Assembly (NCBI GenBank): GCA_024711065.1
Contig: JANJTN010000076.1
Span: 1 to 42,903 of the forward strand
DNA length: 42,903 nucleotides
Direction: 5' to 3'
DNA from: a bacterium
Lineage (GTDB): Bacteria > Bacteroidota > Ignavibacteria > Kapaibacteriales > Kapaibacteriaceae
The notes under the pieces are model-generated. The model searched no databases and was not told the DNA's origin. It worked only from the letters and a program-made list of their open reading frames with translations. Below, piece after piece: positions 1-42,903 of the stretch. Within the stretch, counting starts at the first letter, position 1; the number at the start of each line of letters is the position of its first letter. The position numbers were made by a program, and so were the translations under genes.

Positions 1-759
1 GCCAAGGGAACGTCCACGGATCTGCTGAACCTGTCGAAGCACGAGATGTTGCCGTACCGGTCCGAGATCCAGATGATCTTTCAGGATCCATACTCGTCGC
101 TGAACTCCCGCTTGTCTGTGCGTCAGATCGTTGGCGAGCCCCTTAGCATTCATCATCCCGAGATGTCCAAGAAGGAGATCGATGATCGGGTGCTGTGGCT
201 GTTGGACAAGGTCGGTCTGCAACCCGAGTATGCCGGACGCTTCCCGCATGAATTCTCCGGCGGACAGCGACAGAGGATCGGGATCGCCCGTGCGCTGGCT
301 ACGAACCCGGCACTGATCGTGTGCGACGAGCCGGTGTCGGCTCTGGACGTGTCGGTGCAGGCACAGGTGATCAACCTGATGGACGACCTGCGCAACGAGT
401 TCGGCATCTCGTACCTGTTCATCGCCCACGACCTGTCCGTGGTCTATCACATTTCGCAGCGCATTGCGGTGATGTACCTCGGGAACATCGTGGAGCTCGG
501 CACCGCCGATCAGGTGTATTTCAACCCGACGCATCCGTACTCCAAGGCCTTGATCTCGGCCGTGCCGGAACCGGATCCGGCTGCCAAACACAAGCAGCGC
601 ATCGTTCTGCAGGGCGACATTCCGACGCCGTTGAGCAAACCCTCCGGCTGCGGCTTCCGAACCCGGTGTCCGATCGCCCGCCCGGAATGTGCTTCGCTTA
701 CGCCAAAGCTCGAGGTCAAGAGCAGCGGGGCTGCGGTCGCATGTCCATTCGTAGAGTAA
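1..759 (+). CDS. Oligopeptide/dipeptide ABC transporter ATP-binding protein, C-terminal part
   Basis: This is the 3' part of an OppF/DppF-type ATPase that powers peptide import at the inner membrane. The frame is open from base 1, so the N-terminus and Walker A lie outside the window. Visible in order: the Q-loop (MIFQDPYSSLNSR), the ABC signature (SGGQRQRIGIARAL), Walker B (LIVCDEPVSALDV) and the H-loop (FIAHDLSVV). The C-terminal oligo_HPY extension follows, with the two-cysteine motif GCGFRTRCPIARPEC typical of peptide/nickel transporters. The gene overlaps the next start by 19 bp, so the two are probably co-transcribed. The family is certain; substrate choice between di- and oligopeptides cannot be told from this part. 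Confidence 0.93.
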   Translation, partial: AKGTSTDLLNLSKHEMLPYRSEIQMIFQDPYSSLNSRLSVRQIVGEPLSIHHPEMSKKEIDDRVLWLLDKVGLQPEYAGRFPHEFSGGQRQRIGIARALATNPALIVCDEPVSALDVSVQAQVINLMDDLRNEFGISYLFIAHDLSVVYHISQRIAVMYLGNIVELGTADQVYFNPTHPYSKALISAVPEPDPAAKHKQRIVLQGDIPTPLSKPSGCGFRTRCPIARPECASLTPKLEVKSSGAAVACPFVE

Positions 760-2126
760 CGATCCGGATCGCAGCAGCGGTTGGTGCCGTCGCACTTGCC
801 CTATTGTTGGCAAACGAGGTAGCAACAGCACAGCCGCAGCCGTTTCCTTCGGGTGCGGACCGACGATTTCTACAGGACTATGGCGCCACGCGAGACGTGT
901 ACGACCTGATAGGACTACGCTCTGAAGCAGAGGACTCTGCACTCAAGGCGGAGCTGGCGGACAGCACGTCTACCAGGACGCCGCCCATGTCCTTGATCCT
1001 GATCCCGGTGATCGCGGCCAATCCGAACAACGGCCTCATTCTTGGCGTCGGAGGTCAGGCCGGATACTATCTGGGCAATCGGCAGGACACGCGTGTGTCG
1101 ACCACCCAGGGATCAGCTACGATCACCACCAAGGATCAGCTGATCATCAGTACGCAGACCACGGCGGCTACGTCGAATAACGACATGTTCGTGAACACGG
1201 ACTGGCGATACTACGTGTTCTCACAGTCCACCTACGGCCTGGGAACCAGTGCTCCGGAGGGATCGCCGTTGTCGGGCGGATGGAACATCGGTGGGATCCC
1301 CACCGAACCCATGCCGGGGGAACAGCCGATGACGTTCCGGTATCTGCGGCTGCACCAGAATCTGCTCTTCGAAGTGGCTTCGCCGTTCTACGTTGGCCTG
1401 GGATTCATGTATGACCGGCATTTTCGCATCGTAGATACCTCAGGACTGTTCACGGATTCTCTCATCCGGCCCACGTCGCATCAAGCCTATAGCCGATACT
1501 ATGGCTTCGACAGTTCCGCCTACACCTTGGCGGGTTTTGCGCTCGAACTCAGCTATGATGGACGCGACAGTCCGATCTCGGCGTTTCATGGGCAGTATGC
1601 GCGCCTTGGCTACCGCGAAAATCGTACCTGGCTTGGATCCGACCAGTCGTCTGGAATTCTCTGGGCAGAATACCGCGGATTCTATCCGCTGGACATCCTG
1701 TTCCCAAGACATCTGCTGGCCTTCTGGTCGTTCTACCACGGCGTTGTGCACGGCAACGTGCCGTACCTGGACCTACCGGCGATCGGTTACGATTTCAGTG
1801 GCCGCTCCGGGCGGGGATACCTCCAGGGACGCTTCCGTGGTCCTCAGCTGTTCTACCTTGAAACAGAGTACCGTTTTCCGATCTCCGAAGATGGACTGCT
1901 TGGAGGTGTGATCTTTGGTAGCCTCACATCGGCGTCTCGACCTGCGGTGGTCATTGATGGTCAGACCGTGGCCGGAGAAGACCTGATGTTCCGCATTCGC
2001 CCTGCGGCGGGTATCGGCCTGCGCCTGATGGCACAGAAGTATTCCCGCACCAGTCTGAATGTGGATATTGGCTGGAGTGATGACCGTCAGCCGGCGATCT
2101 ACTTCAGCGTCGGCGAAGCGTTCTAA
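741..2126 (+). CDS. BamA/TamA-like outer-membrane beta-barrel protein
   Basis: 461 aa. The start at 741 was chosen because it gives a clear signal peptide (basic MSIRRVTIRI, then an Ala/Leu-rich core ending ATAQ); longer forms in this frame only read through the ABC gene. The mature part has alternating aromatic and polar strands, a GRGYLQGRFRG segment resembling the conserved RGY loop of the surface-antigen (Omp85/D15) barrel, and a C-terminal Phe as expected for barrel insertion. No POTRA domains are recognisable, so it looks like a barrel-only member. It overlaps the upstream ATPase by 19 bp and is followed after 85 bp by a TonB-C protein. The cargo is unknown, and the barrel call rests on pattern rather than strong motifs. 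Confidence 0.7.
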   Translation: MSIRRVTIRIAAAVGAVALALLLANEVATAQPQPFPSGADRRFLQDYGATRDVYDLIGLRSEAEDSALKAELADSTSTRTPPMSLILIPVIAANPNNGLILGVGGQAGYYLGNRQDTRVSTTQGSATITTKDQLIISTQTTAATSNNDMFVNTDWRYYVFSQSTYGLGTSAPEGSPLSGGWNIGGIPTEPMPGEQPMTFRYLRLHQNLLFEVASPFYVGLGFMYDRHFRIVDTSGLFTDSLIRPTSHQAYSRYYGFDSSAYTLAGFALELSYDGRDSPISAFHGQYARLGYRENRTWLGSDQSSGILWAEYRGFYPLDILFPRHLLAFWSFYHGVVHGNVPYLDLPAIGYDFSGRSGRGYLQGRFRGPQLFYLETEYRFPISEDGLLGGVIFGSLTSASRPAVVIDGQTVAGEDLMFRIRPAAGIGLRLMAQKYSRTSLNVDIGWSDDRQPAIYFSVGEAF

Positions 2127-2211
2127 CTCATATCCGGTTCTTCGCCGTAACCAAAACAGCAGATCGGCTGTCGATGCGCCAGTTCTCACCATGTGTTACA
2201 AAAGGGTTGTC

Positions 2212-2829
2212 ATGCTACAGTACTCGGTCAGCATTGTTGTAGCGGTATTCCTGCTGGCCACTGGGCTGGGACATTCTCAGACCCACGTGGCACTGATCCC
2301 GATTCCGGTAGGGGGCTCGCCATCCTTGGACACGTTGGTCCATCCGATGTCGAACATGCCGCAGCACGTGCGGCCCGAAATGGGGGCGACCCTGATCCCA
2401 TTGAGCGAGATCGGTCGTCTACCGCAGCAGTTCGTAGAAGGACGTTCCGTGATCCTGTTCAGCGAAGCGGTGGCCACACCGACACCGATCTGGAATCTGA
2501 TGCTCACGGGAGCACCGATGAACGTGAACGGCGAGGACGAGATGTTGCCCGTGGAGCGGCAGCCGGAAATGGATCTGGAACGCTTCAAGGCCATGATCAA
2601 CTATCCTCCGGAAGCCAAGGCGCAAGGCATCTCCGGCAAGGTGATCGTGAGCGCGCGGATCGGTGCGAGCGGTCAGACCGAAGCCGTGCAGATCGCCTCC
2701 AGCGACCATCCCATGCTGAATGCAGCGGCGGCCATGGCCGTGTTGATGACGCCGTTCACGCCGGCCCTGGCCGATGGCCAACCCATCGCCACATTCGTGC
2801 GCGTTCCGGTCCAGTTCAGACTCGATTGA
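2212..2829 (+). CDS. TonB C-terminal-domain protein, exported
   Basis: 205 aa. The start at 2212 gives a signal peptide (MLQYSVSIVVAVFLL, ending near GHSQ), and AAGGG lies a suitable distance upstream. An alternative in-frame ATG is at 2191. The C-terminal ~80 residues are a TonB_C domain: a YPPEAKAQGISGKVIV strand, then variation around ALP-type contacts and a final VPVQFRLD strand. There is no TonB-like transmembrane anchor plus Pro-rich spacer, so it is more likely a periplasmic or lipobox-free TonB-C protein than the energy-transducing TonB itself. Only 2 bp separate it from the next gene, so the two are probably one operon. Confidence 0.8.
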   Translation: MLQYSVSIVVAVFLLATGLGHSQTHVALIPIPVGGSPSLDTLVHPMSNMPQHVRPEMGATLIPLSEIGRLPQQFVEGRSVILFSEAVATPTPIWNLMLTGAPMNVNGEDEMLPVERQPEMDLERFKAMINYPPEAKAQGISGKVIVSARIGASGQTEAVQIASSDHPMLNAAAAMAVLMTPFTPALADGQPIATFVRVPVQFRLD

Positions 2830-2831
2830 CC

Positions 2832-3734
2832 GTGAGGGTCTTCTACTCCGACCACTACACGATCGATCTGCCGGAGGGACACCGGTTCCCGATGGCCAAG
2901 TACCGGATGCTTCGCGAAGCTCTCGTTGATCGGGACATCGTTGGTGCACACGAGCTGTTCGATCCCGGCCTTGCCTCTGTGGAGGAGGTGCTACGGGCAC
3001 ACACTGAACGATATGTGCACGGTGTTGTGAACGGAACGCTGGATCCGCTGGAGATCCGCCGGATCGGATTTCCCTGGAGTCCATCACTCGTGACACGCTC
3101 GCTGGCCACCGTGAGTGGATGCCTGAACGCCACGGAGGCTGCCCTGATCGATGGTATCTCCGGCAATCTCGCAGGGGGCACGCACCATGCGATGCGCGAT
3201 GCCGGCGAAGGCTACTGCGTGTTCAACGACGTCGCCATCAGCACGCTCAAGGTTCTCGCTGATGGACGCGTGCGTTCCGTAGCGATCATCGACCTGGATG
3301 TGCACCAGGGCAACGGGAACTCCGAGATCCTGGGTGAACGTCCAGATGTGACCATCTTCTCGATGCACGGCGAGCGGAACTATCCATTCCGCAAGGTACC
3401 GTCTACAATCGACATCGACCTCCCCGATGGTACGACCGACGCCGCCTACCTTGATGTGTTGCAGACCTACCTCCCTCAGGTGCTCGACCGCATGCCCGAC
3501 CTGGTGTTCTACATCGCCGGAGTCGATCCGCTTGTGCATGATGCCCTAGGTCGGTTGCATCTCACCTTTGACGGCTTAGCCGAGCGAGATCGCTTGGTGC
3601 TCCAGGGATGCCGCGACCGAGGTATCCCCGTGATGGTCGCGCTGGGAGGGGGCTATGCACGACCGATCGAGCTGACCGTCGAAGCTCAGTGCAACCTCTA
3701 TCGCATGATCCGCCAGACGTTCCCGGATCGCTAG
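2832..3734 (+). CDS. Histone-deacetylase-family (AcuC-like) zinc hydrolase
   Basis: 300 aa from a GTG start 2 bp after the TonB-C stop; the ORF extends further upstream but only in shadow of that gene. The arginase/deacetylase fold motifs are intact: catalytic His pair in GGTHHA (H118, H119), zinc ligands in DLDVHQGNG (D156, H158) and GVDPL (D232), and the catalytic Tyr in GGGYA (Y275). Family members deacetylate acetyl-lysine (AcuC on acetyl-CoA synthetase) or small acetylated amines; the substrate here is not determined. The start YSDHYTIDLPEGHRFPMAKY matches the short bacterial class-IV-like group. It is convergent with the TraB gene and the stop codons overlap by 3-4 nt. Confidence 0.9.
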   Translation: MRVFYSDHYTIDLPEGHRFPMAKYRMLREALVDRDIVGAHELFDPGLASVEEVLRAHTERYVHGVVNGTLDPLEIRRIGFPWSPSLVTRSLATVSGCLNATEAALIDGISGNLAGGTHHAMRDAGEGYCVFNDVAISTLKVLADGRVRSVAIIDLDVHQGNGNSEILGERPDVTIFSMHGERNYPFRKVPSTIDIDLPDGTTDAAYLDVLQTYLPQVLDRMPDLVFYIAGVDPLVHDALGRLHLTFDGLAERDRLVLQGCRDRGIPVMVALGGGYARPIELTVEAQCNLYRMIRQTFPDR

Positions 3735-4639
3735 CGCTCTTCGCCCGGATCTCCGGCAGGCACAGCAAGCCATTGGATGCGCCTGCCACCCAACACCGGC
3801 CGCACCTGATAGCCCTCTCTGCGCAGCGCAGAGACCAGGCCCTGTTCGCCGGCAAGATGTGCTGCACCAACGGCAATGAAGGTGTTGCCGCGCCGAAGCG
3901 GCTCGTGCAGTCGGCGTACCATCTGCACATTGCGATCGTCGTTCAAGCGTTGCATGAACGACTCCACGGCCGAAAGGGAGTCCACCAGTCGTGCGATCGC
4001 CGGTACATCCTCTTCGGCATAGGCACGGATCAGCTCGAACATCACCGAATCCTCGGACTCCGGTTCCCGGATCGCTTCGAGCAATAGTCGTGCGGGCATG
4101 GAATCCAGAACGGCGATCTGCTCATCCAAGCGCTCGAGCCCGTACCGGCTCAGTCCGCCGCTGCCGGCACGTTCCCACAGAAACTGGTCGATCGACATAG
4201 GAGCCGTGGCCTCTGTGCCATCCATCATCATCATCCCAAGAATGGCGGCCGGCTTCATACGTTCGGCCATGGCTGCCATAGGGCCCAGACGCTCACGGAG
4301 AGCCGCTCTGATCTCCTCGACTTCGTCAGCCGTGAAATAGGAGGCCAGCGTCGTTCCCTTCGGAAGCATCATCTTGAGGGCCAGCAGGGGAGAGGCCGCA
4401 GAGTCCAGATCCAGCTCGCCAAAGAAGGTCGTGGAGGCATCAAGCAGCTGCAAAACCGTATCGCGCTGACGGAACACCGTGCTATCGGGCAGGTGAATGG
4501 TTCCGAAGAGGTGGCTGACGCCGCCGTTGGGGGACTCGATGCGCCACAGCAAGGTGTGTTCCTCGGTGCTGTTGGATCGGGCCGACACGCACTGAATGGC
4601 CGTCAGGATCGTTAGGAGGTATTTTGCAGTTCTGTTCAT
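3731..4639 (-). CDS. TraB/GumN (TIKI-like) family protein, exported
   Basis: 302 aa. The start at 4639 gives a signal-type N-terminus (MNRTAKYLLTILTAIQCVSA); the frame stays open upstream to 5668 only as antisense of the TPR gene. Family signatures are present: LFGTIHLPDS near the N-terminus (the GTxH motif), acidic ELDLD, and VGAAHLAGEQGL near the C-terminus. Characterised relatives (TIKI, PrgY) are thought to be metalloproteases, but the bacterial GumN group has no settled function. It is divergent from the TPR gene across only 36 bp, so the two promoters must overlap. Confidence 0.85.
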   Translation of the reverse strand: MNRTAKYLLTILTAIQCVSARSNSTEEHTLLWRIESPNGGVSHLFGTIHLPDSTVFRQRDTVLQLLDASTTFFGELDLDSAASPLLALKMMLPKGTTLASYFTADEVEEIRAALRERLGPMAAMAERMKPAAILGMMMMDGTEATAPMSIDQFLWERAGSGGLSRYGLERLDEQIAVLDSMPARLLLEAIREPESEDSVMFELIRAYAEEDVPAIARLVDSLSAVESFMQRLNDDRNVQMVRRLHEPLRRGNTFIAVGAAHLAGEQGLVSALRREGYQVRPVLGGRRIQWLAVPAGDPGEER

Positions 4640-4675
4640 TCGGCAATCAACGAAATCGTGAACAAAGAAGTGTCC

Positions 4676-5779
4676 ATGAAGATCCTGTCCGCCCTGTCTA
4701 CGCCGTTGCTGTTGCTGTTGCCGATCGAGCTGACGGCGCAGGTCGATACCGCACAGGTCCAGAAGGATGTCCGCGCAGCGGTCGACTTTATGGACCGCCG
4801 CCTGCCCGATCAGGCCATTGCCGCCTGGGACCGAGTCATCGCCGCGATCCCGGACTTTACTCCGTACCGCTACGAACGGGCGGTCTGCCTGGTGATGGCC
4901 GAGCGGTATCAGGATGCCGTGGACGTTCTCACGCCCATCTATCAGGACACCACGCTGTTCGACCGGGGATATCAGTTGCTGGGGAACTGCTATGACTATC
5001 TCGAGGACACCGCCGCCTCGCGTCGGGTATACGAGGCGGGCCTTGAGGCCTGGCCGGGCTCCGGACGTCTGCACTACGAACTCGGGGCGGCTGCATTTCT
5101 TCGTCGAGACGTACCAACAGCTCTGCAGTGGTGGGTAAAGGGCACAAAGGTCGAACCCCGCTTTGCCACCAACTATTACTGGATCTGCAAGGGGCTTGCC
5201 GCTACACCGGACAAACTCTGGGCCGTGCTCTATGGCGAGGCCTTCGTGAACCTGGAAACCAACACGGAGCGCACCAAGGAGATCTCGTCGTTGTTGTTCA
5301 CCACCTGGAACAAGGCGATCAGTCTGGGACATCCGGACGATCCCATCAATTTCTGCAGCGAAGCCACGCTCAACGAGCCGTCGCCCTACGGTCCGGCCAC
5401 CATGAACTTCGCCACGGCGTTCGAGTTCACCGTGGCAACGTCCAGCCAGCCCCTTATCCCCGAAGCCGGCATCAGGCAGCGCCTCTCGATCAAAGAACTC
5501 GTAGACCTGCGGGTGACCTTTATCCGCGGATGGATCTCGGCCGGTTACCTGAAGGCCTATCCGAACGACCTGCTCAGCTACCATGCCAAGCTGCTCGAGG
5601 ACGGGTGGCTGGATGAATACTTCTGGTGGTTGTACAGCTACGGCGATATCGGGGAGCTGTCCGATCACTATCGGGAAAAGACCCTGCGATATGACACGTT
5701 TCTGGCCTACCTGGGAACTACACCGGGCCTGGACACCTCGCGCCCCCTTTGCCTGGGTATCGGTTGCACCAAGCCGTGA
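4676..5779 (+). CDS. Exported tetratricopeptide-repeat protein
   Basis: 367 aa. The ATG at 4676 gives a clean signal peptide (MKILSALSTPLLLLLPIELTAQ); an in-frame GTG at 4658 would add six residues. About residues 25-170 hold three to four degenerate TPR units, for example around DQAIAAWDRV, YQDAVDVLTPIY and ASRRVYEAGLEAWP, spaced at about 34-36 residues. The C-terminal half is rich in Trp and Tyr and matches nothing I recognise. TPR proteins mostly act as scaffolds, so no specific role is proposed. It is divergent from the TraB gene and is followed by the secG promoter with a 15 bp gap. Confidence 0.75.
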   Translation: MKILSALSTPLLLLLPIELTAQVDTAQVQKDVRAAVDFMDRRLPDQAIAAWDRVIAAIPDFTPYRYERAVCLVMAERYQDAVDVLTPIYQDTTLFDRGYQLLGNCYDYLEDTAASRRVYEAGLEAWPGSGRLHYELGAAAFLRRDVPTALQWWVKGTKVEPRFATNYYWICKGLAATPDKLWAVLYGEAFVNLETNTERTKEISSLLFTTWNKAISLGHPDDPINFCSEATLNEPSPYGPATMNFATAFEFTVATSSQPLIPEAGIRQRLSIKELVDLRVTFIRGWISAGYLKAYPNDLLSYHAKLLEDGWLDEYFWWLYSYGDIGELSDHYREKTLRYDTFLAYLGTTPGLDTSRPLCLGIGCTKP

Positions 5780-5786
5780 TCTGCCG

Positions 5787-5794
5787 TATCTTTG
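5787..5794 (+). promoter_or_regulatory. -7 box TATCTTTG before secG
   Basis: An exact match to the Bacteroidota -7 consensus TAnnTTTG. A TTG at 5764-5766, 20 nt upstream, could be the -33 element. The box abuts the ATG at 5795 and lies 6 nt before the ATG at 5801, so transcription would start at or near the start codon. Confidence 0.65.
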
Positions 5795-6172
5795 ATGTCT
5801 ATGGAAACTCTACTGATTCTTTTGAGCGTTTTCGCCTCGATCCTGTTGATCCTGGTGATCTTGATCCAACCCGGCAAAGCCGAGATGATCTCCGGCATGG
5901 GTGGCCTGGGTGGTCAGGCAATGAACCTGTTCGGCGTGCGACAATCGCGCAACGTGCTGCAGAACATGACGATGGGCCTGTTGGCCGCGATCATGCTGAT
6001 GGCCGTGGTGGTGAACAAGGTCTTCCTGTCTGACGGAACAACGGGTGAACGCGCGCCGGTAACACAGGGGCAGGAACTTCCGACGGCTCCGCTGCCGACG
6101 GGAACGCCCAGTCCGGCTCCGCAGGCCGCACCCACGAATCAGCCGCCGGCAGCGCAACCGCAAGGGAACTGA
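5795..6172 (+). CDS. secG: Preprotein translocase subunit SecG
   Basis: 125 aa from the ATG at 5795; the ATG at 5801 (METLLILLSVF) is an equally good start given the promoter position. SecG is the small accessory subunit of the SecYEG channel. It shows the usual two TM segments: the first around LLILLSVFASILLILVILIQ with the conserved IQPGKAEM motif, a Gly-rich loop (GMGGLGGQAMNLFG), and the second around MGLLAAIMLMAVVVNKVFL. The C-terminal ~45 residues are a Pro/Gln/Ala-rich tail, longer than in E. coli SecG but common in other phyla. A strong terminator follows, so this is a single-gene unit. Confidence 0.93.
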   Translation: MSMETLLILLSVFASILLILVILIQPGKAEMISGMGGLGGQAMNLFGVRQSRNVLQNMTMGLLAAIMLMAVVVNKVFLSDGTTGERAPVTQGQELPTAPLPTGTPSPAPQAAPTNQPPAAQPQGN

Positions 6173-6195
6173 CGCCGACACGAACGAAAGCCCTC

Positions 6196-6219
6196 AGGCG
6201 TCCCTCGGGACGCCTTTTT
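6196..6219 (+). terminator. Rho-independent terminator after secG
   Basis: A perfect 8-bp stem AGGCGTCC / GGACGCCT with a 4-nt CTCG loop, followed directly by TTTTT. It lies 24 bp after the secG stop and separates secG from the carboxyltransferase gene. Confidence 0.92.
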
Positions 6220-6248
6220 CGTATCCGATCAATTATTGACCTCACGCC

Positions 6249-7913
6249 ATGGCCACCATCATCGGTACGTCGATCTCCCGAGACCTCACGTTCGAGGCTA
6301 ATGCCGACGCGAACCAGCAGGTGATGCGCAAACTCGACGGTGTGGGAGACCGGATACGCCTGGGAGGCGGCAAGCGGGCCATCGAACGCCACAAGGCCAA
6401 AGGCAAACTCACGGCACGGGAGCGCATCGAGCAGTTGATCGATGCCGATTCCACGTTCCTCGAGATCGGTCTGTTCACGGCCGAGGGAATGTATGAGCCG
6501 GAAGGCGGAGCTCCATCGGCCGGTGTGGTCTGCGGGATCGGACTGATCCACGACCGTGAGTGCATGATCGTAGCCAACGACGCCACCGTTAAGGCCGGCG
6601 CGTGGTTCCCGATGACGGCCAAGAAGAACATGCGGGCCCAGGAGATCGCGATCGAGAATCACCTTCCGATCATCTATCTGGTAGACTCTGCCGGCGTGTA
6701 TCTGCCGATGCAGGACGAGATCTTTCCGGACAAGGAGCACTTCGGACGACAGTTCCGCAACAACGCCGTGATGAGCGCCATGGGGATCCCTCAGATCGCG
6801 GCGATCATGGGACCGTGTGTGGCCGGTGGTGCCTATCTGCCCATCATGAGCGACGAAGCCCTGATCGTGAACGGCACCGGATCGGTCTTCCTGGCCGGCC
6901 CGGCACTGGTTGAAGCCGCCATTGGTGAACGCACCGAGATCGAACCCCTTGGCGGTGCCACGATGCACAGCACGGTGAGCGGCGTGGTGGATTACAAGGT
7001 CGACAGCGACGAAGAGGCCCTTGCCACGATCCGCTCCCTGGTCGACAAGTTCGCACCGAGCAAGGGACGCAAGCAGCTCTTCTCGCGGACGGAATCGCGT
7101 GCTCCGTTGTATGACGAAGAAGAGCTCTGGGGCATCATGCCCGCCGAGCGGTCCAAACCCTACAACACCCGCGAAGTGCTCGCACGGTTGCTCGATGCGT
7201 CAGAGTTTGACGAATACAAGGCCGGCTATGGTGGTACGATCATCTGCGGATACGGCCGGATCGACGGTTGGGCCGTGGGCATCGTGGCCAACAATCGCGA
7301 GATCGTCCGCAGCGGCAAGGGCGAAATGCAGGTCGGTGGCGTGATCTACTCCGACTCAGCCGACAAGGCAGCACGGTTCATACTGAACTGCAATCAGCGG
7401 GGCATCCCCCTGGTGTTCCTGCAGGATGTGACCGGCTTTATGGTGGGCACCCGATCCGAACAGGGAGGCATCATCAAGGACGGCGCCAAGATGGTCAATG
7501 CCGTGGCCAACAGCGTGGTACCCAAGTTCACGATCATCATGGGGAACTCGTACGGCGCCGGCAACTATGCCATGTGTGGAAAGGCCTACGACCCACGTTT
7601 CATCTTTGCCTGGCCAACGGCGCAGATCGCCGTGATGGGCGGAGCCCAGGCCGCCAAGACGCTGCTCACCATCAAGATCGCCCAGCTTGAGAAACAGGGT
7701 GAGACCATCTCCGAGGACCGACAAAAGGAGATGCTCGCCGAGATCCAGAAGCGGTACGACGACACCACAACGCCAATGCATGCGGCTTCACGGCTGTGGG
7801 TGGATGGCATCATCGCCCCAACCGAGACGCGAGCGGTGATCTCCCGTGGCATTGCCGTAGCCAGCCATCAGGGCGCCCTGCCCGAGTTCAAGACCGGCGT
7901 CTTCCAGGTCTGA
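6249..7913 (+). CDS. Acyl-CoA carboxylase carboxyltransferase (beta) subunit, methylcrotonyl-CoA carboxylase-like
   Basis: 554 aa, full length for the family. It transfers the carboxyl group from biotin to an acyl-CoA. Residues near 110-190 carry motifs that fit the methylcrotonyl-CoA group better than propionyl-CoA: GAWFPMTAKKNMRAQEIA, LVDSAGVYLPMQDEIFPD, HFGRQF and CVAGGAYLPIMSDEA. The C-terminal half has FLQDVTGFMVGTRSE, the expected second crotonase-fold site, and GNSYGAGNYAMCGKAYDPRF. No biotin carboxylase or biotin carrier gene is adjacent, so the partner subunit must be encoded elsewhere. That also leaves the exact substrate open (methylcrotonyl-, geranyl- or other acyl-CoA). Confidence 0.9.
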   Translation: MATIIGTSISRDLTFEANADANQQVMRKLDGVGDRIRLGGGKRAIERHKAKGKLTARERIEQLIDADSTFLEIGLFTAEGMYEPEGGAPSAGVVCGIGLIHDRECMIVANDATVKAGAWFPMTAKKNMRAQEIAIENHLPIIYLVDSAGVYLPMQDEIFPDKEHFGRQFRNNAVMSAMGIPQIAAIMGPCVAGGAYLPIMSDEALIVNGTGSVFLAGPALVEAAIGERTEIEPLGGATMHSTVSGVVDYKVDSDEEALATIRSLVDKFAPSKGRKQLFSRTESRAPLYDEEELWGIMPAERSKPYNTREVLARLLDASEFDEYKAGYGGTIICGYGRIDGWAVGIVANNREIVRSGKGEMQVGGVIYSDSADKAARFILNCNQRGIPLVFLQDVTGFMVGTRSEQGGIIKDGAKMVNAVANSVVPKFTIIMGNSYGAGNYAMCGKAYDPRFIFAWPTAQIAVMGGAQAAKTLLTIKIAQLEKQGETISEDRQKEMLAEIQKRYDDTTTPMHAASRLWVDGIIAPTETRAVISRGIAVASHQGALPEFKTGVFQV

Positions 7914-7932
7914 CCATCGGGCACCCTTGCCG

Positions 7933-7939
7933 TACATTG
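7933..7939 (+). promoter_or_regulatory. Possible -7 box TACATTG before the FAD/Fe-S dehydrogenase
   Basis: CCGTACATTGA is one base short of TAnnTTTG and lies 4 nt before the ATG at 7944. It resembles the CCGTA(T/G)nTT element seen before other genes in this window. Confidence 0.4.
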
Positions 7940-7943
7940 AGTC

Positions 7944-10595
7944 ATGGCAGACGCTTCCATCAGCGCGTTCCTTCGGTACTGCGAACCCGAGTGGATCTCG
8001 ACCTCGTGGGTCGACCGACTCGCGAGATCGCGTGATGCATCACTGTACCGACTCGTTCCCAAAGCCGTAGCCTGGCCGCGACATGCCGGCGATGTGAAGA
8101 CCATTCTGCAGGCCTGCCGAGACATAGGGTTGCATCTGACCTTCCGTGCCGCAGGAACCAGCCTCTCCGGACAGGCCATCACCGACGGTATCCTTGTTGA
8201 CCTGTCGCGTCACTGGAATCGTATCGAGATCCTGGATCAGGGGGCTCAGGTACGCGTCCAGCCCGGTATCACTGGTGGTCGAGTCAATGCCTACCTGGCA
8301 CGCTATGGCCGAAAACTTGGACCGGATCCGGCATCGATCAATGCGGCCATGATCGGCGGGATCGTTGCGAACAACGCCTCGGGCATGTGCTGCGGAACGG
8401 CACAGAATACCTACCACACCATGGCGTCGATCCGATTCATGCTAGCCGACGGTACCACCGTCGACACATCGGATCCGGCCTGCGACAGGCTCCTCCAAGA
8501 GACCCGACCAGACCTGCATGATGGTCTTGCCACCCTCCGCGACCAGATCCGAAGCGATCAGGACCTTACCGAACGGATCCGCCGAAAGTACCGTATCAAG
8601 AACACGATGGGGTATTCGCTGAACGCCTTTCTCGACGAAGACGAACCGGCCAGGATCCTTGGCCGACTGATGGTGGGAAGTGAAGGCACGCTGGGGTTCA
8701 TCGAGCATGTGGTGTACAACACGGTCGATGATCCACGAGACAAGTACACGGCATTGTTCGTTTATGACTCCATCGACGATGCTTGCGCGACCGTCGACCA
8801 GTGGAGAGACGCAGGGGCAGCGGCCGTAGAGATCATGGACGACGCCTCCATCCGCTCCTTCTCGTCGCTTCCGCACACTCCCGAGCCGTATCGCGTGTAT
8901 CAGCCCGGTCGTGCGGCGTTGCTTGTCGAGTTCCATGGCCAGCGTCCGGATCTGCCGGGAGACTGGGTCACGCAGGCCGAACATCGGGATCAGTTGTGGC
9001 GCTTGCGCAAGGGTCTCATGCCGTCCGTCGGCGCACTACGGCCCTCGGGCTCAACGATGATCAACGAAGACATTGCCGTTCCGCCGGAGCATCTGGCGGA
9101 CCTTGTGCGCGATGTTCAGGCCGCCTTCACACAGCACGGATTCGACGACGCCATCATCTTTGGCCACGCCAAGGATGGGAACATCCACTTTGTGATCAAC
9201 CAGGACTTTGCCCAGCCCGGCGAGGTCGATCGCTATCTCCGGTTCATGGACCGCATCGCCCAGATCGTGGTTGACACCTATGGAGGCTCGCTCAAGGCCG
9301 AGCACGGTACGGGACGGAACATGGCGCCGTACGTGGAGCAGGAATGGGGGAGAACCGCCTTCGAGCTCATGCAACGGTTGAAGACCCTCTGTGATCCACA
9401 CGGCATCCTCAATCCGGATGTCCTCGTCAGCACGGACCCGCAGATCCACGTCAAACATCTCAAGCCGGTGCCCGTGATCGATGCATCCGTGAACGCCTGC
9501 ATCGAATGCGGTTTCTGCGAACATGTTTGCCCCACACGTGCGATCACGCTCACACCGCGGCAGAGGATCGTTCTCCAGCGAGAACTGCAAGCTGATCTAC
9601 CGAACAGTGTCCGGCGCGAAGTCGAGGGCTCAACCGGGCAATACTACATGGATGACTCATGTGCCGCCGACGGGATGTGCGCTACGGCTTGTCCGGTGAA
9701 CATCAACACGGCCGATCTGGTCAAGGTCCATCGAGCAGCCAACACCGGAACGGTGACTGAAGCCCTGGCCGCCGCAGCTGCCCGTCACCCTCAGGTCCTG
9801 GATGCCGTGGCCCGCCTCGGTGCTACCACCGCACGCATGCTGCCACGATGGCCCAAGCCCCTTGGCAGACCAGACACGACACCTCACGTGACCTCGGAAT
9901 CGCCGGATGTGCTCTACGCACCTGCCTGTCCAAGTCGTTGGTTCGGCACTGACAACAGAGGACAGGCCCTCAGCGATCACGTCCGTGTACTCGCACACAT
10001 GGCGGGTCTCTCGCTGCACCAGGTCGACTCTGGTTCCGTGTGTTGCGGACAGATCTTTGAGAGCAAGGGGCTGGCCACGGCACACGCCGAGATCCTCGAC
10101 GTTTCACGACGGACACTGGAAACACTTCCCGAGCACCTGCCGTTGGTCACCGACGTCAGCACGTGTGGCGCCGCGTTTGTTGAACACGCCGCAGCGCTTG
10201 GACGCACCGTGCTCACGCCGACGGAATTTCTGGAAGAGTGGATCCTACCGCGTCTCCAGTTCAACGCGAAACGTGCTCACGTCGTGGTGCACCCAGGTTG
10301 CGGAGTTGCTGCCAGTGGAGACACCGCCCGACTGCTGCGCTTGATTGGTGCGGTCAGCGATCGTGTCTCTGTACCGCCATCGGCAGGTTGCTGTGGCATG
10401 GCCGGTGATCACGGCTTGCGCCACCCGAAACTGGTAGATGCTGCGGTACGACCCGAGCTGGAAGAATTGGCCCAGCTGGGCGAAACCGATGCCTACGTTT
10501 CACTCAACCCGGTCTGCCAGGCAGCGTTGTCCGATCGGAGCAAGCACCACTGGATCTCTGTATGGGAGCTGGTGCGAAGTGCCGTCGGGGACTAG
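7944..10595 (+). CDS. FAD-linked oxidase/4Fe-4S D-lactate dehydrogenase (Dld-II/YdiJ-like)
   Basis: 883 aa fusing three modules. Residues ~40-260 are an FAD_binding_4 domain (RAAGTSLSGQAI; GGIVANNASGMCCG). Residues ~260-510 are the FAD-oxidase C domain (IFGHAKDGNIHFV; KAEHGTGRNMAPYVE). Two 4Fe-4S clusters follow: CIECGFCEHVCP (C519, C522, C525, C529) and CAADGMCATACP (C573, C579, C583). The last ~200 residues hold two CCG-type cysteine-rich motifs (VCCGQIFESKG; GCCGMAGDHG). This architecture is that of respiratory D-lactate dehydrogenases of the Shewanella Dld-II type; related proteins oxidise glycolate or D-2-hydroxyglutarate, so the substrate is inferred. It is convergent with the glycosyltransferase, with a 24 bp gap. 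Confidence 0.9.
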   Translation: MADASISAFLRYCEPEWISTSWVDRLARSRDASLYRLVPKAVAWPRHAGDVKTILQACRDIGLHLTFRAAGTSLSGQAITDGILVDLSRHWNRIEILDQGAQVRVQPGITGGRVNAYLARYGRKLGPDPASINAAMIGGIVANNASGMCCGTAQNTYHTMASIRFMLADGTTVDTSDPACDRLLQETRPDLHDGLATLRDQIRSDQDLTERIRRKYRIKNTMGYSLNAFLDEDEPARILGRLMVGSEGTLGFIEHVVYNTVDDPRDKYTALFVYDSIDDACATVDQWRDAGAAAVEIMDDASIRSFSSLPHTPEPYRVYQPGRAALLVEFHGQRPDLPGDWVTQAEHRDQLWRLRKGLMPSVGALRPSGSTMINEDIAVPPEHLADLVRDVQAAFTQHGFDDAIIFGHAKDGNIHFVINQDFAQPGEVDRYLRFMDRIAQIVVDTYGGSLKAEHGTGRNMAPYVEQEWGRTAFELMQRLKTLCDPHGILNPDVLVSTDPQIHVKHLKPVPVIDASVNACIECGFCEHVCPTRAITLTPRQRIVLQRELQADLPNSVRREVEGSTGQYYMDDSCAADGMCATACPVNINTADLVKVHRAANTGTVTEALAAAAARHPQVLDAVARLGATTARMLPRWPKPLGRPDTTPHVTSESPDVLYAPACPSRWFGTDNRGQALSDHVRVLAHMAGLSLHQVDSGSVCCGQIFESKGLATAHAEILDVSRRTLETLPEHLPLVTDVSTCGAAFVEHAAALGRTVLTPTEFLEEWILPRLQFNAKRAHVVVHPGCGVAASGDTARLLRLIGAVSDRVSVPPSAGCCGMAGDHGLRHPKLVDAAVRPELEELAQLGETDAYVSLNPVCQAALSDRSKHHWISVWELVRSAVGD

Positions 10596-10619
10596 AGACG
10601 GATTCTCTGCACCAGTCAC

Positions 10620-11741
10620 CTACGGCCGGAACACCTGGTTCTTCCAGACCACCTTGCGTTTCAGAGCAAGGATCGGAAGAAAGAGTTCCGTGCTCATCAA
10701 GAGCAGGATCGCGGGCGGGATCGTCAGAATCAATCGGCCTCTGCCAACTGCCCTAGCCGCCATGGCGATCAGGGTTCCGTCGCCCAGCACCCGCATCACC
10801 ACGAAGCCGACCAGCCACGCCGTGGCACCTGTTACGATCGAAAGAGCAATGCCGGACCACAAAGCCAGTGACGACACCACAAATACCGCGGCACGCCAAC
10901 CCAAGGCCGTGCCGCCGCGCACCCAACGGTGTCGCTGCTTGATGTACTCGCCGATGTCTGCAGCCGGTAGGGTGATCACCGACGTGTTCATGTGAATAGC
11001 GTGACGAACGCGCCATCCGGCACGATGGATCGCGTCCTGCAGTGCCAGGTCCTCCGTCACACTGAACGTGATCGAACGATAGCCCCCTACAGCATCAAAG
11101 GCCGATCGGCGGACCGCAAGGTTGTTCCCAAAGCAACCCAAGGGGATGCCATTACCCACTCCGCCGGCGGCCATGGCCTGCGTATAGGTCCACTCCACGT
11201 CCTGCACGCGATCCAGGAAGCCCTCTGATCGGATGGACGTCAGACCGGCTACCAGTCCCACCTCGGGATCGGTGAACTGCATCACCATGCCGCGTACCCA
11301 CTCCGGTGAAACAGCACAGTCGGCATCGGTCATCAGGACCAACTCGCCATCGGCATGATCGATACCGTATTGGAGCGCTCCCGGCTTGCCACGGAGGTTG
11401 GGATCGACCTGTGCTGCCGTACGGTGCAACGGCAGAATGGATGGATACTGCTGTGCCAGGGCATCCAGGATCTGCGGTGTGGCGTCCTCACTTCGGTCGT
11501 CCACCACGATCATCTGGATCGCATCGGGCGGATAGTGCACCTGCATCAGACTCTGGATACAGCGTTCCAGATTGTCAGCCTCGTTGCGGGCTGGAACCAC
11601 AACGGTGATCCGTGGTGTTGCCTCGCTGGATCTCCATCGACGTCGCTCTTTGAGCAAGCCCACAACAAAGAACCCCACGCGTCCGGCATACACGATCACC
11701 AGGATCGAGAGCACGAGATTGATGGCGTTGATGTTCAGCAT
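10620..11741 (-). CDS. Membrane glycosyltransferase family 2
   Basis: 373 aa from the ATG at 11741, chosen because a consensus -7 box ends 9 nt upstream and the protein then begins with a TM helix (LVLSILVIVYAGRVGFFVVG). The GT-A domain shows VVVPARNEADNLERC, the nucleotide-binding VVDDRSED, DADCA (DxD metal site), EDLALQDA (catalytic Asp region) and QRHRWVRGG, the Q/RxxRW motif of processive or CrtQ-like enzymes. Three C-terminal hydrophobic segments follow. The acceptor could be a carotenoid, hopanoid or other lipid; nothing nearby decides it. It is divergent from the MATE gene. Confidence 0.85.
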   Translation of the reverse strand: MLNINAINLVLSILVIVYAGRVGFFVVGLLKERRRWRSSEATPRITVVVPARNEADNLERCIQSLMQVHYPPDAIQMIVVDDRSEDATPQILDALAQQYPSILPLHRTAAQVDPNLRGKPGALQYGIDHADGELVLMTDADCAVSPEWVRGMVMQFTDPEVGLVAGLTSIRSEGFLDRVQDVEWTYTQAMAAGGVGNGIPLGCFGNNLAVRRSAFDAVGGYRSITFSVTEDLALQDAIHRAGWRVRHAIHMNTSVITLPAADIGEYIKQRHRWVRGGTALGWRAAVFVVSSLALWSGIALSIVTGATAWLVGFVVMRVLGDGTLIAMAARAVGRGRLILTIPPAILLLMSTELFLPILALKRKVVWKNQVFRP

Positions 11742-11750
11742 AACTTCACT

Positions 11751-11758
11751 CAAAGTTA
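11751..11758 (-). promoter_or_regulatory. -7 box TAACTTTG before the glycosyltransferase
   Basis: An exact TAnnTTTG on the minus strand, 9 nt before the ATG at 11741. Its position supports the shorter start over the upstream in-frame codons at 11768 and 11792. Confidence 0.6.
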
Positions 11759-11841
11759 GCGGTAGCATTACGTCCTGATGGTGACGAAACATTCATGTGA
11801 CCAGATCGTTATCTGCCGCTTTTTCTGACCTAGCGATCGCC

Positions 11842-13203
11842 ATGTCCGCCTTCCAGCGTTCCTCCGTCGACCTGCTCCACGATCCCGTTGATCGGTCCTT
11901 GCGGCTGTTCGCCATTCCAATGGCCTTCAGCTTTCTGGTCAACATGATCTATTCGCTGATCGATCGGTACTACGCATCACGACTGGGCGACGCTGCCATA
12001 GCCGCCATCGGTGCCAGCGACCAGATCACGTTTCTGGTGTTCACGCTCGCCAGCGGCTTTGCCGTAGGCACGGGGATCATCGTGGCCCGACGGTTCGGTG
12101 AACGAGATCTGGAGGAAGCCGGTCGGACGGCAGCACAGGCCGTTGGCGCTATGGCCTCCATCGCGCTCACGATCACCGGCGTGCTGTACCTGGCCATGCC
12201 GCTGATCCCGTCGATCATGCGCATGGAACCGGAAGTGGGGGCCATGGCCCTTTCGTACATGTCGTTCCTGTACATCGGATTTACCGCTAACCTGATAAAC
12301 TTTCAACTGTTTGCAGTAGTACGTTCGACGGGCAATCCGGTCTTTCCAATGGTGGTCTTGATCATGACCACCGTACTGAATGCGATCCTGGCGCCGGTAC
12401 TGATCTTTGGTCTTGGGCCCGTGAATGGCATGGGGCTGGCCGGAGCCGGTCTGGCAACGGCGTGTTCGCAGATCTCCGGTTCGGTGCTGGCTCTGTGGGC
12501 CGTTACCACCGGAAAGACCACACTGCGCCTACGCTTTGATCGCTTTCGTCCGGACTTCGGCCTGCTGTGGCGCATCGGGCGTCTTGGGCTGCCATCATCG
12601 CTGCAGATGCTCTCCGTGAGCGTCAACCGTGCCCTCATTTTCGTGTTGGTAGGGGGCTTTGGCACTTCGGTCACAGCTGCATACACGTTGGGATTGAACG
12701 TAGACATGGTGGTGTTCATGTCCGTGTTCGCCCTAGGCGTCTCGGTGGAAGTTGCCACGGGCCAGAACCTTGGAGCCGGCAACCTGGATCGCGTGCGCGC
12801 CTATCACCGCAGTGCCATGAAGCAGGGGGCTTTGCTGATGGGCGTGCTGGCAGTGGCCGTGTGGCTCTTTGGTGTGCCCTTCGTGAAGCTGTATACCAGC
12901 AGTCCGGAAACGATCGATGTTGCAACGGGATATCTCCATGTGACCGTGCTCGGCTACATCTTCTTTGCCATCGGCCTGGTGACCGTCCGTACGATCAGCG
13001 GCGCTGGTGCGGCGTTCACCAGCATGGCGATCACGGCGGGGTGTTTGCTGGGCCTGCAGCTGCCGCTGTCCTACGTGCTATCGCAGGCCCTTGCATTGGG
13101 TCCACAAGGCGTGTGGTACGGGATCCTGGCAGGATACGTGGTCTTCGCCTTCGTAGCGCTGCTGGTGCACCGGCGGGGGACGTGGCTGGCTGCCCGCGTC
13201 TAG
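11842..13203 (+). CDS. MATE family efflux transporter
   Basis: 453 aa from the ATG at 11842; an in-frame GTG at 11797 would add a poorly conserved leader. Twelve predicted TM helices in two MatE halves, a typical length. The start is characteristic: DRSLRLFAIPMAFSFLVNMIYSLIDRYYASRLGD, with the substrate-path LIDRYY region, then AIAAIGASDQI and TGIIVARRFGERD. MATE proteins export cationic drugs or metabolites using Na+ or H+. Closeness to the divergent glycosyltransferase could mean a shared lipid-linked export role, but that is only suggestive. Confidence 0.92.
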   Translation: MSAFQRSSVDLLHDPVDRSLRLFAIPMAFSFLVNMIYSLIDRYYASRLGDAAIAAIGASDQITFLVFTLASGFAVGTGIIVARRFGERDLEEAGRTAAQAVGAMASIALTITGVLYLAMPLIPSIMRMEPEVGAMALSYMSFLYIGFTANLINFQLFAVVRSTGNPVFPMVVLIMTTVLNAILAPVLIFGLGPVNGMGLAGAGLATACSQISGSVLALWAVTTGKTTLRLRFDRFRPDFGLLWRIGRLGLPSSLQMLSVSVNRALIFVLVGGFGTSVTAAYTLGLNVDMVVFMSVFALGVSVEVATGQNLGAGNLDRVRAYHRSAMKQGALLMGVLAVAVWLFGVPFVKLYTSSPETIDVATGYLHVTVLGYIFFAIGLVTVRTISGAGAAFTSMAITAGCLLGLQLPLSYVLSQALALGPQGVWYGILAGYVVFAFVALLVHRRGTWLAARV

Positions 13204-13263
13204 GGCATTAAACCTTTCCGTGATGCGTCCGTTGGTGCAGGGTTATCTTGAACGGTATCCACT

Positions 13264-13872
13264 ATGCACGCAGTGATCAGCCTGGAAACGGACGGACAGA
13301 TCCTGGAGGCCTTTCGGGCCGGCGAGCGCGATCGGGCCGCAACCGCCTTTGTGCGCGTGCATCAGCGCTTTGTGTACGCCGTGGCGCTGCGGCACCTTCG
13401 GAACCAGGAAGATGCCCGCGATGCGGCGCAGGAGACCTTTCTCAAAGCCCTTTCGTCCATCGATCGGTTCGATCCTCGAGCCTCATTGCGAACGTGGCTG
13501 TATCGGATCACGGTGAACACCTGTATCTCGATGCAGAGAAAGCGTCGATTCCTGTCGTTCTTCGCCGTGGGCGAGGGCGAGCACGAGCGCGACGTCCAGG
13601 CCCGGCAACTGCATCCGGACGAACAGGCGGTCCAATCCGAGTTCGAGCGCTTCCTGCAGGATGTGATCGCCTTGCTGCCACCAAAACAACGCGAGACCTT
13701 CTGTCTGCGTTATTTCGACGAGCTGTCGTACGAAGAGATCAGCGCGATGGTTGGCACCAGCGTTGGTGCCTTGAAAGCGAATTACCATTGGGCGGTCAAG
13801 AAGATCGCTGCCCACGTTCGTGAAAGCGAGTATTACCAGCACTGGCTAGACAACGACCATGAAGAAGCATGA
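13264..13872 (+). CDS. ECF-family RNA polymerase sigma factor
   Basis: 202 aa. Region 2 spans about residues 25-95 (FVYAVALRHLRNQEDARDAAQETFLKA, then RTWLYRITVNTC, the -10-binding helix). Region 4 spans about residues 135-190 (LLPPKQRETFCLRYFDELSYEEISAMVGTSVGALK, a helix-turn-helix). A TATCTTG element lies 13 nt upstream of the ATG. The next ORF overlaps its 3' end by 14 bp, the usual arrangement for a sigma factor and its regulator. Confidence 0.93.
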   Translation: MHAVISLETDGQILEAFRAGERDRAATAFVRVHQRFVYAVALRHLRNQEDARDAAQETFLKALSSIDRFDPRASLRTWLYRITVNTCISMQRKRRFLSFFAVGEGEHERDVQARQLHPDEQAVQSEFERFLQDVIALLPPKQRETFCLRYFDELSYEEISAMVGTSVGALKANYHWAVKKIAAHVRESEYYQHWLDNDHEEA

Positions 13873-14284
13873 CCTGACCGATGAGGAGATCCTGCAGCGG
13901 ATCAAATCGCATGTGGACGATACAGCCCAACAGGCGCTGTATGATCCGCCCATCCGCAATCTGAGTGTGAATGTGCTACAGGCGCAACAACAACGGCGCC
14001 GGGGGATCCTGGTGCGGCGTACGGCCGTTGCCCTCGGCACGATCGGTGCAGCCACGGTACTCTACCTGATGCCACTCCAGCAACCGGATCTGGCTACCGC
14101 TGATCCCGGTGCCGCGGCATCCGAAGCGGCAACAACAGCATCGTGGTCGGCGGCAGAAGAGGCCGACGCCTATATGGAATCACTCGTCGAAGCAGAGTCC
14201 GTGGATCTGCTGAGCGAGGCGGCCGATGCTGATCCGCTGCTGTTGTCGGACCGCGATGTTGACCAATTGTTCGAAGGACTCTGA
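13859..14284 (+). CDS. Single-TM protein paired with an ECF sigma factor (putative anti-sigma)
   Basis: 141 aa. It starts inside the sigma gene (14 bp overlap), so translation is probably coupled. The N-terminal ~55 residues are charged and cytosolic-looking, with a basic QQQRRRGILVRR stretch before one TM helix (TAVALGTIGAATVLYLM). The remainder is an acidic, Ala/Glu-rich periplasmic tail. It has no zinc-binding HxxxCxxC anti-sigma motif. Gene order argues for a membrane anti-sigma role; sequence alone does not prove it. Confidence 0.6.
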   Translation: MKKHDLTDEEILQRIKSHVDDTAQQALYDPPIRNLSVNVLQAQQQRRRGILVRRTAVALGTIGAATVLYLMPLQQPDLATADPGAAASEAATTASWSAAEEADAYMESLVEAESVDLLSEAADADPLLLSDRDVDQLFEGL

Positions 14285-14286
14285 CC

Positions 14287-14775
14287 ATGAAGAACCGTAT
14301 CACGACCTCGGTGCTACTCGCGTTGCTGATGATCGCCCTGACGCCCTCCATGAGTTTCGCCCAGCGGGATCGCGGACCCAATCCGGAAAAATTGCGAGAG
14401 CGGATCTCGGACCTTCGAAAGGTGAAGCTGCTGGATGTGCTGGACCTGCAAGGGGAACAGGTGGAGAAGTTCTTTGCCGTGTACAACAGCTTTGAGAACA
14501 AGATCGAATCGGCGAAAGAAGCGGTAGACCGGTCGTCACGCGACCTGCAGAAGGCGATCGGCAACGATGCCTCGGATGCGGAACTCCAGCGCCTGACCAA
14601 GGACCTTCGCGACAAGATCCGGGGTATCGAACAGCTGATCGAAGACCGATTCGACGAGAGCCGCAAAGTGCTTACCACGCAACAGTATGCGCAGTACGTG
14701 GTCTTCGAAGCTCGCTTCCGGGAAGAGCTGCAGCAGATGATCCTGGACCGCATGAAACGCATGCGTGACCGCTAA
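14287..14775 (+). CDS. Spy/CpxP-like periplasmic protein
   Basis: 162 aa, starting 2 bp after the anti-sigma-like gene. It has a signal peptide (MKNRITTSVLLALLMIALTP, ending SFAQ) and then an almost wholly helical, charged mature part with LxxQ-type spacing (LLDVLDLQGEQVEKFFAVY; LTTQQYAQYVVFE). This resembles the Spy/CpxP/LTXXQ family of periplasmic chaperones and stress sensors. With the upstream sigma and membrane partner it forms a plausible envelope-stress operon, like the ECF/CnrX-CpxP arrangements elsewhere. The family assignment is by pattern only. Confidence 0.6.
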   Translation: MKNRITTSVLLALLMIALTPSMSFAQRDRGPNPEKLRERISDLRKVKLLDVLDLQGEQVEKFFAVYNSFENKIESAKEAVDRSSRDLQKAIGNDASDAELQRLTKDLRDKIRGIEQLIEDRFDESRKVLTTQQYAQYVVFEARFREELQQMILDRMKRMRDR

Positions 14776-14790
14776 CGATCTATGTGCATA

Positions 14791-14818
14791 CCCCATTCCC
14801 CATTCCCCATTCCCCATT
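14791..14818. repeat. Tandem heptamer, 4 x CCCCATT (AATGGGG)
   Basis: Four perfect 7-bp units in the 49 bp between the convergent Spy-like gene and nupC. The same heptamer recurs at 19542-19590 and 39270-39301. Confidence 0.95.
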
Positions 14819-14824
14819 CTCCGT

Positions 14825-16075
14825 CTACAACACCACGCCCACCACGCAGGCGGCCAGTAGGTTGGCCAGGGCCCCGATGCACATGGCCTTGAAGGCCAGC
14901 CGCGCTACTTCACTGCGCTTTTCGGGTACCATGATCCCGAAGCCGCCGATCTGGATGCCGATGGACATCACGTTGGCAAAGCCACATAGGGCTACCGTGG
15001 CGATGGTGACCGTGCGTTGCGAGAGCTGTCCAGTGGCGATCAGATCTGCCAGCTTCTCATACGCCAGAAACTCGGTCTGACTCAGCTTGACGCCTAGCAG
15101 GGAAGCGAGTGTGGACACTTCGTTGGAAGGAACACCGGTGATCCACGCCAGTGGGTAGAACAACACACCCAGGATCTGATCCAGCGAGCGGGGAGCCCCT
15201 TGCCAGCCCCCGGCAGCGAACTGAGCAGCAGACCATCCCAGGACGGCATCGACCAGCGCCACGAGTGCCGTAAAGGCCAGCAAGACCACGATCACGTTCA
15301 CGGAGATCTTGAATCCGTCCAGCGCGCCCCGAGCAAGGGCATCCATCAGATTCTGTGCCGGTAGGATCGGATCGTCTACCCGGACGCTGCCGGTAGAAGC
15401 CTGCTGGGGCGACGGCTCCGCCAGCTTTGCCAACACCAGTCCACCCGGTGCGGCGATCAGGCTGGCCACGATCAGATAGGTAGCCGGAATGCCCAGCGCG
15501 ATATACACTCCCATGATGGAGCCGGCGATGGTGGCAAAGCCGCCCACCATGATGGCGAAGATCTCCGAAGACGTGGCCGATCCAAGATAGTGCCGCACGA
15601 TCAGCGGAGCTTCCGTTTGCCCGAGGAAGACGTTGGCGGCTGCCGAGAGCGATTCGATGGCCGTGGTTCCCATCGTTCGTTGCATCACCCAGGCCATACC
15701 GCGCACCACGCGCTGCACGATGCCCACATGGTACAGCACGGCGGTGACCGAAGACACGAAGACGATGATCGGCATGATGGTAAGTGCGAACTGCATGCCG
15801 AACAGGGTCCGATGTTCATCGGCGTTGGATGCAATGTTGCCAAAGAGAAAACGAGCACCCTCGTTGGCAAATCCAAGGAACCATGTTACCGCGCCGCCTG
15901 CGGCCTGGAACAGGTGCGTACCAACGGGTACTTGCAGCACGAAGACCGCCAGAAGGATCTGCAGGACCATTCCCCACAGTATCGTCCGCCAAGGAATGGT
16001 CTTCCGGTGCGACGACCACAGCCATGCCAGGCCAAGGATCACCACCACGCCGCCGGCACTGATCAAGCGCTCCAT
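14825..16075 (-). CDS. nupC: NupC/CNT-family nucleoside transporter
   Basis: 416 aa. Concentrative nucleoside importer of the inner membrane, coupled to H+ or Na+. The family motif GQTEAPL (in ANVFLGQTEAPLIVR) and the GGFATIAGSIMGVYIALG re-entrant region are present, along with the late SNEVSTLASLLG helix. About eight to ten hydrophobic segments and the length match NupC. It lies 6 bp downstream of the dnaE stop on the same strand, so the two are probably co-transcribed, although they have no functional link. Confidence 0.92.
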   Translation of the reverse strand: MERLISAGGVVVILGLAWLWSSHRKTIPWRTILWGMVLQILLAVFVLQVPVGTHLFQAAGGAVTWFLGFANEGARFLFGNIASNADEHRTLFGMQFALTIMPIIVFVSSVTAVLYHVGIVQRVVRGMAWVMQRTMGTTAIESLSAAANVFLGQTEAPLIVRHYLGSATSSEIFAIMVGGFATIAGSIMGVYIALGIPATYLIVASLIAAPGGLVLAKLAEPSPQQASTGSVRVDDPILPAQNLMDALARGALDGFKISVNVIVVLLAFTALVALVDAVLGWSAAQFAAGGWQGAPRSLDQILGVLFYPLAWITGVPSNEVSTLASLLGVKLSQTEFLAYEKLADLIATGQLSQRTVTIATVALCGFANVMSIGIQIGGFGIMVPEKRSEVARLAFKAMCIGALANLLAACVVGVVL

Positions 16076-16081
16076 CGTGCG

Positions 16082-19000
16082 CTATCCTTCCACATCCAGG
16101 AGAATGTTCTGTTCTCCGAAGGTGGTGCAAAGAAAGTCCCGGGTCTCCGCCGTAGCCGGGATCTTGGCCATCGTGGTGTACTGGACCCGTCCGTCGGGAC
16201 GGTTCACCACGAAGGTGAGCGAGCCCGTAGCCTCGGCGGTGTTACAGCGGTCGCGGAGAGACTGCAGGGCGCCGTCGGACACCGTCTCCGGATCCAGGCG
16301 GACCACAAAGCCCCTTGCCAGATGCTTTTCGGCCTGCGCGAGCGTGTGGACCGTGTCGACGTAGACCTTCACATTCTGTCCGTTCACCTCGCAGCGGCCA
16401 ATAAAGACCAGTACTTCGTCCGGCTGCAGGACACTCTCGTACTCGCGATACTTGTCGCTCCAGAACACGCATTCACACGACCCCGAGTACTGTTCTACCT
16501 TTACGAAGGCGATCGTATTGTCGCGCTTGTCCAGCCGACGTCGGATATCCGAGATGATGCCGCACAGGCGCACCACCGACTCGTGCTTCTGCGGATCGGG
16601 GTTGGCCAGGCTGATCGACGAGAACGACTGCACGGCCAGAGCGTACTCCTGTAGCGGGTGCCCGGAGACATAGAAGCTGAGCACATCGCGTTCGCGTTTG
16701 AGCCGCTCACGTTCCGGCCAGGGATCCACAACGGGCAGCGATGGCTCGACGGGCTTGGTGACCTCTTCGCCAAAGAGCGAATCCATGTTGGTGGGACCTC
16801 CGGCGGAGATCCTTCGAGCATACTCGATCGCTGGTTCAATGGCCGCGAACAGCTGGGCTCGATGGCCTTGCCGCAAGGAATCGAATGCTCCGGAAGCCAC
16901 GAGTGCTTCCATCAGATTCTTCTTGACGGTACGTTGATCGACGCGGGTCACAAAATCGAACATCGACTCGAAGGGGGCTGACTCGCGCGCTTTGACGATC
17001 TCTTCGACCGCGCCGATGCCAATGCCTTTGATGGCCGCCATACCAAAATAGATCACGGTATCCTTGGCCACGAACGTGGCGCGAGAGCGGTTCACATCCG
17101 GCGGTAGCACAGTGATCCCGAAGCGCTTGGCCTCTTCGATCAGGGCCACGATCTTGGATTGGTCGTTCAGTTCGGCCGTCATGTTGGCCGCCAGGAACTC
17201 AGCAGGGTAGTGGGCCTTTAGCCACGCGGTCTGGAAAGCCAGATACGCGTAGGCAGCTGAGTGGGATTTGTTAAAACCATACGACGCGAACTTCTGGATC
17301 AGGTCGAAGACCTCGCCACCGAGAGCTTCGTCGATCTCGGCATGATCACGAGCCCCCTTCACGAACAAGGCGCGCTGCTCTTCCATGAGGGCAGAGTCCT
17401 TCTTGCCCATGGCACGGCGCATCAGGTCGGCCTGGGAGAGCGTGAAGCCGGCCAGCTGCTGCACCAGCTGCATCACCTGTTCCTGATACACGATGATGCC
17501 GTACGTCTTGTTCAGGATGGGCTCCATCTTGGGATGGAGATAGGTGATCTCCTTGCGGCCGTGTTTGCGCTCGATGAAGTCCGGGATGTTGTCCATCGGG
17601 CCCGGACGATACAGCGCGTTCATGGCGATCAGGTCTTCGAGCCGCTCGGGTTTGAGTTGACGCAGGGCATTCTGCATCGGCTCGGATTCGAACTGGAAGA
17701 TGGCCTGCGTCTGACCACGGCCGAACATCTCGTACGTCAGCGGATCGTCGTAATCGATGGCATCCATGTCGAGCTCGATGCCATGATTGGCACGGATCAG
17801 CTCCAGGGCATTGTCGATGATCGAGAGGGTGCGCAGACCCAGGAAGTCCATCTTCAACAATCCGGCCTCTTCGAGGTCCTTCATGTTGTACTGCGTGGCC
17901 GGTTCGGTCTGCGGCGTCTGATACACCGGCACGTAGTCGGAGATCGGTCCGGGGGCGATCACCACGCCGGCGGCATGCAGGGAGGAGTTGCGGGCAAAGC
18001 CTTCGAGTACGCTGGAGAATTCGATCAGGTCCTTGATCTTGGGATCGGACGAGTCTTTGACCCATTTGAGTTCGGGCAGTTCGAGGGCATCCTTGAGTTT
18101 GTGCACCTTGCCCATGATCACCGGGATCTTTTCGGTGATGGAGTTGATCGTGCTGAGATCGATCCCGAGGACGCGGCCCACGTCCTTGAGAACGGCGCGG
18201 GACGAGAGGGTACCGAAGGTGATGATCTGGGCCACGGCGTCGGCACCATACTTGGCCTTGACGTAGTCGATCACCAGTTCCCGCTTGTCGTCGGAAAAGT
18301 CGATATCGATATCGGGCATCGAAACGCGATCCGGATTCAGAAAGCGTTCGAACAGCAGGTCGTACTTCAGCGGGTCGATGTTGGTGATCTTCAGGGCATA
18401 GGCCACCAGTGAACCGGCTGCTGAGCCCCTTCCCGGACCCACACGGATGCCCATGTCTCGAGCGGCGCGAATGAAGTCCTGCACGATCAGGAAGTAGCCG
18501 GCATAGCCCATCTTCTTGATCACGTTCAGCTCGAATCCGATGCGGTCCAGGATCTCCGAGGTCAGCACCGGATAGCGCTCCTCGAGTCCCTGCATGGTGA
18601 GTTCTTCGAGATAATCCTCCAGGGTAGTTGCATCGCTCTCTTCCGGGATCGGAAACTGCGGCATCTGCAGATCCGTTGGGATCTTCAGGTCCACCTTCTC
18701 GGCGATCTCCACGGTGCTCTCGATGCCTTCCGGGAACTTCTTGAAGAGTTTCTTCATGTCGTCCTGCGTCTTCAAGTACATCTCCGGTACGCGATACCGC
18801 AGATCCCGACGCGGGTCGAAGCCGGTGTCCTTGGCAAAGGACGCGTCCTTCTGGATATGCAGCAGCACGTTATGCGCGGCGGCATGTTCCTTGCTCACAT
18901 AGTGGGCATCATTGGAGACCACGATCTTGATACCGAGCTCCTTGGCCAGGATCGGTGCCTGTTCGAGGACGATCCGGTCTTCGGGCAGTCCGTGGTCCTG

Positions 19001-19531
19001 TAGCTCCACATAGAAATCGTCGCCAAAGATCTCCTTGAGCATGATCGCGTTCGCCCGGGCGGTATCCATGTCGCCGGCCAGCATTGGGGCGTTGATCGGT
19101 CCGGCAAGGCAGGCCGACGTGGCGATCAGTCCTTCGTGATGTTCGCGGATCAGGTCCCAGTCGATCCGAGGCTTGTAGTAAAAGCCATGCGTGTGGCCAA
19201 TGGACGTGAGCTTGACCAGGTTGCGATAGCCGGTCTCGTTCTTGGCCAGCAACACCAGGTGATAATAGTTGCGCTTCTTGCCCGCCGCCTCTACCCGCTC
19301 CTTGTCCGTGTGCTTCTGCACGGCCACATACACTTCGCACCCGATAATGGGCTTCACCCCATGCTTCTTGGCCTTCTTGTAGAACTCGAAACAGCCGAAC
19401 ATCACGCCGTGGTCCGTGATCGCCAGCGCGGTCTGACCATCGGCCTTGGCAGCTGTGAGCAACTGGTCCGGCGAAGCCGCTGCGTCGAGGAGTGAGTAGA
19501 AGGTGTGATTGTGGAGGTGAACGAAGGACAT
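16082..19531 (-). CDS. dnaE: DNA polymerase III alpha subunit
   Basis: 1149 aa, close to the E. coli length (1160). The N-terminal PHP domain starts at once (VHLHNHTFYSLLDAA; DHGVMFGCFEFYKKAK; GCEVYVA). The catalytic Asp pair is in PDIDIDFSDD (~residues 402-410), and the third carboxylate lies in KMDFLGLRTLSIID (~560). Thumb/fingers motifs such as NALYRPGPMDNIPDFI and GKKDSALMEEQ follow, then a helix-hairpin-helix and an OB domain near residue 1000. No PolC-type proofreading insertion is present, so this is the DnaE1 form. The leader before its ATG is the AATGGGG repeat, so its promoter must be further upstream or within the preceding gene. Confidence 0.97.
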   Translation of the reverse strand: MSFVHLHNHTFYSLLDAAASPDQLLTAAKADGQTALAITDHGVMFGCFEFYKKAKKHGVKPIIGCEVYVAVQKHTDKERVEAAGKKRNYYHLVLLAKNETGYRNLVKLTSIGHTHGFYYKPRIDWDLIREHHEGLIATSACLAGPINAPMLAGDMDTARANAIMLKEIFGDDFYVELQDHGLPEDRIVLEQAPILAKELGIKIVVSNDAHYVSKEHAAAHNVLLHIQKDASFAKDTGFDPRRDLRYRVPEMYLKTQDDMKKLFKKFPEGIESTVEIAEKVDLKIPTDLQMPQFPIPEESDATTLEDYLEELTMQGLEERYPVLTSEILDRIGFELNVIKKMGYAGYFLIVQDFIRAARDMGIRVGPGRGSAAGSLVAYALKITNIDPLKYDLLFERFLNPDRVSMPDIDIDFSDDKRELVIDYVKAKYGADAVAQIITFGTLSSRAVLKDVGRVLGIDLSTINSITEKIPVIMGKVHKLKDALELPELKWVKDSSDPKIKDLIEFSSVLEGFARNSSLHAAGVVIAPGPISDYVPVYQTPQTEPATQYNMKDLEEAGLLKMDFLGLRTLSIIDNALELIRANHGIELDMDAIDYDDPLTYEMFGRGQTQAIFQFESEPMQNALRQLKPERLEDLIAMNALYRPGPMDNIPDFIERKHGRKEITYLHPKMEPILNKTYGIIVYQEQVMQLVQQLAGFTLSQADLMRRAMGKKDSALMEEQRALFVKGARDHAEIDEALGGEVFDLIQKFASYGFNKSHSAAYAYLAFQTAWLKAHYPAEFLAANMTAELNDQSKIVALIEEAKRFGITVLPPDVNRSRATFVAKDTVIYFGMAAIKGIGIGAVEEIVKARESAPFESMFDFVTRVDQRTVKKNLMEALVASGAFDSLRQGHRAQLFAAIEPAIEYARRISAGGPTNMDSLFGEEVTKPVEPSLPVVDPWPERERLKRERDVLSFYVSGHPLQEYALAVQSFSSISLANPDPQKHESVVRLCGIISDIRRRLDKRDNTIAFVKVEQYSGSCECVFWSDKYREYESVLQPDEVLVFIGRCEVNGQNVKVYVDTVHTLAQAEKHLARGFVVRLDPETVSDGALQSLRDRCNTAEATGSLTFVVNRPDGRVQYTTMAKIPATAETRDFLCTTFGEQNILLDVEG

Positions 19532-19541
19532 GCCGATGGGT

Positions 19542-19590
19542 AATGGGGAATGGGGAATGGGGAATGGGGAATGGGGAATGGGGAATGGGC
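19542..19590. repeat. Tandem heptamer, 6 x AATGGGG plus a variant unit
   Basis: Six perfect AATGGGG units and a final AATGGGC, immediately before the CTA (reverse stop) of the small PHA-like gene and 10 bp upstream of the dnaE start. It occupies nearly all of that intergenic region. Confidence 0.95.
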
Positions 19591-19868
19591 TAATGGAGTT
19601 TATTGAACTGCTCGTTGAGTGCTTCTTCGATGCGGCCTTTGGCGGCTGCGCCGAACATGGAGAGTTCGATGTCGATCACCACCTTGCCGGGCAGCAGATC
19701 GATGGTGCCGGAGCCCAGACTGCCGGAGGCATGGAGCGTATCGCCGATCCACTCGGCTTCGTTCAGCAGCATTTGGGCTTCGGGACGCGTCAGGATCTGG
19801 TCGTTGATGAACGCACGGCATTCGGCGACGCTTTTGGTCGTCTCCACGGTCAGTTGAATGCGAGACAT
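19590..19868 (-). CDS. Small PHA-system (PHA_gran_rgn-like) protein
   Basis: 92 aa from the ATG at 19868. The pattern resembles the polyhydroxyalkanoic acid system family: an N-terminal strand (MSRIQLTVETTKS), EAEWIGDTLHASGSLGSGTI in the middle, VVIDIELSMFGAA, and a final amphipathic helix ending EALNEQFNKLH. The role of that family is not firmly established. The stop codon touches the AATGGGG repeat. It could be an unrelated small START/SRPBCC-like protein. No PHA synthase gene is in the window. Confidence 0.5.
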   Translation of the reverse strand: MSRIQLTVETTKSVAECRAFINDQILTRPEAQMLLNEAEWIGDTLHASGSLGSGTIDLLPGKVVIDIELSMFGAAAKGRIEEALNEQFNKLH

Positions 19869-19878
19869 AACGAGCCCC

Positions 19879-20892
19879 TTACTTGAGTGCTTCGCGAACG
19901 CGGGCGCTGGCAACATCCAGCAACCACACCACCAGGGTAATGATGATCACCAAGGTGCCCACTTCATGGAACTTCGACAATCCCTGGTATTGCGTCAAGA
20001 GCGTACCGATACCGCCACCTCCCACAAAGCCGATGATGGTAGCCATGCGGACGTTGATATCCCACCGGTAGATGGTGTAGCTCAGAAATGGGATCAGGCA
20101 CTGGGGCACGACGGCAAACCACAACACTTGCAATCGGTTAGCGCCGGTGGCTGAGATCGCTTCAATTGGCCCCTCGTCCACGTCTTCGATCTGTTCCGAA
20201 TAGAGCTTTGCGAGTGACGCCACGGTGTGCACCACCAGTGCGAGCATTCCTGCAAACGGACCAATGCCGACCCATACAGAAAAGATGATGGCCCAGATGA
20301 TCGGCTCCATAGACCGCGTGATGTTCAGCAGGGCGCGTAAGGCGGTGTAGATGCTGCGTTCCGTGGCCGAGCCCGACATCACGTTCCGGGCCGCGGGAAA
20401 GCTGAGGAAAAAGGCGATGGGCACGGCTACGATGGTGGCCATAAAGGCCGTGAATACCGTTACCACCATGGCCTCGAGTGCCAGACCGATGATGTCGAAG
20501 TTTGGCGTAGCCAAGGCAGTGAAGATGCGTCCGGCCCCGCTGAGTCCGTTACCGCTGAAGAACTCGATGGGCGAGATCTCCGTCACGATCCAGCCGGTTA
20601 GGACGGCCACCACGAAGGTGAGCCACCCCAGATGGAGGGTCACGCGACGTCCGATGGCGCGATCCGGCAGAGCACCACGGGCAAAGGCCCGACCAAGACT
20701 GCCGCCGGTTGCCCGTCCGATCACGATCAGCGCCGATCCGGCAAGGACCATGGCTGCCACGTCCACCAGTCCGAACGGCGGTGCCGGCAGATCGGTCAGT
20801 GCAGGCAGCACCACTCTCCACACAGAGCTGAGCAGGAAGGCTCCAAGACAGAGATCGAGGATCGAGGCCAGCAGGGTTTGGCGGAGCTTCAT
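19879..20892 (-). CDS. Phosphonate-type ABC transporter permease (PhnE-like)
   Basis: 337 aa from the ATG at 20892, which overlaps the ATPase stop by 4 nt (ATGA), a translational-coupling arrangement that fixes the start. Several TM helices are evident, with the ABC permease EAA loop (EGPIEAISATGANRLQVLWFAVVP) and the family sequence RSMEPIIWAIIFSVWVGIGPFAG. An N-terminal extension of about 100 residues precedes the usual PhnE core. The substrate may be phosphonate or phosphite; no PhnD binding protein or C-P lyase gene is nearby. Confidence 0.88.
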   Translation of the reverse strand: MKLRQTLLASILDLCLGAFLLSSVWRVVLPALTDLPAPPFGLVDVAAMVLAGSALIVIGRATGGSLGRAFARGALPDRAIGRRVTLHLGWLTFVVAVLTGWIVTEISPIEFFSGNGLSGAGRIFTALATPNFDIIGLALEAMVVTVFTAFMATIVAVPIAFFLSFPAARNVMSGSATERSIYTALRALLNITRSMEPIIWAIIFSVWVGIGPFAGMLALVVHTVASLAKLYSEQIEDVDEGPIEAISATGANRLQVLWFAVVPQCLIPFLSYTIYRWDINVRMATIIGFVGGGGIGTLLTQYQGLSKFHEVGTLVIIITLVVWLLDVASARVREALK

Positions 20893-21656
20893 CGGATCTC
20901 CACCTCCCGGGCATCTTCTCCATAGATGGTCTGGAACCACTCGTCGGTGATCTCCTCCGGCGTGCCAGTAAAGACCAGCTGTCCACCCTTGAGGGCGATC
21001 ACCCGTGTGGCGTATTGCCGAACCAGGGAGAGGAAATGCAGGTTGCAGATCACGGTCATTCCCAGGTCCTTGTTGATCCGCTCCAGGTACTGCATCACCG
21101 AGTGCGACGTGGCCGGGTCCAGGCTGGCAACCGGCTCATCGGCCAGCAGCAGACGAGGATCCTGCATCAGGGCGCGGGCGATGGCTACCCGCTGCTGCTG
21201 TCCACCCGACAACGCATCGGCCCGGCTCTCGGCTTTATCCGCGATCCCGACAACGTCCAGATTCCGATAGGCCCGGGCACGCTGCTCGGCGGTATATCGA
21301 CCCAGGATGGACGGCATCGTGCTGGTCCGACCCAAGGCTCCGTACAGCACGTTGTTCAACACCCGGTGTCGGTCGATCAGATTGAAGTGCTGAAAGATCA
21401 TGCCGATCTGAGCGCGGTGTTTTCTCAGGGCTTCGCCGGTAAGGTGCGTCACGTCACGCCCATCGAAGCGGACGGATCCATGCGTGGGTTCGATCAACCG
21501 GTTGATCGTGCGCAGGAGTGTGGACTTGCCACTGCCCGAGAGTCCGATCACGACCAGAAACTCTCCGGTATTCACGGAAAACGACACATCGCGCAGGGCC
21601 TGCACACCGTTGGCATAGGTGTGCGAAAGGCGGTCGATCTCGATCAGGGGCGTCAT
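20889..21656 (-). CDS. Phosphonate-type ABC transporter ATP-binding protein (PhnC-like)
   Basis: 255 aa. Walker A in GLSGSGKSTLLRTINRL, Q-loop in IGMIFQHFNLIDRHRVL (the HFNLI form typical of PhnC), signature LSGGQQQRVAIARALM, Walker B LLADEPVASLD and the H-loop histidine in CNLHFLS. The start at 21656 is 3 nt after a consensus -7 box; the TTG at 21662 would lie inside that box. It energises the PhnE-like permease encoded next. Confidence 0.92.
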   Translation of the reverse strand: MTPLIEIDRLSHTYANGVQALRDVSFSVNTGEFLVVIGLSGSGKSTLLRTINRLIEPTHGSVRFDGRDVTHLTGEALRKHRAQIGMIFQHFNLIDRHRVLNNVLYGALGRTSTMPSILGRYTAEQRARAYRNLDVVGIADKAESRADALSGGQQQRVAIARALMQDPRLLLADEPVASLDPATSHSVMQYLERINKDLGMTVICNLHFLSLVRQYATRVIALKGGQLVFTGTPEEITDEWFQTIYGEDAREVEIR

Positions 21657-21659
21657 GCT

Positions 21660-21667
21660 CAAAGATA
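21660..21667 (-). promoter_or_regulatory. -7 box TATCTTTG before the phnC-like gene
   Basis: An exact TAnnTTTG on the minus strand with only 3 nt to the ATG at 21656, so any transcript would have almost no leader. Confidence 0.6.
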
Positions 21668-21696
21668 CTCCACACGCCCGAACGCCACCGGACTCG

Positions 21697-22116
21697 CTAC
21701 AGATCGCTCGAACGCTCCATCAGGAACATCGCACCGAGCCCTATGAGAAGGATCACCAGGATCGTGAGCGGTAGGGGGTCGGTCAGCTGGACCGACGTAT
21801 CGGCCACCGCTTCGGCAACCCTGGGCACCACAGCTGCAAGGCCGGCAACCACAATGATGGCTCCAAGCACCACTAGCCAGCCGGTCTTCCGAGAGAGCAC
21901 GGTGGCAAGGGGCTTGCCTTCCTGTTCGTCCAGCGTGATCGGCGGCAGATCGACGGGTGCGCGGTGATCGCTGACCGTGGTCAGCACGTCGCGCAACAAC
22001 GTCTCGCCTCGCAGGATGGAGGTGATCGTGTCCGACCCGTACATGGCCGTCAGACGATCCAGGTCGGCAGGGGACAGGTGGCCGGCGATCAGGTCCGCAT
22101 ATTCTTGCTGTGTCAT
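21697..22116 (-). CDS. Two-TM protein paired with an ECF sigma factor
   Basis: 139 aa from the ATG at 22116, 2 nt after the sigma stop. The N-terminal ~70 residues are soluble and acidic (LSPADLDRLTAMYG; ETLLRDVLTTVSDH). Two hydrophobic helices follow (TGWLVVLGAIIVVAGLAAVV and PLTILVILLIGLGAMFLM). There is no zinc-finger anti-sigma motif. Position makes a regulator of the sigma factor likely, but the protein is not recognised. Confidence 0.6.
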   Translation of the reverse strand: MTQQEYADLIAGHLSPADLDRLTAMYGSDTITSILRGETLLRDVLTTVSDHRAPVDLPPITLDEQEGKPLATVLSRKTGWLVVLGAIIVVAGLAAVVPRVAEAVADTSVQLTDPLPLTILVILLIGLGAMFLMERSSDL

Positions 22117-22118
22117 GG

Positions 22119-22700
22119 CTACCAGCTCCCTCGTGGGTGATCGGCGGTCTCCGGGATCCGCTGCAGCACGGCTTCGCGCAGCATGGTCCGCCCCCGGTTC
22201 AGCCGGGTCTTTACGGTTCCCAGCGGCATCCCGGTCACCCGGACGATTTCGGCATAGGAACACTCCTTGACGTAGAACAGGTCCAGCACGGCGGCATACA
22301 TGGGAGACATCCGTTCGAGTTCTTCGGCCAGTACGCGCTCGAGGAGTTCACGGTCCAGTTGATCAAAGATCTCGGGCTCGAAGCCCACGGCTTCGGTATC
22401 CTCGGACAGCTCCTCCATGAGTGGCAGTCGGCGCTGCCGGCGCAGCACATTCAGACATGTGGTGTACACGATACGGTAGAACCAGGTGGCGAATGTGCTT
22501 TGACCTTCAAAGGTCTTCAAGCCACGATAGGCTCGGACGAAAGCGTCCTGGACGGCATCCTGGGCTTCGACCTCGTTCTTCAGCATTTGCAGGGCCAGTC
22601 CGTACGCCTTGCGCTGATACGTGTCTACCACGGACCGAAAGGCCTCTCGGTCTCCCGAGAGGACTCGCTCAACAAAGTCGCGGTCCGGATCGATCATCAT
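22119..22700 (-). CDS. ECF-family RNA polymerase sigma factor (RpoE-like)
   Basis: 193 aa from the ATG at 22700; a GTG at 22718 would add six residues. Region 2 is clear (FRSVVDTYQRKAYGLALQML, EVEAQDAVQDAFVRAYRGL, FATWFYRIVYTTCLN). Region 4 contains the HTH (YVKECSYAEIVRVTGMPLGTVKTRLNRGR). It is a general stress or envelope type by its resemblance to RpoE/SigW. Its upstream region holds the inverted repeats at 22731-22777. Confidence 0.93.
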   Translation of the reverse strand: MMIDPDRDFVERVLSGDREAFRSVVDTYQRKAYGLALQMLKNEVEAQDAVQDAFVRAYRGLKTFEGQSTFATWFYRIVYTTCLNVLRRQRRLPLMEELSEDTEAVGFEPEIFDQLDRELLERVLAEELERMSPMYAAVLDLFYVKECSYAEIVRVTGMPLGTVKTRLNRGRTMLREAVLQRIPETADHPRGSW

Positions 22701-22730
22701 GTCGCAGCGTTTAGACACGGATCTGGTTGC

Positions 22731-22777
22731 AGGGTTTCATGCCTCTGGCCATGAAACCCTCGACACCCTTCGGTGTC
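22731..22777. repeat. Two adjacent inverted repeats between divergent genes
   Basis: AGGGTTTCAT (22731-22740) and ATGAAACCCT (22751-22760) are perfect complements around a 10-nt spacer. Two bases later GACACC-CTTC-GGTGTC (22762-22777) forms a second perfect 6-bp hairpin with a tetraloop. Both lie in the 118 bp between the sigma factor and the DUF6249-like gene. They could be operators or RNA stem-loops; neither is followed by a T-tract. Confidence 0.85.
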
Positions 22778-22818
22778 AAAATGGGCAAAACCTCGCACAC
22801 CCATCTTCTGGAGATCCT

Positions 22819-23388
22819 ATGTTTCGTTCCTTGCTCCTCCTGGCCTGCTGCCTGATCGCCCTGGCAGCGGTGGCGTTCGGCCAGGACTCTGCCGATGCCG
22901 CGCCGGCGCCGATAACCACCACAGACTCGGCCTACCACCAGTTCGTACTGGACTCCATCCGTCTCGAACACGAAGCCGCCATTGAAAAGATCGAGGCCGC
23001 ACGGGGCCACCGTATCCCCGCAGAAAGCGTCATCGGCGTGATGATCCCCATCATTGCCATCATATCGGTCTTTCTGTGGCTTTGGCGTTCCAACGAAGCC
23101 AAGAAGGCCGTTCGTCTGGCCATGATCGAGAAGGGCATGGATCCGTCGATGTTGATGGAGCAGCCCAACGAGAACTCGCGCAAGTATGGCGCTCTGCGTT
23201 TCGGCATGTTACTGGCCGGCATCGGCCTTGGACTGTTGGTGGGCTTTGTGATCTGCGAAAGTCTGCACCTGTGGGAACAGGACTATGTTCCGCTGATCAT
23301 CATTTCGAGCACACTGCTCTTTGGCGGTGGGGGATTGATCGCCTACCACTGGCTGATCAACAAACTCGAGGCTTCCTCGAAGTCGTGA
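22819..23388 (+). CDS. DUF6249-like membrane protein
   Basis: 189 aa from the ATG at 22819, with GGAG 7 nt upstream; this start gives a signal peptide (MFRSLLLLACCLIALAAVAFGQ). After a short charged segment there is a TM helix (VIGVMIPIIAIISVFLWLW), then a basic cytosolic stretch (RSNEAKKAVRLAMIEKGMDPSMLM), then two more TM helices. The helix followed by an RLAMIEKGxxP loop is the pattern of DUF6249 proteins, common in Bacteroidota beside ECF sigma genes. No function is known. It is divergent from the sigma factor, so co-regulation is plausible. Confidence 0.65.
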   Translation: MFRSLLLLACCLIALAAVAFGQDSADAAPAPITTTDSAYHQFVLDSIRLEHEAAIEKIEAARGHRIPAESVIGVMIPIIAIISVFLWLWRSNEAKKAVRLAMIEKGMDPSMLMEQPNENSRKYGALRFGMLLAGIGLGLLVGFVICESLHLWEQDYVPLIIISSTLLFGGGGLIAYHWLINKLEASSKS

Positions 23389-23403
23389 TCATCGTCCGGG
23401 CTG

Positions 23404-23411
23404 TATCTTTG
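23404..23411 (+). promoter_or_regulatory. -7 box TATCTTTG before cmk
   Basis: An exact TAnnTTTG 6 nt before the ATG at 23418. I found no convincing -33 TTTG. Confidence 0.6.
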
Positions 23412-23417
23412 CCCACG

Positions 23418-24122
23418 ATGCAGCCCGACATCATCATCACGATCGACGGACCGGCCGGAGCCGGGAAGTCGACCACGGCCCGGCAGGTAGCCGAGCGACT
23501 CGGCTATACCTATATCGACACCGGCGCGATGTACCGAGCGGCAACGCTTGCGGCACTTCGCGCCGGTATCGCATTGGAGGCCCAACCCCTAGCCGCATTG
23601 GTGGGCACGCTCACCATCGAACTGGTGCCCGGTCCGTCCGGACAACGCACGCTGTTGAACGGCGAAGACGTGACCGAGGCCATCCGCAAGCCCGAGGTCA
23701 CCTCCGCCGTCAGCGCCGTGAGTGCCATTCCGGAGGTCCGCAAGTCCATGGTCGCCCGACAACGCCAGATCGGCATGCAGGGTGGCGTGGTCATGGACGG
23801 ACGCGACATCGGCTCGGTGGTCTTCCCCCATGCCCAGGTAAAGGTGTACCTGGTAGCCAACATCGGCGAGCGCGCTCGGCGCCGACTGCAGGACCTGCAG
23901 GCTCAGGGAGAGGCGACCACGCTGGACGATCAGATCCAACAGATCGAACACCGTGATCGGCTGGACAGTGAACGCGCGGCCAGCCCCCTGGTCAAACCCG
24001 ATGGAGCGGTGGAGATCGACACCACCGACCTCAGCATCGAAGAGCAGGTGGGCAAGATCCTGCATCTCGTGAAGAACTACCAGAAGGCCTACGCCTACAT
24101 TTCGGCCTTCGGAAACCTCTAG
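23418..24122 (+). CDS. cmk: Cytidylate kinase
   Basis: 234 aa. It phosphorylates CMP/dCMP with ATP. The P-loop IDGPAGAGKSTTARQVAERL is at the N-terminus, followed by YIDTGAMYRAATLAAL (CMP site), VVMDGRDIGSVVFPHAQVKVYL and the lid-type residues near ARRRLQDLQ. It starts at 23418 because the P-loop must be close to the N-terminus; the longer frame upstream is shadow. ispH follows after 24 bp. Clusters of cmk and ispH are common and the two are sometimes fused. Confidence 0.96.
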   Translation: MQPDIIITIDGPAGAGKSTTARQVAERLGYTYIDTGAMYRAATLAALRAGIALEAQPLAALVGTLTIELVPGPSGQRTLLNGEDVTEAIRKPEVTSAVSAVSAIPEVRKSMVARQRQIGMQGGVVMDGRDIGSVVFPHAQVKVYLVANIGERARRRLQDLQAQGEATTLDDQIQQIEHRDRLDSERAASPLVKPDGAVEIDTTDLSIEEQVGKILHLVKNYQKAYAYISAFGNL

Positions 24123-24146
24123 CCCCACATTCGTGTTCAGGACCTT

Positions 24147-25052
24147 GTGAAGATCACCATCGATACACACAGCGGCTTCTGCTGGGGCGTGGTTCGCACG
24201 GTCAAGATCGCCGAAGAACAGCTGGAGCGTACGCGTGCCCAACGCAATGTCTTCGTGCTGGGTCACATCATTCACAATCCCAAAGAGATCGAGCGTCTCG
24301 AGGCCAAGGGGCTCAAGACGATCTCGGTCGACGAGTTTCCGCAGATCGCAAACTCTGGCGCAAAGGTGATCATCCGGGCACATGGCGAGCCCCCTTCCAC
24401 CTATCGCGCAGCATGGGAGCAGGGGATCGAGCTGATCGATGCCACCTGCCCGGTGGTGACCAAGCTGCAGGAGCGCGTGCGCAAATTCTACGACCAGGAC
24501 TACCAGATCGTGATCTTTGGCAAGAAGGATCACGCCGAGGTGCTGGGAGTGCGTGGCGTGGTGCGCGATGAATGCGTGGTGGTCAAATCGGTAGACGAAG
24601 CCCTCGAAGGCGTGGACGTGTCCCGCAAGACCGTGCTGTTCTCGCAGACCACGATGGACCGGCCAACGTTCTACGCGATCCGTGATGCCCTGAAGGAGAG
24701 GATCGACGAGCTGGTGGTGGATAGCATGGAGGAGATCGCCACAGAGTTCCATGCCAAGGACACCATCTGCGGTCAGGTCTCGGGCCGGGAGAACCTTCTG
24801 ACCGAGTATGCGCGCACCAACGATGTGATCGTCTTTGTGGCCGGCCGCGCTTCGTCGAACGGCAAGGTGCTGTACAACGTGGCCAAGGCTGCCAACCCGC
24901 GCACCTACTTTGTGGAAGACGCTTCGGAACTCGAAGCCGCGTGGTTCGACGGCGTGGAGTCTGTGGGCATCAGTGGTGCCACCAGCACGCCGCAATGGTA
25001 CATGGAGGAGGTCGCAGCAGCGATCGAGCACCTGGCCACGGCTACCGCCTGA
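24147..25052 (+). CDS. ispH: 4-hydroxy-3-methylbut-2-enyl diphosphate reductase
   Basis: 301 aa from a GTG start. Last step of the MEP isoprenoid pathway, a 4Fe-4S enzyme making IPP and DMAPP. The three cluster cysteines are at C12 (GFCWGVV), C101 (DATCPVV) and C208 (DTICGQV), matching E. coli C12/C96/C197. Substrate-binding residues appear in HIIHNPKEIERL, RAHGEPPSTY and SGATSTPQWY. It shares a likely operon with cmk and is followed by the tmRNA promoter. Confidence 0.96.
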   Translation: MKITIDTHSGFCWGVVRTVKIAEEQLERTRAQRNVFVLGHIIHNPKEIERLEAKGLKTISVDEFPQIANSGAKVIIRAHGEPPSTYRAAWEQGIELIDATCPVVTKLQERVRKFYDQDYQIVIFGKKDHAEVLGVRGVVRDECVVVKSVDEALEGVDVSRKTVLFSQTTMDRPTFYAIRDALKERIDELVVDSMEEIATEFHAKDTICGQVSGRENLLTEYARTNDVIVFVAGRASSNGKVLYNVAKAANPRTYFVEDASELEAAWFDGVESVGISGATSTPQWYMEEVAAAIEHLATATA

Positions 25053-25071
25053 GGGCGTAAGGAAACTTCCG

Positions 25072-25079
25072 TAGTTTCG
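25072..25079 (+). promoter_or_regulatory. Putative -7 box TAGTTTCG for tmRNA
   Basis: CCGTAGTTTCG is one mismatch from TAnnTTTG, 48 nt before the mature tmRNA 5' end. A GAGAGC/GCTCTC hairpin (25102-25116) lies between the box and the tmRNA and may mark 5' processing. Confidence 0.4.
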
Positions 25080-25127
25080 TCTTGCTGACTGATCGTTCTT
25101 TGAGAGCAGTGCTCTCCTGACGAATAC

Positions 25128-25491
25128 GGGGATGTACCGGCTTCGACGGGGCGAGATGAGCACGAAGATGCGTGTCGAGCTACGCTGGTGGAGCTCGTTA
25201 ATACAACCGGCGAACAACAACTGGCGATAACTTCGCTTATCGCATGGCTGCCTAACTTAGGTAGTATGCGCATCGACCCTGGGAGCGTCCGTCGTCCCAG
25301 ACGTTGGTGACACTTTAGATGGACTGGCGGGAAGCTGCGTCTCAGGGCGTACCGCGAGAAACACTGAGACTGGCTATGCCGGACCTGTCGTTCGGTGCCC
25401 GGCATAGCAAGAACCTGTAGAACGAAGACACACGTGGTACGCTTCGGTTGATCCGCTTCGGACCCGGGTTCGACTCCCGGCATCTCCACCA
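25128..25491 (+). ncRNA. ssrA: tmRNA (transfer-messenger RNA)
   Basis: One-piece tmRNA of 364 nt for ribosome rescue. The 5' end GGGGATG pairs with CATCTCC at the 3' end, which continues ACCA with an encoded CCA. The T arm GGGTTCGACTCCC is present near the 3' end. The reading frame ending at TAA 25253-25255 is ...GDNFAYRMAA; the resume codon is likely GGC at 25223, giving a 10-residue tag. This resembles the Chlorobium tag ending YAMAA. It lies 75 bp after ispH and 8 bp before the stop of the convergent phosphatase gene. Confidence 0.95.
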
Positions 25492-25499
25492 CAGTTCCG

Positions 25500-27587
25500 T
25501 TACCGGAACTTGACCGCCAACAGGGTGACGTCGTCATTGTACACACCGTCACCCTTCCACTGCTCAGCCAGCTCTACCAAGGCATCAATGATCTCGGTGG
25601 TGGTGCCGCCGGCAGCTGTACGCAAGGTGTCTTCGATCGGGGCGATCCCCAGGGATCGCAGAGCCGTGTCGAACAGTTCCGGCAATCCGTCGGTGAACAA
25701 CAGGAGGACATCGCCCGGAGCGGCGTCGAACTCGAGCGTGCGGGCTTCACTCACGCGGGGTGCGCCCAAGGGAAGCCCCTTGACCAGATGATGCACCACG
25801 GCGCCGTCCGAAGCCCGATACTGCAACAGCGGGGGAATACCGGCTGACGTCCATGAACAGCGCGATCCGTCGATCGTCAGCAGCGCCATACACATGTACA
25901 ACCCACGCAGATTCAACCGCCGGATCCCGTCCGACGTCAGCGTCAGGATCTCGTCGTGCCGCTGCGATATGGCATGCGTCTGAAAATGACTCTTCGCCGT
26001 GGCCACCATCACGCCGGCCTTCATGCCGTGGCCGGTGGCATCGCCAATGGCGAACGTGATCTGCTCCGGTCCGTGGATATAGTAGTCCACGTAATCACCA
26101 CCCACTTCGGTGGCGGTGTTCATGGCGATCGACGTCTGCAGATGCTGCGTTGAAGGCATCGAGGTCGGCAGCATGGAGAACTGCAGCTTGCGCGCTTCTT
26201 CCAGTTCCAGCGTCTTGCGCTGATGGTCCGCTTCCAGCTGTTGGTGACGCAACTCCTCTTCGGCGGCTCGGCGCTCTTGCATCACTTTCTCTTCCGTCAG
26301 CTCCTCCACTCGCGTTAGCTGCTCTCTCAATCGCCGATTGATGCCCGAAATACGAACCGCCAGGAAGATGGACATGCTGGCCGGCATGCCCAGGACACCG
26401 CTGACAAAGATCACCCTCCACACCGTCTCCGACAGGGGGATCACCTGTAGATAGAAGGCTGCGAACCAGGACATCAGGTAGATCGAGAACAAGAGGAGTC
26501 CGATCCCGATCAACCAGGCACCTTCCACCCTCCGGCGGATGGCTCGGACCGTGAGTCGACCGACGTCGATCGAGGCCATCAGAACGAACACACCCCACGC
26601 CGGCGTTCCGGCATCTTCGATCAGGAAGGGGGCTAGTAGGACGGCAGCGACGCCGGCTGCAGCGGCCAGGTACCGCGTTCGCGAGATGGTACCGTAGAGC
26701 AGCTGCGAGATCAGCAGAAGGGCCAGCCCGATGATACCGACGAACAACACCACATTGAGCTGATTCCAGATGGAGACCGCCGCAATGGAGGTGGTGGACA
26801 TGGGCATCTGCATGGACAGCAGGATCCCGGCCAGCGTGAGGGCGAATACGGAGTACAACAGGTTGTCTGCCGACCGGCGATCGAACAAGAAGAGCAGGGC
26901 ATGCAGCACTGCCAGCGTCAGGATGGTGCCCAGCGGCAACGTCATGGCCCAAGCCCACCGCTCGGCCAACGCCAGTCGATAACCATACAATTCACCAGCC
27001 GGCCCCACATAACAACTGAACGCGAGCGCCTTGCCGTCGTTCATCAGATAGCGATACGTCTGCGTGTTCGCTTCGATCAGCAACGTATGCTCGCTCTCCG
27101 AATCGGACCCGGCCAGATAGGGATGCAGCGGAATGATGCGCTTTCGGGTCACGATGCCCGACCCCGGCTCCATCGAACCGACCACGGCGATCTCCGTGCC
27201 GTCCAGGTATAGACGATACCCCCCGTAGGTCAGAATGCTGATCGATAACTCTTCTGCTGTCCGACCTGCCGAGAACCGACATCGAAACCATCCATGACCA
27301 TCCCAGTCCGGGACCTGGACAAGAATCTCGCGCGACATACGGCACAGGTGTTCCCGCAGCGGTGTCCAGTGTATGGGACCGTCTGCACCGGTTGAGTCCC
27401 ATTGGAGATCCTGTGTGGTGTATTCCAGATAGGGTCCAAGATCAGCCACGTTGCGGAACATCGCTTCGTCCAGCCGGATCACGGTAGCGTCGGCCCCGTT
27501 CTGATCAGCCATTGAGGGCGTATAACCCAATGGCCAACACACGAGCACAAGAAGTGCCATGAGCAACGGTTGCCGATATCGGATCAT
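25500..27587 (-). CDS. 7TM-DISM receptor with SpoIIE/PP2C phosphatase domain
   Basis: 695 aa from the ATG at 27587, which gives a signal peptide (MIRYRQPLLMALLVLVCWPL). The first ~180 residues form an extracytoplasmic beta-sandwich like 7TMR-DISMED2. Residues ~215-420 hold about seven TM helices, followed by a coiled coil (~425-475, RVEELTEEKVMQERRAAEEELRH style). The C-terminal ~210 residues are a SpoIIE-type phosphatase (TEVGGDYVDYYIHG, FAIGDATGHGMKAGVMVA, LLFTDGLPEL, NDDVTLLAVKF) with the metal-binding Asp residues. It should sense a ligand outside and dephosphorylate an anti-anti-sigma or similar target. It is preceded on the same strand by tRNA-Gly and a terminator. Confidence 0.9.
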   Translation of the reverse strand: MIRYRQPLLMALLVLVCWPLGYTPSMADQNGADATVIRLDEAMFRNVADLGPYLEYTTQDLQWDSTGADGPIHWTPLREHLCRMSREILVQVPDWDGHGWFRCRFSAGRTAEELSISILTYGGYRLYLDGTEIAVVGSMEPGSGIVTRKRIIPLHPYLAGSDSESEHTLLIEANTQTYRYLMNDGKALAFSCYVGPAGELYGYRLALAERWAWAMTLPLGTILTLAVLHALLFLFDRRSADNLLYSVFALTLAGILLSMQMPMSTTSIAAVSIWNQLNVVLFVGIIGLALLLISQLLYGTISRTRYLAAAAGVAAVLLAPFLIEDAGTPAWGVFVLMASIDVGRLTVRAIRRRVEGAWLIGIGLLLFSIYLMSWFAAFYLQVIPLSETVWRVIFVSGVLGMPASMSIFLAVRISGINRRLREQLTRVEELTEEKVMQERRAAEEELRHQQLEADHQRKTLELEEARKLQFSMLPTSMPSTQHLQTSIAMNTATEVGGDYVDYYIHGPEQITFAIGDATGHGMKAGVMVATAKSHFQTHAISQRHDEILTLTSDGIRRLNLRGLYMCMALLTIDGSRCSWTSAGIPPLLQYRASDGAVVHHLVKGLPLGAPRVSEARTLEFDAAPGDVLLLFTDGLPELFDTALRSLGIAPIEDTLRTAAGGTTTEIIDALVELAEQWKGDGVYNDDVTLLAVKFR

Positions 27588-27609
27588 TTCCGCCTCCACC
27601 AGAAAACAC

Positions 27610-27639
27610 AAAAAGCGCTCTTCCTCCTCGGAAGAACGC
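27610..27639 (-). terminator. Rho-independent terminator after tRNA-Gly
   Basis: On the minus strand, GCGTTCTTCC pairs with GGAAGAGCGC (one mismatch in 10) around a 5-nt loop, followed by TTTTT. It lies between the tRNA and the phosphatase start, so it ends the tRNA transcript. Confidence 0.85.
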
Positions 27640-27652
27640 CCGTTCTGTCCCG

Positions 27653-27725
<73 letters not shown>

Positions 27726-27730
27726 ATTTC

Positions 27731-27830
27731 TCACAGCCAACAGCTCACAGCCAACAGCTCACAGCCAACAGCTCACAGCTCACAGCTCACAGCTCACAGC
27801 CAACAGCAACAGCAACAGCAACAGCAACTG
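27731..27830. repeat. Heptamer minisatellite (TCACAGC/CAACAGC)
   Basis: Eleven 7-bp units, alternating TCACAGC and CAACAGC three times and then four TCACAGC, a CAACAGC, and a tail of AACAGC 6-mers. It fills most of the region between tRNA-Gly and the divergent GH57 gene, 5 bp upstream of the tRNA. Confidence 0.95.
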
Positions 27831-27865
27831 AAATATACGCCATGTCCTACAGTTGCGAAGAGCCG

Positions 27866-27872
27866 TAGTTTG
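27866..27872 (+). promoter_or_regulatory. Possible -7 element TAGTTTG before the GH57 gene
   Basis: CCGTAGTTTG is one base shorter than TAnnTTTG and lies 4 nt before the ATG at 27877. The CCGTA start is shared with the boxes before secG, pgeF, kgd and tmRNA. Confidence 0.4.
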
Positions 27873-27876
27873 CGAG

Positions 27877-29826
27877 ATGCAACCCCTTCGCCTGTGTTTT
27901 CTCTGGCATCAGCATCAACCGGATTATCGCACCGACACGGGCTTCTATCTGCCGTGGGTACGGATGCATGCCCTTAAGGATTATGCGGATCTGGTGGAGA
28001 TCATGGGGGACTATGATCTGCGGCACACGATCAACGTGGTGCCCTCGCTCATGGTCCAGCTCGACGCCTACCGGCAGGGTGCCACCGACCCAGTCCAACG
28101 ATTGTGTGCGCTAGCACCGGCTGCGATGACCGCTCAAGATCGTGTGGCACTGATGGCGTGGGTACGCACTCTGCAGCGCGAGACCATGGTTCGCCCCTTA
28201 CAGCGTCTTGATGAACTCTTTGACCATCCGGACCCGGCGTGGATGTCGGACCAGGAGGTGCTGGACGTCCAGGTCTTGCTGATGCTGGCCTGGACGGGAC
28301 CGATCGGTCGGCGACACCCAGTTGTAGCTGGCCTCCTGGAGCAGGGGAGTGGGTATACGATCACGCAACGGAACCACCTCATGGCCTGGCAGGAAGAACG
28401 ATTGGCAAGCGTGATCGACGTTCTGCGAACGTTCGCTGCTGAAACAGGGTCGGAGCTGAGCACCACGCCATTCCACCATCCGATCCTTCCGCTGTTGTGC
28501 ACTACAAACAGCGCTCTGGAGAGTCAGCCGGAACTCGAGGTCCCCGCGCCGCCCTTCCAGGAACCACACGATGCCGACTGGCACATCCGGGAGGCGATCG
28601 CCGACCATGCTCGACGTTTTCAGGCTGCTCCCAACGGCATGTGGCCGGCCGAGGGAAGTGTCAGCAACGAGGCCCTCGGACGATTCGCCGCCCGTGGAGT
28701 GCGATGGGTAGCCACCGATGAAGAGGTCCTTCGGCACACCCTGGGTGTTCAGAGCACGCCGACTGCACACCTACGGCCGTATACCGTACCCACCGATCAC
28801 GGTCCGATCGCGATCCTATTCCGCGACCACGGACTGAGCGATGCGATCGGGTTTGAGTATGCTTCGTGGGATCCGGAACACGCCGCCGAGAATTTCTGCA
28901 CGCGCCTGGAAGAGCGCCGTTCCGCGATCGTGCATACGTGGGGCGAGAGCGCGCTGGAGTGGGCCACGGTGTCGGTGATCCTGGATGGTGAGAATTGCTG
29001 GGAATTCTATCCCGGGAATGGCGAAGACTTTTTGCGAGCACTGTTTGGAAGGCTGCAAGGGGCTCCGGAGCGATACACAACGGTAACCTGCAGCCAAGCG
29101 ATCGATGTGGATCCGGCACACCTGCCGGAGCTGGACCACCTGGTGGCCGGCTCGTGGATCGGCGGAACCTTCGACATCTGGATCGGGTCTCCGGCAAAGA
29201 ATGCTGCGTGGTCGTTGCTTCGCGATCTGCGCGCACGGCTCAGAGCCGCCGAAGACCCTCCGCACCTCATGGAGCTCTGGTATCCGCTGGAAGCCAGCGA
29301 CTGGTTCTGGTGGTACGACGAGCGCCACCAAGCGCCGCACAAATCGGAATTCGATTCCGCTTTTCGGTCTCGATTGCGAACCGTATATACAGCCTTGGGG
29401 GAGGAACCCGGTATCGACCTGCAGAGATCTTTGTTGGAGTCCACCATGAACGTCGACCAGACCCTCGCCACGTTCCCGATCTCCTTCGGGAATAACACCA
29501 TGCACGATGCCGATGCGCTCGTGGAAAAGGTCACCGTTGAGACGGACGGCAATTGGCAGCGCATGACCTTTCACTTCCAGCGGGACTGTCGGGAAACCGA
29601 AGAAGTGATCGCCACGATCACCGATCGGCATGGGGCTGAACGGCGCGTTGGCATGATGTGCGATCAGGTGCTGTTCCAGTCCGGACGCCACGACGAAGGT
29701 TTTGAACGCCGCCGCCCTCGGCAGGTCTCGCTCTACCTGCATTCCACTACGCATTGGTTCGTTGGCGTCGAAGAACAGCGCGCCAGTGGTCGCACCGCGC
29801 GAGCGTCGGTAGAGATCCTGCTCTAA
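27877..29826 (+). CDS. Glycoside hydrolase family 57
   Basis: 649 aa. GH57 members are alpha-amylases, branching enzymes or 4-alpha-glucanotransferases. The N-terminus has the GH57 first motif HQHQPDYR. The nucleophile region is GMWPAEGSVS with E259, and the acid/base region is FRDHGLSDAIGF with D317. Later, ENCWEFYPGNGEDF and LEASDWFWWYDERH support the family, the latter resembling a C-terminal part of larger GH57 enzymes. The final ~150 residues form a beta-rich domain. No signal peptide, so probably cytosolic glycogen metabolism. It is convergent with the OmpA-like frame; the stops overlap by 3-4 nt. Confidence 0.9.
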   Translation: MQPLRLCFLWHQHQPDYRTDTGFYLPWVRMHALKDYADLVEIMGDYDLRHTINVVPSLMVQLDAYRQGATDPVQRLCALAPAAMTAQDRVALMAWVRTLQRETMVRPLQRLDELFDHPDPAWMSDQEVLDVQVLLMLAWTGPIGRRHPVVAGLLEQGSGYTITQRNHLMAWQEERLASVIDVLRTFAAETGSELSTTPFHHPILPLLCTTNSALESQPELEVPAPPFQEPHDADWHIREAIADHARRFQAAPNGMWPAEGSVSNEALGRFAARGVRWVATDEEVLRHTLGVQSTPTAHLRPYTVPTDHGPIAILFRDHGLSDAIGFEYASWDPEHAAENFCTRLEERRSAIVHTWGESALEWATVSVILDGENCWEFYPGNGEDFLRALFGRLQGAPERYTTVTCSQAIDVDPAHLPELDHLVAGSWIGGTFDIWIGSPAKNAAWSLLRDLRARLRAAEDPPHLMELWYPLEASDWFWWYDERHQAPHKSEFDSAFRSRLRTVYTALGEEPGIDLQRSLLESTMNVDQTLATFPISFGNNTMHDADALVEKVTVETDGNWQRMTFHFQRDCRETEEVIATITDRHGAERRVGMMCDQVLFQSGRHDEGFERRRPRQVSLYLHSTTHWFVGVEEQRASGRTARASVEILL

Positions 29827-31943
29827 GACTCCGTTCGGGCGTAGATGTCCACCCGTCGACTTTCGGGATGTTCGTCCACCGTAGTGTTCGGAACCTGCTC
29901 GACGCCGCGTCCGGCGCGGATGATCCGCTCGGGGGCGATGCCGATGCGACGTAGCTGTTCGGCCACGCGATCGGCCCGTTCACCGGAGAGAATGCGGTTC
30001 ACATTGTCCAGTCCAACGCGGTCGGCATAGCCATCCACAAAGAACCGCATGCGCTCGGCTTGATAGCGTGCGGCGAAGGCCAGGATGGTATCGATGGCCG
30101 CCGGCGACAGCTCGCTGCTGCCGCGTTCGAAGTACACGGATACCAACGGACGGTCCATGCGAAACAACCGCACCGTTGTGCGCAGTGGGACGGTTGAATC
30201 CAGATCGCGGACCGAGATCGTTTGCCGATGCGTCGTGTATCCGTCGGCATAGGTTTCCAGAACCTGACTGTGACCCTCAGGGATCACGATCACGGAGCGT
30301 CCCGTGGCCGTGTCTGATCGGATCAGTAGGTCGGCACAACCCGAGACATCGGCGGTGTCGTGCACGCTGATCCGGTAGGACGGGATCGGTTGATCGGTGA
30401 CGCCGTCAACAACATCGGCCTCATAGACGCACACCGGGTCCGGACGGAGTTCAAACGGCACGGTGACCTGATAGATACCTGGACGAGCCGCTTCGGCGTC
30501 CCAGGATGTCAGGAAGGCCTTGCTGCCATCCAGCGTAAGGCTTACAGAGGCTTCGTCTTCCTGCGTGTTCACGCACGGCCCCATCGAACGTGGCGGAGTC
30601 CAGCGTTGCCAATCGGCACCCGTGCGCTGGGTCCTGTACACATCCATCTTGCCGCGCCGGTCCTCGCGTCCGTTCGACACAAAGTACAACGTGCGCCCAT
30701 CGGCCGCCAGCCACGGCGAACCGTCGAGTCCGGCGGTATTCAGCGCTGATCCAAGAGAGACCGGTAACGACCAGCCTTGTCCGCAGGTCTGCATCACGTA
30801 CAGGTCCAGGTCTCCCAAGCCCCCTTCACGATCCAGCGCCAGGATCACGGTGCGGCCGTCCACCGACATCGTGCCGTAGTAGTTGGCACCGAGGTCGCCG
30901 ACCTCCAGCACCTCGATCGAGTCGAAGGGTATGGTTTGGGAAGCTCGATGCAGCAGAGCGAACCGTGGGGTCCGATCGATTCCATAGGATCCCACCACCA
31001 GGGCCGTGCAGAAGTCCGGTGTGAAGCCGAAGATCACATCCGGACGCGTCACCGAGGTGAAGGGGGCTTGGGTGGGTTCGCTCCAGGCAATGGCCGAGCG
31101 GGGTTCGGCGATCCACACATCATCCGGGTCCGTGATCCCGTCGGTATTCTGCGGATGCAGTTTGCGGTCCAGAAACAGCCGGCCATCCGGAGCCAGTACC
31201 GGCTGCGTGGTCGGCTGAAAGGCATTGATCGATTCGGGTAGCCGCGTCTTGTCGCAGGTCAGAATCGTTTGCGCAGTCACAGCCGCGCTGGTGGCCGCCA
31301 AGGTGATCAAGAGCAGGCCGAGCTGCAGATCGTCGATCACCGAGCGAACCACCGACCAGGCATATCCACGATACTGCAGGAAGCGCACCAGCTTGGTCCG
31401 ACGCTCATCCGGATCGGACTCGCGAAGGGTCCGCAGCTTTTTTTCGGCAACGCGTCGGGCGGCTTCCTGTACGGTAGCGTCGTCCATCACGGCTGTGATC
31501 TGTTCAGCGATCACATCGTCGGCCACGCCCTTGGCTTTGAGCTTCCGGCGCAGGTCGGCAGGGGAGAGTGGTTTGCGTTCGTTGGCGGCTGCGACGAAGC
31601 GTTCGACGTACGAACGATCGTCGACCACCCGCAGTTCGCGCAGCCATTCCAGGACCTCGATGGCCTCTTCCGGCGTGGCTTCGAGCTTGAGCAGGTGGTC
31701 GTGCATCTGCCGCTCGGTGCGGGGCTTGTACATGGCAAAGCGGTACGACTTCTGACGCAGCACCATTCGGCGGTCTTCCGTGCGCAGGCGGCCTTCCAAC
31801 TCGGGCGTCATCTCCAGCCCCTTGCGCAACCCCAGTGCCAGAGCCACATCGATCGGGCACGCGGCGAAGAACTCCTCGTCTACGAACACCGAACACCGGC
31901 CGCCGTTCTTGACGTTGCGTCGGATCGTGGTGATCACTCCCAT
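29823..31943 (-). CDS. RecX domain joined in frame to an OmpA-like outer-membrane protein
   Basis: One uninterrupted 706-aa frame. Residues 1-205 are RecX, the RecA inhibitor (three-helix repeats: SYRFAMYKPRTERQMHDHL; RSYVERFVAAANERKPLSP), placed 12 bp after recA as usual. The RecX part reaches its normal end (RGYAWSVVRSVIDDL). The frame then continues without a stop into LQLGLLLITLAATSAAVTAQ, which looks like a signal peptide core without its basic start. After it come PD40-like propeller repeats (LAADGRTLYFVSNGRED; LTLDGSKAFLTSW), a carboxypeptidase-like beta domain and an OmpA peptidoglycan-binding domain (YFERGSSELSP; DGYADRVGLDNVNRILSGERADRV). GTG codons at 31352 and 31340 could start the second part separately. 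Real fusion, nested gene or sequencing error cannot be told apart here. Confidence 0.85.
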   Translation of the reverse strand: MGVITTIRRNVKNGGRCSVFVDEEFFAACPIDVALALGLRKGLEMTPELEGRLRTEDRRMVLRQKSYRFAMYKPRTERQMHDHLLKLEATPEEAIEVLEWLRELRVVDDRSYVERFVAAANERKPLSPADLRRKLKAKGVADDVIAEQITAVMDDATVQEAARRVAEKKLRTLRESDPDERRTKLVRFLQYRGYAWSVVRSVIDDLQLGLLLITLAATSAAVTAQTILTCDKTRLPESINAFQPTTQPVLAPDGRLFLDRKLHPQNTDGITDPDDVWIAEPRSAIAWSEPTQAPFTSVTRPDVIFGFTPDFCTALVVGSYGIDRTPRFALLHRASQTIPFDSIEVLEVGDLGANYYGTMSVDGRTVILALDREGGLGDLDLYVMQTCGQGWSLPVSLGSALNTAGLDGSPWLAADGRTLYFVSNGREDRRGKMDVYRTQRTGADWQRWTPPRSMGPCVNTQEDEASVSLTLDGSKAFLTSWDAEAARPGIYQVTVPFELRPDPVCVYEADVVDGVTDQPIPSYRISVHDTADVSGCADLLIRSDTATGRSVIVIPEGHSQVLETYADGYTTHRQTISVRDLDSTVPLRTTVRLFRMDRPLVSVYFERGSSELSPAAIDTILAFAARYQAERMRFFVDGYADRVGLDNVNRILSGERADRVAEQLRRIGIAPERIIRAGRGVEQVPNTTVDEHPESRRVDIYARTES

Positions 31944-31955
31944 GGTCCAGGCGTG

Positions 31956-33011
<1,056 letters not shown>

Positions 33012-33179
33012 ATCGGATGTCTCGGTCGATGGAGGAACGAATGGATTGTACGCTTCCGTGCAGGAGGCTCGGGAAAACGTGACAGAGCCGTGAAGTTAGG
33101 GGTCTGGCCACGGGGCCGCGGCTCGAAGTTTTCAACAGGAAGCGCGTCACAATTGGACGCCCCTGCCGCACGGCGGACC

Positions 33180-34817
33180 ATGCCCTCTCGACCGATGCTT
33201 GCGCTGGCGATCCTGACCCTGGCAGGTACGGCGGTCCTCTACCTGTGGCCGCTGCCATGGGCAGTCCGGCCTGTGCTGTTGAGTCTGGCCGCTCTTACCC
33301 TGCTGGTGGGTCTGGCAGGGGGCTCGCCGGCAACGGTGCGGGCTGCCGGTGCCGTGCTGATCGCCCTCTTTGCGGCCGAGCGGATCCACTGGGTGCCGCC
33401 AACGCTCGAAGTGGCGGATCGTGGACGCGTGGAGGGGCGCGTGGTCGCTTCGCGCTCTACGGAACAGGGTGGGTGGGTGGCGGTGGACGGTGAACTGGAT
33501 CTGCGACGAACGGAGGCCTGCCGCTGCACCACCATTGTGCGCCTGCGTTCCGGGGCGCCCGCGCCGGAGGGTGCCTGGATCATCGCCTTCGGGACAGCTC
33601 GCCGACCCGGACTTGATGCCTCGGCCACCATCGAACAGTCCTGGATGCGTAGCCGGTCGGCGTTGTTTGTGCTGACCGCCGATCATGTGGCCACCGTCCG
33701 GCCTCCACCGCCGTGGATGCGGTATCGCACCGCGGCCCGCACCTGGGTGCGCGATCAGCTGACCATGGTCTGCACTGCCGCCACCGCTGCAACGATGTAT
33801 GCCATGATCACCGGTGAACGCAGCGTGGTAGACGAAGCCCTGCTAAGCGACGCAGCACATACCGGCACGGCCCATCTGCTGGCCGTGAGCGGCCTGCACG
33901 TTGGCGTGATCCTGACCGTGCTGGTGTCCCTGCTGGGAGGAACCCTGCACCGATGGTGGCACTTGCTGCTGCTGACGCTGGTGGTGGCGGGCTACATTAC
34001 GTTGACGGGTGGCGAGCCCCCTGCCATCCGCGCCGGAGTGATGGTCCTGTTGGCCGGACTCGCGCGCTTGCGCGAACAGATCGCCGATCCGCTGAACCTG
34101 CTAGGGACGGCTATGATGGTGGAGATGTTGGTCTGGCCCGAAGCGGTGATCCGTCCGTCGTTCCACCTCAGTATCGGCGTTACGGCCGCGCTGTTATGGC
34201 TGGCACGTCCATTCTCGGAGTGGCTGCTGCGGTTGTGGGTGCGTCCATCGGCCTGGCGGCGCTTGGTCTGTTCTGCGCTGGGTCTGCATCTGGCGGCCTT
34301 TGTGGGCTCGGCACTTCCCACGGCCATCCTTTTTGACACCGTGAGCGTTGGCGCACCCCTCGTCAACCTGATCGTGGTTCCCGTGATGTCCACTGCCTTC
34401 ATCGCGGCGATCGCCACGGTGGTAGCAACCAGTGTCTGGCAACCGTTGGGGTGGATCGTGGCCCTGCCACTTGAAGCCCTGCATGATGCCGGCGTTGCCG
34501 TGATCACCGTCTCGGCTGCCGCGATCCCGGCGGTCCCAACAACGCAGGTAGCCCTGGTAGCCACGGTGATCACAGCGGCACCATTCTGGTGGATGCGCGG
34601 CGAACGATGGCGGAGTGTGGCGATCCGCCTGCTGATCACGATCGCGCTGGTCTGGGGCACACTCGTGGTGACGTCTCGTTCAGCGGACGGCGTCGTGGTC
34701 GAGCGGGTTGGTCGGCAACTCCAGGTAAAGGTTCAGGCGAGAAGCATCCATCGGCAGTTCAGGATCGGACGGCGCAGTGGACGTCCGGTGGTGACCATTC
34801 CCAACAGCAGGCGCTGA
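33180..34817 (+). CDS. ComEC/Rec2-like DNA-uptake channel protein without beta-lactamase domain
   Basis: 545 aa from the ATG at 33180, chosen because the first TM segment (MLALAILTLAGTAVLYLWPL) follows directly. The N-terminal DUF4131-like region is about residues 20-170. The competence domain has the hallmark HLLAVSGLHVGVIL and GGEPPAIRAGVMVLLAGLARL, then about eight further TM helices. It ends after TM helices and a short basic tail, lacking the C-terminal metallo-beta-lactamase domain of B. subtilis ComEC. ComEC imports single-stranded DNA during transformation. It is divergent from recA over 168 bp that holds nothing else recognisable. Confidence 0.88.
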   Translation: MPSRPMLALAILTLAGTAVLYLWPLPWAVRPVLLSLAALTLLVGLAGGSPATVRAAGAVLIALFAAERIHWVPPTLEVADRGRVEGRVVASRSTEQGGWVAVDGELDLRRTEACRCTTIVRLRSGAPAPEGAWIIAFGTARRPGLDASATIEQSWMRSRSALFVLTADHVATVRPPPPWMRYRTAARTWVRDQLTMVCTAATAATMYAMITGERSVVDEALLSDAAHTGTAHLLAVSGLHVGVILTVLVSLLGGTLHRWWHLLLLTLVVAGYITLTGGEPPAIRAGVMVLLAGLARLREQIADPLNLLGTAMMVEMLVWPEAVIRPSFHLSIGVTAALLWLARPFSEWLLRLWVRPSAWRRLVCSALGLHLAAFVGSALPTAILFDTVSVGAPLVNLIVVPVMSTAFIAAIATVVATSVWQPLGWIVALPLEALHDAGVAVITVSAAAIPAVPTTQVALVATVITAAPFWWMRGERWRSVAIRLLITIALVWGTLVVTSRSADGVVVERVGRQLQVKVQARSIHRQFRIGRRSGRPVVTIPNSRR

Positions 34818-34851
34818 TGGTTGGCGCCGGCACCACTGTGGTCCGGCACCG

Positions 34852-34858
34852 TAGATTG
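34852..34858 (+). promoter_or_regulatory. Possible -7 element TAGATTG before pgeF
   Basis: CCGTAGATTGC, one mismatch from the TAnnTTTG pattern, lies 5 nt before the ATG at 34864. Confidence 0.4.
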
Positions 34859-34863
34859 CCGTC

Positions 34864-35628
34864 ATGACGAAGGTGCTGTCGATCCCGATCTCGAACAACG
34901 TGACGGCCGGTGTGACGATGGTCGACACCTCGGTACTCCCATGGCCCGGCGCAACGTTTTCCACGGGCGCCAGCGCTACCGACGCCCACGTGGAACAGAG
35001 CTTTGCCTTGCTGGCGGCGTCACTGGGCGTACCGAGGTCTGCCGTCCATGGTGTTCGTCAGGTCCATGGCAACGCCGTACACGTGGTCCATGCCGATCCC
35101 GCAGTGAAGGGGGCTGAGGAGTCCGACGCGTTGGTGACCAATGTGCCGGGACAGGTGATCGGGGTAAAGATCGCCGATTGTCTGGGCGTGTTGATCTACG
35201 ACCCCGATCATCACGTGGTAGCCGCCGTGCACTCCGGATGGAGGGGCACGGTGCAGGGCGTCACGACCAGGACCATTGAGCGACTCCAACAGGGGTGGGG
35301 GAGTCGGCCCGATCAGCTCGTCGTAGCCTGTTCGCCCCATGCCAGTGGGAGGCACTACGAGGTCCAGGCCGATGTGCAGAGCCTGCTCCCGCAGTACTGT
35401 ACCCCCGTTTCCGGCGTCGCGGACCGATGGCTGCTGGACAACCAGGCCGCGGTTGTGGACCAGCTTGTTCGGGCCGGCGTGCGGCGCGATCGGATCCAGA
35501 CATCGGACCGATGCACAATCGTCGACCCACAGTTCCATTCTCATCGTCGGGACGGGGAACGCGCCGGCCGGTGTTTTGCGTTCATAGGACTGCGATTAGC
35601 GGCAGGTCAGCTGTCGGCCAATCCGTAG
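34864..35628 (+). CDS. pgeF: Peptidoglycan editing factor / YfiH-type purine nucleosidase-laccase family
   Basis: 254 aa. The family is known as PgeF in peptidoglycan editing and as purine nucleoside phosphorylase-like or laccase-like by activity. The metal-binding triad is visible: H in VRQVHGNAVH, C in KIADCLGVLIYD, and H in AAVHSGWRGT. Additional conserved residues occur in CSPHASGRHYEV and DRCTIVDPQFHSHRRDGERAGRC. Its TAG stop is also the first three bases of the promoter box of the next gene. Confidence 0.88.
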   Translation: MTKVLSIPISNNVTAGVTMVDTSVLPWPGATFSTGASATDAHVEQSFALLAASLGVPRSAVHGVRQVHGNAVHVVHADPAVKGAEESDALVTNVPGQVIGVKIADCLGVLIYDPDHHVVAAVHSGWRGTVQGVTTRTIERLQQGWGSRPDQLVVACSPHASGRHYEVQADVQSLLPQYCTPVSGVADRWLLDNQAAVVDQLVRAGVRRDRIQTSDRCTIVDPQFHSHRRDGERAGRCFAFIGLRLAAGQLSANP

Positions 35629-35633
35629 TTTTG
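35626..35633 (+). promoter_or_regulatory. -7 box TAGTTTTG before kgd, overlapping the pgeF stop codon
   Basis: An exact TAnnTTTG whose TAG is the pgeF stop codon, 45 nt before the kgd ATG. The GTCC/GTTCCCC region that follows would be the leader. Confidence 0.5.
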
Positions 35634-35678
35634 CTGTCCTTTTGTTCCCCTAGACAGGTCTTAGACGACCCACCAGTC

Positions 35679-38600
35679 ATGATGTCGATGAACAGCGCTT
35701 ATGTCGATGATCTCTATTTCGACTTCCTGCGCGATCCCGATTCCGTTTCTCCCGAGTGGCAGGCCTTTTTTAAATCCTACCGTCCGGAATCCACCGGAGG
35801 TTCGGCCGATACCACACCGGCAGACTATGTGCCGGCAACCCGGCAGGTAGAGCGGCCCGCTTCCGGCGCTGACGCGCCGGCCGGACGGACGTCGGTGCCG
35901 GATCTGCGCGACGGCGATGAACTGGTGCCGATGTCCAGCATCGGCGGCAAGATCGCCGAGAACATGGAGCGATCCCTCACCGTGCCCACGGCCACCAGCG
36001 TTCGCGCCGTGCCGGTGAAGGCGATGGAAGAGAATCGCCGCATCGTGAACACCTACCTCACCAAGCGATTGATGCCCAAGCTGTCCTTCACGCACATGCT
36101 GGCGTGGGCCATCGTAAAGTCGCTCAAGAAATTTCCCAACCTGAACAACACCTATGGCGTGCACGACGGCGTTCCGGTGACCGTGAAGCGTGGGTCGATC
36201 AACATGGGACTGGCCGTGGATACCACGCGCCGCGACGGTTCGCGCATTCTGTTGGTCCCGAGTATCAAGAACGCGCAGAACCTCACGTTTGCCGAATTCG
36301 CAGCGGCCTATGACGGGTTGATCGCCAAGGCACGGCACAACAAGTTGACGCCCGACGATCTGACCGGCGCCACGGTCACGCTCACCAATCCGGGCATGAT
36401 CGGCACCGTGATGTCCATGCCCCGCCTGATGGCCGGCCAGGGCACCATCATTGCTACGGGCGCCATCGGCTACCCGGCCGAGTTCCAGGCGATGATGCCG
36501 GAAGTGTTGGCCAATCTGGCCGTGTCGAAAGTGATCACCCTCACGTCCACCTACGACCACCGTGTGATCCAGGGTGCCGAGTCGGGAGAGTTTCTGCAGT
36601 ACATGCACGAGCTCCTGATCGGCGAGCATCGCTTCTACGATCAGATCTTTGCCTCCTACGACATTCCCTTCGAGCCTATTCGCTGGAGTGTGGAGAAGGG
36701 ACACAATCCCTTCGTGAACGACGACCAGCCGGACATGATCGACAAGGAAGGCCGGGTGATCCAGATGATCCACGCCTACCGCGTGCGCGGCCACGTGCTG
36801 GCCGATATCAACCCGCTGGGACACGAAGCTTACTACTATCCCGAGCTCGATCCGGCACACTATGGACTCACGATCTGGGATCTGGATCGCGAGTTCGATA
36901 CCGGCGGTCTCGGCGGTGTAAAACGTGCCACCTTGCGCGACATCCTGGAGATGTTGCGCGACACCTACTGTGATCAGATCGGCATCGAGTGGATGCACAT
37001 CCAGGATGCCACCAAGCGTCAGTGGATCCGCGAGAACGTCGAGCAATCCCACCTGAAGATCCACCTGAATGCCGAGCGCAAACTGGAAACCTTCAAGAAG
37101 CTCACGCGCGCCGAGCTGCTCGAGAACTTCCTGCATACCAAGTTCCTTGGTTCGAAGCGCTTTTCGCTGGAAGGGGGCGAGTCGGCCCTCACGATCCTGG
37201 ACGAGATCCTGGAGAGTGCCTCCGAGCATCGTCTGGATGGTGCGGTGATCGGCATGGCCCACCGCGGCCGCATCAACGTGCTGGCCAACATGATGGGCAA
37301 GCCCCTTGAAAAGGTCTTCAACGAATTCGACGGCATCATCGATCCGGAGTCGTATGCCGGATCGGGCGACGTGAAGTATCACCTGGGCGCACGCGGTGTG
37401 TACCGCTCGGTGCATAACGACACGATCCCGGTCTTCCTGGCTCCCAACCCCAGCCACCTCGAAGCCGTCGACCCCGTGGTGGAAGGCGTTGCGCGGGCAT
37501 TGCAGGACGAGATCGAGGATGAAACGTACAGCAAGGTCCTGCCCATCCTGATCCACGGCGATGCCGCCTTTGCCGGACAGGGCGTTGTGACCGAGACCCT
37601 GAACATGTCGCGCCTGCAGGGCTACCGCACCGGCGGGACGATCCACATCATCATCAACAATCAGATCGGCTTTACCACCTCTCCGGATGATGCCCGATCC
37701 ACGCCGTATGCCACGGGTGTGGCCAAGATGCTGCAGGTGCCGATCCTGCATGTGAATGGAGACGATCCGGAGGCGTGCCGAGCTGCCGCAGACTTTGCCT
37801 TTGCCTATCGGCAGCAGTTCCAGGACGATGTGGTGATCGACATGTACTGTTATCGCAAGTACGGTCATAACGAGCAGGACGATCCCACCGCTACTCAGCC
37901 GCTGCTGTACAAGAAGATCCGCAACATGCAGCCGGTGCGTCAACTCTACGGCGCGCGGCTGATCAAGGAAGGCGTGATGTCTCCCGAAAGTCGCGACGCG
38001 CTGCTGGAGCAAGAGAAGCTCGTGATGCAGGAGGCCTTCGACCGTCGGGGAGCCACGCCGGCCACAGCCAACGGCAAACTCCCAGCGGATCTGTTCGGTG
38101 CGGTGCCCACGCGAGTGGACCGCTCCACGCTGGACCTGGTGTCCGAGGCTATACTGGACGTGCCGTCGGACTTCAACATCCACGCCAAGGTCAAAGCCGA
38201 GATCGAGAAACGTCGCAAACAATACAGCGAAGGCACTGTGCAGTGGGGGATGGCCGAGGCACTGGCCTTCGGCACCCTGATCCACGAAGGCCACCTGGTG
38301 CGGATCACGGGACAGGACAGCGGACGCGGTACCTTCAACCACCGCCAGGCCGTGCAGAACGATATCATCAACGACCGCAAGCTCATACCGCTCAATCGCC
38401 TCGGCAGTGGCTCCAAGCGCCTGCACATTCACGATTCGTTCCTGAGCGAGTATGCCGTACTGGGCTTCGAATACGGCTACAGCACGATCGCCAAGACGGG
38501 CTTGACGTTGTGGGAAGCGCAGTTCGGCGACTTCGCCAACGGTGCGCAGATCGTGATCGACCAGTTCATTGCCAGTGCCGAAGAAAAGTGGGGACAGCGC

Positions 38601-39263
38601 TCGAACATCACGCTGTTACTACCGCACGGCTACGACGGCCAGGGTCCGGAACACTCCAGCGCTCGGCTGGAACGCTTTCTGCAGCTGTGCGCGCAGGAGA
38701 ACATGATCGTAGCCAACTACACGTCGCCGGCCAACCTGTTCCACGCGTTGCGACGCCAGGTCAAGGCCGAGTGGCGCAAGCCCCTTGTCATCATGTCTCC
38801 GAAGGGCTACCTGCGCATCTTCGAGTCGCCCGTATCCGATCTGGTGGAAGGGGGCTATCGCGAGATCATCGATGATGCGTCGATCGCCGATCGCTCTTCC
38901 GTGGAACGCGTTGTGATCTCGTCCGGCAAGGTCCACATCGAACTGGCCAAACTGCGAGACGAACTCGGCACCGCGCAGCGCGTGGCCCTTGTTCGCCTGG
39001 AACAGATCTATCCGTTCGATGGCGCAACGATGCGCCAGGTGCTGGCGTCGTATCCCTCGGCAACGGACGTGGTGTGGTGTCAGGAAGAACCGCGGAACAT
39101 GGGAGCGTGGTTCTTTGTGCAGGAACGCCTCCTGGAGGTGCTCACGGACCAGCAACGTCTACGCTATGCCGGTCGTGCCGCAGCAGCCAGTCCGGCTACC
39201 GGATCAGCCAAGGTTCATGACAAGGAACAGGCAGCGCTGCTCAACGACGCCGTAGGGATGTAA
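35679..39263 (+). CDS. kgd: Fused 2-oxoglutarate dehydrogenase E2-E1 (Kgd-type)
   Basis: 1194 aa from the ATG at 35679 (ATGs also at 35682 and 35688). Residues ~1-45 are the 2-oxogl_dehyd_N segment (YVDDLYFDFLRDPDSVSPEW). A Pro/Ala-rich linker follows. Residues ~90-330 are an acyltransferase (E2) core with TYDHRVIQGAESG (catalytic H294). The rest is E1: HRGRINVLANM, HGDAAFAGQGVV, NNQIGFTT and YRKYGHNEQDDPTATQ (thiamine diphosphate and substrate residues). No lipoyl domain is present, so a separate lipoyl E2 must be supplied, as in mycobacterial Kgd. It catalyses a TCA-cycle step. Such fused enzymes are best known from Actinobacteria. Confidence 0.95.
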   Translation: MMSMNSAYVDDLYFDFLRDPDSVSPEWQAFFKSYRPESTGGSADTTPADYVPATRQVERPASGADAPAGRTSVPDLRDGDELVPMSSIGGKIAENMERSLTVPTATSVRAVPVKAMEENRRIVNTYLTKRLMPKLSFTHMLAWAIVKSLKKFPNLNNTYGVHDGVPVTVKRGSINMGLAVDTTRRDGSRILLVPSIKNAQNLTFAEFAAAYDGLIAKARHNKLTPDDLTGATVTLTNPGMIGTVMSMPRLMAGQGTIIATGAIGYPAEFQAMMPEVLANLAVSKVITLTSTYDHRVIQGAESGEFLQYMHELLIGEHRFYDQIFASYDIPFEPIRWSVEKGHNPFVNDDQPDMIDKEGRVIQMIHAYRVRGHVLADINPLGHEAYYYPELDPAHYGLTIWDLDREFDTGGLGGVKRATLRDILEMLRDTYCDQIGIEWMHIQDATKRQWIRENVEQSHLKIHLNAERKLETFKKLTRAELLENFLHTKFLGSKRFSLEGGESALTILDEILESASEHRLDGAVIGMAHRGRINVLANMMGKPLEKVFNEFDGIIDPESYAGSGDVKYHLGARGVYRSVHNDTIPVFLAPNPSHLEAVDPVVEGVARALQDEIEDETYSKVLPILIHGDAAFAGQGVVTETLNMSRLQGYRTGGTIHIIINNQIGFTTSPDDARSTPYATGVAKMLQVPILHVNGDDPEACRAAADFAFAYRQQFQDDVVIDMYCYRKYGHNEQDDPTATQPLLYKKIRNMQPVRQLYGARLIKEGVMSPESRDALLEQEKLVMQEAFDRRGATPATANGKLPADLFGAVPTRVDRSTLDLVSEAILDVPSDFNIHAKVKAEIEKRRKQYSEGTVQWGMAEALAFGTLIHEGHLVRITGQDSGRGTFNHRQAVQNDIINDRKLIPLNRLGSGSKRLHIHDSFLSEYAVLGFEYGYSTIAKTGLTLWEAQFGDFANGAQIVIDQFIASAEEKWGQRSNITLLLPHGYDGQGPEHSSARLERFLQLCAQENMIVANYTSPANLFHALRRQVKAEWRKPLVIMSPKGYLRIFESPVSDLVEGGYREIIDDASIADRSSVERVVISSGKVHIELAKLRDELGTAQRVALVRLEQIYPFDGATMRQVLASYPSATDVVWCQEEPRNMGAWFFVQERLLEVLTDQQRLRYAGRAAAASPATGSAKVHDKEQAALLNDAVGM

Positions 39264-39269
39264 CGGGGG

Positions 39270-39301
39270 AATGGGGAATGGGGAATGGGGAATGGGGAAT
39301 G
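39270..39301. repeat. Tandem heptamer, 4 x AATGGGG
   Basis: Four perfect AATGGGG units plus AATG, beginning 7 bp after the kgd stop. Third copy of the repeat family found at 14791 and 19542. Confidence 0.95.
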
Positions 39302-39427
39302 TCTCTGACTTACAGTCCCGTCTTCCAGTCCCGTCTTCCAGTCCCGTCTTACCGTCCCTGACTTACCGTCGCTGACTTCCAGTCGCTGACTTACCGTCCC
39401 TGACTTACAGTCGCGTCTTACCGCCCC
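39301..39427. repeat. Degenerate 13-14 bp tandem repeat (CTGACTTACCGTC / CGTCTTCCAGTCC)
   Basis: About nine diverged units mixing CTGACTTACAGTC, CTGACTTACCGTC, CGTCTTCCAGTCC and CGTCTTACCGTCC. It fills the gap between the AATGGGG repeat and the stop of the next gene. The CGTCTTACCGTCC form matches the unit at 42301-42365. Confidence 0.85.
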
Positions 39428-40348
39428 TTACCGACTGCCGCGCTTGACCTCTGTTGGGCGCAGCTCGATGGAGGCCATCGGTGCGGTGTTGATCAGCTCG
39501 GCGGACGAGCGATAGGTGAGCTTCCGACCGGCGCTGGTGTACTTGTAGCACACCTCGGACACCCAGCGGATCAAGCCGGTGCGCATGTCGCGCACCATTT
39601 GGGACTCGCTATAAAAGGCGGCGCCTAGAGCATTGCGCCGCTCGTTGCGAAGGGTCATATATCCCAACGACTCACGCCCGACAGTTCTCACAGAGTCCAG
39701 GATCGAAACGCGGTAGAGGGTGTCGTACAACACCTTGTGCTCGACCGTGTTGGAAGTACCGTAGTTCGTGGGAACGTACACGGCTCGAGACGGGAAGGTG
39801 ATCGTGTCGATGTACTCCCGCTCGATCTCCAGGTCTTGCGCCTTGGGCACACTGGGCATGAGCAACTGGAGCATGTACGGGCTATTACCGGAAACGGCGG
39901 CCATCATGGATTCCGACGTGATCTTCCGGAACTGCGTCGAGACCTCGTTCACACCGGAGGCCGACGAATCGCCGCTGTCGCCATGGGACAGATTGCCATG
40001 GGCATCCAGCACCAACTCCAGGTAGCCGGCCTTGGAGTACAGCTTGTGGCCCGCGAAGTCGACTGACCCATACGGGCGGGTCTGAATGTTATCCTGATAC
40101 TGGAATGCCGTATCCGAAGCGATCGAAAAGCGGCAGATCGTCTGGTCGAACTCGTCGCGACCCACCACGTCCAGCGTAAGGAGGGTATGCAGACGCACCA
40201 CCTTGGAGGGGAAGGGGATCTGGTCGGTCTGGATACGATACTCGTACGACATCCCGATCGGAAGGTCGTACTTCAGCGTATGCACTTTATCGGCCATCGG
40301 GGCCGAAGGCAGTAGAACCAATGCTGCGATGATCGCAAGAACCGACAT
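39428..40348 (-). CDS. Exported protein of unknown function
   Basis: 306 aa from the ATG at 40348, with AGGGAG as a good ribosome site about 6 nt upstream and a signal peptide (MSVLAIIAALVLLPSAPMA). The mature part is beta-rich (YDLPIGMSYEYRIQTDQ; TLLTLDVVGRDEF; YLELVLDAHGN) with a Ser/Asp-rich stretch SHGDSGDSSASG. It resembles the many secreted Bacteroidota proteins with a lipocalin- or DUF-like beta fold, but I do not recognise it. Two bp separate its stop from the repeat at 39301. Confidence 0.65.
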   Translation of the reverse strand: MSVLAIIAALVLLPSAPMADKVHTLKYDLPIGMSYEYRIQTDQIPFPSKVVRLHTLLTLDVVGRDEFDQTICRFSIASDTAFQYQDNIQTRPYGSVDFAGHKLYSKAGYLELVLDAHGNLSHGDSGDSSASGVNEVSTQFRKITSESMMAAVSGNSPYMLQLLMPSVPKAQDLEIEREYIDTITFPSRAVYVPTNYGTSNTVEHKVLYDTLYRVSILDSVRTVGRESLGYMTLRNERRNALGAAFYSESQMVRDMRTGLIRWVSEVCYKYTSAGRKLTYRSSAELINTAPMASIELRPTEVKRGSR

Positions 40349-40466
40349 GCTCTCCCTTGTAGTATGCGGCACAAAGTTGGGAGCATATCGGACGCGGCGC
40401 AATAAGCACTTGTTACTACTGGATTTACGTTACGTAGAATTGCCCTACGACACGGCGCCTGACTAC

Positions 40467-42248
40467 CTACTGCTCGTCCTTGGCTACGACCATGGAGCGG
40501 ATCCGAAAGCTCGCAAGGCGGTCGAGGTCGAACCGAGCATTACCCTCCAGGAGCACGACCGACATCGCCCCCTTCACCGAGGTCACCGTGCGATGGCGCA
40601 GTCCTGATTCCATGTTTTCGCGGCGTTTGAGGACGTTTAACTGGTGCCGCAGGTCGATCGTGTCCATCGCGGCAGTTCCGCTCAGGTCATCCACGATCAG
40701 CAACACGCCGATCTCACCTGATTGATGTAAGGTATATCTACCAATGGAGATAGCGCCGTCTGTGCTATTGAGCATCGCAACATTGGCCGTACCATTCAGG
40801 CTCACACCTTCTCCACCGGTCAGGGGGACCGATAACGTTGTGGTGGTCAGGCGTGACCTACGGGTGGACTCTCGTGTTGCTGTCTGCCAAGAGTGACCGG
40901 TCGCGGCCGACGCAAGGGCCGTTACCACGCCACCTTTGAGGTCGGCCCGGTCTACATCGATCCCGTGCGAACGCAGGATGCGGTAAGCAGCGGCCGTGTC
41001 GATCCCGCTGATCACGCCCAGGTGTTCGTACGCTGTCTGGCGAAGGCTATCGGGCAGACGCTGAAAGGCGAGTGTGTCGATCGCAGCGTCAGCGCTCTGG
41101 ATCACCCGGTGTTCGAGCAGGAAGCTCTCGAAGCGATGTTCCTGATCACGAATGGTGACCGATGCACTGCTGAGCGGACCGAAGCTGGTAACGGCAGCCA
41201 ACGCCATCAGTGCCAGAGGGATGATCCGAAGGTCTGCTTTACGTGATGCAGAAAGGGTGATCACCACCGTTACCAAGAATGCCGTCAGTGTAGCCACAGC
41301 AAATCGAGGGGGAGTGATCCCGTACTCGATGATCCGAACGCTGATCGCAACGATGAGCATCACGGTCACGGGGATCAACGCAACGCCGAGCCAGCGAACG
41401 TAGAACGCCACAGCCGGATGGTTGGCATCGGATCGCAACGGCCACCCCAGCACCCATGCAAGGAGTCCGGCTACGCCCAGCGTAAGGATATAGGCCGAGA
41501 CCGCACCGTCGAGCTCCCGGAAGAACAGCACGTCGAACCCGTACACATAGAGGATCACCAGAAAGACGCCTACCAAAGGGATGAGCACGAACTGCACGAA
41601 CCAGCGCAGCGCTGTTGGTACCTCCACGTCGTTGGACTCGCGCTCTTCCCGGGTGAGAATGCCCGACAGAATGAACAGGGTATTGAACAGGCCAACGATC
41701 ACGATCGGAACGTCCATATAATACGAGTCACGGATCTCCACATCGAACAGCACATGGATCGCACCCATCGCCAAGAGGAGCCCGCCACTCAGAACGCCGG
41801 TGAACACGCCAGCCAGCGCCGTTCGCAGAAACAGCGATCGATTGAAGTTCCAGCAGGCTAGTGCCCCCGAACGGAAGGGAGCCACGGCTACGGCCGCGTG
41901 CGTGGCGATCAGCAACGAAGCGATCTGCACCGGCGCGGCTTCGCTGTGCCGGTCCACGAACAACGTGATCGCCGTGCCAATCACCAGCACCACACCATGC
42001 AACAGAAGAGCTACGGGACCGGAGGTGCTGCCGCTCTCTCGGGCCACACTAACGGCCACGTGGAGGGACAGCATGGCGATACAGGCCAGGAGGGCCGTTT
42101 CGATCAGCGGAGGTACCGGCCCGTCATAATGGCTTGACACGACAGCTAGAATAGTACCTGTAACGGCTGTGGCGATCTCGAATGGGAATCGGCGCGAAGT
42201 GGCAAGTGCAGCATTCCCTAGTGTGCGGATCGAGAACGATGTTTCCAT
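40467..42248 (-). CDS. DUF4153 multi-pass membrane protein
   Basis: 593 aa. CGGAGGGCT upstream is a clear ribosome site for the ATG at 42248. About eleven hydrophobic helices fill residues 20-390, including RSLFLRTALAGVFTGVLSGGL and FVQFVLIPLVGVFLVILYVYGFD, the pattern of DUF4153 proteins common in Bacteroidota. The C-terminal ~190 residues are soluble. No function has been established. A 118 bp gap separates it from the downstream secreted protein. Confidence 0.75.
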   Translation of the reverse strand: METSFSIRTLGNAALATSRRFPFEIATAVTGTILAVVSSHYDGPVPPLIETALLACIAMLSLHVAVSVARESGSTSGPVALLLHGVVLVIGTAITLFVDRHSEAAPVQIASLLIATHAAVAVAPFRSGALACWNFNRSLFLRTALAGVFTGVLSGGLLLAMGAIHVLFDVEIRDSYYMDVPIVIVGLFNTLFILSGILTREERESNDVEVPTALRWFVQFVLIPLVGVFLVILYVYGFDVLFFRELDGAVSAYILTLGVAGLLAWVLGWPLRSDANHPAVAFYVRWLGVALIPVTVMLIVAISVRIIEYGITPPRFAVATLTAFLVTVVITLSASRKADLRIIPLALMALAAVTSFGPLSSASVTIRDQEHRFESFLLEHRVIQSADAAIDTLAFQRLPDSLRQTAYEHLGVISGIDTAAAYRILRSHGIDVDRADLKGGVVTALASAATGHSWQTATRESTRRSRLTTTTLSVPLTGGEGVSLNGTANVAMLNSTDGAISIGRYTLHQSGEIGVLLIVDDLSGTAAMDTIDLRHQLNVLKRRENMESGLRHRTVTSVKGAMSVVLLEGNARFDLDRLASFRIRSMVVAKDEQ

Positions 42249-42300
42249 ACAGCCCTCCGGTGGATGTGTTCGATCTGTACTGTGTATTTATACTCCATCT

Positions 42301-42365
42301 TACCGTCCCGTCCTACCGTCCCGTCTTACCGTCCCGTCCTACCGTCCCGTCCTACCGTCCCGTCC
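42301..42365. repeat. Tandem 13-mer, 5 x TACCGTCCCGTC(C/T)
   Basis: Five units, four ending C and one ending T, running into the 3' end of the Ppx/GppA gene. Part of the same family as 39301-39427. Confidence 0.95.
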
Positions 42366-42903
42366 TACTGTGGCGGACATCATCGCTCCGTAGCGAAGTC
42401 CACGCGTACTCACGGTGCACGAGGCAACGTGGAGGTGACGAAGGATCTCCGACAGAATCAGTGTACCGGCCGGAAGTACGTCCGCTCTTCGTGGGTGAAT
42501 ACCGGGTAGTTGCGCCAACTCGTCCAGACGCATGTAGCGGAGCCGCTCGGCCCAAGTCGACACGGTTCCACTGGACAGCACGGTCCCTTCGATCACAGCC
42601 TGATGGGCATCGGTCACGCCCAGCTCCAGTGCGGCCAGCGCCACGGGCGTACCGGCCACGGCCACCACATCGGGCACCGATGGCAGTGTTGAAAGGGGCT
42701 CACGGAAGGCCGCGTCGATCAAGGATGTGGCGGCGGCATAGACCTCGTCCGAGATCGGACGAACGCGAAACAGGTGATCGGTTAGCCGCACCACGCCTAC
42801 ATCCACACTCACGGCGTGGGAGAACGTCCCGTCCTGTCCGTACGAACACTCCGTACTGCCGCCACCGATATCGATCACGATCACCGGCCCGGCATGATGA
42901 GCC
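42339..42903 (-). CDS. Ppx/GppA exopolyphosphatase-family protein, C-terminal part
   Basis: 188 codons; the N-terminus lies beyond the window. It opens at the phosphate-binding motif VIVIDIGGGSTECSYG. The ASKHA second half follows: VDVGVVRLTDHL, VVAVAGTPVALAAL and PAGTLILSEILRHL, ending GLRYGAMM as usual for the short Ppx/GppA form. It hydrolyses polyphosphate or pppGpp. The last residues GRDGRTGR and the TAG stop are read from the 13-bp repeat at 42301-42365, so the original C-terminus was replaced or extended. Confidence 0.85.
   Translation of the reverse strand, partial: AHHAGPVIVIDIGGGSTECSYGQDGTFSHAVSVDVGVVRLTDHLFRVRPISDEVYAAATSLIDAAFREPLSTLPSVPDVVAVAGTPVALAALELGVTDAHQAVIEGTVLSSGTVSTWAERLRYMRLDELAQLPGIHPRRADVLPAGTLILSEILRHLHVASCTVSTRGLRYGAMMSATVGRDGRTGR

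Follow-up and report, generated by a model that had tools for sequence, protein, structure and literature searches.

RecX regulates the DNA-repair protein RecA, whose filaments it binds and restrains inside the cell, and is encoded next to recA. ToxR and CadC are one-component transcription regulators that work uncut as bitopic proteins. The FbcH polyprotein, described in 1989, reportedly comes from one gene in which a signal-peptide-type segment separates a front protein from an exported one. In FbcH the front part, an integral membrane protein, belongs to the same complex. In B. subtilis, a C-terminal RecX-YFP fusion is fully functional (PMC3527212), so an addition at the C-terminus need not disable RecX.

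The locus described here lies on contig JANJTN010000076.1 of assembly GCA_024711065.1, from a member of the Kapaibacteriaceae (Kapaibacteriales, Ignavibacteria, Bacteroidota), whose members are uncultured; the whole stretch analysed, 42,903 nucleotides, is called the window. The initial annotation reported that a complete RecX domain, a signal-like helix and an OmpA protein share one 706-aa frame without a stop. Translation of 29823-31943 (minus strand) gave an ATG start, 706 residues and zero internal stops, and together with Pfam and the relatives it confirmed that report; the positions it gave for the junction (residue about 207, base about 31325) and for the two GTGs, 31352 and 31340, hold as well. 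The features of the locus are as follows.

33090-34817, plus strand: comEC-like competence gene, divergent from recA, a neighbour kept in most family genomes with enough flank
31956-33011, minus strand: recA (Pfam), directly upstream of the fusion and ending 12 bp before it
29823-31943, minus strand: recX::PD40-OmpA fused gene, a single 706-aa frame with the same architecture in 15 family genomes
31326-31943, minus strand: RecX part, residues 1-206, with HTH1-HTH3 complete (Pfam), RecX 3d5l as best Foldseek match, and the sole RecX_HTH3 match in the genome
31350-31352, minus strand: in-frame GTG (V198), candidate internal start, judged unused from the start-codon checks
31338-31340, minus strand: in-frame GTG (V202), candidate internal start, judged unused from the same checks
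31272-31322, minus strand: hydrophobic segment LGLLLITLAATSAAVTA, residues 208-224, the former signal-peptide core of the second protein, aligning with the signal peptides of unfused relatives
31271-31272, minus strand: putative cleavage site for signal peptidase I, VTA↓Q, following residue 224 (-3/-1 rule; small residue then Q in 14 of 17 fusions)
29826-31271, minus strand: predicted mature PD40-OmpA envelope protein, residues 225-706 (Pfam, beta-rich model, Foldseek)
30633-30752, minus strand: PD40 beta-propeller repeat (Pfam)
29880-30134, minus strand: OmpA C-terminal domain of the peptidoglycan-binding type (Pfam; Foldseek matches to PAL/OmpA/PorE C-terminal domains)
27853-29826, plus strand: GH57 glycoside hydrolase gene (Pfam), a conserved neighbour, convergent with the fusion and overlapping it by 4 bp

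All domain matches in the fusion were above the Pfam gathering scores: RecX_HTH1 at residues 63-101, HTH2 at 108-147, HTH3 at 159-203, PD40 at 398-437 and OmpA at 604-688. The OmpA domain (PF00691) scored 43.6 bits against a cut-off of 27.2, and D641, N649 and R656, at positions of the peptidoglycan-binding type, are invariant across the family alignment. In the AlphaFold model (pLDDT 82.5, pTM 0.62), the RecX and envelope parts are well formed and are linked by a low-confidence stretch at 210-228, and the last RecX helix is modelled as running on into the hydrophobic segment (H196-216). The best Foldseek matches of the front half were RecX crystal structures, and those of the end were PAL/OmpA/PorE C-terminal domains. 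No break in base composition was found at the recX/OmpA junction of the window gene.

The front half is like RecX (PF21982/PF02631/PF21981) in its three modules, its position directly after recA and its single copy; unlike in known RecX proteins, an export segment and an envelope protein continue in its frame. The second half, with a beta-propeller repeat and an OmpA C-terminal domain, resembles the PD40-OmpA envelope proteins (the CHU_0125 family, and PorE of the type IX secretion system), with scores far below the curated NCBIfam cut-offs for CHU_0125 and PorE (67.1 of 620 and 60 of 600 bits). While the unfused PD40-OmpA orthologues adjoin recX in relatives, the envelope part of the fusion has no start of its own. 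With ToxR and CadC the fusion shares a cytosolic nucleic-acid-related domain, one hydrophobic segment and a periplasmic domain, but its segment looks cleavable. In contrast to FbcH, its front part is a cytosolic DNA-repair regulator and its cleavage is predicted only. Among the papers listed by a literature search on RecX with OmpA, none described a RecX-OmpA fusion. What is new is thus the RecX architecture, conserved and apparently repeated; the parts belong to known families, and the processing logic is reportedly preceded by FbcH.

The order comEC - recA - recX - (OmpA) - GH57 is common to most of the family, and recX directly follows recA in relatives as it does in the window. The comEC-like gene beside recA and the fusion may link the fusion to DNA uptake. 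Elsewhere in the window, the mechanically called ORF at 25500-27740 (minus strand) begins within the tRNA-Gly gene at 27652-27725, which puts its true start further downstream; it adjoins a tmRNA gene (25128-25491, plus strand) with the tag peptide GDNFAYRMAA.

The whole fusion protein was searched against 40 related genomes, and the family search covered 23 genomes. The full fusion was unbroken in 15 of the 23, counting the window genome, with stop-to-stop frames of 695-735 aa; the other 14 were 42-51% identical to the window protein in the search and 41-50% in the alignment. Two sister genomes, G004 and G005 (the latter at L092 and L021), have shortened fusions of 436-442 aa that retain RecX and the hydrophobic segment, with the PD40 propeller lost and the OmpA part degraded. 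Separate adjoining recX and PD40-OmpA genes were found in two genomes of one genus (G008 and G013), and recX alone in one (G010), where the gene stops at the junction, directly before GH57. The recX locus is cut by contig ends in two genomes (G018 and G022), and no RecX match was found in one (G011). Wherever RecX was found, the window genome included, it is single copy, with one RecX_HTH3 match per genome; the search with that profile returned no second stand-alone RecX in these genomes. For LexA, the family genomes gave only LexA-like matches below the curated cut-off.

The initial annotation had listed an assembly error among the possible sources of the fusion. The draft state of the window genome (216 contigs) would fit an error of assembly or sequencing, but 17 genomes are concordant, among them G004, a single-contig genome with its fusion at L091:2755-4062 (minus strand), and an error is thereby ruled out for practical purposes, its probability being negligible. 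The 706-aa fused frame is well beyond chance, unbroken in 15 family genomes and shortened in two more. The RecX-envelope fusion is neither an assembly artefact nor a one-genome accident, and is kept in 17 species.

Comparison of the recA-recX neighbours in relatives, which the initial annotation had put forward as a check, points to the origin of the fusion: next to the 17 family fusions, which support its suggestion that recX was fused with an envelope gene, the unfused relatives have adjoining and often ATGA-overlapping genes. Several genomes from the order's other families have these two genes adjoining but separate; recX and the second gene overlap by ATGA in four genomes of family f2, and in genomes of genus g11 (family f5) and related ones the second gene begins within the last part of recX, in a different frame. 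Because of these overlaps and internal starts, the ancestral state was probably a translationally coupled gene pair. In G008, recX ends ...LTSLPS followed by a stop, and a few bases later comes MRFPLATLCLSLVTLHTSLLCQ. In the unfused relatives the second gene opens with a signal peptide of the ordinary kind, located where the fusion has its hydrophobic segment. Judged by these alignments, the recX stop and the start and n-region of the second protein are gone in the fusion and the signal-peptide core is left in place, which fits the earlier view that start and basic residues had been lost from the second protein.

The RpoB+RecA tree unites the fused genomes in a single clade within unfused lineages (SH-aLRT 97.3, bootstrap 92), and the split genus (G008 and G013) and G010 fall outside it. 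A single fusion event in this family is favoured by this species tree; the RecX+tail gene tree is not strong enough to rule out that an earlier fusion was split again in that split genus, g4. RecX frames were also scanned in 123 genomes of the order and 296 genomes of the phylum. One further RecX frame with a downstream domain was found among the 123 order genomes, in G051 of family f2 (L130:2059-4143, minus strand, 695 aa), with the same layout of RecX, hydrophobic segment, PD40 and OmpA. In the RecX+tail tree G051 groups with unfused f2 genes (84.3/94 for the group), a placement that suggests that the fusion arose a second time, independently, in this other family. Among the RecX frames inspected, from the 123 order genomes and from the matches listed for the 296 phylum genomes, no further one had a downstream domain. 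Three more distant genomes of the phylum (G125, G247 and G316) also have long RecX frames; these were set aside, as their extra open frame is upstream and RecX forms the C-terminal end.

The W-to-C linker occurs in seven lengths, with at least nine length changes on the tree, all multiples of three; the chance of nine in-frame changes in an unconstrained linker is about (1/3)^9. The linker evolves faster than the RecX and envelope halves. For pairs with measurable dS, dN/dS was 0.10-0.31 in both halves. By this measure, both the RecX and the envelope halves are under purifying selection.

The hydrophobic core is present in 17 of 17 fusions, and its hydrophobicity is kept while its sequence turns over, a pattern of conservation that resembles that of signal peptides. 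Of all hydrophobic segments in the protein it is usually the strongest, and K/R residues come just ahead of it. The cores are short, and their summed 19-residue insertion energies are positive in 14 of 16, so that most would be marginal as transmembrane segments. By rule, each of the 17 fusions has at least one -3/-1 site, a motif that is easily found in hydrophobic sequence. A small residue followed by Q comes right after the core in 14 of the 17 (G001, G002 and G014 have no small↓Q form), and the same type of site occurs in several unfused relatives, such as GIA↓Q in G013 and LEA↓Q in L061. A search for signal peptidase I in the window genome returned a single partial match, in a short frame.

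The initial annotation had also considered an in-frame nested gene starting at GTG 31352 or 31340. The second protein would then be made, also or mainly, from an internal start near the end of recX as an ordinary secreted precursor, with the read-through fusion as a by-product. The window does have in-frame GTG codons at V198 and V202, and several relatives have them at one or both positions. However, the 17 fusions have no conserved start codon before the hydrophobic segment, and in three of them the closest upstream ATG, GTG or TTG lies 38 (G019), 39 (G015) and 57 (G002) codons from the core. In the window, starts at V198 and V202 would give acidic n-regions (net -1 and -2), and neither GTG has a Shine-Dalgarno match. 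Nor is synonymous conservation raised at the junction, where synonymous codon identity (0.32-0.36) is not above that in the rest of the gene. On these start-codon, Shine-Dalgarno and synonymous-site checks, the nested gene was rejected as a general solution, and we regard it as very unlikely. Even a nested gene would leave the fusion in place, as ribosomes translating recX meet no stop. Because recX is single copy and its frame has no stop, all RecX in these species must, on the genomic evidence, be translated as the front of the fusion in one polypeptide. As far as sequence can establish it, the whole is translated as one frame.

We consider it fairly probable that the product is a natural polyprotein: Sec would export it, and signal peptidase I would probably cut it at the small-x-small↓Q site into a membrane-tailed RecX and a peptidoglycan-binding protein of the periplasm. 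The RecX domain would fold in the cytosol and act as a very long n-region, Sec would insert the old signal segment, and signal peptidase I would cut after A224 at the conserved small-x-small↓Q site. The first product would be RecX with a hydrophobic C-tail of about 20 residues at the inner membrane, and the second a free periplasmic, peptidoglycan-binding PD40-OmpA protein. Such a polyprotein would couple the synthesis of a RecA regulator and an envelope protein at 1:1 and bring RecX to the membrane, at least at first. The frame has no stop and no conserved restart, and a signal-type core and a predicted cleavage motif lie between the two proteins; signal peptidase cleavage behind a 200-residue cytosolic domain would be unusual. 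Export of the PD40-OmpA part follows from homology, while the cleavage and the fate of RecX are our inference.

The main rival to the polyprotein is an uncut bitopic membrane protein similar to ToxR/CadC, in which RecX lies inside, one transmembrane helix spans the membrane and PD40-OmpA grips the peptidoglycan outside, so that RecX is permanently tied to the inner membrane and the wall. The continuous frame, the prominence of the hydrophobic segment with K/R before it, the modelled extension of the last RecX helix and the retention of the three invariant OmpA residues would all suit such a protein. The short and mostly marginal cores with their positive insertion energies, the small↓Q site just after most of them and the use of the same segment as a signal peptide in unfused relatives argue against it, and we hold it to be possible but rather doubtful. 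The initial annotation had proposed that the helix would anchor RecX to the membrane. Anchoring as such is possible; because the segment resembles a cleavable signal peptide, a lasting uncut anchor is less likely than processing. Another explanation deals with why the fusion exists and partly coincides with the polyprotein: a neutral accident of stop-codon loss that has no functional meaning and whose product is trimmed by signal peptidase or general proteases to leave RecX a normal soluble protein. Overlapping ancestral genes would ease such a fusion, and the RecX-only gene of G010, which stops at the junction, and the degraded envelope parts of G004 and G005 fit it as well. Retention of the fusion through deep divergence with linker indels in frame only, purifying selection on both halves and the apparent second origin in G051 make a neutral accident unlikely.

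If RecX is membrane-bound, either uncut or via the leftover signal segment, it could control RecA filaments at the inner membrane, for example on DNA entering through ComEC, whose gene is next door, with the OmpA part tying RecX to the cell wall; we offer this as a tentative idea. In E. coli, the inner membrane is where RecA storage structures and bundles are found and where UmuC, a subunit of the SOS polymerase, is initially retained (PMC6363387, PMC4552617); by analogy, a membrane RecX is plausible, though not thereby demonstrated. During competence, RecX of B. subtilis goes to the cell pole or the nucleoid, and it is needed for efficient transformation (PMC3527212).

These genomes thus hold a conserved case of a recombination regulator whose synthesis, by their sequences, always brings with it an export signal and an envelope protein. 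The fusion offers a clear example of how overlapping coupled genes may become a polyprotein, apparently twice. With RecX genetically tied to the membrane, how RecA is controlled in space would become open to direct test.

Follow-up and report, generated by a model that had tools for sequence, protein, structure and literature searches.

The stretch of DNA analysed here (the window) is one entire contig of 42,903 nucleotides, which ends inside a Ppx/GppA phosphatase gene on the minus strand. Only the 3' part of this gene is present, spanning 42339–42902, the 5' end being cut by the contig end. Its product of 187 residues matches the Pfam profile PF02541 over residues 3–176 with an E-value of 7.6e-29 and 101.5 bits against a curated cut-off of 27, and the truncated gene enters the profile at position 110 of 285. 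The exopolyphosphatase structures 1t6c and 1t6d (PDB) match the product over residues 5–178. Downstream, on the same strand, lies a gene for a DUF4153 protein (40467–42248; Pfam PF13687, E-value 6.1e-13). The spacer from the ppx stop to this next gene measures 90 nt (42249–42338, minus strand), of which 38 nt belong to a tandem array that crosses the end of ppx.

This focal array (42301–42368) comprises 5.2 copies of TACCGTCCCGTCC, which reads as GGACGGGACGGTA on the minus strand, and is reported by TRF with a period of 13, 96% matches and a score of 129. It is real and far above chance: 50 second-order Markov copies of the window reached at most 61. It extends three bases beyond the extent given in the preliminary description and contains one variant unit, in which T replaces C as the last base (at 42326). 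That description had proposed that a repeat across the gene end supplies both the last residues and the stop codon of ppx, and translation bears this out, with a tail of nine residues rather than eight. The tail VGRDGRTGR is encoded at 42342–42368 on the minus strand and is followed by the TAG stop (42339–42341), which also comes from an array unit.

How does this tail relate to the rest of the protein? The conserved domain stops at residue 176–178, directly before the array. Alignments to 29 homologous loci from related genomes agree with this, reaching query residue 172–183 and mostly 174–179. Beyond the aligned part the homologues continue for 0–18 residues with unrelated tails, none of which, across these 29 loci, resembles GRDGRTGR; a tail of this kind in repeat-less homologues would have spoken against an origin from the array. 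The sequences thus indicate that VGRDGRTGR derives from the array and lies outside the conserved part of the protein.

It is tempting to infer from a unit of 13 bp that every gain or loss of a unit changes the C-terminus, and the preliminary description had drawn this conclusion. On the minus strand, a TAG arises where one GGACGGGACGGTA unit joins the next, and since 13 mod 3 equals 1 the frame moves by one per unit. Because each sense-strand unit brings a TAG and 13 is not divisible by three, a stop is reached in every frame within three units (39 nt). The ppx stop comes after 27 nt of array sequence, and units past about the second are therefore untranslated. When single-unit changes were simulated, the protein remained identical in all 56 deletions and in all 56 duplications. 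Gains of one to five units and losses of one to three units kept the length at 187 residues, with one residue swapped in two removals at the proximal side of the array. Only the removal of four units, which leaves about one, altered the length and gave a different protein of 210 residues. The array buffers the gene end, and later changes in unit number do not show in the protein. Even when its length is not divisible by three, a unit that contains a stop codon gives no variable tail.

A switch in which slippage shifts the reading frame and produces alternative C-termini was suggested by an array that crosses the stop with units not divisible by three. The simulation leads us to reject this idea of variable protein tails, which we regard as hardly credible: a phase-variable switch is one in which unit number alters the product, here none of the 112 single-unit events does so, length responds only once about one unit is left, and the tail lies outside the conserved domain.

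The junction itself can be compared with that of relatives. The order ppx followed by the DUF4153 gene is common to six of them (L007, L008, L009, L012, L016 and L017), in which 1–31 nt separate the ppx stop from the nearest downstream candidate starts and TRF finds no array near the ppx stop. As these six junctions are shorter and free of arrays, the focal array looks like a lineage-specific addition to a tighter junction, as far as sequence comparison can tell. Among six genomes of the genus, the focal array pattern is present only in the genome that holds the window (hereafter the host genome), the other five giving no matches to the unit. In two genomes from another genus of the same family (L018, near position 2022, and L023, near 2028), inspection by eye showed that the TGA stop of ppx starts a short run of TGAGGTG heptamers, and something similar may therefore occur elsewhere in the family.

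The focal array has sister arrays in the window. At 39266–39442, TRF reports GGGGAAT heptamers followed by a 13/14-mer array of the TTACCGTCCC type, like the focal array, and this compound array overlaps the end of a minus-strand gene (39428–40402). It fills the gap between a convergent 2-oxoglutarate dehydrogenase-type gene and this gene for 324 residues, the last of which, RGSR, come from the array. GGGGAAT/CCATTCC heptamer arrays at 14787–14819, 19536–19589 and 39266–39301 carry runs of four G on one strand; the one at 19536 has the stop codon of an upstream minus-strand gene on one side and the beginning of the DNA polymerase III alpha gene on the other.

To what extent is this a property of the whole genome? 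A first sample, consisting of the window and 60 further stretches of the host genome (638,143 bases), contained 103 arrays with a TRF score of at least 60, compared with one in a first-order Markov control of that sample. A hold-out of 40 fresh stretches (320,074 bases) contained 54, which together gives 157 arrays in 958 kb. The same-genus genome G004 had four in 240,000 bases. Several unit families are represented among the 157 arrays, where one array may be counted in more than one family: CCATTCC/GGGGAAT (25), GCTGTT types (24), TAGCGTY (12), TGCACTRA (10) and TTACCGTCCC types (9), plus others. Of 60 genomes searched, the host genome alone yielded the TAGCGTY pattern, and the same holds for the 14-mer pattern.

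These arrays are not placed at random with respect to genes. A bias towards gene 3' ends emerged in the first sample, and the hold-out served to test it; as genes were called with a home-made dicodon caller, the exact counts are limited, while the arithmetic within arrays is not affected. Among arrays that are not internal to genes, a 3' end is no more than 20 bp away for 40 of 76 in the first sample and for 19 of 37 in the hold-out. Random noncoding placement predicts 9.7 and 3.4, placement within each array's own gap 25.3 and 12.8, and neither null reached the observed counts of either sample in 300 trials. At 5' ends, the counts of 15 and 9 compare with 11.0 and 3.5 for noncoding and 16.8 and 8.0 for own-gap placement. 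The own-gap null shows that the raw 3' excess owes much to arrays filling short gaps. Only in the hold-out did overlap with the stop codon exceed this null (13 against 8.7, reached in 7 of 300 trials); in the first sample it did not (18 against 16.9, reached in 124 of 300).

A stricter analysis considered 77 of the 110 non-internal arrays, the other 33 being dropped because they lacked a gene on each side. In tandem gaps, arrays were over-represented up to 10 nt from the upstream stop (p 0.0005–0.0025), and the excess within 3 nt was not significant (p 0.10–0.22). In convergent gaps, where 2.4 of 23 arrays would be expected no more than 3 nt from a stop, 8 were found there, which speaks against pure tolerance. 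Relatives offered a weak test at a lower score cut-off of 50, with a 3' end no more than 20 bp away for 5 of 7 non-internal arrays in G012, 0 of 7 in G010 and 1 of 7 in G004.

The stop codon inside the unit appears to matter for which arrays cross a gene end. With 14 arrays set aside because they had no unit of up to 16 bp, 21 of 57 arrays with a unit stop reach at least 3 nt into a gene end, compared with 1 of 39 without (Fisher p 4e-5). This comparison is in part circular, since any array that spans a stop necessarily contains one. The counts fit the view that only self-terminating repeats can straddle a gene end. Simulation of the 31 arrays that overlap gene 3' ends gave a picture similar to the focal case: 4478 of 4656 single-unit events, which are positions within arrays and not independent events, left the protein identical, 127 altered its length (99 deletions and 28 duplications) and 51 its sequence only. 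An array whose units carry a stop and have a length not divisible by three terminates translation in all frames and so protects the gene from the array's own instability.

Cyanobacterial short tandemly repeated repetitive (STRR) heptamers also form dispersed arrays between genes, like those described here. Another parallel may be drawn to the GGGAATC and GGGGA(C/T)T heptamers of Xanthomonas and Nostoc, which, according to the sections of the study considered here, occur genome-wide and mostly between genes, concentrate within 50 bp of stop codons with some overlapping them, and vary in unit number (Rehm et al. 2015, PMC4692102). The host genome likewise holds many noncoding arrays biased to near stop codons, and the GGGGAAT arrays of the window are of the same G-rich type as these heptamers, as far as those sections describe them. 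In contrast to what they report, it combines unrelated unit families of 6, 7, 8, 13 and 14 bp. Judged by its sequence, the focal 13-mer, whose longest G run is three, would not belong to the GGGNATC-type G-quadruplex heptamers as these are defined there, whereas runs of four G occur in other arrays of the genome (GGGGAAT). The part of a second study used here describes TAACTGA direct repeats in Beggiatoaceae, Cyanobacteria and some Bacteroidetes, which hold stops in all three frames, so that their reach into a gene end is limited to 18 nt; 13 sets overlap the stop of the upstream gene (MacGregor 2015, PMC4679880). The focal array shares this all-frame-stop logic, and the logic explains the present case. 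The units differ, and in that part of the study TAACTGA repeats sit mainly just upstream of start codons, whereas the arrays of the host genome sit mainly at stop codons. Both the all-frame-stop argument and heptamer arrays near stop codons are thus already published, and the present case is a further example; the genome as a whole adds a repeat-rich case to the bias towards stop codons that has been published for heptamer arrays in bacteria.

The position of the arrays could reflect a function. They might be selected beside stop codons as a translational backstop, an mRNA 3'-end element or a transcription-termination element, and the strong 3'-end bias, replicated in the hold-out, speaks for such an element. 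Units with stops on both strands are also frequent in the first sample (20 of 66 against 6.8 for shuffled units), and in Xanthomonas transcripts are reported, in the sections considered here, from transcriptome data to start or stop more often at the G-quadruplex heptamer than at control repeats (PMC4692102). At the focal junction, the region 42150–42480 contains no terminator-like site, no promoter-like feature was found between ppx and the DUF4153 gene, RNA folding at the array is ordinary (z -0.46) and Rfam gives no match. We have therefore rejected a terminator or structured RNA at this site, and the units of many stop-adjacent arrays, such as CCATTCC, carry no stop codon, which leaves a functional 3' element unlikely.

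Alternatively, arrays could be actively seeded or inserted at stop codons, with the stop joining the first unit. In 58 arrays the near edge is at most 20 nt beyond a stop, and 30 of these, from several unrelated unit families, contain that stop in whole or in part; the excess in convergent gaps points in the same direction. Tandem gaps, however, lack a significant excess within 3 nt, the finding that stop-bearing units overlap stops is in part circular, and inspection by eye revealed no target-site duplication or carrier element in the listed junctions, so that we consider such seeding quite improbable. A broader and similarly doubtful proposal would have the unrelated-unit arrays of this lineage born at or targeted to stop codons, with units that stop both strands favoured, as genome-wide translation backstops in all frames. 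Were it true, such backstops would let repeats sit safely on gene ends.

The reading we prefer, with a probability of roughly 85%, is that the focal array is a copy of a lineage-specific, dispersed class of self-terminating arrays at the junction of ppx and the DUF4153 gene, and that the tail is a tolerated by-product. The class would consist of short tandem arrays with units of about 6–14 bp, one of which landed on or grew at this junction. Translation of ppx enters the array for 27 nt and halts at the first in-frame TAG, in an array predicted to end translation in any frame within three units. As each unit holds a stop and has a length not divisible by three, the protein would be unaffected by units gained or lost later. 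The tail would be tolerated in a family whose C-termini vary freely. Growth of the arrays probably proceeds by slippage or recombination and their spread by copying, and tolerance at gene 3' ends may render them nearly neutral.

Two further observations concern the assembly and the window. For 25 of the 157 arrays, the end of the sampled stretch, often a contig end, is no more than 120 bases away (loci L041, L047, L054, L056, L159 and others), and arrays may thus break the assembly. Elsewhere in the window, an open frame at 29823–31943 on the minus strand matches RecX over residues 1–208 and an OmpA/PorE-like protein over about 354–706, and could represent a RecX-OmpA fusion or a lost stop codon.
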